NCBI GenBank assembly: GCA_007449985.2
Contig: VIIQ02000659.1
Span: 436,501-500,500, forward strand
Direction of reading: 5' to 3'
Source of the DNA: Desmodesmus armatus
Lineage: Eukaryota > Chlorophyta > Chlorophyceae > Sphaeropleales > Scenedesmaceae
Length of the DNA stretch: 64,000 nucleotides
The translations under genes were made by a program, and so were the position numbers. The notes beneath the pieces are model-generated. The model was not told the origin of the DNA. It saw only the letters and a list, made by a program, of their open reading frames with translations, and searched no databases. Position 1 is the stretch's first letter, and the number at the start of each line of letters is the position of its first letter. Shown here piece after piece: positions 1-64,000 of the stretch.

Positions 1-1289
1 TGCCTGACAGCTTTTAAGCCATGTGGAACGGCAATCAGCAAGAGGCAATTCGATTGCAAGTTACTGTCCAAATTTTAACTCAAGTTCAGATCAAGTTGCG
101 CAAGTGTACCTGCGCCTGGGCTGCTGGTGCCACTTTGATCAGTGCCCATTGAGCACTGGGCCAGTGGGTTGTCATGCCAGTTGTCACACTATCAGGCCAC
201 AAAGTGTTTCCTTGCCACTTGTTGTAGTAAGATCGCAGACTCTGCCGGGCTGAAGCTGCCGTGTCTGTCAACTTTTAACGTTTCCTTGCCACTTGTCAGC
301 GGTCAAGTTAGAGAGTCGCTTGGGCGGTTTGTGAGGCATGTATTTGAGTTGCTTGTACGATCATCTGATGAACGTTCTGATTTGTGCTGAGCTGTGCAGC
401 GTGCAGAAGTGCGCAAGCATCTTCCATAAACTTGGCTCAGACCGATTGGTCTGGGGATTTTCAACTCAACAATTACACATCATGCACAAGGCTGACCAAC
501 ACCACTTGGGGCTTGCAACATCAGGACTGTGTAACTCCGTCACAACTCAACAGAAACAGCCAACAGACACACTTTGAAACCACTCTCAATCGGCTCGGCC
601 TGATTGATCGGATCAGCCTGAGTCTCCTTCACATACTGATCAGCCATGGTCGGCAGAAAACAACCACCCCAGAAAACAATCCCAATAAGTTATCAACAGA
701 TGCTACATGCCCATGAGGACTCGGAGCGCACCACTGCGGCGGCTAAAACGTGGGCATGCAACACCGTGTTGTGTGCATGGTATGCACCACAATGGGGGAG
801 AAGCTTGGGGACAAAACCAAGAGCTTACCTACAAGTGCATACCTAAAAATACCCAGCACTATCGAGTGGCATGTTCCAGCCACAGCTGCCAAGTACTGGA
901 TGACAGCATCAATGCGCAACGTGCATACAGCGCCAAAACCTATCACTGCGGTCATACTGTGACAACACTCACACCTTCTCTCTCTGACCCACAACAACTG
1001 CACCTGGGCGAACCCAGCAACACAAAAACAACCCTGCAAAGCTATACTTGCGCACACGCTGCCCTTGACACACTGTGCGCCATATGGAACCACACACGAG
1101 CAATCATTCCTGTAGGCTTGAGGACTTGTAGGCTAACAAGTCAAGCTTGTGGGCACCACATGCCTTGACAGCCACCACCTTCCTACTTGCCGCCTGCGGA
1201 AGCATACGACGACGCACCTGCACAAACAGACACAACAGTGGAATTGTCATACACAACAAGTTACATGGGTGCTGTTACGCCTACATACA
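1..1289. other. Gene-poor flank, no supported gene
   Basis: No open frame here has recognisable protein character; the longest (about 150 codons at 707-1168, +) is low-complexity and unlike any family I know. The plus strand is A/C-rich, which in this window is typical of introns and UTRs of minus-strand genes, so part of it may be the 3' UTR or downstream flank of the minus-strand gene ending at 1290. Confidence 0.4.
1261..1265 (-). other. Possible TGTAA polyadenylation signal
   Basis: The minus strand reads TGTAA about 25 nt past the predicted TAG stop at 1290-1292. TGTAA is the usual poly(A) signal in chlorophyte algae. One pentamer is weak evidence, but its position fits the proposed 3' end of the silk-like gene. 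Confidence 0.3.
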
Positions 1290-4200
1290 CTAGCATTCAG
1301 GTGTGCGCCGCGAGATCACAACAAGCATGCAGAAGGTTGCAGTCTTGATTTCAGCGACATTCCTGTCAGCAAGCCAGCACGAGTAAAGAACCAACACCCA
1401 GCAGTTGAATTGAGGCCTGGTCAGTGAACTGTCTGCTACCCAAGTACAAGCAGCCAGCAGCATTGCTGGAACTGGTGCTGAGGAAACATGCAGCCAACAG
1501 CCTGTTTGCAGCTTCCCTACTCACTTGCAGAAGCAGCGCCTCCCCTGCCGCCCTTGCTGACTGCAGAGGCCTTGGATGCGGCCAATGCAGCACCACCGCC
1601 GCTGGCAATCGCGGTTGAGTCAGCATCAGCAACGGCAATGCCACCCTTGCTGAAGGCAGATGCCTCAGAATCAGCGACTGCAGGCACAGCAAGCATAGCA
1701 GATTCAGTTGGTGCACTGTGTGCATCTGATGCAGAGTACTTGTTGCTGTACATAAACCAATGCAACAGACAGGCTGGCCAATCTGCAACTGAGTGAGCGG
1801 TGATGTCCTATGTGCTCCCACAGTGTCCATGTTATCACAACGCAAACTGTTGAAGGCACCAGGTCGACCACCACATTTGCTAACACTGTACGCTCAGCAT
1901 GGCCCAGCTGTTGCAGTTTGATGATAACAGCAGGTGGGTGGCTGCACCCCCCGCTTGGAACAGTAGAATTCTATTTGGCAGGCTAGCAACCCTGCAATGG
2001 TGAATGGTGGCAGTCACTCACCAGCAATGCCGCCGTGCTTGCCACCCTTGCTGAGTGCAAAGGCATCAGCGTCAGCAGCCGCGTAGCCACCCTTGCCACC
2101 CTTGCTGAAGGCGGATGCATCAGCCTCAGCAACTGCAGGCAGCAATGGGCAGGAGCAGTAAGGGCGCAGTTTGATAATCAATCATATGCTACCGTATGTT
2201 GCAGCTAACTCCCACCTGCTGACGCACTGCACCATCGGTCAACACAGCCTAGGTGCTACTGTCGGTCCACACTTTTCAACATCGAAATTACCTGCACTGC
2301 ACGTGGTACAAGTACGCTAGCTGTAGCAGAATTTGACTTGAGTGGCTACTTGTCGCAATGGCGGACAAGCACTGCAAAAAATTCTGCACTTTCAATTGTA
2401 GGCCCCAAGAATCAAATGTCAATACGCCAGCTGCGGTCGCGGCCCACTTTCCTGCAGCCATGGGTGCTCTACTTACTTGCAATGCCGCCCTTGCCCTTGC
2501 CGCCGAATGCGAAGCTCTCTGCGCTTGCACTGGCCTTGGCCTTGCACAGGTCGATGAACTTGGTCCTGCAGGCTGGTGCGCCCCACTTCAGTCCAGTGCT
2601 GGCCTCCGCCTCCGCCTTGGCAGATGAGAAGACGTCACCACCAGCGGCAAGGGAGAAGGCGGAGGCACTGGCAGAGGCGGCAGCCTCACACTCATGGGGG
2701 TGGGGGGCGCGGCGGTGGCCCTTCTTGTACCAGTCGTTGAAGTAGCTGATGGCAACAGCGTCGGCAGAGGCGTAGGCACCTGTGAACACAGTGAAAGAGA
2801 CAGGTGCAGTTGTGCCAGTCTGGTGTAAGGCCGTCAAATGTATGCTATGATGGCTATTTGGTTGGGGTAAGGCTGCATGGCATGAAACAGCCGACCCAGA
2901 ACGCCACTGTGGCAACGACATCACAAGGACACAGAGGTTAGCCATTGGTGCAACAGAAGGCAACATATCACCTGCTGTGATGGAGAAGGAACAAAAACCA
3001 TGCATGAAGGACAACATGGCAGTGGGCGTGCTGTGCACGACCAAGCCCTACCATCACTGCGCTAGTGCTGGTGCTGGCCCAGTTTGGGGCAGGACTTACC
3101 GTTCCAGCCAGCAGTCAGCAGCTTCCTGCCGCCTTCTGCAAATGCAGAGGCTGAAGCACCTGCAGGCAGAGGCACAAGCTTCCGCTTTTAGGGCCGGTGT
3201 GAAGGTGTGCGCAAAACAGCTTCCGCTTTTAGGGCCGGTGTGAAGGTGTGCGCAAAACAGAGAGTCTAGTGTGTAAAAAGGAAACTCAGGAAGGAAAACC
3301 CTGAATAGCCCCTGGCAAGCTGGTCGTACGAAGCAACAACGGCAGGGGTTAGGGACTGCTGCGTGCTTAAGGCCTCTGATGCTGGTCCAATGCATGCAGT
3401 ACTCAGTGCCACATATTGTATTGCCCACACGTAGGATGTCCCCGCTGTCCAAACCCCTGTTGCTGACAGCAATGCACACAACCCCCAGCCAACCTAGAAG
3501 GTTCCTGTTTGCCGCAAGCTCTGAGAGCTGCCGCTGCTGTTGGCCTGGACCATTTCATTACCTGCAAAGGCCTTGCCACCCTTGCTGACAGCCTCTGCAG
3601 AAGCCTTGGCGGCAGCGACAGCGTCGCGACCCTTGCTCAAAGAGAACGCCTCAGCATCAGCGGCAGCAAGACTGCCGGCGCCCTTGCTGAATGCGGAGGC
3701 GTCAGCAGAAGCACCTGCAAGCAGCAGCAGTGGATGTGAGCTGATTCCAATCATGAGTGCTAGCAACCGTTGGGATCATCCCCGGTTGAAAACTTACAAC
3801 CAGCACATGTGAGGGACTGTTGCAGCAACTCCCAACCAGCTGCCCTATGCCTTCCTGCTCAGACGTGACGCGTTGCATGGAATCATACTGAGTTTTTGTA
3901 ACATGAATCAACCAGGCAGCTGTACCGGAGCAACCTGGCAGCTGCATTGTGACACCAGTCCATGGCCAGTGGCATCAGTGTGCTCTACACCTGCAGGTGC
4001 CTGCATACAAATCATGCTCATGCAGCTGTCTGATACCCACCAGAAAAGCTGCCGCCCTTGCCACCGAATGACAGGCTCTCAGCGCTTGCGCTGGACCTGG
4101 CCTTGCAAGCTCCAATGAACAGGTTTTTCCAACCTGGTGAGCCCCAGGAGAAGGTACTGGCCTCAGCTTCAGCCTTGGCGAAGGAGAGGGCGTCACCACC

Positions 4201-4558
4201 CTTGGCAAGGGAGAAGGCAGAGGCGCTTGCGGATGCTGCTGCCTCGCATGGGGGCGCGCGCTTGTAGCCTTTCTCGTGGTAGTCCTCTAGGAAGGCAATG
4301 ACAGTAGCCTCAGCAGAGGCAGAAGCTTCTGCACCTGCACATGTCATAAAAAAGGTGTGTGGTAGGCATTGGCGATATGTCCGTAATGCAACACAGTAAC
4401 AGCCCACTGGTAGCAACCCCATCATGCATGGCACGCTGACCTGACTCAAATTCAGCTGGAAGCTTACCTCCACCTCCGGTGAGCAGCTTGCGGTTCTCGG
4501 CTGCACACGCTGCCAACACGAACGATGCAAAAAGAAGCACTGCGATCAGACGAGCCAT
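1290..4558 (-). CDS. Secreted modular Ala/Ser-alternating (silk-like) protein
   Basis: I recognise no family. Proposed exons on the minus strand are 4558-4468, 4334-4041, 3714-3562, 3159-3100, 2779-2477, 2132-2022, 1677-1525 and 1477-1290, giving about 450 residues. Exon 1 encodes a clear signal peptide (MARLIAVLLFASFVLAACAA) followed by ENRKLLTGGG. The rest is built from units alternating Ala with Ser, Glu or Asp, ending in short Gly/Lys motifs such as SAFSKGG and FGGKG. Exons 2 and 5 are two copies of a ~100-residue module sharing CEAAASASASAFSL, AKAEAEAS and a later Cys. Exons 3, 6 and 7 are copies of a 37-51-residue module. All introns are phase 1, so exons can duplicate without breaking frame. 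Exon 8 differs (hydrophobic, Cys-containing) and is the least certain part; reading through the exon 7 donor would stop at 1517 instead. An extracellular matrix or cell-wall structural role is inference from composition. Confidence 0.72.
3177..3258. repeat. Tandem 41-bp duplication in an intron
   Basis: Two apparently identical 41-bp copies (3177-3217 and 3218-3258), each beginning agcttccgcttttaggg, lie in the intron between exons 3 and 4 of the silk-like gene. The identity suggests a recent duplication. Confidence 0.85.
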
Positions 4559-4664
4559 GGCGCTGACAGAGAGGGGATGGACGAATAGACTGGGAGAACG
4601 GTTTGTATCGGACCCCAAAGGATTGTAATTGAACAACGCGGCTGCTTCAGTCTGTGGCATGAAT

Positions 4665-4678
4665 GGTATATATATGCG
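4665..4678 (-). promoter_or_regulatory. TATA-box-like element
   Basis: A TATATATA run (core 4667-4675) lies about 110 bp upstream of the silk-like gene's ATG at 4558, a plausible distance for a core promoter with a short 5' UTR. No similarly clear TATA element was seen upstream of the other genes. Confidence 0.5.
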
Positions 4679-6092
4679 TGTGGCAAACGTATTACCTGAT
4701 ACTGGATGATTGATGTTTTCGACGGAAGTATTACCAATACCTTCGGACACGGTTACAACCGACGTCGGAGTGCGACGCGAAGGAAGCGATCGCACCCTGT
4801 CGGTCATGATAGTGTCAGACAATAACCACTAATGTCGGACGAGTGCGCAGCGCGGCACAAGCAACCCCCAATGCCGCCACAGGAGCCGCGCAAGTCGTAG
4901 AGACATGACATGACGCTGATGCCTCCTGCAAGTTGAACAACACTACCAGCACCAACGCACCATACCAGCAGATGACGATAAATCGGACATAACGTCACCA
5001 AATATCCCTAAGTAGGTCTGTCAACGATCACTGATCACTGCATGCACAAGTGTGCCTGCATTTTGTGCCACAAACAGTGCGCTCCACAAGTACCCTGGGC
5101 ATGCCCGCTGTAGATGGGTTGGAATGGCAGCTAATGCATCAAAAATGGGAAGGTCTGCCAATCAACTAAGCGCCTGGGAAAGGCCAAAATCGATGTGTAC
5201 CCAAAGTCGTGCTGATGTGCGAGGATGAAAAACACACAGCTGAACACCGCACACCCACACGCCCATACAACGCTACTGCCAGGACAGCAGGAGAGCAACT
5301 GGCCCCTTGTCCTGACCTGCTGTTATATGATGTAGGATCATACGCCCCAACAAGCACTGAATGTGCAACCCCGATATAAAAGTGCAGCAGTCATGCTTGT
5401 GCAGCATTAGGTTGTTGTGTCGATTTTCATCACAGTAAGGGACGGGAGTTCTCCAAAGCTGCACAGCCCCGCTGCCACTTGCTTTGACAGCCTTCAACAT
5501 CACCAAATGGGTGATGCCCGCATACAGCTAGCTGGCAAGAGAAGCGACGCAACACAGCTGGGTCTGTTTGAACACAGCACACCACATCCATGTGCTGCAA
5601 ACACACCCCTGCCCCCTGCTCTGCTTCCCATGCTTGTGCGCAAGCCCCCATCATACGGCAGGCGCCCAGCATCTGCTCAACAGCAGCAGGGGCACACTCA
5701 GGGATCCAGCAGCAACATGAGTGTGTGTGGCTCAAGCATTCACAGCTCCAAGCTGGGGGCATGACAGCAGTGCCACTGCGCAGTGCGCAGGACGCCCTGC
5801 CAACCTGCTTGTCGCAAGCACAGCACCTGACGCCAGAACAGTATGCGTGCAGGTAGAGCGCCCGGTGCCTGTCAGCTGGCTGTCCAGCACACACAACCAC
5901 TCATACTCACACACTGCTTTTGCAGCTTTTCTGTAGGGGAGCGTGACATATGGCCACGGCTGATACGTCCAAACTCAGTCAGGTTTGCCTGATCTACCAG
6001 AACACTACTACCACGCTCACAAACCTCTCCGCAATCCACCACCCACTACAACAACCACCGCACCCCTGCGCACACACAGCATGACACAGCAC

Positions 6093-6160
6093 TCCAGCCG
6101 CTGCTTGTCCCAGCCCTTCCGACTGCCGGGGTCGCCGCCGATGCGCTCAAACTGCCCCAC
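6093..6160 (-). repeat. Degenerate copy of the phosphatase coding sequence
   Basis: About 60 bp just downstream of the phosphatase stop repeats, with mismatches, the coding segment at about 6360-6425 that encodes the SWKGWDKQRLERCF region. It lies outside the gene and is a tandem-duplication remnant. Confidence 0.7.
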
Positions 6161-6227
6161 CCACCCAACCAACGCACCACTGCGCAGTCATCACAGCATG
6201 ACCGCGCCGCCAGCACAGCACGGCGGG

Positions 6228-7433
6228 TCACAGCATGACAGTGCTGTCAAAGAACACCGTGTCGTCCTCCGTGACGCTGTGCACGTGGAAGCGACGGATG
6301 ACGTCCGAAAAGCCATGCACCACGCGGCGCCCGCTGACGTGGTGCCTGCGGAAGCAGCGCTCCAGGCGCTGCTTGTCCCAGCCCTTCCAACTGCCGAGGT
6401 CGCAGCCCATGCGTTCAAATTCCCGCAGCTGCAGGTCAAACCCCTCGTTGGGGTCCACGATGGGCCGGGCCTGCTGCACGTGCGCGATGGCGGTCTCGCG
6501 GGACAGGCGCTCCTTCCACATGAGGTAGCCTATGCAGATGGTGCCGCTGCGGGACATGCCCTGGGCGCAGTGGACCAGCACGGCACCTGCATATAGAAGC
6601 AGGCCGGTCAGCAGCGGTTGCAGGCAGCAGGACAAGAGGGTACTGTCAGGTAGGGGGCGTGACGTGTGTAGGAGTGGTGTCTGCCCTTGCATGCATGTTC
6701 AGCGGCGTGATGGTGCTGGTGGTGACTTCCAGGAGGCTTCTGCAGGGGTCATGGAGGGTATAACACCTTGCTGCGCTGCTGAATGTACTCAAATCTGACG
6801 GTCAGCGGCCACCAGTCCCCTTATCTGTTCGGCTCAGCTGCACGCTGCTCACAAGTGCTGGGCTGCAGCGAGACCGATGTTTCTTTGGAGTGCCTCAGGT
6901 CCAGGTGCTGAAAGGTCGCCAATCATTCCAGTTCTTGCCTATTGATGTTACAGGCTCCTGCAGCTGGCCATTTCACCTTCTAGCCTCAGTCATGGGGTGA
7001 CCCTGACCACCCAGTGCCTTTCGAGGTGCCTCAACCACTCACCCTTTTTGCGGGCCTCATCAATGAAGGCAAACGACTCCTTGAAAGCCTCGACAATGTC
7101 TTCGTCCTCCTCGTCGCCGATGGAGAGGTGCTTGTAAACAAACTGGTCTGCAAAGCTGGGCCTGAGCTCACCACCTGCCTGCAGGATGTGTGTGATGCCT
7201 GCTGCCTGCAGTGCGCCTAGGCTGTTTTCAGTCTCCTTGGAGCCAATGAACAGGTTGTTCCTGATCTTCCCGGGTGGGTCTATGCACGGCTGCTCCTCGG
7301 AGCAAGTTGTTGCTGACAGCAGGAAGGCATCTGCTGGCACACACCCTTCCAATGCAGCTGAGGCAGCACGGTTGATGGCAGGGTGATCAGCGAGCACACG
7401 GTTACGTATGTGATCTGTGGTTGTTGTGGCCAT
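6228..7433 (-). CDS. Dual-specificity protein phosphatase (DSP family)
   Basis: Two exons, 7433-7043 and 6586-6228, joined in phase 1, give 249 residues. The central part has the DSP fold order: a strand/helix start (NNLFIGSKETE), GITHILQAGG, then FVYKHLSIGDEEDEDI in the general-acid loop position, and the catalytic P-loop HCAQGMSRSG, which fits the HCX5R signature with Cys nucleophile and Arg. Family members dephosphorylate phospho-Ser/Thr and phospho-Tyr, often on MAP kinases. The N-terminal ~50 residues show no targeting signal I can see. The C-terminal ~80 residues after the P-loop helix are basic and not assigned to a domain. The substrate is unknown. The gene lies in tandem with the minus-strand gene at 8.1-10.3 kb, 640 bp away. 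Confidence 0.88.
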
Positions 7434-8074
7434 TGCTAGGAGTCACCGAACGTCAATAGAAAGGGTCTCGGAGCACAAAGGCCCGGAAGGAGGGACGGTT
7501 GGTTGCAAAACCGGCAGCCAGCCAGCCAGAAGAATGCGAGGGTGTCTGAAACAGCGTAACAGGGCCTTTCGGAACTTGTGTGGCAAAAATTGTCAACTTG
7601 CTGTAACCAACACATAACTTGAAATTTGCAGGCCAGGAATGAGGGTGATTTTATCATTTTGAGGCGAAATATGCATTATTCATGACGGTTAAGCCAAGTT
7701 TGGCGGGCACAAGCAGCCTACAGAGTCACACTGAGCATGTACAGCCAGCTGGCTGTGCAGCCAGCCTGGCAAACAGCCAATCTGCAATCATGGCCAGCCT
7801 GCCGGTATCAGTGCCTACTGGGTACACAGTCTTGACACCTAACTGCATCTTTCAAGACACATCTCTCACTGAGCTGCAGCTGCAGCCCGTATGGCAAGGG
7901 CTGTGCCGTCTGCCATGGTCCCTCACCCTGCCAGGCTGGCAGGCACCGCTGCAGCGAAGTCACATGGTACTGGTGCCAGTAGGGGGACACACGGCCATCC
8001 CTGTGTACGACACAGTGAGCCAGGCCACAAGTGGGCACGGTCTTGATGCACAGCCGCCACCTCATGACACAGTG
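7434..8074. other. Intergenic: phosphatase promoter and upstream 3' UTR
   Basis: This 641-bp gap separates two minus-strand genes. Nothing in it is clearly coding. It should hold the phosphatase promoter (left part) and the 3' UTR of the gene ending at 8075 (right part). No TATA box is obvious. Confidence 0.45.
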
Positions 8075-10331
8075 TCAATCATACTGCTGCCGCAACACCA
8101 TCTCAGCCTCGCTCTTCCACTGGCTGTGTGTGCTCTGCCCGGCAGCACGCTTAAGCTTCTCTTTGTCCTTCCTGTCCTGCTGCTTTCGCGGTAGCTGCGC
8201 ACCACCCACACCCTTGTCCAGAAAGTCTGTCACTGGCATGGGTTTGGTGGAGGGCCCGCGTGCTGCCTTGCCACCACCCACTGGGTCGCTGCTGCCGTCG
8301 AGCATGTGCTCAACGTTCCCGCCCATCATGGCAATCTGCAGCACGCAGGACAACACAGTGCGCTGGGGTGTGGGTGCACACAGTAGGGCCATCGGCAGCA
8401 AACACAGGACTATCCCCACTGACATGTGTTAGCACAGGGAGTACTTGTGTATCTAGCATACTGCCACCACCTGCAGAACTGCACAGCCAACAAGGGGTGG
8501 GGTTCCCCTGCGTGCTGCTTGATGGGGCCAGCACAAGCATACCGCACTGAAGGAAAAGCTGTGTTCCTGCGCGTCAAAGAGTGTGGCTGTGTTCCTGCGC
8601 GTCAAAGAGTGCGGTGTGGTTCTTACCTGTGCTGGTGTGTACTGCTGTGTGGCCTCAAGCCCATCCTCCTGTTTGTATCGCTTGGCCTTGCCCTCTATCA
8701 CGGCACCTGGGGGGCCGCGCTTGTCCGCCTGCCTGCACAGCACAGCACAAACAATGAACAATAGCCACAGCACCGCTGCGTCCAGATCTGATACCCAACT
8801 CTGCTGCTGGCTGCTGGCTGCTTGCTCCTGGGTGGCACAGAATAAAGAGTGTGCCTGGCATCATGCACCCTGTCAAGTCACCAGATGCTGTCTGCGCAAA
8901 GAAATACCAGCCAGCCATGACCGGGCTCACGCATATGGCCCTAACTCTGCCTTGTGACACTGTGCTGATGTGTGCAAGCGTGCGAAGGCAGCTCATGGTG
9001 ACGTGTACTCACTGCTGCTGTCCCTTGACAGGCGGTGCTAGCCGTGATATATCAAACTCCTCGCCCTCTGCAGGAAGCTTGCCCTTCTTGCCCTTGCCCT
9101 GTAGTGAAAACAACAAAATTCACAATGTAAAAACCTGCAAAAAACTTGATGAGGAGCGCAACCACACATGTTGCAGAGCCAACTGCTTAGCAGTCAATCT
9201 CATGCGCTCATAGGGCCGTCCTTGGACAAGTGCCGCACTGCAAGGGTCGCCACCATCAGTGTTGCGTTACCTGTAGTGCTGCTGCCCCTGATGGCTGTCC
9301 TGCTGCTGCTGCCAAGCCGTGCGTTCTGCTGGTAGCAAGGGGCCGGGTGGCTTCTGGGTCCAGGAAAGCAGGCCGCCCTGCAACCTGCACAGCACCACGC
9401 CATGTGACAAACACAGGTGAAGGTGAAGGGTGCCAATGGGTAGTTTGACAAGGGCGAACAGGCGAGGATGGAAGGATGTAGCTGCCAAGTGCACACAAAT
9501 GAAGGTGGAAGGGGGTGGAAGGGGGTGAATGGTCATATGGGCAGAGACGAAGGGTGCATGGGCATTAGCTGGCAGCTGCTGCTGCGCTGCGCTGTGCAGT
9601 GCTGGGTGGCCGGTGTCGCTGACATGAACTGCAGGTGGCTGCAGGTGTTCAGATTCCATCTGGTACAGCGCACGGGAGACAGAAAAGATGTGCGACAGTA
9701 CAGGAAGGGGGCGCGTGACGTCTGTCAATTAAGACCTGTACAGGGACGGCCATACAGGCCTGGCATGTAAAGATCAATAGCAGGTCCCTGCCATGAGACA
9801 TGTGATCGCTGCTGGTCGCAAGCCTCTGTGATACAGCAGCATCGGAGCTGCGCGATGCGCACCACCCACCTCTGTAAAGGCATCCAGCGCACTGGGTAAG
9901 CCTGTGCTGGGCTTGGGTTGGCTGGTGGTGGCCCCAAAATCCCTGAGCCTTGCTGCTGCCTCTGCCGCTCGTAACTCAGCACTGTCGACGCTGCGGGGGC
10001 CAGCAACAGGCAGGAACACGTGCTGTCTTGTTGCATGCTGGCAGCATACGCCCCCTGCCCCCACCGCCACCCCCCTGCTTTCACGCGCACATACAGTTGT
10101 TAGCAGGCTGCTGCCGCCACCTGCATCTCACCTGCGGTCGTCCGAGTCTGAATCAGAAGCTCCTGAGCTGGAGGCATCTACAGCATGCAACACACGAGCA
10201 CTGCTCTCAGCTCAGCTGAGCTGTTGCTGTTGAAATGGAACAAGCACAGCGGCAAGCACAGCAACTGCCTCAGCACCTGACGCGCTGCTGTTGTATCCTC
10301 CAAGCCCGAGGAAGTCTGGATCGTTGCCCAT
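8075..10331 (-). CDS. Conserved plant/algal-type protein of unknown function
   Basis: Seven exons (10331-10277, 10177-10132, 9990-9870, 9384-9271, 9098-9013, 8732-8627, 8335-8075) join in frame to 262 residues. The N-terminus MGNDPDFLGLGGYNSS is followed by an acidic Ser/Asp stretch. Next come LPSALDAFTEVAGRPAFL, a Lys/Gly-rich segment with LPAEGEEFDISRL, and GAVIEGKAKRY. A strongly basic C-terminal part ends in WKSEAEMVLRQQYD. From memory, the LPS..LDAF.EV segment and the WKSE-EM-LRQQ-D ending resemble an uncharacterised family conserved in land plants. No catalytic motif is visible. The charged, partly disordered composition suggests a nuclear protein, but that is inference. The gene is transcribed divergently from the F-box gene at 10636. 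Confidence 0.72.
8561..8616. repeat. Tandem 28-bp duplication in an intron
   Basis: Two near-identical 28-bp copies starting gtgttcctgcgcgtcaaaga (8561 and 8589) lie in the intron between exons 6 and 7 of the unknown-function gene, close to the exon 6 donor. Confidence 0.8.
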
Positions 10332-10635
10332 GGCAGCTGCCCTGGTTGCCCTGCTGTGCTGCTGCTGTGGGAACACTTGGCACTGTTGGTGCTGCAGGGT
10401 GGTGTGCAGCTTGCAGACGTCACAGCAGGGACTGGAAACCTGTCGTTTTCAAGCTGAGGCATCGATCACCTGTGTCAGCCGTCTCCTTTGTTGAAATCCA
10501 GTTGTCCGGTATTTTTACCAGTAGCACTTTGACCAGATGGTACCCTCAAACAAGTTGCCACGCGTTTTCAATTGTGCTGCTTTCATTCTGATTGATATCA
10601 TCCGGGGTTCGCGGTGAGCCATCCAAGGTTGCGCA
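10332..10635. promoter_or_regulatory. Compact bidirectional promoter region
   Basis: Only 304 bp separate the start codons of the unknown-function gene (-, ATG at 10331) and the F-box/LRR gene (+, ATG at 10636). Both promoters and both 5' UTRs must fit here, so the region is probably a shared divergent promoter. No TATA box was seen. Confidence 0.55.
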
Positions 10636-13600
10636 ATGGCAGCAGACTCCCCGACTGGCATACTTCAGCTGCCACCAGGAGTCATTGGCGAGATCGTCTG
10701 CCGTTTGCCACTGCAAACGACCGCGGCCCTTGCAGGCTGCTGCAAGGACCTGCTGGAACAGACAGAGGTGAGCACAGATGCTATGGCAATGTGGCTCATT
10801 TCACAGGCGCACGCCCCTTGAGGGGTTTTCATTACGCTTATAATCATATGTGCATTCATGTTGTATGGTACCTGCGTCCACGTAAGCACCCACGAGGACC
10901 AGCAGCAAACTCTTGGACTGGTCAACATACTGTTTCACCCTTGGTGTCCTTATCTTGCAGGCTGCACTTGCGTCTAGGACGTCATACTGGAGCAGTGACC
11001 AAAGAGAACTCTCACACTTGAAAGCCACTCGCCTCTTCAGGTCGGTGCATCAGTTGTGGGACCCACCTCAAAGTGCCAGGCTGGTCCTGCCAACCACCAT
11101 TCCCATGCCGGTCGACTAGTGGTGCATTCGACCTACACTGCAGCATTCGACCTCAAGAAGCGTTGATAGCAGCATTTTACACCTAGCTGTGGGTGTGTCA
11201 TCCCTCTAGCTACTCCATCACAGCAGCACACACCAGTCAGCTAATGCATCATCAGTACATCAGGCAGATGCCCCTGTTCTGCACTCACAGGTACCTGGCT
11301 CGCCGCTGCCCTCACCTGAAGACAATCTCAGTGTGTTATGCAGCTGACCGGCTGTATGGCGGCAGCCTGCTGGACAGCAGCCTGGGCGCACTGTTTGCAG
11401 GTAATCTTACAATAGTAGCTGTACTGTAGCTTACAACAGTAGCTGTACTGTACCCTCAAGGACACACCGTGGGTGACCTTCACCAGGCCAGCGGGCTGCA
11501 GCGGCTACTACTGTCTGTGTGCTTCAATCGCACACGTCTCACACCAGCGTGCGCTGCAGCCTGGGCGCACTGTTTGCAGGTGAGGGCACACACCCCTCCC
11601 CACATTCTGGTGCCACACTCTGGTGCCAGTGGCAGCGGGCTGCAGCAGGTCCTGCTACTACTGTCCCTGTGCACCAGCCCGCATTGCACACACCACCGAA
11701 AGCACCTCAAGCTAGTCAGTGCACATGCCACCCTCCGCGATGTGGGCATGACAAGCTGTGTCGTGTGCTCCTGTGTATTTGCGCTGCCTGTCAATCAGTG
11801 CCTGTGTCACCAAGAGTCCCCTACTAGGTAGTACCTGGCCCACCTCACCCTCCTCAACGTGTGCATGACAGAAGCAGATTTTTTTGCGTGACACTGCCTG
11901 TTGGGTGTCATGAGGTGTGCCCTCCCGGCCAATGCCACCCACTTCAACACAATATGACAAGCTATGTTTAGTGTCTGTCTGTTGAACATATGAGTTGCAT
12001 CAAGCACGTCTGTGTGTTGCGCTGCTTTTCAACTGCTGCTTGTCACCAGGTGTCCCCTACCTGGCCCACCTCACCCTTCTCAACGTGGACGTAACCGATG
12101 CAGTCATGCAGCAGCTGGCCCGTCAGTGCCCCCTGCTGCAGCACCTTGCAATCGGCCGCACAGAGAACAACGCATTCGGCAACTTTGTGTCAGATGCAGG
12201 ACTTAGGGAGCTTGCTACAGCCTGCCCTCGCCTTGAAAGCCTGTGCTTGTTCAGGTGCTACAGCTGCAGTGATGCGGGGCTGGAGCAGCTGACGGCAAAC
12301 TGCCACCTGACAAACCTGGTGCTGCACAGCTGCCCACAGGTATGGGGGGGGGGGGGGGAGGGGGCGTGGTGGGGTAGTTATCAGTCGTTGCGGTCAATAC
12401 AGTTCAACAACAAAGCAGGCGGACTGGGTGTCCTGCCTGCCGTGAGATTAACACACATTGCAGATTTGCTCATGCTGCACCCTGTGCTGCCGACTCTCAG
12501 CTCAGTTTTCAACAGTACCAACATACCATGTTACATAACCCACTCAGCCCAAAGAGTCTGTATCGTGGCCTCAGGGTGTGTTATCATGAGTCATCCTCAC
12601 TGTGGTGCTGTCACACAGGTGACAGCAGCGGGCCTTGTGAAGCTTTTTGAGGGCACCCCCATGCTGCACTCTGTGCTGCCAACTCTCAGCTCAGTTATTG
12701 GAAGTACTGACATATCAATGATACATAAGCCCCTCAGCATGCAAAAAATCACTGAATTGACTGAATGTGCCATCATGCTATCACACAGGTGTCAGCAGCG
12801 GGCCTTGTCAAGCTCATTGAAGCCACCCCCATGCTGCAGCAGCTGGACGTGCTGATGCCTGAGGCAGGGCCAGGGGGAGCAGCAGTCACATTCAACACCT
12901 GCTTTGCACTAGCGGCACAGTGCCCAACACTCAAGGTGAGCTTGCTGTTCATGTGCATGTTCATGGGTATGTTCATGTGTATGTTCATGGATATGTTCAT
13001 GTGTATTTACGCACTGGCGGCACAGTGCCCCACACTCAAGGTAAGCTGTGGTGCTGACTGGCTGTCATGCTGTGCTTCGATGCTTGGCACACAACAAACC
13101 ATGCGTGTTTTGCATGCACGTCAGCAACGCTGCTGCTAGTAAAAAGTGTCTACAGTATACACTGGAGGTGCCACAAGTCTCACTGTTGATGAAGCATCCC
13201 ATTTGGCGAACACATCTCAGCATGGCAGTTGCAAAGGTTCTGTACTGTGGTTTACTTCCTGACACTCGTGTGCAACCCTGTGTTTTATACTGTGGTTTAC
13301 TTCCTGACACTCTCGTGCAACTCTGTGTGCCGCTGTCGCTGCAGGTGTTGCGTCTGAGTGAGGAGCAGCTGTCTGGTGGAGTGCTGGATGACTCGTGTGT
13401 GTCAGTCATCGCACGCGGCTGCACTCAACTGCAGGAACTGGAGCTAGTGCAGGTCAGTGGCAGGGCAGCAGGCTCCTCAAAAAAAATGGATCTCAGAGGC
13501 CATAATGATTTTGATTGTTGGCGCTGGTGTCAGCTGAATTCATGTACGCGCTGTACGCAGTGTGTGTCGGTCCAGCAGTTTGGGGAGTGAAGGCCCGCCT

Positions 13601-15972
13601 GCACCAGCAAGCAAAGCAGGTTGCAACCGGGGAAGTGTGTAGTGCCATGGCCTAGGTGCGGTGCAACACTTGCTTTTGTTAAATCGTCTTACTTGTATCA
13701 TATGGTTGGACTCCTTACCATCCTTATTTCTACAGGTTGAGGTGTCAGACGCAGCCATGGCTACCCTGGCCGCCCACTGCACTTCCTTCTTCTTCTTCAC
13801 ACTCTGCCTTCTGAAGCATGTGTTCATTTTGTACCTCTATGTCTGTTTTATACACAGGTTGAGGTGTCGGACGCAGCCATGGCTACCCTGGCCGCCCACT
13901 GCACCCAGCTTACCAGCCTGCGCCTAGAGCAGACATACGTGGGCGACGAAGGCGTCCAAAAGCTCCTAGCAGCTTGCCCCCTACTGCAGGAGCTGCGTGT
14001 AGCCGGCTGTAGCACCCATAGCTGGATGCTCCCAGCTGAGTACATGTTTGCTGGGCTATCGGTCAGCGGCCTCAGCAGGATGGCAGCGGCACCGGGGGTT
14101 GGTGCTGCACTCACAAGCTTGGACCTGTCCTGCCTGGCATATGAGCAGCCGCAATCGCTGGCAGCGGCAGCAGCGCTGCAGGGAATGCTGCTGCCAGGGC
14201 CCGTGGCAGCAGTGGCAGCAGTGGCGGCGGCTGGGGAGGTGCCGGCGGCAGCAGTGGCAGCAGGTGCAGCTGCTGGAGGCAGCGCTGTGGCAGCAGCTAG
14301 CACAGCGGCAGCAGTACTGAGCACCGGTGCCACCTTCAGCAGCAATGGCAGCAGTGCCAGCAGCAGCAGCGCCATGATTGGCAGTGACGGCGGCAGCAGC
14401 AGCAGCAGCAGCTTCGGGAGTGTGGCATCTGCCATCGCTCGCCTCAGCCTAGACAGCCCAAGCAGCAGCAGTAGCCGCAGCAGCAGCAGCAGTAGCAGCC
14501 CTGTGAGAAAAGCCAGCTGGGATGGCAGTCCTTCCAGCAGCAGCAGCCAACTTACAGCAGCTGAAATGCAGCCACTGCAACCAATCCCATCCGACAGTCT
14601 TCACCATCCCCTCATTCCAGTGGACTGGTGTGGACGGCTTGCCAGCTTATCCCTTGATTGGCTCAAAGTTGATGGCAGCATGTTGCAGGGGCCCTTGGAA
14701 GCAACACTACGGGCCTGCAGCAGCTTGAAGAGGCTCAGTTTGGTGGGGTACAGTGGAGATGTTGACTCGCTGCTTTGCTGTGTGGCAGATGCTGGGGCAG
14801 CTGTGACCCAACTTGGGCTACAACACTCCCAGGTACGGTATATAGGCATTTGTAGGGTCAGTGTGCTGCTGCCTGCTGCCCTGCCTTGCGTTACCATCAA
14901 GTTAACGCAATGCGTTTGGCCCTGCTGAGTTCACAGTCTGCCGAGTTCAAACCAAGCAGGGCTGTAGGTCTATCCAGAGGCTGCATATGAGCCTCTTGCC
15001 GAAGAAGCAGCCCTGCATCATCGTCTCCAATTCTGTGACTGTGCGTTTGCAAGTGATTGGGGCCGGCTGGTGCTGCCACCTACACTTCACACGGTCCACG
15101 CAGTGCAATGCCGCAAAACGCTGCTGTTTTAACGCTGCATCATGTTTTTCCTGTCATCCGTGACCTTTGCAGGTGACTGATGCAGGGCTGGCTGTAGCTG
15201 CCAAGCGCATGCCGGGCCTGCAGGTGCTGTTGATCAGCTACTGCCGGCAGGTAGGGGACGCTGGGCTGGAGCAGGTGCTGGCAATGGGCAGCCTGGAGGA
15301 GCTTGACCTCTACAATACACCCTGTGTGTCAGCAACAGCTGTGGCACGCATTGCCAGGTGAGCTTATTGGCAAGATTGTTGGAAAGATCGTGTTTTGAGG
15401 ATGTTCGCTGCCATTGTGTGCACCTAGCAGGGTTTTGCGAATGCTTGCTGCCTCAGCACAAGCGCCTGCAGCTACCAGCTCCTTGTGTCAATGCAGCGTC
15501 AATGCGACGCAGTGCTCGTGCCAGGCGCTTGCTGCAGCCGCTGTGAGAATCAGACCACCAAGGTTTGTGACGGCACCCAAACCTCCCAACCCACATTATC
15601 GGGCTTGAGAGCGCTATACCGCTGCCCTTCTTTGATCCCTTGGGGTCTTGGCCATGCATTGTTTTCCTGCTGGTCTGCAGGTACAGCCGCAGCCTGCGGC
15701 GCTTGTACATCGGCCACAACACCAGTGCCCTGAACCGCACCCCTGCCCAGACAACTGCCATGGGCTACATCCGCAGCGGAGACCGCTGCAAGTATACCGG
15801 CGGGACGAGCTCTGTGTGGGCGGCAGTGTCAGAGGCAGCGTCATCGCGCATTGGTGGGCAGCAGCTGTCAGTGCTGTGTAGGAACCCCAGCAGTGAGAGC
15901 GACTTTGAGAAACGGACGCTGCAGCAGCTGCTGGCGGGTGGGGGCAACTACCATGCTGGCGACATTATGTGA
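10636..15972 (+). CDS. F-box / leucine-rich-repeat protein
   Basis: Nine exons (10636-10767, 10961-11040, 11291-11400, 12050-12339, 12789-12935, 13345-13452, 13858-14832, 15173-15357, 15681-15972) join in frame to 772 residues. The N-terminus has an F-box-like helix (LPPGVIGEIVCRLPLQTTA). Repeated cysteine-containing LRRs of the AMN1/FBXL type follow, for example VTDAVMQQLARQCPLLQHL, VSDAGLRELATACPRLESL and VGDEGVQKLLAACPLLQEL. Such proteins are substrate receptors of SCF ubiquitin ligases; the substrate is unknown. In exon 7 an Ala/Ser low-complexity stretch of about 150 residues (roughly 14155-14580) is inserted between LRRs. Introns contain several degenerate copies of neighbouring exon edges. 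The join of exon 3 to exon 4 skips one such cluster and gives a continuous LRR. Confidence 0.85.
11556..11864 (+). repeat. Decoy copies of F-box gene exon 3 end and exon 4 start
   Basis: 11556-11583 repeats the end of exon 3 with its donor (cctgggcgcactgtttgcag then gt). 11812-11864 repeats the beginning of exon 4 (true copy from 12050) but has an insertion and in-frame stops. Both lie in the intron between the real exons. Confidence 0.75.
12613..12668 (+). repeat. Decoy copy of F-box gene exon 5 start
   Basis: This copy of the acceptor plus the first ~45 bp of exon 5 (true copy at 12782-12838) reads GTGACAGCAGCGGGCCTTGT where the real exon reads GTGTCAGCAGCGGGCCTTGT. It stays similar through CCCCCATGCTGCA, then diverges. 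Confidence 0.8.
13011..13046 (+). repeat. Decoy copy of F-box gene exon 5 end with donor
   Basis: It repeats the last ~30 bp of exon 5 plus donor (true copy about 12906-12940), ending tcaag then gtaagc. A gttcatgtgtat-type short tandem array (about 12945-13005) separates the copies. Confidence 0.8.
13241..13331 (+). repeat. Tandem ~46-bp duplication before exon 6 acceptor
   Basis: Two copies of tactgtggtttacttcctga plus flanking sequence lie in tandem immediately upstream of the exon 6 acceptor of the F-box gene. Confidence 0.75.
13731..13790 (+). repeat. Decoy copy of F-box gene exon 7 start
   Basis: The acceptor (tctacag) and first ~55 bp of exon 7 are present twice, here and at 13852-13911. 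Only the downstream copy continues into the LRR coding sequence; this copy runs into T/C-rich intron. Confidence 0.85.
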
Positions 15973-17109
15973 TCAGGGGAGACAGGGTGTGCTAGTTGCG
16001 GGATGATGCCAACTTGCAGCAGCATGAGCGCTGTTTGGGTGGGCGCTGAGTGCAACGAACAGATCAGCCTGCAGAATGCACATTGGCAGGTTCACGCCCA
16101 CTCCTTCTTCAGTCTGAATAAGGACATGCATGCAAAGCTTTGGAAGGTCTGCACCATGGCTTGCACGAAGTGTGCAGACACGGGACTCTGCTGCTGTTGT
16201 ATTTAGTTGATGGGCAGTTGTGCCGCGCTTGGTCCAGACAGTGAGTGCAGATGGAGTGACCCCTGCACTTTGCAGGTAGTTGGACGAGGTATATATTCGT
16301 CTGATGGTTGCCGTCTGTTGAGGCTTGTAGAGTTGGTTGGGAGAGCAGCTCCCTGACTTGTACAGCAGTCACAGCATGTGATCATGCAGCAGTTGCAAAG
16401 TGCCATAGGCTTGTGTTGATGATGCTGGCTTTGTATCACACATGCCACAGCCGTATGATTGCTGTGGGTGTGCAGTTGCGCAGGTTTGGGTCATTTCTTG
16501 CTGTACACTAACTTTGTGGGAGCCGCAATCACCATTGTGACCTGGCTGCCTGGGGAACAAGCCTGATAGATGTGCACTCTTCCCGGCATGGTGGTGAGTT
16601 GTTGATAGCGTATTGAGACTTGGTCATCCCTAGTATGCACATGATGCCGCGTATGCATGTGCATATATTTGCGACAACACATGTGCCCTCGCCAATTGCC
16701 TCGCAACCTGATGTTGTTCCGGGCGTTTGTTAAAGCTGCTGTCTGAGGTGTGCGGGTGTGTGGGGCTGCTGATAGCTCCTGGCGGGTCACTTCTGGCTGA
16801 CCAATGCATCAGCGCTGTCTGGCCACTCTGGCTCCTCGGCCGGGTGCTTGTGCGAGCGGGTTCGGACAGTGGACTGCAGGCATACCAATCTGGCGAAGTG
16901 GTGTAACTGCTGACAAATGCATTAGCTCTGACTCGGTGAGTAACCATTGTCGTCTGTCATTCGTCACCCGTCATTCCGGGTGGGGCAGCATGTATATGAA
17001 AGAAGCAAGCTCACTGACACAAACCATTTCCTTTGGCATCGTTGTTTCATCAGCAGCTTCACGTCGTCCCTGTTGTGACTTTGCGCCAGGAGAAGAAACG
17101 CTCGCAACC
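15973..17109. other. Intergenic, T/G-rich, no gene seen
   Basis: This lies between two plus-strand genes and should contain the 3' UTR of the F-box gene and the promoter of the flavoprotein gene. Two similar ggtatatattc motifs occur in the area, at about 16288 and, inside the next gene's first intron, at 17183. No convincing coding sequence is present. Confidence 0.45.
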
Positions 17110-21641
<4,532 letters not shown>

Positions 21642-23349
21642 GCAGCGTAAAGGGTAGAGCTACTGAGCACTGGCGCGCCTGTCAGGCTCAAACGGTTTGA
21701 GGGGCGGTGCACCAACGGCAGTGTGTTTGTATTGTTTATTATTTGGTGTGCACCCATAAAACAATGTCTGCCATCCTGAGTCATGCAACTTGGGCAGTGA
21801 TTGATGCAGCATGCCCATCTGTTGAGATGCAGCTGCTGTGTCCTGCAAGCATGTAGTTAGAGCAGGGGCTTCTGGAGCTGCTGTGAATGCAGCCACGGCC
21901 TTACTGGCAGATACCTGCATGATGCTTGCTGGTGAGGCAGTGCCCGGAACCGGGGAGGTAGCAAGGTTTCCTGTGGAGACACTGGGAACACACAAAGATG
22001 GGAACACAGAACACAATGTAACTAGCACTGGGTCCCCCACCGCCACCCCAGGCACTGAAAGCCTAACAAAGCAACCTCACAGTACAATAGAAGGCGTCCA
22101 GACCAAAGCTGCGAGTCCAGATGATGCTTGCTGGTGTACAGTATGGTTTTCTATTGGGGCGGGGGGAACTTGTTATGTGTTGTTATTGTGACTTGTTGAA
22201 GAGTGGTGTTGAAGTTGTTTGCCTGCAAAACCCGGGCGAATTTGTTATGTGTTGCCACTTGTTGGTATTGAATTGAACCGAATAGTTGTTGAAGATGATT
22301 TGCGTAATATGGTGCTCATACCTACGTTGCTGCTTATCCATGCTGAGGTTATCTTGTCCCCGAAAACTTGCCAAATCAGCCTTTTTGCCAAGCACAGCAC
22401 ACCAGCCACCATCATAACCGCACTAGGAAAAATTCAGTGCCAAGCAAGTGTCCACCACATACCAACACACGCACTGCTTCACTGCTCAAATCAAATCAAA
22501 TCAAAGTTACACCTGTAGCTATGAAGCTCAAGAGCTCATGCCAGCCATTCACTGATATCACGGAGATAGCACAACAACCCAGAAGGAACAACATACTGAG
22601 GATCAAAACAGAGAAGCCTGACGCTGACTGCTCATGGTGCAACCATCCCATCACAACACACTGCTGCCATTGCCGAGGCGTACTTGTTTTAAAATTATCT
22701 CTTGCACCTCCAGCCACAACTGACTGCACCTCCCAGCACGAAACCCACCATGGCAATGTTGACGCAGCTTGGTAAATTCAAGCATGCGCGCAGTACGGCT
22801 GCCAGTGCATGCGCCTGGCACATGCACTATCTACACAACTCCTGCACCCTCCAATGGCTGTGCTGGGCAGATGCGCAGGCGCCAAACAGCTGCCAACCCC
22901 ACGGAGCCCCACAGCCCACTTGCTACACTACACACAACAGGACGCATGCGCAACTGTGTAACATGCACTCGGCCCACAATTGGCTGCACCATTGCATGTG
23001 GCAATGCCGACAACCCCCTTGGCACCCAAATGCACCCTTCAACCTTCAGTCAACGAACTGGTCACTGCTGACGTCACTGGCAGTACCAACCGGCGTAACA
23101 GTACAGCGCATCCCTGCTGCCTACTGCATGATGTACAAGACACGTCAACTGTGCAACTAGTCCACACCCAGCCCAACAGGACGCCCAAAACCAAAACTCA
23201 TGATACAGCAAACTGGCCCATCATGCCTGTGCGCATGGAAACATGCCATCCAAAACCTGTTGTACAGTCACTCAACAATTTGTTGTGCATCATAAGCTCA
23301 GCACACCAATGGCTTGGCACCCCATGACAAGAGACAACGAAGCACGATA
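21642..23349. other. Convergent intergenic region, no gene seen
   Basis: It lies between the 3' ends of the flavoprotein gene (+) and the helical-repeat gene (-). Composition switches from T/G-rich to A/C-rich on the plus strand at about 22.3 kb, consistent with the two 3' UTR/flank domains meeting there. Around 22,165-22,270 a ttgttatgtgttg motif is repeated. No open frame is convincing. Confidence 0.5.
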
Positions 23350-26300
23350 TCAGTACAGGAAGAACTCCTTCAGATAAGCCACAAAATTGGCCAGCCAGGG
23401 CTTTCGCAGCCCCCCTGCCTCGAACGCCGTCAGTGCCTTTGCCACTCCATTCAGCTGCAGCACGGTGTACTGCTTGATGTTGCCACGTACCGCCTGCACG
23501 ACAGCCTCCAGCCAAGTCACGTCCGGCTGCAGCTTTGAATCCGTTAGGGCCCTCAACACTGCTGCTATGCTGTCAGCAGGAGCCTTTGGCAGCAGCGGCA
23601 GCGAGGTGTCGAAGTAGAGCTGCGCAAGGGCTGTGGAGGGGACGGCACCCAGCGATGATAGAGCAACCAGCACCTGCGACCAGCACAATGCATGCGAGGT
23701 CAGGAAGTGAGTACAGATACAAGTATGTGCAAGGGCTGTGGAGGGGACGGCACCCAGCGATGATAGGGCCACCTGCACCTGCGACCAGCATGACGCAGTG
23801 CAAAATGCCGACCTGAGAAAAGATGCATGCAAGTCTGCGCACTGAAGCCGCTGTGACCATTGTGGCTGGCCAGCAAATGGAGTGTGTTGGCAGATCCAGG
23901 CAGCGTGCAAACAGGGGCAATGCATTTGGGTTGACTTGGTTTGCTGACACACACGCCAGGCATCCGCAAACTCAACGGACATGCTGCAGCGCCACCAGCA
24001 CAGCTGTGCACACCCAGGACAGTCTGTGCTGAGCCCCTGCTGTACACCAAGTGTCTGCGCTGTACACAAAGTGATTGTGCTGTACACAAAGTGGTTGCGC
24101 TTGCAGTCATCACCCACCTGTTCCAGCTGGTCTGCCTTCATGGTGCCGTCCTCAGCCTGCTTCACACAATTGAGCTGGAACATGGCCAGCCAGCCAGCCA
24201 GCCAGCCAGGCTGCCTCCCTCCCTCCCTCCCCCCCTCTATCTCTCCCTCTCTCTCAGCACCCACCTGTTCCAGCTGGTCTGCCTTCATGGTGCCGTCCTC
24301 AGCCTGCTTGACACAATTGAGCTGGAACATGGCCAGCCAGGCGGGGCTCAGCTTCGCCTTCCACACAGCCAGGGACGACAGCAAGTTGGCCTGGGTGTCA
24401 GGACCCATGCTTGACAGCCGGGAGGAGGTCAGGCTGATGTAGCTGTCCAGCCAGGGCCCTGCGGAGGGGCAGGAGGCACAGGACACACACAACCACGGTG
24501 TCAACCACAAAGGCAGCACCACCCACGCAGCACCACCTGTGCAGACAAATGGCCCTTGCAGAGGCGCAGAAGGCAAAGGTCATCCACACCGTCCATGAAT
24601 CCTGCTGTATGAGCCACAAGGGCAGCACCTCTTACCCAGCAGCACCTCTGCCGAGGAAAACACAGACCAGATGCTCCTACTGCACCATTTCAGCGCAGCA
24701 GCAATTCTGAAAACCATCACAACAAACACAAACCGCTACAGCACGCACGTGCCATCAAGTATGGAACAGCCAGGGGAGTGCAGACACACCCCTGCCTGCC
24801 TGGCTCACCGTTGCTGATGATGACGCCAAGTTTGACCAGGGAGGTGGCAACGGTAGCCAGCCCTTCTGGATCGAGCTCCCGTATGCGGAAGTGCAGCAGA
24901 TTGAGGCAGGCATGCAGCCACGGCTCACTGCAGGTGAAGACAACAGTACAATACAGTACAGTAATTGACTCTAGCCAGCGAGCCCAGGGCGTTGGCTCAT
25001 CAGCGTGCCAACAGGGTCTATATTTGTACCCCAGTCTCTCAGGTCAGGGATGAGATAAACAAAGCAGGCAGAAGCAGGTGGCAACATAACCATCAAAAGG
25101 TGGAGGATGTGTGCACACATGGTGCTACAGGTCAACACACAATCAGCCAGCTCTTCGAACATCGCTCGCCACAAGCACATATGTGCATGCAAAGCATCTG
25201 TCGCGATGGCAACAAGTAGAAAGGGTCGTGTGAGATTCTCGTAGCCCCGTCCTTACTTGGGCGTGTACTGCAGGGTTGCCAGCGACGCCAGGAGAGATGC
25301 TGCGTCGCGCCCGCCCATGCCGTCAGCCGCCATGGCCACTTGGCACTGCACACCAGCACATGCAACACACAGTGTCTTATACAGGCTAGACTCAATCACA
25401 GCGTCTTACACCACATGGTCAGGGGGCTGCATCATTCGGTGCACACCTGTGGGGGCCCCACGAGCCCACAGCTGCAACAACCTTTGTCTGCTCCAACATG
25501 ACACGACACGTAGGCACCCAGTACTCAGCATACTGCATCAGCGTCCTGACAAATAGCATACTGCATCAGCAGCTTGACAAACGTGCTGGCAGAACATCCT
25601 ATCAGGTGCCGCCATGCATGTGGCATGCGCAACGCTGACTGCCTCAAACAAGTGGATGTGTCACACACGCACACCGCACAGGACCTGTGGGCCCACAGGG
25701 TGTTCGTGCTGCCCCGGCCGGTCTGCTCAGACTACATCCCACCGGCTGGGACTAAAGTAAAAGTAGAACTACAAGTGGGCCCACCTGCGTCAAAAACAGC
25801 TCCATCCACCGTGTCGGCGGCTCCACGCCTAGCTGGCCCAGTGCATAGCCCATCTGTGCCAGCTGGCTGCCTGTCAAGCCTGGCAGGTGGGCCTCAGCTG
25901 CCTCAAAGAAGACAGACATCCACTCTGGGTCTGGCTGGTGGTGCAGCTGTGCGAGGGACCACAGGATGGTGACCAGCTCCTGCAGGTAGCACAGCAAACA
26001 CGGCAAACAATCACTGTTGCTACGGTAGTACAGCACTAAGAGCACGGCAAACAGTCACTGTTACTACGGTGGTGTGAAAACATGGGTTTGTGAGCACACT
26101 CCTGGGCAAGTGTACGTACAAGGGCCTCCTGTCAACTGCTAGCATCCCTACGGTGCAAGTGCTAGCCCACCACAAAGACAAATACACACAGCACAGTCTG
26201 TATCCCCACATGGCATATGCATCAAATACAGAAACATCCACAAAGCGACACTGCGACCGTCCACAGCACCTGTCCATCGAATGCCAGCATGTTATCCTGG

Positions 26301-29300
26301 CAGTGGTCCAGCACGCCCTGTAGCCAGGTGTAGCTGCTGACATGCTGCAGCCGCGCAACAGTGACCAGCAGCAGCGCGGTGTCACTCGGCGCTGCACTGC
26401 GCAGGACTGGAGTGTAGGCGTCCAGCACCTGCAGCATACACGTGCAGAAAGCAACCATGCACGAAACCGGCATCACGCACCTTTTGGGATGCCGACACAA
26501 AGCACAGATCAGAACATACATGCACCGCGGCGGCCTGCAAAGGGCTACAAACAATGTGCCACGACCTGCTGCAGACTAACAACAGGCGCCTGCATACTCA
26601 GCCAAGCAAGGACGGAGCAGCATACCTTGTCAATGACAGCTGAGCTCATGGGAGCACCAGCCTTCTGCAGTGCAGCAAAAGTGAAGGCCAACTGGTATGC
26701 TTGCAGGCTGGCGGCTTGCTCTTGCAGCTGCACAGCACAGCACAACACAACACGGAAAAACGCACGTATCCGCACGTGAGGGCGGAGCAAAGCCAGCAAA
26801 CCCACACAGCCGTACAGGCGCGTGATGCAAGAGTGCCGTGTGCAGTTTGAGCTTGCATGCAGCAGCTGGCCAAGTGCTGCTGGCAACAACAGTACGACTG
26901 CCTTGTTGCTCTAGAACTCTTCAAAGCACTGCATGCTCACCACATTTTGGACGCATGTTCAAACATGTTGACCCAAAACATAGTTGACAATGACATCACA
27001 TGATAGAGCCCCAGCCTGCAAACCCAACCGTGTATCGCACCTGGGCCACAAAGCCCTCCAGCCACTCCTTGCTGGGCTTCATTGACAGCCGCACAGTGGA
27101 CCACACCACCTGCGTCAAGTCTGCGCCAGTGTAGTAGACCTGCCGCAACAGGGTACAATCACACACTCAGCTGATGGGATGGCTTCATCTGCATTAGCAA
27201 ATCTGCATCAGCAGGACCAAGTGCTGCAGACTGTGGGGTTGGCGCAACCTTGTATGCATTCCTGCGCACCCAATAGGGGGGGGGGGGGGAGCGTAGTAGA
27301 CCTGCCGCCACAGAGTACACCACGCATATAACATGACAAAACAATGTTGAGGAACGCAGGGCTTGCAAGTCAGCTGATGTAATGCCTTCATCTGCATTAG
27401 TAGGACATGTTGGCTACAAGCTGTGGGATTGGCACAACCGTATGGTGCGTTCCTGCGCACCCGATCTGGGGGGCTACAGTGCTACACAAGGTGCACATCT
27501 GCATGTACACCCTTGCATACGGTGTTCACACTGTGCACATGCATATGGCAACATGCTGTGCAACTTGACATCACGTTGCAGAATGCGTCATCCTCGGCAG
27601 CATCCAGCATGTGCGCTGTGGGCAAGATGGGCCACGGCTCACCCTGAACTTCAGGGCCTCTGCCAGGAACCTCTCCCTCCAGCGCTCCGAGGGCACATGG
27701 CCCAGGTTGGCAAACAGGAATGCTGACGTGGACAGCTCCACTGGCCCAATGAAGCCAAACCTGCACGGGGACAGGTACAACACATGACGGACACGGAAGG
27801 GGACGGCTTAAGAGGGGACTGTCATAGCCACTATAGGTATGCGCAGCTGTGAGTGGACACGAACACTGGGTGTGCTGTGCCTGGTTGCTACTTGATGTGC
27901 GGCTGTGTTGATCACGACCAAACCGCATGTGCGGCTGTTAAACACATGAGTTACAACCATCAAGTGCATGTCAGGACGACAAGCTGTGTTGATCACGACC
28001 ACACTGCATGCAGCACCACAAGCACTTCCCCAGGCAGTTGTGCTTGTGTGATGGGCAGGGGTCTAGGTCACAGGCTTTCTTGTTTTCTTTTTAAAGTCAC
28101 AAACTAACAGATGGCAGAGACGGCGACACAACAGACGTGCGGCCCCAGCCCCTCACCTCCTCTCAAGGTCCTGCTCCAAGTCTGTCAGCCATTGGTGACT
28201 GGGCAGGGCATCAGCAGCCGACAGCGCCCTCAGCACATCCACCAACCCCTCGGGGTTTAGCTCAGAGAGTGAAGCCCTGAAGCGCTGCATGTAGCTGCCT
28301 ATCCAGGGCTCAGGAGGGCTGTACCCTAGCGCCACAGAAGACACTAAGGCCCTGGACGACTGAGGCAGGCCGAGGTGTGGCAGCTGGGCCTGCATTGGCG
28401 CACAACATGGGTGAGGGTGCAGGCAACACTGACAGTCACACGGCATGCCAGGCCAGCCATCATAAATGCTTGTGTATTGTCAGTGTCAGTACGTACATGC
28501 TTACATGTGCAAGTACGTGCACATGTGCAGAGCTACCGCAAGTTTGTGGGCAGTACGAGCTTTCCTCAAAGAGTTCAGGGCAAGTGGTGACGCTTCTCCT
28601 TCTTGACGGGTCACCGCACCTGGATCCTCTGCATGCAGCTGCCAAGCCACTCCATCGGCACCGGTAGGTCAGCTGCCTGCACCAGCGGCAGCACCTCACA
28701 CAGCTGCTCTGCCGAGAGTGTGCTGCCGTGTGCCTGCACCACACCCCCCAGCTGCCGCCACAGCCGCAGGTTGCCTCCTGCAGGCAGCAGCTGCGGCAGG
28801 CTGGCGGTCAGCAGCGCCAGCGCGGGGCCTGACAGCTGCGGCAGCCGCTGCTCCAGCGCACTGAACAGCCTGCAGGCAGGGTACGCAGGGGCCACAGCAC
28901 AGCACACCATACAGGCAAACGCTTGGGCACACATACGTATCAGCCGGGGGCACAGCGCACCACACAGGCTAACGCTTGTAAAACACATGTGTCTCAACCT
29001 GACCTGGGCAGGGGGGGGACTTGCATCCCTACCACACAATTGGAGCTGTACGCTATGGCTTCTAACCCGCAGGCTGCAACGAATCCTCAGCGTTCCTGCC
29101 TCCAAAACCCACCTGTCCAGCCACCCAGCTGGGAGCCTCAGCTGCAGCGCTGCCGTCGCTGCTGCCACTCCCGCCAGCGCTGCTGGCTGCAGCTGCGCCA
29201 GCCTGTCGCCCTGACCCAGCTCCTCCACACAGCAGTGCAACGCCAGCGGGTACAGCTGCGACACGCCGCTGACATCCGGGCTGCTGCGTCCACTGCTGCC

Positions 29301-30288
29301 ACCTCTCGCACTGTAGAACCCTGAGCGCCATGATGCCAGCGTCACGTTTCCTGCACCACCAAACCCACTAGCATTGCTGCTGCTGGGGCCTTGCTGGTGC
29401 TGGGGCATGGTTCGGCTGCTGTTGCTGTGTGCAAGCTCTGCGGCAGCGACGGCCATGAGCACTGCTGCCATGCTGGCACCGCTGCAGGAGGATGGTTCCT
29501 TCAGCACACCAACAAACAGGTCGTCCAGAAGCCCCTCTGGCAGCTGCGCCTGGCGTAGGCTCAGCACCTCTGCCAGGGTCCAGCACGCTGCTTCACTGCT
29601 CAATCTAGGAAGCTTGCTGTGCAGGGCTGCTGCCCATGTGTTCAACCATGCAGGGGTAGGAGTGTGCCCAGCGCCTGCTGCGTTGCACAGCTGCAGCACC
29701 CACAGCAACGCTTGGGGTGGGAGGGCGCCTAGGTTTGGCTGCAGGACTGGCAGCATGACGGAGAGCATGGGAGTGAGGGGTGTACTGACCGGGGGTTTGG
29801 GAAGCAGCTCCAGCAGGAGCTGCTCCAAGTGCTGAGCTGCAGCTGGCGTGAGTGCACGCGGTGTGGTGGCTGGGCTCTCCTGCGACCTGCTGCTGCTGGT
29901 GCTGGGGGGCGCAGGAAAGCCATCTGCTGGTGCTGCTGCACCACTGCTACTGTTGCTGCTTGACCACCCCTGGGAAGATCTGCTAAGCTCCTCAACGCTT
30001 TCGCTGGGGCTGTGGTCGTGGAATGGCGCGGCGTTGCAGGTCACCAACTGTGGTGGCGGCGGAACAATAAAGTGGATGTGACAGCTGCTGGGTGTGCAGT
30101 CGCATGTAGCGTTCCTAAGGATCGGTCACAACAGCCTGGCATACCTTCAGCCTCCTTTTGTGCCGTCCACACAGATCGACAGAGCCTGCTGCTGCTGGGC
30201 CAACCACTTGTGCAGGTCTGGGGCAGCCATCTCGGCTTGGAAGTGGGAAAGTCCTGGAGGCGCAGATGTTTGAGCTGAAAAGCAACAT
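23350..30288 (-). CDS. Organelle-type helical-repeat (octotricopeptide/FASTK-like) protein
   Basis: Thirteen exons (30288-30145, 30047-29113, 28869-28620, 28389-28157, 27760-27643, 27139-27041, 26727-26626, 26428-26270, 25979-25785, 25345-25257, 24927-24809, 24458-24265, 23673-23350) join in frame to 986 residues. The first 48 residues (MLLFSSNICASRTFPLPSRD...) are Ser/Arg/Ala-rich with few acids, like a chloroplast or mitochondrial transit peptide. After a Ser-rich linker come degenerate ~38-residue helical repeats with a Trp-containing motif, for example LVTILWSLAQLHHQPDPEWM, MGYALGQLGVEPPTRWMELF, LVSSVALGYSPPEPWIGSYM and VLRALTDSKLQPDVTWLEAV. This matches the algal octotricopeptide/TBC2-like class, known for gene-specific organelle RNA stability or translation. 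No C-terminal RAP domain is visible. The RNA target is unknown. Several introns hold copies of exon edges. Confidence 0.78.
23728..23792 (-). repeat. Decoy copy of helical-repeat gene last-exon start
   Basis: It repeats about 65 bp spanning the acceptor and first ~45 bp of the last exon (true copy about 23627-23690), with the same gtggaggggacggcacccag core. It lies in the adjoining intron. Confidence 0.85.
24112..24192 (-). repeat. Decoy copy of exon 12 end with donor
   Basis: It repeats about 80 bp containing the 3' part of exon 12 and its donor (true copy about 24257-24340). Past the similarity it breaks into a ccagccagccag run and a ccctccctccct run. Confidence 0.85.
27131..27475 (-). repeat. 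Intron duplication including exon 6 acceptor edge
   Basis: gtagtagacctgccgc (exon 6 start plus acceptor, minus strand) occurs at 27131 and again at 27293. The following ~110 bp of intron (agctgatg...gcgttcctgcgcaccc) is also present twice (about 27171-27285 and 27369-27470). A poly-G run at about 27282-27292 sits at the junction of the copies. Confidence 0.75.
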
Positions 30289-30690
30289 GAGAAGCCTCCA
30301 CGGCCTTTGAAGGCCCTGCCTACTGACGTGGCGTTTTTGTTGTTGCAGGCAGGGCCAAAGTGATGCGTGAAGACAGGATATCAACTACGACGATGTATCA
30401 GGGAGATAACGTCGCCGATGGTTAAGCCAGCAGGGCCAGCAGTGACGGAAGCCCTCACAGTTCAACTGAATATGAACAGGCACACTAGGCAAAGACTTGA
30501 GGTTCCCTTGTCTTCATCAAGGTGTTCTGTGAGATGATCATCATACTGCAAAACTAGCTACGCTATCAGTCTTGCTCCCTGCATCCCCTACGCTTGGTGA
30601 CTGCTGCTGATCACATTCTGCTGGTCTGGCCGATCACTGTCAAGGCCCGTATCTGTGTTGGTTTGCAGCGAATGATGTTGTAGTGACAAC
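30289..30690. promoter_or_regulatory. Divergent promoter region
   Basis: 402 bp separate the start codons of the helical-repeat gene (-, 30288) and CstF77 (+, 30691). This is the second head-to-head pair in the window and probably a shared promoter. No TATA box is seen. Confidence 0.5.
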
Positions 30691-33600
30691 ATGGCGCGGG
30701 GCTCGGACTTAGTTGAAAGGGTATGTGCCCTCTACTGTTGCTACTGCCAATGCTGCTGCTGCTCCCGCCAGGCTGTTGCCCATGTGTGCTTGCAGGGTTT
30801 CCAACCCCATGGTTGCAATGTGCAGCGTTACCTCTGCTGCGACTACTCAAACTGGCTCACACACTGCCTGTCCCTCCTGTGCTGCAGGCACAGCAGCTGC
30901 GGGCAAAGATCGTCACGCAGGATGCATACGATCTTGCAGGATACAAGCAGCTGCTGGACGACTTGCGGGGCCAGTCAGCCAGCAAGGAAGTGTGTGCAGC
31001 ATACGAGGAGCTGGTAGCAGCGTTCCCAACAGCGGTAAGAGCACACCCAGCTTGCTTGCCGCTTCCTCGGTGTGTGCCACACACCTAATGCTCCATGGCA
31101 GCCAGTGGCTCTTGATGTCTTTACGGCCATCAATCTTGAACGCAATCCCTCGGCCAGTGCTTGTCAATACCTGTCGTGTAACATCCAGCAGTCTCTGGTC
31201 AGCTAGCCCAGCCACACCCCACACATCCCATGCATTGCACTCAGCAACATAGCTTCACGTACGCAGTACACCACCACCAGGCAGCACTTCAAGGGCCGAC
31301 CGGCAGCCAAAGGCAGCTATCTTTTTGGTGTCACCCGTCCTTGCGGCATTGCAGGTTACGATATGGAGCCGCTACGTCGAGGCGCTGATGTCTGCCGGCG
31401 AGACAGACAATGTCAAGACGGTATTTGGGCGCTGCCTCATGCAGTGCCCCTCTGTGGACCTGTGGTTCATGTACCTCAAATTCATAAAGAAGGTACGGCA
31501 GTACAGGGTGGGCAGGGCAGTACTGCAGGGCCCATTGGGCGGGGCAATACACATGGCCTGGTGGGTGGGGCAGTACTGCAGGGCTTGGCGGGTCTGCGGT
31601 ACAGCTGGGCTTGGTGTACAGCAAGTCTCGGTGGGTGGGGCAGTACAGCAGGACGTGTTGGGGTGGCTGGTGGGCGTGCGGAGCCAGGCAGCCTATCAGA
31701 ACTGTCGTAGGTTGTGACAGTCAGGCAGTGAGATAGTCTTGGGAAGTCATAGGCAGGTGCCAGGGGATAGAGCTCTGAAGTGGTGTCCTACGCACAGGGG
31801 CTGTGTGCGGGTGGGTGTGGTTAGCATATGAGCCGTATGCACACTTGTGTAAGACGGCTGTGGCGGGTTCAGTGCCTAGCCGTCTAAGGAATGTGTGCTA
31901 CAGCATCTGGCTGATCTAACGGCTGCAGGGTACGGCAGCAGTTGCACCGATCCTTCGCACTGCTGATGACGCATGACCCCTGCGGCAACCTGTCAGCCTC
32001 ACACACCAATAGCTACACATCAACATACAGACATCAGCACGCGCCGCTTCCATGCACACATCCGCCACTGTTGCTTGCGCAGCCCAACGTTCGCCGCTGC
32101 TTGCAGTTGCACCTGGCACGTCTGTCTGCACCTAGTGTGTGCAGTTGTACCGATCGATTGTGTCACAACCTCTTATGTGCTCTGTCTGCCACCACCTGCT
32201 GTCACGTTGCTGACCGTCAGGCGAACGAGCCACGCGGCGCTGAGGGCATTGCTGAAACCAAGCAGGCATATGAGTTCACTTTGGACACAATCGGCCAGGA
32301 CATCCACTCGGGTGAGCACCAGACAGCAGTCGCTGCTGCTTGGTCACACCCCTGCTTTCCATCATCATGTATGCATCAACCACACATCGCTGTGGCTGCA
32401 GCTATTGGTATGAGATTCCTGATTGCTACGAGATTTCGGATTGCAGTCTCATTTCCACATGAGAATGGCTTGCCTGGTGCCCTTCCCCAGCGCTTCCGTG
32501 AACCCGCCAGCGTCAGAGCCGGCCACTGTATAGCCCCTGCAGCAGCTGCGGGTGACCCTGGCCGCCTGCATCCCCACCCCCTGTCGTTGTTTTCTGATGC
32601 TGCAGGCCCCTTGTGGCAGGAGTACATCAGCTTCCTGTCTGGGCCCAAGCCCGGCACATCTGCCTACCAAGCTCTGTGGTCCTCAGGCTTGGTGGGAGGG
32701 CAGGAGGAGTCCACAAAAACCGCAGCACTCAGGTGGGGGGGTGAGGCTGGTGCAGGCATGCTTGTGAAGCTCCTGGGCCCCTATGCATGCTGGGTGTGGC
32801 CACAGCTGTAGTGCTTGGCTGACTAACCCTGCTTTGCTGCAATCACCTACACTGTCACCTTCGTCTACAATTGTATGCGCACACATGGCGTGCGGTGGTA
32901 GCCTGGCTTATGCGGTGCTTGTAAAACTTCGTGCATGGATGTGTCAACACTATCTCTGTTACAGGCGTACGTACCAGCGAGCCATAGTGGTGCCCACACA
33001 CTCCCTGGAGCTCATCTGGAAGTACTACGAGGGTTTTGAGAATGGTGTGGCGGCAGCAAACAGCAGCGCTGGCGGCAGCGCTGCAGCAGCAGCAAAGCAG
33101 TTCAGCAGCAGGGTCCTGCAGGAGCAGCGGCCTCGCTTCAACGCAGCACGCATGGCGTACAGGTGTGTGCAGTTTGAGACGCTGATCTGAATTGGGTTCA
33201 TGTGATGTGTGTGCATTGCTGGCAAGGAGGGGTTGTGCCAGCTGATCTGCCGGGTATGTGAGCACACATGCGGGTTGTGTTGGAGGATGAAGAACCACCA
33301 TGCATCTCGTGCTAGCGGCTGCGCAGCAGGAGGGGCAAGATGATGTCACTTAATCAGGCTGACAATAAATGGGCATCAATTATTTCAGCGCTGCTGTCTT
33401 GCCGTGGCTGTTATGTGCTGCAGGGAGCGCAAGCGGAAGATGGATGGCATTGAGCCCGGGGCGCTGCCAGTGCCACCAGGTAAGTGGGCATGTCTTGCAG
33501 AAGGAGGGGCTGCTGCAAAGGGGTTGCCGGTCTGCTTGAAAAGCCAGCCTAGCGCTGTGGCCATGTGGTGTGGGCAACCGCAGCTGGCAGGGCGCATCTG

Positions 33601-36600
33601 TTGTGGCGGCCAGCATGGGCTGACTGGTAGCTTTTCAGACCAAAGGCTGTGCTGTTCTGTGCTGTGCTGTGCTGTGCTGTGCTGTGCTGTGCTGTGCTGG
33701 AGTGGTCCAGTTTTTGGCACTGAACAGCCCTGCATTGTACTGCCTGAGGCGCACACCACCAGCCAGAGTCAGAAAACAATCTCGCATTGTACTGTCTGCA
33801 GCTTGTGGATGCTTTGCTGCTTGAGCAAGTGTCTCACGTGTACCACCCATGTGTTTGTGTTCATGTTCTGCAGGCAAGGGTGGCCACCACCAGCTGGAGC
33901 AGGTGAAACTGTGGAAGGGTTTTCTTGAGTATGAGCGCTCCAACCCTCAGCGCCTGGACATCACAGCACTCACGCAGCGGGTGGAGCTGGCCTACATGCA
34001 GGCACTCATGTGCCTTTTGCACTTCCCTGAGGTAGGTGCTGCCCCCCCCCCCCCCCGTGTGTGACCCAGTCCAAGGAAATTATTTATCAGCCACATGTGT
34101 TATAAAGCTTTCAATTGATGCATCTTACTTGGAATAATTCAAATTGAGTGCGGTATGGCGTCCCTTGTGCTCCGATCGGTGGTGCTGGGGAGGCGCGAGG
34201 GTTTTTTGAAATGGGGTTCAAGCACTGGGCACCTCCTTACCGCGCCATGTACCTTTGAAGTGCCATGTACTGTGCTTGTATGATGTGTTGCTGGTTTGGC
34301 CGTCGCAGGTGTGGTACGACTACGCCCGCTGGCAGGCAGACAGTGGTGGTGGTGTGGCGCAAGCCGCGGCTTGCCTGCAGCGGGCGGTGCATGCGCTGCC
34401 CAACTGCCTGCTGCTGTTCTTCGCACTGGCAGACCTGCATGAAGCCCAGGGGGACGGCGCAGCAGCCAAGCAGGTGAGTGACCATGTATAGCCAGCAGTC
34501 ATGCAGATGGCTGTTGCAGGGTTGGAAGGGCGGGCTGGTGTGGTGGGGTGAGGTGTGGTGGTGGGGCGCGGGGCTGTGCTGGCAATGGAATGCATAGGAG
34601 AGGAGAAGTGGGCGAGCAGACCTTGCACTCTCACGGTGTGTGCGTGCATGAGCTGACTCCAAATGGGAGCAGACCTTAGTAATGATCAAACCAACTTGAC
34701 AGACAAGTTTCAAAGCAGAGCCTCAGGGTTGGGAGACAGGGCGATTGTAGGGAAATGTTTTGCATGCACTGTCTGCATTGATCTGAATGGCCTGCGTTGT
34801 TGTGGTGCTTCATGCAGCCGCGTCCCCAATGTAATGGGATGTGGCAGAAACCTTGCACCACAGATCAGCCCCGCACCTCACTTACTTGCGCCCTTGGCTA
34901 CCTCCAAGCCTTGCGTGAGTCATTCGGTGACGGAGCACACCCAACAAGTTACTTCTCTCTTCCTTGGCCATGTGTCACGCAATGAGGCCTGCTGCCATGC
35001 TGCCTGTCCTAACGCTGCCGGTGCTGGACTGATCGCATTTTGAGAAGGCTGTGCAACTCACGGCTCTGACAGCCACTGTTGCCGGTCTGCAACCACAACA
35101 TGCTGCAGCGTCGCTCTGCTAGCGATGCGCTCTCACACCATGCGGTGCCATGCTGTGCTGTGCCGTCCTATGCCGTGCTGTGCTACGCTGTGCGTCAGAT
35201 CTATGAGGAAATGGTAAAGCAACTGGAGTCAGCCCCCTGGCACTACTGATGAGCCCCCACCATGCTGTGTTATGCTGTGCTGTGCCGTGCTGTGCTCCAG
35301 GTGTATGAGGACATGGTAAAGCCGCTAGAGGTCAGCCCCCTGGCACTAGTGATGCGCTCCCACCATGCTGTGTTATGCTGTGCTGTGCCGTGCTGTGCCC
35401 CAGGTGTATGAGGACATGGTAAAGCAGCTGGAGGTCAGCCCCCTGGCACTACGGCAGCACCAAGAGGCACTAGCAGCCAACCCTGGTGCAGTGCTTCCCG
35501 CCCTGGCCCCTGCTGGTGGGCCTATTGCTGACCTACCCTCAGACCAGGCTGCATTGGTGTGGATACAGTACATGCGCTTCTCGCGGCGCAGCGAGTCTGT
35601 GAACGCGTCGAGGAAGGTGTGTTGGGGAGGGGTCAGCTGAGGGTACGGACGCCGGCAGTACGGTGTGGTGGTGTGTGTCTTCTGTTGTTGCCATATGTAC
35701 GAGGGCGCATGCTTATACCTCCCTGCGCAGCCGCCATGCGACTGTATGGCACATATTCATCGCTGTGGAGCAGGTCTGCATCAGCCTGATGTACAACTAC
35801 CAGTTTCAAGATGCATGAGTGCCTATGGATTTCGCAGTGTTCTACACAAACCACGACGTCACGCCTTCGTTTCTGCTGCTTTGTTGATGCAGATGTTCAT
35901 CCGCGCTAAGAAGGCCCCCGGTGCCCGTGGCAGGTGTTTGTGGCGTCAGCGCTCATGGAGTGGCGTCACTCACGCGAGAAGGATGTGGCGCGCAAGATCT
36001 TTGAGAAGGGGCTGGAGGTGGCGGAGTTTGCAAACGTGCCGGAGTACGTGCTCGCCTACGCGACCTTCTTGTGTGGTGAGTGGCGCTGGGGTTGCTTGCT
36101 CTCACCAACTGGGCCAGCATGCACACGAAGAAGCCCTGTTCAGCAGTTTGCAGCAGTTGTACGATCTGGTGGTACCCGTGTTGTTACATAACGGTTCAAG
36201 GTGACTGTTACTGTTTTGTGTTTAAAAATTGCGCCTGAACACTCATGTGAGCAAAGAGGCTCATGCCCTGTACGGCACCTCCCATAACCCAGCCTGCGCC
36301 AGCCTCTGTGCAGACCGTATTGACACAGCACTGACTGGTCTTGCCACTTCAGCGCAGCATTCCTTTGACTGTCATTGTACCATGACTGTCCCGCCGTGCT
36401 GCAGACATTGGCGACATTGACAACGCGCGGGCCCTCTACGAACGCGTCCTCACCGAGGAGACCAACCGCAAGTCCACAAAGCTCTGGGAGCACTACCTGG
36501 CCTTCGAGTTCGAAATGGGCGACCTGCAGACCGCACTACGGCTCGAAAAGCGCGCCCGGGAAGCTCTTGGCGAGGCGCCAGGCGCACCTGCAGGCGGCGG

Positions 36601-37512
36601 CGCCTCTGCTCGCAACATCCAGCTGCTGCTGCTGCGGTACCAGTTCAATGAGAGCCTGCCGTGTCCGCCTGGGCAGCGGGTGTACCTGGAGTATCTTATG
36701 GGCAGGGGGGCGCCGCCGCCAGGGTTTGAGAAGCAGCAGCGGCCCAGCAGGACGGGCAGCACTGCGGCGGCGGCTGACAGTGAGGGTGACAGGTGAGGAT
36801 GGGGCATGGGGCAGGGACTGGGCGTTGTGGGGCGTGGGTGGAGTGGGTTGTGGTGTGGATGTCGCAGACACAGTTTCAGGTGTGCAGCAGTTTTGGCTTG
36901 GCTCATCCGTGTGGCTGGTGCACAAGCTGCATATCCAGCAGGGTGTCATATGAGTTGCCGGGCATAGCGTCAGCCCGGACTTGCAGTGGTATGCCCTGGC
37001 AGGCGCAGCCCCCACCCCCCAAACACACACATGTATCTTACTGCTCTCGTCATAGTCTGCGTCACTGCCATTTTATTCCCTGCAGGGAGGGGCAGCAGCA
37101 GCACTGGGGCGGCGACAGGGCCGATGGCCGCGGCCCTCCGCCGCCACACCCGCCCCCGCACCACCACCACCACCACCACGGCGAGGAGCCGCCGCGGCGT
37201 GGCGGCATGCCGCCGCTGCTGGACCGGTTCTTTGGCTCCCTGCCAGCCCCGCAATTCCTCGACGGCCCCTTGCCTGACCTCAACCTTGTGGTAGATGCCC
37301 TGATGGAAGTTGACCAGCTCAGGCCCGAGGATTTAGAGCCGCTGGGGCCCCCTATGGGGCCTGATGGGATGGGGCATGGGGGCTTGAAGCGGGAGTATGA
37401 TATGGGGCCGGGGGCTGATGACGACCTCATGTTTGGGGGCATGGGGCCTGGGAAGGATGTGTACAGGCAGCGGGTGCGGCAGAAAGCGCGGATGGGGAGT
37501 GGGGACGGCTGA
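30691..37512 (+). CDS. CSTF77: Cleavage stimulation factor subunit CstF77 (HAT repeats), with frameshift
   Basis: Thirteen exons (30691-30720, 30888-31034, 31355-31492, 32221-32311, 32606-32732, 32965-33162, 33424-33479, 33874-34031, 34309-34473, 35404-35616, 35893-36075, 36405-36792, 37086-37512) encode about 773 residues, near the ~720-730 of human and plant CstF77. HAT helices run throughout: VTIWSRYVEALMSAGETDNV, PLWQEYISFLSGPKPGTSAY, LVWIQYMRFSRRSESVNASR, VFVASALMEWRHSREKDVAR and ARALYERVLTEETNRKSTKL. The protein bridges CstF64 and CstF50 in 3'-end processing of pre-mRNA in the nucleus. Exon 11 reads in frame for its first part, but its second part (from 35934) is in another frame. One extra base in the C5 run at 35915-35919 would restore family-like sequence. 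The C-terminus is Pro/Gly/His-rich with a run of seven His (about 37160-37180), then conserved-looking MPPLLDRFFGSLPAPQFLDG. Confidence 0.9.
31500..31665. repeat. Minisatellite of gtggggcagtac units in intron 3
   Basis: Several imperfect copies of a ggtgggtggggcagtac-type unit with variable spacing lie just after the exon 3 donor of CstF77. Confidence 0.6.
33648..33700 (+). repeat. (TGTGC)n pentamer array
   Basis: About nine uninterrupted gctgt pentamers lie in the intron before exon 8 of CstF77. Similar short runs recur immediately upstream of acceptors elsewhere in the window. Confidence 0.85.
35199..35350 (+). repeat. Two decoy copies of CstF77 exon 10 start
   Basis: Copies at 35199-35250 and 35301-35350 match the true exon 10 start (35404 on): tatgaggacatggtaaagc and agccccctggcacta. 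Each is preceded by a (TGTGC)-type run and an AG. The first has a different start (ATC) and reaches TGA. The second is open in frame through the duplicated part. Confidence 0.85.
36196..36270. repeat. Segment resembling 17.76-17.83 kb (possible element end)
   Basis: Within intron 11 of CstF77 the order gttactgtt, cctgaacac and gaggctcatg matches the sequence next to the antisense frame at 17.8 kb. Spacing is similar but not identical. Two copies are weak evidence for a dispersed element. Confidence 0.35.
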
Positions 37513-38273
37513 GGGGCGGGGGTGAGGATGGCGAGGGTGGGGGAGCGTGGGGGAGAGTGTGAGTGTGATCAGCTTTGTGTGTGGTGCTTGGGACCTGGTG
37601 CATTTCGGGTGCCTCAGCAGCTGCTGCTGCTGCCTCTTTGCAGATTGTGCGATTGGCAGCTACTGTATGGACTGGGTGTAGTGCAGCTTGTAGGCAGGCT
37701 GTGGTCCTCGACGAAGGGTGCAGTGTGAGTTGCGTGGCACTGTTTATGGTGCAGCTCTCTGTGCTTGTCAAGCCTGACATGCATGCTAGTCCATGTTGAG
37801 CTCTCAGTGCAAGCACATGGTCACGCGTGAGACCCATTCAGCAGGGAACTAGCAGGCTCCATGGTGTGAACCCGTGACAGGCGTCCCTGGACCACGTGGT
37901 CAGGACAGGACATGCTAAGCCAGACCCATCATGCACATGAAGGCAGGTCTGTCTGCATGCAAGGGAAATCAAGGCACAAGGTAAAAACATGCACCGATCT
38001 ACTGTACCAGCGTGGTACAGTAGTACTACCAGGACTACAACCTGACACCCAGTGTACTCCCTGAGGGGCCCATTTGGCATCAGACACACGTCAAATAACA
38101 CAATCCACCAATCCACTTGAAAACAAAGACGGATCCTACAAGGTGGCGTGCATCATGCATTTGGGAATTCAAACCAAGTCTGGCAGTTGCAAAACCGCCC
38201 AGATGCACTGCACAACAGGTTCACCAGGCGTCCTTCGTCACAATCAATCCTATCACCAGTTATAAGAGCCACT
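37513..38273. other. Intergenic region between CstF77 and the 38-kb genes
   Basis: The left part (to about 37.8 kb) is T/G-rich, like a plus-strand 3' UTR. From about 37.85 to 38.27 kb it turns A/C-rich, as expected for the 3' UTR of a minus-strand transcript, in line with the small frame at 38274-38462. No larger gene is seen. Confidence 0.4.
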
Positions 38274-38462
38274 TCAGATGTTTTCTGTCATGAAGAATGC
38301 CTTGGCACTGTCTTTAGTTTGAACTGCTTCGCTGATGTCTTCGCGGGGCAGGAAGCGTGCAACCCCTCTGGAGCTGCTGCCTCCAGTTGATGGGTGAGAT
38401 GGCGTGGAGTTGGATGGCCTGCATACAGCACTTGCCACAGCTGCAAGTCCCAGCAACAGCAT
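38274..38462 (-). CDS. Possible small protein, 62 residues
   Basis: An ATG-started single-exon frame begins with a hydrophobic stretch (MLLLGLAAVASAVC), then a Ser/Pro/Thr-rich spacer, then a soluble-looking segment (RGVARFLPREDISEAVQTKD) to its stop. The A/C-rich plus strand downstream fits a minus-strand 3' UTR. It could also be the last exon of a longer gene or a chance frame. No family is recognised. If real, it is divergent from MYB3R. Confidence 0.3.
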   Translation of the reverse strand: MLLLGLAAVASAVCRPSNSTPSHPSTGGSSSRGVARFLPREDISEAVQTKDSAKAFFMTENI

Positions 38463-38542
38463 TCAACTGCTGTTCCAGCTGTAGAGTGCCTCCAGGGTTG
38501 TCCTGATCACCACAGTTGCTTCTTCAAAATACTTTGCAGTAG

Positions 38543-40459
38543 ATAAAGTATGGATACCCACATGCCAGAGGTCCTCCTGCAGCCCTCACACTGCTGGCAA
38601 ATGTCTCCTTGCCCTCTGCTGTGCACAGTCCTGCTGGTGCGCCTGCAAGGAAGTCCAGCAAGGGGCGCTGGACCCCAGAGGTGGGTGGTATTGCTGGTCT
38701 GCCAAGGATATCAACACATCTTGCAGATGCATTCAATAATGCCTTTGTACATGGAAAGCTTGCCGCCTCAATACCGCCACAATGCAACTGCAGTGTGCCA
38801 AAGTCTGTATGTGTGATGTGTGTCCCCCGCTTCATGCAGGAGGATGAGATCCTGAGGCGAGCAGTGAAGCTGCATGATGGGAAGAACTGGAAGAATATTG
38901 GTAAGCACAGCAGCGCACAGCCTCCAGGCAATCACCCCCAGCACAGACACTGTTATTGCTAAATTGTTTAGTGCAACTTCGCATGCTCTCTCTTTTGCAC
39001 ACAAGCTGCTCGCTGTCTCAGCTACCTATGCCATTGCATCACTCACATGCCTCCCTTCCCTCTCACTCTTCCTCCCACTGTGTGCTGGCTGCGCTGCGTG
39101 TCTGCCTATTGTGTCCCTACGAACAGCAACCTACCTGCACAACCGCACAGATGTGCAGTGCCTGCACAGGTGGCAGAAGGTACTCAACCCAGATCTGGTC
39201 AAGGGCGGCTGGACGCCAGAGGTGTGTCCCTGCTCTGCTGTACCACTCCACCTTCCTCCAAAGCGGCTTCAGCGGCTAGCCCATGCCTGTACAGCATTTC
39301 CAGCTCAGCATTGCTCACCCAAGTGCACATGGCACGGGTATGGGAACGAGGGAGGCGGTCTTGCTTAGTGCTGCCGGGTGGGAGGCGGTCTTGCTTAGTG
39401 CTGCCATGTTCTGTTTGGGCGTGAGGTGGCACGTAGTGTATGCAGCCCACGCCGTGTGTTGCAGCCAATGCATGTGGGGAGTGCTTGCCCAGCTTCTGCT
39501 GTGCTGATGCACTACAACTGCAGGAGGACGCTCTGATCATCCAGATGGTGAAGGAGATGGGGCTCAGCAAGTGGTCAGTCATTGCTTCACACCTGCCAGG
39601 CCGCATTGGCAAGCAGTGCAGGGAGAGGTGAGGCAGCGCGTGGCCACTGTCTTGAGCGTGCCTCCTAAGTAAGATATGCAACCCCTGATAATCACATGTC
39701 ATGTTCAATGCAGCCACCAGCACCCTGTGAAAGTCCTGCACAGCAGCTGTATGGCAATTCAGGCCCAGAGCGCTAGGGGGCCACACCCTCTATTCACCTC
39801 GCCCGCTAGCTGTGGCCCCTGCTGCTGTGCCCCCCTGCGTCTGCTCACCGCCCCTGCTGGCCGTGCACGCTGCCCCAACCTCCAGCTCACCACCCCTGCT
39901 GCATCCCCGCGCTTCGCTGCTGCTGCCTGGCCTCCTGCCTGCAGGTGGCACAACCACCTTGACCCCAACATCAACCGCAGCGACTGGTCCCTGCAGGAAG
40001 ACGAGCAGCTGGTGCTGCTGCACGCAGTCATCGGCAACCAGTGGGCTGTGCTGGCCCGCCACCTGCCCGGCCGCACCGACAACGCCATCAAAAACCACTG
40101 GAACGCCACGCTGCGCAAGCGGGTGCAGTCGGGCGACTTTGCCTACCTGCAAGCAGGTGAGGGGGGCAGCTGCGAGCAGGGAGGGGCTGACGGGCTGCAG
40201 TGTGCGGCTGCATGGAAAGCTTAGCGTCTGCAGTAGCAGCAGCAATGTACCCGGCCAGGTGTTGCACCACCTGTGCGCTGTGTTTTCAACCAAAGTTGGT
40301 GGTTGCCAGGTGGGGTGCCGGTGTGCATGGAAACATGCAATGATACATCATAAAGCGATCTCGTACGTCGTTCATCAGCACGTGATGTTCACATGGTGCC
40401 TGCTGGCTGTTGTGGGTGCTGCTGTGCTCTCAGGTGAACCCCGTCCAGGTGTTGCATCT

Positions 40460-40497
<38 letters not shown>

Positions 40498-43400
40498 GCC
40501 GTCACAGGATGAGGCCGGTCAGCAGCCACAGCAAGGCTCCCCCCAGCAGCAACAGCAGCAGCAGGCGAAGCACCGCACACGCAAGGCCAGACTGCACAGC
40601 GTGCCCTACAGCCAGCAGCCGCAGCAGCAGGAGGGTGCGGCAGCTGCAGCAGCAGCAGCAGTAGCGCCTGCAATGTACACAGCAGTCCGCGCACGTGATG
40701 CAAGCTCTGAAGATGACTGCGGGGGCAGCAGTGACGATGATTGGCAGGCCAGCAAGACGAAAAAGCGCCGGCGTTCAGGCAAGGCCCTGGGAGGCAGAAA
40801 GAGGCAGCAGCACCAGCAGCCAGATGCCGACGCTGCTGCTGCCGCAGCAGCAGGGGACTGGTACACAGGCTGCGCAGTGGACTGCAGTGCATACTATGCA
40901 GCATGTGCTGCGGCAGGGTATGCGACAGGCGAGGGGCAGTACGGGGGTGAGGCTGATATGGCAGCTTACAGCCACATCGTCGCAGCTGCTGCGGCAGCGG
41001 GCGCAGCATGCGACCCTGCTGCCGCTGCTGCTGCTGCAGGCCTGCTGCCGGAAGCAGCAGCAACTGCAGCAGCAGCAGCGGCGGCGGCAGCAGGGCAGGT
41101 ATGGCTAGAAGATGCTGCTGCAGCAGCAGCTGCAGAGGGGCCAGCAGCACTGACACCCCACCTTGACGCCTGCAACCCCCATCAGCAGCAGCAGGCGCAG
41201 CAGCAGCACCAGCAGCAGCAGGGGTGGGTGCAGTTTGCACGCCTGTCGCAGTCGCCGTCTGGGCTAGGTTATGCAGGCGGACGCGAGCCAGGCAGTGCTG
41301 GCAAAAGCAGGGCACGGGAGGGCTGCAAGCTAGCAGGCAGCCCCCTGCGGCGCGCAATCGCCGCCGCTGCTGCTGCTGCAACCAAGCAGAAGGACGGTAA
41401 GGCCAGCAGGAGCGCCGATGCAGCAGCAGCCGGCAGCACCTGGGCTGCAGCAGCAGCATCAGGAGGCCACGCCTCAGAGGCAGTTGGAGTGATGACTAAT
41501 AATGACACGCCAGTCGGTGCGGCCCTGTATGAAGATGATGCAGGGTATGCGGAGGCCCTGCAGGCAGCAGAGGCCTTGGCCAGCTTGGACAACAGCAGGA
41601 GCCGGGACTCCTCCCTCAACGCCTTTGTCAGCCCCAGCAACGCCAGCAGCAGGCGCCGCAAGCGGCGCGGCAGCAGCGTGGGCGCTGCTGCTGCTGTTGA
41701 GGGCGCGCAGCAGCAGCACATGAGGCAGCCGGACTACTCGCAGGTGACTCCGATTGCAGCAGCAGGTGGTGAAGACTCCAGAGGAGATGCTGGAGGGCAG
41801 GGCATGCAGAAGCAGCAGTGGCCGTGGCAGCAGCTGCGGCAGCAGGACGAGGAGGGGGCCATGCACGGCAGGAGCATGCTGCAGCAGCTGCTGCGACTGG
41901 GCAGTGCACAGCAGGAAGGGGACCAAGACCCGCAGGTGCCTGAGGGCAATGGGGGTGCTGCAGCTGGGAGTGTGTCAAACAAGGCCGCACTGGCGCTGGC
42001 CAGCGTGCTGCACACCCATGCTTCTGCTGCCGCTGCTGTTGGCAGCAGTGGCGCTCCGGGTCTGCTGCAGCAAGCGCCACACATCAATGGCACGCGTCAG
42101 CAGGATGGTAGTGGTGCGGCAGCAGAGCAGGGTCAACGGCAACACAAACGCGTCCTACAGCAGCAGCAGCAGGAGGCAGGCGTGACTGCACGGGTCCTTG
42201 CGGAGCCAGGTGACAGCTGGGGCGCAAACCTGTCCCCTCCCCTGCCAGCCCTGTTGCAGCTGCCGCAGCAGGGCTCTGAGTGCAGCCTGCGGGACATGCT
42301 GCAGGAGCGGTATGGCAGCAGCGGCGCCCTCGCTGCAGCTGCTGCAGGCGCGGACTGCACACCCTTGGACAGCGCGTGTGCTGGGGTGGGTGGGGGCGAG
42401 TCGATACAGTCCGGTCCCTCTGCTACTGCGGCTGCTGCAGCGGCGGCAGCGGCTAGTGTGGCTGAGAGGCGGGGTAGGCGATCCTGCCTGGCAGAGGCCC
42501 AGCCCGGCCTGCAGCAGCTGCTGGCGACGCCGGGTGCAGCAGCGGCGGCCCCATTGCTGGCACATGCTGCGGCGGCAGCAGCAGCTGCTGCCGGTACGGG
42601 TGGCAGTCTAGCGGTTGCAGCGGGGTGTGGTATGCAGGGGGACTTTGTCAGCTGCTTTCCGGCGCTCACACCCGGAGGGTGGCATGCTGATGGAAGCGGC
42701 CCTGATGCTGCAGCCAACCGGCGGCAGCAGCAGCAGCAGCAGGAGGTGCTGTTGGAGCAACAGCAGGCGACACCCAACAACATCCTCATATCTTTCGGCT
42801 CTGGGGCTGCCGCCGGTTGGCAGCAGCAGCAGCAGCAGGCCACGCCCAGCAACATATTCATCTCCACGCAGCTTGGGGGTGGGGACGGCGGTGCGTACTC
42901 TGTGCTGCAGCACCTGCACAGCTTGATGGACAGCCAGCAGCGCAGCCGTGGCAGCGGCAATGCACTTGGCACCGGCAGCAGCCCGGATAGCAGCAACCAG
43001 CCGCCGCAGCAGCCGGTAGGGCAGTTGGGTGTGGACTCTGCAGCAGAAGGGCAGCAGCCGCAGGCGCAGCATAGGGGGCAGGCTGCTTCCAAAGGCTCTG
43101 AGCAGGGCTCAGCTGGCAACATCGGCGGGGTGCAGCAGCAACAGCAGGAAGAGTCTCCCACGTCACCGGAGGAGCTCCTGCAGCCTGGGCAGCAGGGTTT
43201 AGGCTGCCTGCTCACTACACCCTACCCGCTGCTGTACCGGACTACGAATGCCTCTCGCATGCAGGCAGGGGAGCAGCAGGAGGCGCGGGGCGTGCAGCTG
43301 CCAGAGCAGCAAGCGCGTGCGTCGGACAGCAAGGGCAGCAATGTCACCGGTGGAGAAACGGCTGCTGCTGCTGAGGGCGGCACAGGGCATGCAGGACAGC

Positions 43401-43687
43401 ATGGCAGTATCAGCGACTGCGGGTACCATTGCGCTGCTGCGGCCATTGAAGATGCAGCGCAGCCGTGCGCTGGGCAGCTGCAGCAAGCGGGGGTGAGTGC
43501 TGCTGCCACAGCAGCGGCCAGCGGTGGTGTGGATGAAGCGGTTGCAGCGGGGCTGCAGCAGTGCATTGGTGGTGCTGCTGGTGCTGGGGTGTGTGATGCA
43601 GGCAAGAACCCAAGCGGCTGCAGCCCCTCCAGCTCTGAGCCAGCCTGGACAGGTACTGCTGGTGTTGACGCAAGGCATCACAGCTGA
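38543..43687 (+). CDS. MYB3R: MYB3R-type (R1R2R3) transcription factor
   Basis: Exons 38543(?)-38680, 38840-38900, 39127-39221, 39524-39627, 39945-40156 and 40434-43687 join in frame. Three complete MYB repeats are present: R1 from [17 protein letters not shown] to [11 protein letters not shown]2 from [20 protein letters not shown] to [13 protein letters not shown], and R3 from [20 protein letters not shown] to [13 protein letters not shown]. Each has three regularly spaced Trp. This architecture is that of plant/animal MYB3R/c-Myb, which in plants controls G2/M genes through MSA elements. The last exon alone encodes about 1,085 residues, dominated by Gln and Ala runs with a Lys/Arg-rich patch (about 40760-40810), probably a disordered regulatory tail. 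The start codon is not resolved: the frame is open back to 38543 without ATG, so an upstream exon is missing from this model. Confidence 0.87.
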
Positions 43688-44199
43688 TATTCGTTCGTAT
43701 TAGCTGCTGCTGAAGGGTACTTTGTTGTTAGTGGCTGCTGTCAAAGGAATGGTTTGTGCACATGTGACTTGTATGGTATGCTCTTGTTCTTGTGTAGAGG
43801 GGCTCACGGTTGCTGTGTGTATGCCGTGACACCAGTAGCAGTGCTGTGCAGGATCCTTCCCACCTGACTCACAACATGCGTTCCAGAGCTGCCCAGCTGA
43901 TGCGGGAAGGTTTGGAGAAGGGCAGCATTTTTCGAACAAAGCTGTCCTGCATTGCCACCTGCCATGGATGCCATGCATAATTGGTAGTCTGGGCAGTCTG
44001 GGTGTATTGCTCAACATCTCGGATAGTATAGTAATTCACTTGACAAACGTTTATGTTGAGAATCGTCGACAGAATGCCACTCCCGGGAGAGAAGTACATG
44101 CCCGCCATCAAGTTGTAATGGCGCGAATAGAACTCGTAGCCAACCGTGAAGCCAATGCATCATCACCCACATCGTAGACAAAGACCACCTCGAAATATA
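43688..44199. other. Short intergenic region
   Basis: 512 bp separate the MYB3R stop and the FkbM-type gene start, both on the plus strand. It must hold a 3' UTR and a promoter. A TGTAA pentamer, the chlorophyte poly(A) signal, occurs at about 44115, which is far from the MYB3R stop. No gene is seen. Confidence 0.4.
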
Positions 44200-47100
44200 A
44201 TGGGGAAGTTTCCAAGCTGGGCAGTGGTTGCTGTCCTGCTGTTGATGGCTTGTTTTTTTGTGCTGCTGGACCTCAGCTGGAATGGTGGCAGTGTTGCTGC
44301 TCCTGATGAGAAAGAGTCTGTAGTTGACGTAATAAGCACGAGAACAGCACAGCTAGATGACCCCGTGGGTTTGAAGGGCCACTGGCTGCAGCAGCAGGGC
44401 TTCGACAGCAACAAGAGCAGCATAGAGGCTGTCAGGCGGCAGCGGCACAGGGACGAAGAACAGAAGCTTGTAGCACAGCTGGCGCAGCCTGGGGTGATTT
44501 GCACAAACACGTGCTTCAAGGTGCGTGGTGCAGCCAGCTGCAGTGTTTGAGTTGGTAAGTCAGCAAGTCTTGTCCCAAGCCACCACAATCTGTGACAATC
44601 TGGCATGGCCATTGGGAGCGCCACAGATGCATCTGACCACTACAAGCTGTTTGAAAGGCATCAGGCTGCTACTTCAGACGACCTGTTGCAACTGTGCCCC
44701 CCCCCCCTGAGCCGAGGTCGCAGGAGCCCCCCCGGGGGGGGGGGGGTGTTTGGCTGGGGCGACCCTGGAGGAAGAGCAATGCACGTCCGCAGTTGCGAGC
44801 GCTCTGTGTGGTGTTGTGTGTTTGCAGGCCAATGATGGTGTGTGTGACGAAGGCCGCAGGGGCAACTTGACAGTGGACGGCGGGACCAACTGGGTGTCCT
44901 GTGACCTGGGGACTGACTGCCAGGTGTGCTGGGCTGGGGCATGGTGTCTCGTGCTGTGCTGTGCTGCGCAGGGCACAAGGACGTGCTGGGATCAAAGGAA
45001 CCCTAAGTGTGCACAGCCTTACGATAGACTCGAGGGCAGGGAGTTGGTTGCAAGCAACGCATTACCCAGCAATCATGATCATGGCGACGCATGCCGTGAC
45101 GGCAGCAGCAGCAGCAGCAGCAGCAGTAGGGGAAGCAGAGGCAGGGGCACCAGCGCTGCCGTTGCATGTGCGATATGTAAGTTTCTGGTTGCACTCGTAG
45201 CTGCTGATGAGCTGTTGTCGCCTTGCTGCTGTCTTGCCCTGCCTACCAACAGGACTGTGGGCCATGGCAGGGGGTGCAATATGGACCAGCTTGGTGAGTT
45301 GATGAGCCAGTGCATTTGCAGCATGGTGTGACAGTGTGTGGGCAACTTGAAGTGGTGCTTGGCAGTGCCAGTGGTGCAGGAATACGCTGCTGCAAACGGT
45401 TGTAGCTGTTTGGCACATACAGTACTAGTGCAGTACAAGCTAGCAGCACAGGCTTCGGAAGTGTACAGCATGAGCACACCCACATGGTGGGCGGGCCAAG
45501 GGGTGATGGGATCTTACTTACCAGTATGGTTGCAGCAAAACCCGCCATTCAGAAGGACAGTCTAAGCCGTGTGAGAACTGCATGGGTGGGTAACCACCAT
45601 AGTGCAGGTGGGGCAGGATACAGTGAGTGAGGTGGCATGAGGCAAAAGGATGCACAGACCACAAGATGGCAGCCCTGCAGTTCACGTTGCAATATGAGAC
45701 ATGCCATAGCGTGTGCACAGTCATAGGTAGCTACTATAGCTGCTATAGCTCCCTTTCCTGCATTTCCTGCTCACATCGCCAGTGAGCCAAAACCAAGTGC
45801 AGTGCCTTCTGTGCTGTAGGAGTGAGGGGGTGGGTCCCATCGCCTACCTCCAGGCCAACAAGATTGAAGTGCGGGTAAAGCAGGTGCCCTTTGCGCCGCA
45901 CTTCATGTTTGCATTCACGGGTGAGAATGGTGTGGACTGACGGCGTGTGTTTTGTAACACCGTGCCAAGGTGTTGCTGTGCATGCCACAACGTCAGCCAG
46001 TAAGCACAATGACAGCAAGCGTCACGACAGCAGCAGCACCAGCAGCAGCAGGAGCAGCAGTAGGTCACTGCAGACGTGGCATGGCAGCAAAGGCAGCAGT
46101 GGCAGCAGTGACTGCAGCAGCGGCTGCGGTGGCGCAGAGCTCAGTTGGCGCATGCATCTATAACCACTGCCATTGGCAGTGTCGACGCTCTACAGCCTGC
46201 CCCCACTTGCAGCTGGGTGCCCCCACCAGTGGTGTCACAGTGTGGGCCTGGAGCAATCGGCCGAGTGTTGAGACATCACGTTGATGCAGCCTACACATGA
46301 TGTGCCCTGCTGGGCTGTGCTGTGCTGTGCTGCGCTGTGCCCTGCTGTGCTGTGCTGTGCTGCGCTGCCCAGACCCCACCATCGACACAGACCAAAGTGG
46401 GCACATGAATCTGCACGGTGTGGTGGAGCCAGGCATCTCACAGGTGGGTGGTAACCTGTGGGGCGGGGGGGGGGGTGTGTGAGACCACTGTGTGTGGGGG
46501 GGTGTGGAGGGGGAGGGGGAGACCCTGTGTTGTGTGTGTGTGTGGGTGGGGGGGGGGGGGTGAGAACACTGGGGGGGGGGGGGGGTGAGACCACTAAGCA
46601 GTACATGAGCCGCATGGGTCCACCCGAGCGACTGCAGATTTGACCGCACAAACAAGCAAGGGCTTTGAGCTGTCTGCCAGCTGAAGGTGTGTGTATGTTG
46701 GTGCATGAGTACGGGTGGCAACCTTTGGGGTGTTCAGATGCAGCCTTGCTGTTGTTTGTGAACGCACACTGGCGTGGTTGAGTCCATCAGCGCTATAGGC
46801 TTGATGTATTTCTCAATTGCTGCCACAACAGCGCATGGCGTGTGTCAATGCATGCACGTGAGTAAGCCGAGGTGCCTGATTCGTATCCACCGACCTAGTA
46901 ATGTGGTCAACCTTGCACAACCTCTTTGGCGTGTGGTTGCGGCATCTGAAAATACTGAGTGTGTGTGTGGCGGCTGCAGGTGTTCTACAAGGTGCTCAGC
47001 AGGCGCTGCAAACGTGATGCACCTGGCAGTCGAGGCTTTGTGGTTGATGTGGGTGGAAATTACGGGTGAGTCAATGCAGCTATCCAGCCGGGTTTGTGTG

Positions 47101-48478
47101 CACTGCATGGCAAATGACCCTGAGGGCTGCAGGGCTTGGAGGGGTGCAGACACGAGAGCAATCGGAGCGGGCAAGAGTGGTTGCTTTGCATCCAAAAGTA
47201 GCATGCAGCTGGGTGTGTGCACTACGGGTGAGCCTCACCCATGCATGCATTGGCGATGCAACTATCAGCTCAACATGTGTGCACTGCATGGTGATTGATT
47301 CTCCGGGCTGCAGGACTTGGGGAGTACCTATACGGTTGTACAGTCATGAGCTGTATGCGTCACTACCCGTTCCACTCACGTGCTGTGCTGCGCTTGCTCA
47401 TGCTGCAGGTGGTTCTCTCTGCTGTCAGCTTCATTGGGCTGCAGGTGGGGCATAGGCCTGGGTGACCTTAGGGTGACAACGTGCATGCCTCCAGATGTTG
47501 CAGCGACTGCTGCACCCTGTACAGTTGACATGTTCAAGCAAACAAACTGACTTTGCACTGCTGAAAACGTGTGCGTCAGCGCTGGCTTGTTTGCACCCTC
47601 ACATCAACTCACCTCGGGGGCAAGCCAGCCTGAAATGTCGGTTGAAACCAAGCCCATGCCACTTGATGACACGGGTTACTGGGCTGCCGATTGGCGTACA
47701 TTTGACATTGGCAACTCACAAACAGCACCTTGACAACAGTGTGCTGTGCCATGCCGTGTCATGCTGTGCTGTGCTGTGCTGGTTCGTGCAGTGTGCTGTC
47801 CATTGAGCCTGTTCCTGTGTTCAGGGCGTTCATGGAGTACTCGACAGCGCGCAACCACCTCACCTCACTCATTGAGCTGCTGCCTGCGGTGGTGGCACTG
47901 GACACAACCAGGACCTACACAGTCAATGCACCACTCATTGCAGGTGGGTGGGTGGTGTGTGGGGGGGGGGGGGGGGGGAGGGGGAGGGGGGGGGGCTGGC
48001 GAGTCACTGCACCACTCAATGCAGGCGCGTGTGGGTGAGGGTGTGTGTGTGTGTGTGTGGGGGGGTGATGGCGAGTCACTGCGCCACTCATTATCGATGT
48101 GTGTGTGGGGGGGGGGGGATTAATGCACCACTCATTGCAGGTGTGTGTGTGTGTGGGGGGGGGGGGGGGGTGTTATTCACTGCACCATTCACTGCAGGGA
48201 CGGGGGTAGGAAGCCAGGGGGGTCAGCTGACAATTACAAGCCCCCAACACAACACTGCAGCAAACACCCACTTCACCCTGCACACGTGTTCGAGTGAACA
48301 AGTAGTTGCGCAGCCGACACACCACTCACTGCAGGTGCAGAAAGGGAAAGGAAAGGGAGGCATGGCCATGCCCCCATGGGGGGGGGGACACAATGTACCA
48401 GGTGACAACACTGCGCATCCAACTACACAGCCTCAGGCTCTTCCGTCCCGCCCCAACCTTGAAAAGCCTCCCGTGTCC

Positions 48479-48513
<35 letters not shown>

Positions 48514-49088
48514 GGTCGGCTGCAGGTGCTCAGTGGGGTGCATCAGGCATCGATGTGCCGCTACACCCAGGCTCCATGCAGGTGAGCTGACTCATGGACT
48601 CTCCTCCTCCCCTCATACATCTGTTGCGGTTGTGGGTACTGCATAGTACTACATCATGTGGTACCATGTTAGTATGTGGGTGGGGAGGCTGAATGTGCCG
48701 CTACAACCGGGCTCCATGCAGGTGAGCTGTTGAAGCAGTTGTCTTCATAGGTTATGGCAGCATGGTGTGCGAGCGTGCAGGGTATGCAGAGGTGTATGCG
48801 TGTCTGTATGTGTGTGTGCTGCTGGAAGGGGTGGGGGCACATGAGATCTAGTAAAAGAGGTTTTGTACAGGATTTTGGTCAGAGCAGTGCACCTGTTCTT
48901 GCCTCTGTAACACTAGGCCAACGCACAAAAACAACAGTGCGTGGAAATCCCTGCAGCTTGTCGGCTCATGCCCTACACCTGCTCTCTGCCTGTACACTCA
49001 TGTGTGCAGGTTCCTGCTCGTGCGGTGCACCTTGACGGCCTGGCCTACCCAAAACCCATCAGCCTGAGAGCACTCAGGGACTTCTTCT

Positions 49089-49130
<42 letters not shown>

Positions 49131-49262
49131 GTGGTGCTACTGGCAGCCGCAGCTTGTTGAGTTCAATCAGCATCAGCAGCAGCAGTAGCAGCAGTGACGC
49201 AGATGCAGATGCAGCAGCAGAAAGTGATGCTGCCGCTGCTCTTGCTGCGGAGGCGGCTGCCG

Positions 49263-49294
<32 letters not shown>

Positions 49295-52200
49295 ACCGCT
49301 GCTGCTGCCAGCAAAGCCAAGGCAGCAGCTTCTACAAGCAGCAGCAGCAGCAGCAGCAGTAGAAAGCAGCCACCGCTCGTCAGTCGGCTGCTGCCATCGC
49401 GCCTGGCTGAGGGTATCGACATTCTCAAGGTATCTACTAGCGGCTGCACAATTTCACATACTCAGCATCAACGTTTCATTCATCATGTGTGGCATCGTTT
49501 GTATACCGCATGTGTGAAACCAAGAAATCAATGGTGCCTTGGCCAGCAGCCCAAACGCGTCTGAAAGTCTGCACTCCACCAGGGCCCTGCCTTGTCTGCC
49601 GCAAGCCAGGTAGCTTGGAGCGTCCTTACACTTGCGTCTGCAAGTCATACCCCCATCGTCAACAAACATCCGCACCTGGTTGCCGTGCTGTGCTGTGCCG
49701 TGCCGTGCTGTGCTGTGCTGTGGCGTGCCGTAGGTGGATGTTGAGGGTCGGGAGCCTGATGTGTTTGCCACAGCGCGCAAGCTGCTGGCCAGTGGTCAGG
49801 TTCAGAACATCATCATGGAGTACAGCCCGGGGTACTACTACCAGGTCAATGACAGACTGTGAGTGGGTCAATCGGGGGGGGGGGGGCGGGGGAAGAGGGG
49901 GGAGGGGGGGGGGGGGGGGGGAGAGGGGGGAGGGGGGGGGGGGGAGAGGGGGGAGGGAAGGGGGGAGTACAGTCCGGGGTACTACTACCAGGTCAATGAC
50001 ACACTGTGAGTGTGCATGCATCGACGGCGCAATGCAGGACACCAGTGTCTGCAGTACTGCTGATTCACAGTGTGTTGCTGAGTCATAGCCTTAGCACGGT
50101 GGCTGGCACATCTACACATACGCAGTATCAACACCACTCCCCTGACCCCTCTACTGCTGCTGCTACCGCTCTGCCTTGCTGTCTCGTCATGGCATGTGTG
50201 TCCTGCAGTGCTGAGATGCAGCTGCTGCCGTCGCTGCTGATGGAGTTCCTGCGGCACAACTACAGCATGGTGCACATACCCTGGGGCATCGCCCACAACT
50301 CATACGAAATGAAGGTGTGTGCCACATGGCATGCGAGGTTATGTGCGCAAATATGTGTGCATGTGCCACATGGAGCCACAAAGTGTGTGCCCGTGCCCTT
50401 GGAGACTTGTGGCATGGGATGCATTGGGTTTTCAGATGTTGACCTTCAGCCATTGACCAGTCATTTCTGGACATCTACGCGCAGCGCTGCTTGAGCACAT
50501 CGCATGCCACCGCCCCTTCCTTCCCCCTCACATGCCCTCAGCATTACATGCTGCACTGCACTACTAGTGTGACAGTGTGGCACACTGTAGCATAAAATAA
50601 CATAACACAACATAACATAGAACGTCTAACGCCCAGCTGGCGTCAGTGCGGCATCGACCTCTGCTGGGGGGGGGGGGGGGGGGGGAGGGGGGGGGGAGGG
50701 GGGGGGGGGGCTTGCCAGCTGAGGGATCTGCGTGTGCTCTGTGCAAAAATCTCAGCGGCCGTCATGGCAAGCGTTGTATGCCCCTCAACCAGTTTCCAGC
50801 GTCGCAGCAATTTTGCACAGACAAATGGCTCAGAGCAGCAGCACGGATGCACTGCTTGCTGCTGCATGGGCACTGTGTTCTGCAGACCAGCTGAAGGACG
50901 TGGGGCATGCTGTGCAATGTGTAATGGTGTACAAGCTGTGTTTGGCTCTGTATCCAGCCGCTGGGTTCCGCCCTCCTAGGAGGGGAATGGCCTTGGTCGC
51001 AATCGTCATAGGGCCTTGTGCAGATCATGATAGATCCCGTGCAGATGATCGCATGGAGTAACGTAAATTTATTTTTACGATAAGAAGCGGTGGGCAGCTG
51101 CGACCCGGGATGAGTCACGTGGTGGTGACCAGCCGAGTGACAGTCTTCGGATGGACCCTTGAAATCTTTCAAGCGTCTACTACGTGCTACGTGACTATAC
51201 GTCTGGCATTTATCCTGCTGCTGCTGCTGCACTTCGTTGCACACAGTACTGCACCATTGACATGCTTGCCTTTCACTTCAGTCATAGTCAACGAAGGATA
51301 CATTTACTGAAATCACGTACTTTGGACTGACAACCAGGACTAACGTCGCAGAGAAAAACTTCGGTGTACTACCTGAAAAATACTAGCAACCAGCTGCGAT
51401 CTCGCCGAACTAACACCTTCAGCATGAACAACAGCCAATTTCAAGACTTTTGTCAGTAGGGATGCTCAATCGCACTCCCCAGCGACCAGCTTCAACTTCG
51501 TCTGCTCGATCAACGCCGCGTTGCTGTGATAGCGATGTGATTTTGTCTTCTTTGATGATTCAACATAAGCTTGGACCGGGCCTGGTCAGCAACCGGCGAC
51601 TTGTTCCTTCCGTATTGACCTCCCCCACCCCCCCTGCAGGGGGGGTGGTGTTCTGACCGGCTCATCAGCATCTTCCTCTAAAGAGGTCGATGCAATAACA
51701 TAACATTCTGCAATGCACACATGTTTCCTGCTGCTCCTAGGAGGCTGAGTCTGCATGCAACACCTGGGACAAAACCCTCTCAGCAAAGTTTGCCCGCAAT
51801 TTGAACCCCTCAGAGGCTCAGGCACCATTTCTGCCTCACACTACGTACTGAAACCTTCCTTGTTTTGCTCCCCGCAGGCTGCTGGCAACACCTGGGACAC
51901 CCCCTGCCCAGCATGGACTCCATCACTGCACCTCAGCTGGCATATGACTTGTGGACAACAGAGAAGATCAGGTGCGCACTGACATTGCCGGAGTGTGCCC
52001 CTTGCGTTGCTCAGTGCCGACTTGCATCTGCTGTTGTCCATCACCAATGCTATGTGACCCAAGGCCAGGCATATGTCTCACAAGCCTAGGCCTAGGCCTG
52101 GACGCATGTACAACAGCCCGGTAGGCTTTTACTAGCAAGACTGGCATGTATCAGTACCGCACTGGCCATGGGTGACAGACTGCATCTACAGCAGACTGAG

Positions 52201-53557
52201 CCAGGGCGCCCGTGCTGGGGTTTGCATGTACTGCTCTCTGCAGGAACGGCACCCTGCCAGGCACGCGAGGCCCCTCCTCCTGGCCCTGCCTTGCGATGGC
52301 GCAGTCAGGTAAGCCCTTGGGGCACTGAGCTGTGGCCCCAACAAGCACCACGGTTACAGACGACCAGCAAGCGTGCACACATCGCTGTTAACGGTTGCAT
52401 GCCATGCCATGCCATGAGTCAGTACACCACCACCAGTGCCAAGGTCGTTGTGTGTCGACAGAGGGAGTACTTGGATACATGCAAGCTCACTAAGACCGGC
52501 CTACTAGACAGGCAAGCAACAGTGTGGGGGGCGCATCCCTTGGCAAATTTGCAACAGGGCCCTCAGACTCTGAGGACCTCTGAGGACCAAACAAAATGAT
52601 TTGCAGTTCAAGTCCTGCCTTGTCTCTTTGCTGTCATGTAACAGGCATGTCCTACTCGGAACCAGGCTATGAGCGGATGAACATGCACATTGCCTTCCAC
52701 CCGAAGGCTTTCATGTCCAACTTTGTGTTCAACACCAATGTGTGGGCCAGCAAGGACAAGACACTACAAGTGGCGGGCACACGCCTGTTCAACGACAGGG
52801 AGCTCTTCCCCTTCTACTACCCAGCAAACACCAGGTATAAACAGCCCCCAATGGCGCCGCAGCAGTGGCCCTAGCAGCAGCAGCCAATGACAGCAATCGC
52901 TTCTGCATATGGGTTCCTGTTGTTACTGCGGCGGCTGCTGCCGTAGGTCACAGCACGTCCGCATATCTGCTGCCATTTTGTGAAATCTCATGCCACTCTG
53001 GTTGTGATGAGTAGTTTGATCACCATGATGTGGCAGTATGATGTTTGCTGCTTTGGTGTCATGCAGGTGGTTCCCCCAGTCGGCCACCTCAGACTCCCAC
53101 ACTCAAGGGTTGCCCTGGGTGCACTGCCCTGACATCCAGCCCAAGTTTCAAGTCGCCCACCGCTGCAGGTGTGTTGCAAGCTGTCTGAAGGGCCACCGGC
53201 GGTACGGATGTGCCCCTTCTTGCGCTGCTGTTCGCATCCCTTTATGGCTCTTGGATCGAGCCTGATGCAGGAAGGCGTAGCTTGACACATCCCAAGCAGT
53301 ACCACAACACAGCTCTCTACGAGTGATGTGCTATGGTACTGCCATGTGTCAGGGACAATGATGGTGACACCTTTCTGAACTACTGCTGCTGCAGGTGCAG
53401 AGCGTGGGACGTGTGTGGTCAGCACCAGGTGGCGGTGCAGCAGTGTGTGCAGAAGAAGGCCACTGGGTATGACAACCTGCAGGACGAGATGGTGCCCAGC
53501 ACCATGCAAAGGGCGGCATCCATCATGGAGCAGCTGGCGCAGCAAGCCACGAAATAG
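44200..53557 (+). CDS. Membrane-anchored FkbM-type methyltransferase, algal architecture
   Basis: Eighteen exons are proposed: 44200-44520, 44828-44923, 45253-45293, 45820-45920, 46373-46443, 46980-47065, 47409-47444, 47792-47943, 48526-48581, 49010-49429, 49734-49858, 50209-50314, 50891-50918 (tentative), 51878-51971, 52244-52308, 52645-52834, 53067-53168 and 53395-53557, about 750 residues. An N-terminal membrane anchor (WAVVAVLLLMACFFVLLDL) implies a type II Golgi/ER protein. A Cys-rich segment (NDGVCDEG, CDLGTDCQDCGPW) precedes the Rossmann fold: SAM motif I is FVVDVGGNYG, then VLSIEPVPVFRAF, then ILKVDVEGREPDVF and IIMEYSPGYY. FkbM enzymes O-methylate sugars or polyketides; a glycan substrate is inference. 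A ~95-residue Ser/Ala insert (49087-49370) interrupts the catalytic domain. The 28-nt exon at 50891 was chosen because it restores phase and is the weakest join. Introns carry poly-G tracts and exon-edge copies. Confidence 0.83.
47929..48336 (+). repeat. Array of five decoy copies of FkbM exon 8 end
   Basis: The real end of exon 8 reads atgcaccactcattgcag then gtgggt (47929-47948). Related copies occur at about 48004-48026, 48073-48092, 48121-48143, 48177-48200 and 48318-48336, separated by poly-G or GT-rich spacers. Most keep the CAG/GT donor-like junction; one has lost it. Confidence 0.8.
48684..48731 (+). repeat. Decoy copy of FkbM exon 9 end with donor
   Basis: gtgccgctacaaccgggctc plus the following catgcag/gtgagctg repeats the end of exon 9 (48550-48590) with two substitutions. 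Confidence 0.85.
49874..50012 (+). repeat. Poly-G tract followed by decoy copy of exon 11 end
   Basis: A ~95-bp G-tract interrupted by single A residues (49874-49967) follows the exon 11 donor. It is directly followed (49968-50012) by a copy of the exon 11 end and donor, reading agtccggggtactactacca and then gacacactgtgagtg. Confidence 0.9.
50666..50710 (+). repeat. Poly-G tract in FkbM intron 12
   Basis: A ~45-bp run of G with two interrupting A residues. It is one of many G-tracts on the sense strand between 44.7 and 58.1 kb. Confidence 0.9.
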
Positions 53558-54272
53558 TTACCTGAACGAAATATTTACCTGCACATGCTGGTCAAAGTGC
53601 ATATGTGATGCATGGACGGACACGCACGGACTGCCAGTTTCCAGGCTGGCTTACACTTGCCAAGTTGGGGGTGTGCTGTTGCAGCTGGCGTTAGGCCACT
53701 CATGTGTTGAGTTGTTGATGAATGACACTCCATGTGACATCAATTATTGTGTACAGTCTTTGAGACTGGGTGGAAATGGAACCTGGATCATTCCATTGTC
53801 CTGGGGGTTGAGTGTCTGCAGCAGGACGCAGCCTGCAGGAAGTCAAGGTGGAGTTTTGGGGGTGCTGATGTGCTGACCGGATCAGCACACTGCTTGTTGA
53901 CATTGAAATTGTTTGGGCACGAAGTCATGTTGTTTGAAGCTGTGGTGTGATGGCTGCTGCCCTGTGAAGTGTACAAAGGGTGGGTGCCAGCTGTCCTGGT
54001 TGTGGTGGATGGGGGTGGACACGGTAGGAAGGAATTCATTTGAAAATCTTTGAATTGGATTTACTTTCAAACGATTTCTCCGTGAGACAGTTTTGGTTGG
54101 CGCTGACAGAGTGAGGATTACGTGCTGGTGTGATTGGCGCTCCAATTACTCAAGACGTCAGCTATTTCCTGCAGGTACTTGATCAGCTGCGTCCGCCTTG
54201 CTGCTCCCCTCTTCTCCTTCCTTCAGGGCCCCAGTGCCCACAGATCACGCGCCTTCTCTTCGGCCAAGCATC
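53558..54272. other. Intergenic region between FkbM-type gene and SMT1
   Basis: This 715-bp T/G-rich stretch separates two plus-strand genes. It should contain the FkbM-type gene's 3' UTR and the SMT1 promoter. No open frame or clear core-promoter motif is seen. Confidence 0.4.
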
Positions 54273-57200
54273 ATGCCGCAGTTCGAGGTGGCCGTTCCCT
54301 ATCTGGATAAGCTGAGCGTCCAGTGGGGTGATCGATCACAGGGAGAGAAGACCGTGATCGCTGTGGCGGGAGGTGCAGCAGCGCTGGGTCTGGGCGTGCT
54401 GCTGTACAGAAGGTGAGTGGGGCAGACAGACGCCATGGCAGGGGTATAAGGCTTTCACAACGATGGATATCATGATCGTGGGCACCTGCAAGCCAACAAG
54501 GCCTTGTGAAGGTGATGCATGGGTCAGCAGCAGGGGATCAAGGTTACTTTTTTGCAATAGCAGGCCAGGGAGGCCAGGAGCATATGCTTACAATCCAGCA
54601 AAAGGTTTGGTTGTGAGAAAGCTCTCTCTCAGCACTCACGTGCCTGCCCAACATGTGTTTGGACTTGGGTGCAGCAAAAGCAGGGGGGCAGGGGGGGCAT
54701 TGCCAATAGACAGCACATGCAGACAGGCATAGCGCATTGAAGCAGTCGTCTGAACTTCCAGCAGATGCATTTCACATCTCTCTTTTCATGTTAGCGCACT
54801 CATCCTTAGGCGCTTGATGTGCCGCTGCTATCACTCCCCTTTGGTGGGGGGTGACGGGTGCGCAGTGGCATGTGCCTCATAACGCGGAACACCCCAGGTT
54901 GTAGCAGTAGGTGGCTGTTTCAACGCATAGTCACCAACAGCACAGCACAGCACATGCACACGCACACGTGCATTCAAGCGACCTCATGCTCGCCTGGTTG
55001 CATCCCACCCCCTCTGTGCCCCAGCTTGCAATGCACACTTGCGCTTGTGCTGCTGTGGGTGCGCAGTTTATGCTGAAAACTGTGCACACTCTGCAGCATC
55101 AGTGCATGTATGCCACACAGTGGGGACAGGGCGTAGACACCAGTATACAGGGCAGCAGGTGCCGCTGACGCCTAAGAGGCCTTCTGGGGTCAGACAGCAC
55201 TGATGTTTGAGGCAGGGGGCCAAGCGATGCATTCTGCAGGGGCACAGAGATGCATTCTGCAGCTGGAGGGCTGGGAGGGCGGGAGGGCAGTGCATGTGAC
55301 GTGGTGCATTACAGCACGCAAACCTTTACAACATGTACCCCTACCTTCCCTGTGTGTCTCCTGGCCTGTGTGTGTGGGGCGATGCAGAGGAGCACCACTT
55401 CCACACATCACATCACACAGCCAGCCTGCAAGTGCATTGCGATAATGACACGCAATGCCCAAATGCATGTCTCCCCCTCCTCCCCCAGCCAGTTGCAATG
55501 CACACTTGGAACTTAAGTTGCTGGCTTGGTTGCCGCTCATACCGAGTGGGGGGTGACACCCAGCAGCACAAGTACATGTGTGCCTCCAACCTGGGGGAGG
55601 GGTTTGTGACACTCAGTAGCAGCATTGGAAGATCCAGGACAAACATTGGGTGATAGGATACTTGAGATCATGGTGATTACGAGTAAAAATAAGACTGATG
55701 GGTCTGCAAATGAGTGGCCTCTCTTGATTGATGCAGTGGCATAAGGGGGCAGCTTCGGTATTGACGTGGTCGTGGCGATGTGGGGCGCTTTGCACACATT
55801 ATGCTGCATTTCAAGCATTTTGGGGGTTACAGCAGAAGTCCAACAGGTGGGGTGTGCCTGCCAACGAGCATGCCGGGCGGCAATTGACGGCCTGTGCTGC
55901 CATGTGCTGGCAGCATTGGTTTCCCTGGGGTACATGTCTGATTCCCCAAACAGAAGGTTACTCCATGTTGTGTACGCCCACCAGGTCTGCTGTGCGCTGC
56001 CATGCTGTGTGGTGTTGCTGCAGGGTGACAGATGAGCGGCGCAACCGCCCCACTGTGTTTGAGCTGTCAGGCGGCTCCATTGACTCAAAGAAGGTGCGCA
56101 GGGGACACGTGTCATCATGCATGCATATCAGATGCCGCAACAAAGATTTAAAGTTGTGTATCTGTGCCATTCTTCCTCACCCGCTTGTAGATTTGAGCGT
56201 GCTCCTGATTATAGTGTGGTCACTGCGCTGGCGTCGGCTTGACTCTGGCTGCTCAGCAGTGTGAGGATCTGGCTCTTGAGCAGTTGCTGACTGTAAGCGA
56301 TGAGGTCTGTAGGCGCATGGCAGTATCAATTGGCACACATGTTGTACTACAGACTCAAGTTGCCCCCTCTGGTGTTGGCCTGTTGGGGCCCTTCCGTCCT
56401 GCAGGTGAAGAGTGAGTGGAACAACAATAGCTGATTGTAACTCATGTGTCAACTCGCTGCCCCCACAACTGCTGCTGTTGGCTTGTCGCGTCCTTCCCTC
56501 CTGCAGGTGAAGAGTGAGTGGAACAACTATGAGTCTAGCTATGGCAAGGATGCTGGTGAGGGCATCAAGGACAGGAGCAAGACAACACAGCTGGTGGACG
56601 TATTCTACAGCCTGGTGGGTGGAGGGTGGTGTGGTGTGGTGGTGTGTGTGTGTGGGGGGGGGGGGGGGAGTCGGGGGGGGGGGGGGGGGGTCAAGTATTT
56701 CTTTGGGGGGCGGGGGAGGAGGGGAACTGCCCTTTTAGGGGGGGTATGTCGCTGTGATTACTAAGGGCATCAAGGACAGAGGACAGGAGCAAGACAACAC
56801 AGCTGGTGGATGTCTTCTACAGCCTGGTGGGTGGAGGGGGTGGTGTGGTGTGGTGTGGTGTGGTGTGTGTGTGTGTGTGTGTGTGTGTGGGGGGGGGGGG
56901 GGTTCAAGTATCTCTTTGGGGGCGGGGGAGGAGGGGAACTGCCCTTTTTTGGGGGGGGGTATGTCGCTGTGATTACTAAGGGCATCAAGGACAGAGGACA
57001 GGAGCAAGACAACACAGCTGGTGGACGTGGGGGGGGGGAAACTGGTGTGCTTGTGTGCCTTTTTGGGGGTGCAGGGTAGAGGCGGAGTGCTGGGTAGCTG
57101 TGCGGCGCAGTTGGCAGGCGGGGGGGGGGGGGGGGAGGGTGATGCTGCATGGCGGGTGTGGTGGTGGTGGTGGTGGTGGGGTGTTCTATTGGGGGGAACA

Positions 57201-58736
57201 AGCATGGTGTTAGGTTGGTTGCGAATGGGCGTTTAGTACTCCTTTTTTAGCTCCAGAGGTTGGGGCTGTGCTGAGCGGTGTGCGTGTCTCCGGGGGGGGG
57301 GGGGGTCACCAGTTGGGTGGATTGTCGGGCATGGATGTGTTCCTGTAGTGTCAGTGTGGGTGCCATGGGGTTGTGCGATTGTCGGGGGGGGGGGTGGCTG
57401 TGTGAGGTTGTCCGTGAGAGAGTTGTAGCCTGCTGTCATTTTTGGGGGTGGACGGGTGCCCAAAGCCCCGGGGGGGGGGGGGGCAGGTTGGTGGTGTTGC
57501 CTGGTGATGGTGGTGCGGCACATGCGAGTCCAGGGGTTCAGCCTAACACCCTTATAATGCATTGCTTCCAGCTTCACTGTCAGCTGGCTACACTTGCCGG
57601 CCAGAGCAGCCAGCATCTGCTTGTGTGTCTTTGCTGGTAGTAGCAGTCGGAGTGCATCGAAAGAGACCAACATAAGCTGGGCTGGGTGCGAGCTGACATT
57701 GCGCGTGTATGTGGGGTGTATTTGATCTTGGATTAGATCTCGCCACCACCACATTGGCGCGTGATGGCGGCCCTTACCTAGCTGGCTAGACCATGCCAAT
57801 CGCATTGCTGTGCGCACATCGTTTCCATGTCAACTGCAATGTGACCCAAGCAGCAAGAGCAAACGGCGTCACAGGAAACTTGTGGCTGTCAATGCAATTA
57901 CCTTTTTTATTCACTGAGACTTAGGGGGTTTAGGGCACTGAGACTTAGGGGGTTAGGGATTTGTGCTTGTGTGTGGGGGGGTGTTGACGGTCTTAGGGAG
58001 TGCTGAGTGTGTTGGGTGTCGTGATGGTGGTAGGTGTCTTCTCCAGCCTGCTAGGTGGGTGGTTTGGGGCGTTTGGGGGGGGGGGGTGCTGGAGGGGCCA
58101 CAATGATTGGTGTCGCAACCTGTGTTTGGGCGGGGATTGGCATTGTTTGGTGCACAGGCGACGGGAACACATTGGTGGTGATGGTAGCAGGATTTGGGGT
58201 AAGGCACAAAGCGAGGTTTAGGGAAGCAGCCCACCACAAAGCCAGCACAGTTTGCACGCAAGCGTATTGGCTTACCATTAGGCTGGTCCCTGGGCTCAGC
58301 CCTACTAGCTGGCGGTGTGCGCTGCCGTCGTGTCACCATGTAGGGGATTCAAGGCGCTGCATCGGTGCTTGCATACCCCACATGAGCGCGCGATGTCTGC
58401 ATACCCGCACCTTGTCGGCTACAATTGGCCAAGCACTGTACGGCCCCACATTGGTCTGAAGCTGATTTCACTGTATTCACTTCACTATGGAATGGACAAG
58501 GCATAGTAGGCCTGTTGCCGCCACTGCACAGTTGAGACTGGGTTGACAGGGGGGCTCACAGCATGTGCTGGCCGTTGTCTGCTGGCTACCCGCATCCACA
58601 TTTCAAAGCGCATGCCAAGTTGAATACTGACATGGGTCGCTGTGTCGTGTGATGCTGCGCTCTCTGCTGCTGCAGGTGACTGACATTTACGAGTATGGTT
58701 GGGGCCAGAGCTTCCACTTCTCACCCAAGCTGCCAG
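54273..58736 (+). CDS. SMT1: Sterol C24-methyltransferase, N-terminal part
   Basis: Four exons (54273-54412, 56024-56093, 56507-56614, 58676-58736) encode the first ~126 residues. The protein starts MPQFEVAVPYLDKLSVQWGD. It has an N-terminal membrane segment (TVIAVAGGAAALGLGVLLY), then the SMT-typical WNNYESSYGKDAGEG, STKTTQLVDVFYSL-like KTTQLVDVFYSL and TDIYEYGWGQSFHFSPKLPG (sterol-binding region I is YEYGWG..FHF). The enzyme transfers methyl from SAM to C24 of cycloartenol-type sterols at the ER. The SAM-binding half (beginning around the DAGCG motif) is not found before the window ends, although over 5 kb follow. Either intron 4 is very long and filled with satellite, or the locus is truncated or misassembled. 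Introns 3 and 2 carry partial copies of exon 3. Confidence 0.88.
56405..56434 (+). repeat. Decoy copy of SMT1 exon 3 start
   Basis: After a cctgcag acceptor, gtgaagagtgagtggaacaa repeats the true exon 3 start (56507), then hits TAG/TGA stops. Confidence 0.85.
56766..57029 (+). repeat. Two decoy copies of SMT1 exon 3 end
   Basis: Copies of the exon 3 end occur at 56766-56828 (with donor, tacagcctg then gtgggt) and 56981-57029 (broken off after gtggacgt). Both carry a 6-bp insertion (gaggac) relative to the true exon, and G-tracts separate them. They share a ttactaagggcatcaagg start, so the second arose from the first. Confidence 0.85.
57915..57961. repeat. Tandem repeat with TTTAGGG/TTAGGG-like motifs
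   Basis: cactgagacttagggggttt and aggg occur twice in tandem, bringing TTTAGGG and TTAGGG words together. This is too short to be called interstitial telomere. Confidence 0.4.
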
Positions 58737-61199
58737 GTACGGTGTGGCATGGATGCTCAGTGTTCTCTTTCTCACACTCTGCTAAACGTGAGGCCTGCAA
58801 TCCAGTTGTACGCAATGCACAGCATCATTTGATGCGACGCAATCAAGTGCTGCTAGTACTAGCTTCCCTGCAGCCATATGTGCGCATGAAGGTAATGCCT
58901 TGGGGTAGCAATACTTATTGATGCGCTGGCGCTGCTGACGCCCATGCTTGCTTGGTGCCCCAGTACTTGTTTCACAACACAAGGGTTAACATACCTTGGC
59001 TGATACTTTCCTGGTGGACAGGGTATCCCTGTACAGGGTAAAACCCTGCACCATTGCGCACTTGCACAAATTCGAGCCTGTTTTGGGTCACGTTCAGCAT
59101 CTGCCTGATCATTTTGGAGCAGCAGCTGCACATGGCCCATAGCATGCCTGAGGTTCGTGTGGCAGTGGTGGTGTGTAGCAGCTAGGGCTCTTCAAGCCTG
59201 GTTTGGTTGTCAAACCCGCACTTGATGGATCAACGGGGTACACCGGGGGACATAGGTGGTTGCCGGCCTGTCTTGATGCGTGGCGTGCCTTCGTGGGTTG
59301 TCCGTGGCTAGAAGGGTCCTTTTTGGGCCTGGCTGGCTGTGCATACAGTGTGTCAGTGACAACGGTCATCGCCTTGTCCATTTCATGTTTGGAATTTTGC
59401 TTGCGGGGAAGGCAGGGTGCTGGGGAGGCTTTATCTTGAGGGGGTGCCTATGGGCCAGCAGGGCTTCTTGCAGATACGTTTTGCCGGCGCTGGCCACAGG
59501 ATGCTGTGGTCCTGTGCGCGCATGGTTGAGGTCTTACTTGTTCACAACCTCACTTACTTAGGGGCAACTCCTGCTTTGCTGATCATACTCACTCGCACCA
59601 TCATGCTTGTCATGCACTCAGGCCTGTGCTGGGCTATGTCTGGGCGCGGTCGTTCAGAGTGCACACGGCCGAACCTTGATATGGCTCAGTACCGGCCTGT
59701 GCTACGAGCACAGTCATTGTGAGGGTGCCCGGCAGCCATGGCTCTTGAAGCTTGGTTGATTGTACACACCTTGCAGCACCTGTTTTACAGTCCTTACCCC
59801 CCTTCTGTAGCTCCACCCACCAACCCCTGCCTTGCTGATCATACATGCGATCATGCTGCCCACAACCTCAGGCCTGTGCGAGGCAATGTCGTAGCTGTCT
59901 TCCTACTCAGACTAGGCAGCATTACGACATGGTCCATCAACGGCCTGTGAATACCGGGAGCCAGAGGCAGACAAACGGCACAAGCAGTAGGGCGGCTTCA
60001 AGACCCAGCTGGCTGTGCATGGCTTGGGTCAGGGATGTTGACTCACTAGTAGCCCCCTTGCCTTTTATCGTGTGGTTAGCCTCCCTCTGTGACGATCTGC
60101 CTTCCCTTCCTTTTGCGGCGATTAGCCCCCCCTCTCTTGTGTGTGTTCAGCATCCCTCTCTCTCTTTTGCAGTGGTGAGCCACACCCCCTCTCGTGTTTG
60201 GCAATCGGCCCCCCCTCTCTTTTGTGGTTACTTGGTGTTGTGGGCACATATTTATGCCTGGGAGGCAGCAAGCTATGTGAGGGTGTGTCGCTGCACTGGG
60301 CACACCGCGCTGTGTGTATCGAGCATCCTGTGGTGGACAGTCTCTCCTGGCACATGTGTACCCTCCCACCTTCTTTTGCGCTGCACCGCTTTGCTCGCCA
60401 TGTGCACCATCAGGCTTCCAGGAACTTGGGCCTGCAGGCACCGTGCGAGCTCTCTCGGACACACCTCAGACATTGCATGTTCTGTGTCGTGTCAGAGATT
60501 GTCGCTGTGGTTTTGCCAGGCAGGACCCAGGCAGGACCCGAGTATGGCCATCCATCAATGGCCTCCTCTGGTGAGATAAGCATCAAGGTGAAGGCGCCTG
60601 ATGGCCAGGGTTCCTTGGCGCTAGGCCAGGGTTCAGCTGGGCTGTGCATGGCTTCTGTCAGTGATGGTGGTTAGGCCCCCCCCTCTCTGTCTCTCTCTCT
60701 CTTTTGCCCTCTGCCTTTCCCTCTCTCTTTCCGTCTCTCCTTCCCTCTTCCCCTCTCTCCCCCCTTCCCCTAGGGCACCTACGAATATGTAGTAGCTGAG
60801 CCCCCTTAGGGCCTATCTCAGCTGTACAGGTCTACGCAAGTTTGCATCCATTGTTGTTGCAGTACTTCCCTACCTCCCCTCCCCGTTTGCCGAGTGTGTG
60901 AGTGCATGATCAGATTCGCCCACACGCTCAGACCCTGTTGTGGTTCATGTGCTCTGTCGCGTGGTGTTTGCACCATGCAGTAGTTGCACATGGTCCAAAA
61001 CTTGCCTGGGCTTGCTGTTGTGGCCGAGAGTGTGAAAGGGGGGCTTGGCTGCTAGCAGGCCCTGCTAGGCTCCCTGAGCCTGCCTTGGCTGTGCATGGCT
61101 TGTAGGTGGTTTCAGGTCTTTTTCTTCTAATCCTCGCTTTCGTTGCGATTGTGGTTTCAGTACTATGTCGGACCCTCACTTTTAACTAGCCTCCAGTCC
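58737..61199. repeat. Degenerate repeat-rich region after SMT1 exon 4
   Basis: No coding exon was found. gctgtgcat-type segments recur at about 59333, 60012, 60645 and 61087. A ctgatcatac...caggcctgtg segment occurs at about 59580 and again about 258 bp later, at 59837. A C/T-rich tract with CTCTCT runs covers about 60680-60770. This is probably the beginning of the satellite field that follows, more diverged. Confidence 0.55.
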
Positions 61200-63870
61200 A
61201 GTTGATGGCGCTAGGTGCATCGCGGAATTGCTTGGCATGCGTTCAAGCGGCCTGCTCTACTGCCCTCTGCTCCAGGCTCATGTCCCAAGTATGGTGGGGC
61301 GATCCCTTGGACCAGTGGCAGCAGGACATGCACTGTTTGTTCCTTGACCGTGGGTTTGGTGGTTCAGGGTGTTTGGGTGTGTGGGTGTTCTGGCGGCCCT
61401 CTCTTGAAGTATGCCCAGCAGCAAGGTTTTGCCATTGGGTTTGCAGCAACCTGCTGTGGCAACCTGCGCACCAGGAGCTGCCAGGCACGCGTCTAACCGG
61501 CCTGGCTTACTGCCTGGTCGTACGGGCACTTGGGTGGGATGATGGGGGAGCCTTGGGACCTGCGGCAGCATCGGCAGCATCAGGGCATGCTCTGTTTGGC
61601 CTGACTGGGGCTCTTTGTGTATTTGTCAGTTTGGTACTTTGCTACTGGGGCCCTCTCTTGAAGTGGCTGAGCAGCAAGGCTTTGCTAGGGGGTTGGGAGC
61701 AGGATGTGGGGTGGGAAGCAGCCAACGTGGCTACAGGCGCACCAATGAATGGCCAGGCAAGTGTTCAAGCAGCCTGCCTTACTGCCTTTGGGCCGAGATG
61801 ACTTCTGAGTTTATATTGGGGGACACTTGGACCAACAGCAGTAGGTTGGCACCTTTTGATCCTTGACTGGGGTCTTAGGTGGTGTACTTGTTTTTGGTGT
61901 TTTATCGGGGCTCTCTTTTGAAGTCTGCTTAGCAGCAAGGTCATGTTTTTGTTCCTTGACTTCTAGGCACGCATGCAAGCGGTCTGCCTTACTGCCTCTG
62001 GTCCAGGCTCATGTCCCACATCCGTGGGGGAGGCCGTGGACCTGTGGCAGCAGGACATGCACTGTTTGCTCCTTGACCACCCTTGGTGGGTGTTTGGGTG
62101 TTGTGGTGCTTGCTGACAGCCCTCTCTTGAACTATGCCTGGCAGCAAGGTTTTGCCATGGGGTAAACTTTAGCCCGCTGTAACCACATGCGCACCAAGGA
62201 GGTGCAAGGCATGCGTCCAACCGGCCTGGCTTGCTGCTTCTGGTCATACATGCACGTCTTGGGATGATGGGGGAACCCTGTGACCTGCAGCAGTGGGACA
62301 CCATGCTCTGTTTGGTCTGACTGGGGTTGTCGTGTGGTTTTCCTTCACGTACTTTTCCTGGGACCCTCTTTCAGTTCTACTGACTACTGTGGCCCTCTGT
62401 TGGAGTAGCTTGCTAGCAAGGTTTGCCATGGTGATTGAAGCAGCCCATGGGGTGGGAAGCAGCCCACGTGGCTATAGGCGCACCAGGGAGCTACCAGCCA
62501 GCGTACAAGCCGCTTGCCTTACTGACTCTGTTCAAAGTTATGTCCTGGAGTGGTCTGGACGTACCCTTTGACCAGTGCCAGCAGGGTATGCTCTGTTTGT
62601 TTCTTGACTGGGGTCTTTGGTGGGGTACTTGGTTGTATTGGTACTTTCTTGAGCCCTCTTTAGAGGTATGCCTAACAGAATGGTTTCTTGTCCTGGGGTT
62701 GGAACTAGCTCTGTGTGTAGCGACAGCACAGCAGGGTATTGCCAGGCAAACGTTTCAGCAGCCTGCCTTACTGCCTCTGGTCCAGAGCCGTTGCCCAAGT
62801 ATGATAGGGGAGCTCTTGGACCAGTGCCAGCAGGACAAGCTCTGTTTGTTCCTTCACTGGCGTCTTTGGTGATGTTCTTGGTTGTGTTGATGCTTGTCTT
62901 GAGCCCTTCTTCGAAGTACGCACAACAGGACCCTTACCGGATGCCATGCATCTTGTCATGTGTTTGGAACCAGCTCTGTTTAGGGAGAGGGCGCCAAGCA
63001 TGCAAGTGCCTGCCTTACTGCCTCTGGTCAAAGTTTTCCCTCTTGTATGATGGGGGAGCTCTTCGCCAGTGCCAGCAGGGCATGCTATGTTCGTCCTTGA
63101 CTGGGTTTGCAGGAGCTACCACGCAACCTGGTGTACTTGGTTGCCCTGTTACTTTCTTGGGAGTACAGAGCCTTCTCTTTAGTGCACCTGCAAAATGTCT
63201 GTAAGGCTTTGCCAAGGGGTGGGATACAGCTTACTGTGGCCACATGCGCAGCAAGGAACCGCCAGGCGATTCATGTGGGCCTGCCTTACTGCCTCTGGTT
63301 GAAAGGGTCCGCCTAGTGTGATGACGGGAGACCCCTTCGACTGCCAGCAGGGCATGCCCTGTTTGTCTTTGTGGCGTTTTGTGGTGTTGGTTGTTTCGGT
63401 GCTTTCTAAGGGCCCTCTGTCGAAATATGCCTAGCAGCAGGGGTTTGCCCATGGGGTTGCAAGCAGCCCACGGTGGCCACCCAAGCGCACTAAGGAACCG
63501 CCAGGCAAGCGTTCAAGTTGCCTGCCTTACTACCTCTGGTCATGTGCAGCACAGTTTGTGAAGATTGGGCAGCCCATGGACCAACGGCAGCAGACAGGGG
63601 CTGTTTGTTCCTTTACTGGGGGTTTCTGTGGCATACTTTGTGGGTTCTTTCTTTGGGCCTTCTCTTGGAGTGTGCCTGCAGGGTTTTTGTCATAGGGTTG
63701 GCTCCAGCCCTCTGTGGCCTCAGGCACACCAAGGAATCAAGCATGTGTCCGAGTAGCCCCCCTGACTGCCCTTGGTCCCTTGGTCATACATCAACTGCAC
63801 CATGACATTATGCACAGCTGCTTCCTGCTTGTTCTCAGGTTGGTGTATTGGTGCTTGTTGGTCGTGTGGT
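61200..63870. repeat. ~260-bp satellite, about ten divergent copies
   Basis: The unit's ccctctcttgaagtatgcc core recurs with variation at about 61391, 61650, 61908, 62117, 62388, 62650, 62910, 63172, 63408 and 63655, mostly 236-271 bp apart. Other shared parts are caagcggcctgccttactgc and agcaggacatgcactgtttg. Open frames across it are short and do not keep one reading frame from unit to unit, so it is unlikely to code. Confidence 0.8.
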
Positions 63871-64000
63871 TTGAGTTCTACCCTGGACATATGATCGCAA
63901 CATGCCTAGCGGTTTGGGTGGCCCGAGGGGCTCGGTCCAGCTGATTTTGCATATTTCTGGGGGAAGAAGATGTTCAAACGTAGACACATTGACACACAAC

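Follow-up and report, generated by a model that had tools for sequence, protein, structure and literature searches.

Hydroxyproline-rich glycoproteins are secreted proteins of chlorophyte walls. In a proteome study of the maternal wall of Scenedesmus, only approximately 0.1% of spectra yielded a peptide assignment, and the two proteins without a Prosite hit in Table 3 of that study were of 252 aa (28.4 kDa) and 817 aa (80.3 kDa) (PMC11839794; here and below, statements from papers cited by PMC number refer to those parts of their text that were available). In the lacewing egg-stalk proteins MalXB1/2, a 16-residue periodicity gives a cross-beta conformation (PMC5485732). The SilkSlider rule classifies proteins as silk-like when they have a signal peptide, lack a transmembrane domain, and contain at least 25% Gly per 80 residues or 35% Gly per 28 residues (PMC4944945). 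In one study, 8/8 processed plant pectin methylesterases carried motifs of the RRLL/RKLL type in the region where cleavage is presumed (PMC11494411).

The locus described here belongs to a secreted protein family from a freshwater green alga that is taken as being of the Scenedesmaceae type. The family is real and apparently undescribed; it was found only in this alga and in public contigs, and no description of it was recognised among the matches listed in open-licence PubMed Central literature.

Structure of the window gene

The gene (g1) lies on the minus strand at positions 4558-1183 of the window, i.e., the whole stretch of 64,000 nucleotides that was analysed (G000:C627:436501-500500). 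Its model, derived from reading frames, comprises 1200 coding bases, encoding 399 residues, and seven GT-AG introns. As splice sites were picked by the analyst from reading frames, the GT-AG boundaries are partly by construction; exon boundaries are backed by paralog alignment. The following features were assigned (window positions):

4667..4674, minus strand: TATAWA resembling a TATA box, matched twice with overlap, 114 and 116 bp before the g1 ATG
4468..4558, minus strand: exon 1, signal peptide followed by ENRKLLTGGG (RKLL motif), assigned from hydropathy and from the RKLL common to the family
4041..4334, minus strand: exon 2, L module 1 (L1) with two conserved Cys, from an alignment in which L2 and 13 relatives make up 14 further rows
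3562..3714, minus strand: exon 3, module B, a short repeat with alternation, from sequence comparison
3100..3159, minus strand: exon 4 (C), putative fusion joint, terminal-exon-like ASASAFAEGG followed by an RKLLT signal-exon tail, from alignment scores versus shuffles
2477..2779, minus strand: exon 5, L module 2 (L2) with a third Cys, of the g2/g3 subfamily, from alignment and tree
2022..2132, minus strand: exon 6, short repeat module S1 with SKGG turns, from sequence comparison
1525..1677, minus strand: exon 7, short repeat module S2 with SKGG turns, from sequence comparison
1183..1217, minus strand: exon 8, terminal exon, SASSYASAGGK and stop, aligning to the terminal exons of g2 and g3
473..477, minus strand: candidate polyadenylation signal TGTAA (weak), 705 bp past the g1 stop

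The N-terminus, described as a signal peptide in a first-pass annotation of this DNA, is signal-peptide-like, with a maximum of 2.89 over 10 residues, as judged by hydropathy only; past the signal peptide, no long hydrophobic stretch was seen by eye. The two exon copies of approximately 100 residues reported in that annotation were recovered at 4334-4041 (L1) and 2779-2477 (L2), with a mutual identity of 62%, as were its three copies of a shorter module, at 3714-3562 (B), 2132-2022 (S1), and 1677-1525 (S2). Its claim that all introns are in phase 1 held for 7/7 introns of the window gene and for 23/24 introns across the family, the exception being g6 intron 1 (phase 2).

The end of the gene differs from that first proposed. 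An exon 8 with a stop at 1290, where the annotation appears to have used a frame ending at that position as the last exon, is an open frame without counterpart in the paralog alignment. It was rejected because this alignment sets a conserved terminal exon at 1217-1183, beyond the interval 1290..4558 originally assigned to the gene; the matched terminal exons are SASSYASAGGK, SASAFAGGK, and SVSASASGKK, and C-termini in the family are of the GGK/GKK type. Of the eight exons in the annotation, the last was misplaced, and one exon (3159-3100) was not recognised as the putative fusion joint. Strand, RKLL motif, and paralogs beyond the window were absent from the annotation.

A gene family in the algal genome

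Searching the 115.8-Mb genome with a first query, and then with four divergent ones in turn, located the L module at the same eight places each time; two places added by one divergent query at E values of about 0.83 were left out of this count. Contig C627 carries four of these modules, two in g1 and a single one in each of the genes g2 and g3, which lie just past the window edge; C71 carries two (g4, g5), and C68 (g6) and C560 (g7) have one apiece. The family therefore comprises at least seven genes, with eight L modules at four loci. Single-unit genes are laid out as a signal exon, an L module, one or more repeat exons, and a terminal exon. Chains of g2-g6 are 151-233 residues long, and those of g1-g5 (214-399 aa) average 95-97 Da per residue. 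No repeat exon was found in the gene model of g6, which suggests that repeats are dispensable in some members. In total, 24 introns were modelled over the seven genes (7, 4, 4, 3, 3, 2, and 1, with g7 modelled without its 3' end).

Alignment of the second unit of g1 with g2 and g3 yielded 602 aligned exon columns, which coincided in 3/3 pairs. Exon identities were 94.7, 89.4, and 89.2% and intron identities 72.3, 48.5, and 51.7% (g1-g2, g1-g3, and g2-g3, respectively). TATAWA was present 86-145 bp ahead of the ATG in 6/7 genes (not in g7), versus a background of 0.01-0.08 per 300 bp in the stretches examined, with the proviso that tandem paralogs are not independent. TGTAA is a green-algal polyadenylation signal. 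It occurred 586-705 bp past the stop in 6/6 genes scanned (g1-g6), a result to be read against about one chance occurrence expected in the 1200 bp scanned and against the non-independence of paralogs.

Purifying selection acts on most L modules. In 15/15 pairs of six L modules (L1, L2, and those of g2-g5), dN/dS was 0.10-0.39. Pairs of g6 with these six modules gave values of 0.43-0.80, indicating weaker constraint, and the g6-g7 pair gave 0.55. For g7 versus the six, dN/dS was 0.19-0.35 in four pairs, values that are unreliable because dS was 1.7 or more, and two pairs were saturated.

Pieces of cox1 on contig C278 contained 8 and 11 in-frame TAG codons, which read as leucine under NCBI table 22 (Scenedesmus obliquus mitochondria) at positions judged ordinary for cox1; under this table, the second piece retains one stop near its end. 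A leucine TAG is typical of Scenedesmaceae mitochondria.

Relatives in public sequence collections

Three protein searches identified at least 18 distinct relatives in public protein sets, each with an E value of 3.8e-4 or better at least once; two of these searches scored only the 7,981 and 7,993 candidates with most shared words. None of the public relatives has a precomputed Pfam domain. By eye, most of them look like single exons read beyond splice sites. P0014 and P0019 have a signal-peptide-like start followed by RKML, a layout as in the g1 family.

A tree was built from 22 L modules, comprising the eight of this genome and those of 14 relatives; of the 18 relatives, P0005, P0011, and P0013 (short) and P0021 (repeat-only) were left out. 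The module of g7 grouped with P0008/P0009 (100/100), while L2, g2, and g3 grouped with P0018 (98/92), which forms a long branch. The grouping of g6 with P0012/P0020 (82/80) is one in which long branches meet. L1 fell outside the L2/g2/g3/P0018 group, and 10/19 inner branches were unresolved. As L modules of this genome cluster with outside relatives, the L subfamilies seem to be older than the species.

A prokaryotic, viral, or plasmid origin was considered and rejected, as no relative was confirmed in those contig collections: 145 pattern matches in viral contigs and 244 in genome contigs included none that was confirmed as a relative, and a plasmid search with the L1 frame alone confirmed none either. 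With three full proteins, the best Pfam match had an E value of 0.026 and a score of 14.8 bits, below the cut-off of 27. Fifteen L-module alignment rows gave a best E value of 0.004 in Pfam, for one row, which is a weak match. Searches of NCBIfam with 10 L modules reached 0.065 at best, which constitutes a weak test because that library is bacterial/archaeal.

Alanine alternation and predicted folds

The first-pass annotation reported that Ala alternates with Ser, Glu, or Asp. Indeed, the g1 protein contains 56 A-x-A triplets, versus 20.8 ± 3.9 in shuffled sequences (0/5000 reach 56), with x being Ser (23), Glu (9), Asp (7), Lys (4), Val (4), Phe (3), or another residue (6). At lags 2 and 4, the autocorrelation of Ala was +0.43 and +0.28, respectively. 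Within windows of 12 residues, the period-2 power of Ala amounted to 2.6-3.2, versus 1.0-1.2 in shuffled sequences. A helical model of the alternation was rejected, as power at 3.6 residues in such windows, calculated without a shuffled control, was 0.44-0.74. Across whole modules, period-2 power was 11.0 for S1 plus S2, 0.24 for L1, 1.16 for B, and 0.05 for L2; the low values for the latter three suggest phase shifts between strands within those modules.

The alternation extends to other members of the family. It was matched by 0/2000 shuffles for each of the repeat-plus-terminal regions of g2, g3, g4, and g5 and for the repeat part of P0021; repeat regions of g4 and g5 are merely 49-53% identical to those of the query. 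Exon B alone showed a weaker alternation (6/2000 shuffles). Among 39 lags tried, self-matches in the S region were in excess at lags 15-19 (z of 2.6-3.3) and at lag 34 (z of 5.4). Judged by this sequence pattern, the alternation is of the beta-strand type, with one predicted all-Ala face, another face of small polar or charged residues, and putative Lys-Gly-Gly turns. Such a pattern would lend itself to the stacking of sheets known from silk.

The L module has conserved Cys, Trp, and Phe residues, its two Cys being invariant in 10/10 aligned rows. AlphaFold2 modelling of L1 with 14 further rows (L2 and 13 relatives) placed strands at residues 2-15, 34-43, 46-60, and 74-88 and no helix, with a mean pLDDT of 61 and a pTM of 0.42. 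This model is suggestive of a four-strand fold and does not make it firm. For S2 with three further rows, AlphaFold2 predicted a single short helix and no strands (pLDDT of 48.5, pTM of 0.16), and this result was uninformative. Fold searches yielded no firm match.

Signal peptide, exon copies, and period-2 Ala bear out the earlier description of a secreted, modular protein with beta-type alternation. That description was to be dropped if the protein proved fully disordered and had no homologues; this combination was not found as stated, with 18 public relatives, at least seven genes in this genome, and two structure models that are both of low confidence. Overall, the earlier interpretation is partly supported.

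Possible functions of the protein family

The joint reading that we prefer is a tentative one, with a probability of roughly 0.45: secreted, RKLL-cut matrix proteins with Ala-faced beta sheets would form an extracellular sheet or fibre, with g1 as a tandem polyprotein. In the proposed mechanism, the protein would enter the secretory pathway via its signal peptide, after which a subtilase-type protease would trim it at RKLL. The L module would then fold into a small beta sheet that its C-C pair holds together, and the repeat exons would form further strands of approximately 9-10 residues, with an all-Ala face opposite a Ser/Glu/Asp/Lys face and turns at SKGG. Through the stacking of their Ala faces, chains would come together as a sheet or fibre outside the cell, with the wall, a sheath, or a cell-cell glue as the most plausible setting. 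A role in a wall or fibre is what we infer for the family as a whole. Counting in its favour are the selection on L modules, the conservation of exons over introns, the TATAWA, the Ala alternation, the helix-free model of L, the RKLL of the signal exons, and the features of exon C. Several results count against this explanation: strands were predicted weakly in L and not at all in S2, whole-module period-2 power was low in L1, B, and L2, the Gly threshold of SilkSlider was missed, g6 combines weaker constraint in its pairs with a lack of repeats, and no member of the family is recognisable among the 12 wall proteins discussed below. A bolder version is rather doubtful: the family would represent an undescribed, silk-convergent class of algal proteins, in which RKLL-cut, Ala-faced sheets build the outer wall or colony bond of Scenedesmaceae and fused units act as polyproteins. 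Should the family prove to be part of a wall or an adhesive, it would offer at least seven genes for asking what holds walls and colonies together, as well as a natural template, compact in size, for water-assembled sheet materials with Ala faces.

Composition would also suit a soluble secreted protectant, i.e., a flexible, hydrophilic protein rich in Ala, Gly, Ser, and Lys with an ice-binding, desiccation-related, or cryoprotective function, LEA-like in effect and non-assembling. Ala, Gly, and Ser contents are high, the repeat-exon model is strandless and of low confidence, and charge varies widely, mature pI ranging from 4.85 to 9.27 across g1-g5. However, diverged copies keep the period-2 alternation beyond what composition alone would give, Cys, Trp, and Phe of the L module are conserved, and six L modules show low dN/dS. 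This alternative, which survives best among those considered, is unlikely.

Also unlikely, and ranking next, is a small secreted protein for signalling, recognition, or defence, whose active domain would be the L module, freed at RKLL, with the repeat tail as a spacer. Such a function could account for the occurrence of L in all seven genes and, in the g6 model, on its own without repeat exons; an RKLL-type propeptide, tandem duplication, and divergent subfamilies would fit it as well. It is opposed by the results of the Pfam, NCBIfam, and PDB searches, which gave no convincing relative or family match, and by the extension of A-x-A into the L module itself.

RKLL motifs and the probable fusion joint

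Hydropathy maxima of the signal exon were 2.84-3.28 in 7/7 family genes, and in 7/7 genes the signal peptide is followed by RKLL, which is repeated at the joint of g1. A regular expression for a hydrophobic start followed by R[KR][LM]L, composed once the family was already known, gave 13 matches, eight of which were the seven family genes (g1 twice); the remaining five were at four other places. Ten block-shuffled controls gave 0-1 matches. We infer that RKLL is a site of proteolytic processing because 7/7 genes keep this motif amid diverged sequence, and by analogy with plant pectin methylesterases. Precursors of these enzymes, likewise secreted, have an RRLL/RKLL-type motif at a processed junction (PMC11494411). 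The motif alone is held in common, and no enzyme domain was found in the algal family.

Exon C (ASASAFAEGGRKLLTAGWNG) was compared, as DNA with short flanks, with exons of the paralogs. Its score against the terminal exon of g2 was 55, with 36 as the highest among 1000 shuffles, and the signal exon of g1 gave 44, with 34 as the highest among the shuffles; the score of 37 against the signal exon of g2 was marginal, being reached by 2/1000 shuffles. Scores obtained without shuffles were 50 and 58 against the terminal exons of g1 and g3, respectively, and 41 against the signal exon of g3. As exon C thus combines a terminal-exon-like part with a signal-exon tail, the best reading of g1 is that two paralogs, each of a different subfamily, were fused, with a stop probably lost and RKLL kept. 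Retention of RKLL at the joint would let one protease free two mature chains from a tandem polyprotein, and the fused gene would represent a simple test case for polyprotein processing in an alga.

The same stretch could instead contain two genes, the first of which runs past the donor of exon C into a nearby stop, leaving a second unit (L2, S1, S2, and terminal exon) that is either an orphan lacking a signal peptide or a decaying copy. Read-through of exon C indeed meets a stop 11 residues on (..GWNG KSCPKLGQHQH stop), and g2 and g3 each consist of a single unit. Yet the GTAAG donor of exon C is kept in phase 1, and the second unit is intact, with a dN/dS of 0.097 for L2 versus g3. Moreover, exon C apart, none of the frames between B and L2 contains RKLL, and Met-led frames in that interval peak at a hydropathy of 2.31, versus 2.84-3.28 in the seven signal exons. 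Two separate genes are therefore improbable. An origin of the whole family as a low-complexity translation artefact or as chance open frames, which its strong composition bias might suggest, is barely credible in view of the 18 relatives in public protein sets, frame and splice sites conserved across paralogs, purifying selection, and a conserved TATAWA.

Comparison with known systems

The hydroxyproline-rich glycoproteins of algal walls are secreted, as is the family described here, but are Pro-rich, whereas Pro is low in g1-g5 (only 6 of 399 residues in the window protein and 3-4 residues in each of g2-g5). Judged by their descriptions in the available text of PMC11839794, none of the 12 bona fide wall proteins listed there is recognisable as a member of the family. 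The 252-aa protein from that study was rejected as a candidate, its 113 Da per residue being a misfit with the 95-97 of g1-g5. The 817-aa protein averages 98 Da per residue, versus 95-97 in g1-g5, which measure 214-399 aa. In the available part of a review of the green-algal extracellular matrix (PMC10762512), words beginning with silk, alanine, or glycine-rich were not found.

Proteins that SilkSlider classifies as silk-like share with the algal family a signal peptide, low-complexity domains of small residues, and lineage specificity (PMC4944945). They differ in being Gly-rich, whereas the algal proteins are Ala-rich: over six genes (g1-g6), Gly peaked at 22.5% in windows of 80 residues and at 32.1% in windows of 28, below 25 and 35%, so that by the SilkSlider rule the family does not belong to the silk-like structural proteins. 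It may still work like silk. The label silk-like given in the first-pass annotation stands as a working analogy, through the period-2 Ala, the repeat of approximately 15-19 residues, and the low-confidence all-strand model of L; as a class label, it fails on the Gly threshold. In Gly/Ser-rich cement proteins of barnacles, silk-like low-complexity blocks alternate with complex basic blocks, as in the algal family (PMC5099703). This likeness is by description only; the cement proteins are metazoan and favour Ser-Ser over Ala-x-Ala.

Lacewing silks (MalXB1/2, ChryC1/2) are rich in Ser, Gly, and Ala, with the 16-residue periodicity in MalXB1/2 (PMC5485732). In the S region of the algal protein, self-matches were in excess at lags of 15-19 and 34, with strands modelled for L but not for S2. 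Unlike these silks, the algal family has an Ala face opposite a Ser/Glu/Asp/Lys face, a cysteine domain, chains of 151-399 residues (g1-g6), and an algal host. Lacewing cross-beta silk would nevertheless provide the nearest working analogy for the algal proteins, one of presumed architecture that claims no sequence kinship.

Additional Sequence Features in and Around the Window

The window gene encodes a predicted secreted Ala-alternating repeat protein. In the intron separating its exons B and C, a perfect 41-bp tandem duplication lay close to exon C (window 3177-3260; 2.0 copies, 100% match). RKLL, the putative protease cut site of this protein family, was also detected, together with a hydrophobic start, in two similar open frames on opposite strands, at window 20472 (minus) and at position 425837 (plus) of C627, the contig that contains the window. 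These two frames perhaps represent a repeated element.

Window 6228-6600 encoded a segment of a dual-specificity phosphatase (DSPc, E 3.8e-17) on the minus strand, the strand that also carries the window gene; an open frame at 6990-7442 may be a further exon of this phosphatase gene. At window 56001-58000, GC skew was locally strong (0.358, with a second-highest 2-kb value of 0.169) and AT skew was -0.194.

Outside the window, C627:407002-411900 (minus strand; locus L025) harbored exon-like frames of ~115 residues (GKAESLKAAVAAGKADP...) that were nearly identical to one another and arranged in tandem, each with a Cys/Leu-codon-rich run ahead of it. A search with one copy of the frame yielded no Pfam match at E<=0.01.

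Apart from the main cox1 contig (C278), contigs C52, C53, and C18 of the genome assembly contained additional cox1-like fragments that also had TAG codons in frame; those on C53 and C18 scored below the family cut-off. The fragments on these three contigs may be nuclear copies of mitochondrial DNA.
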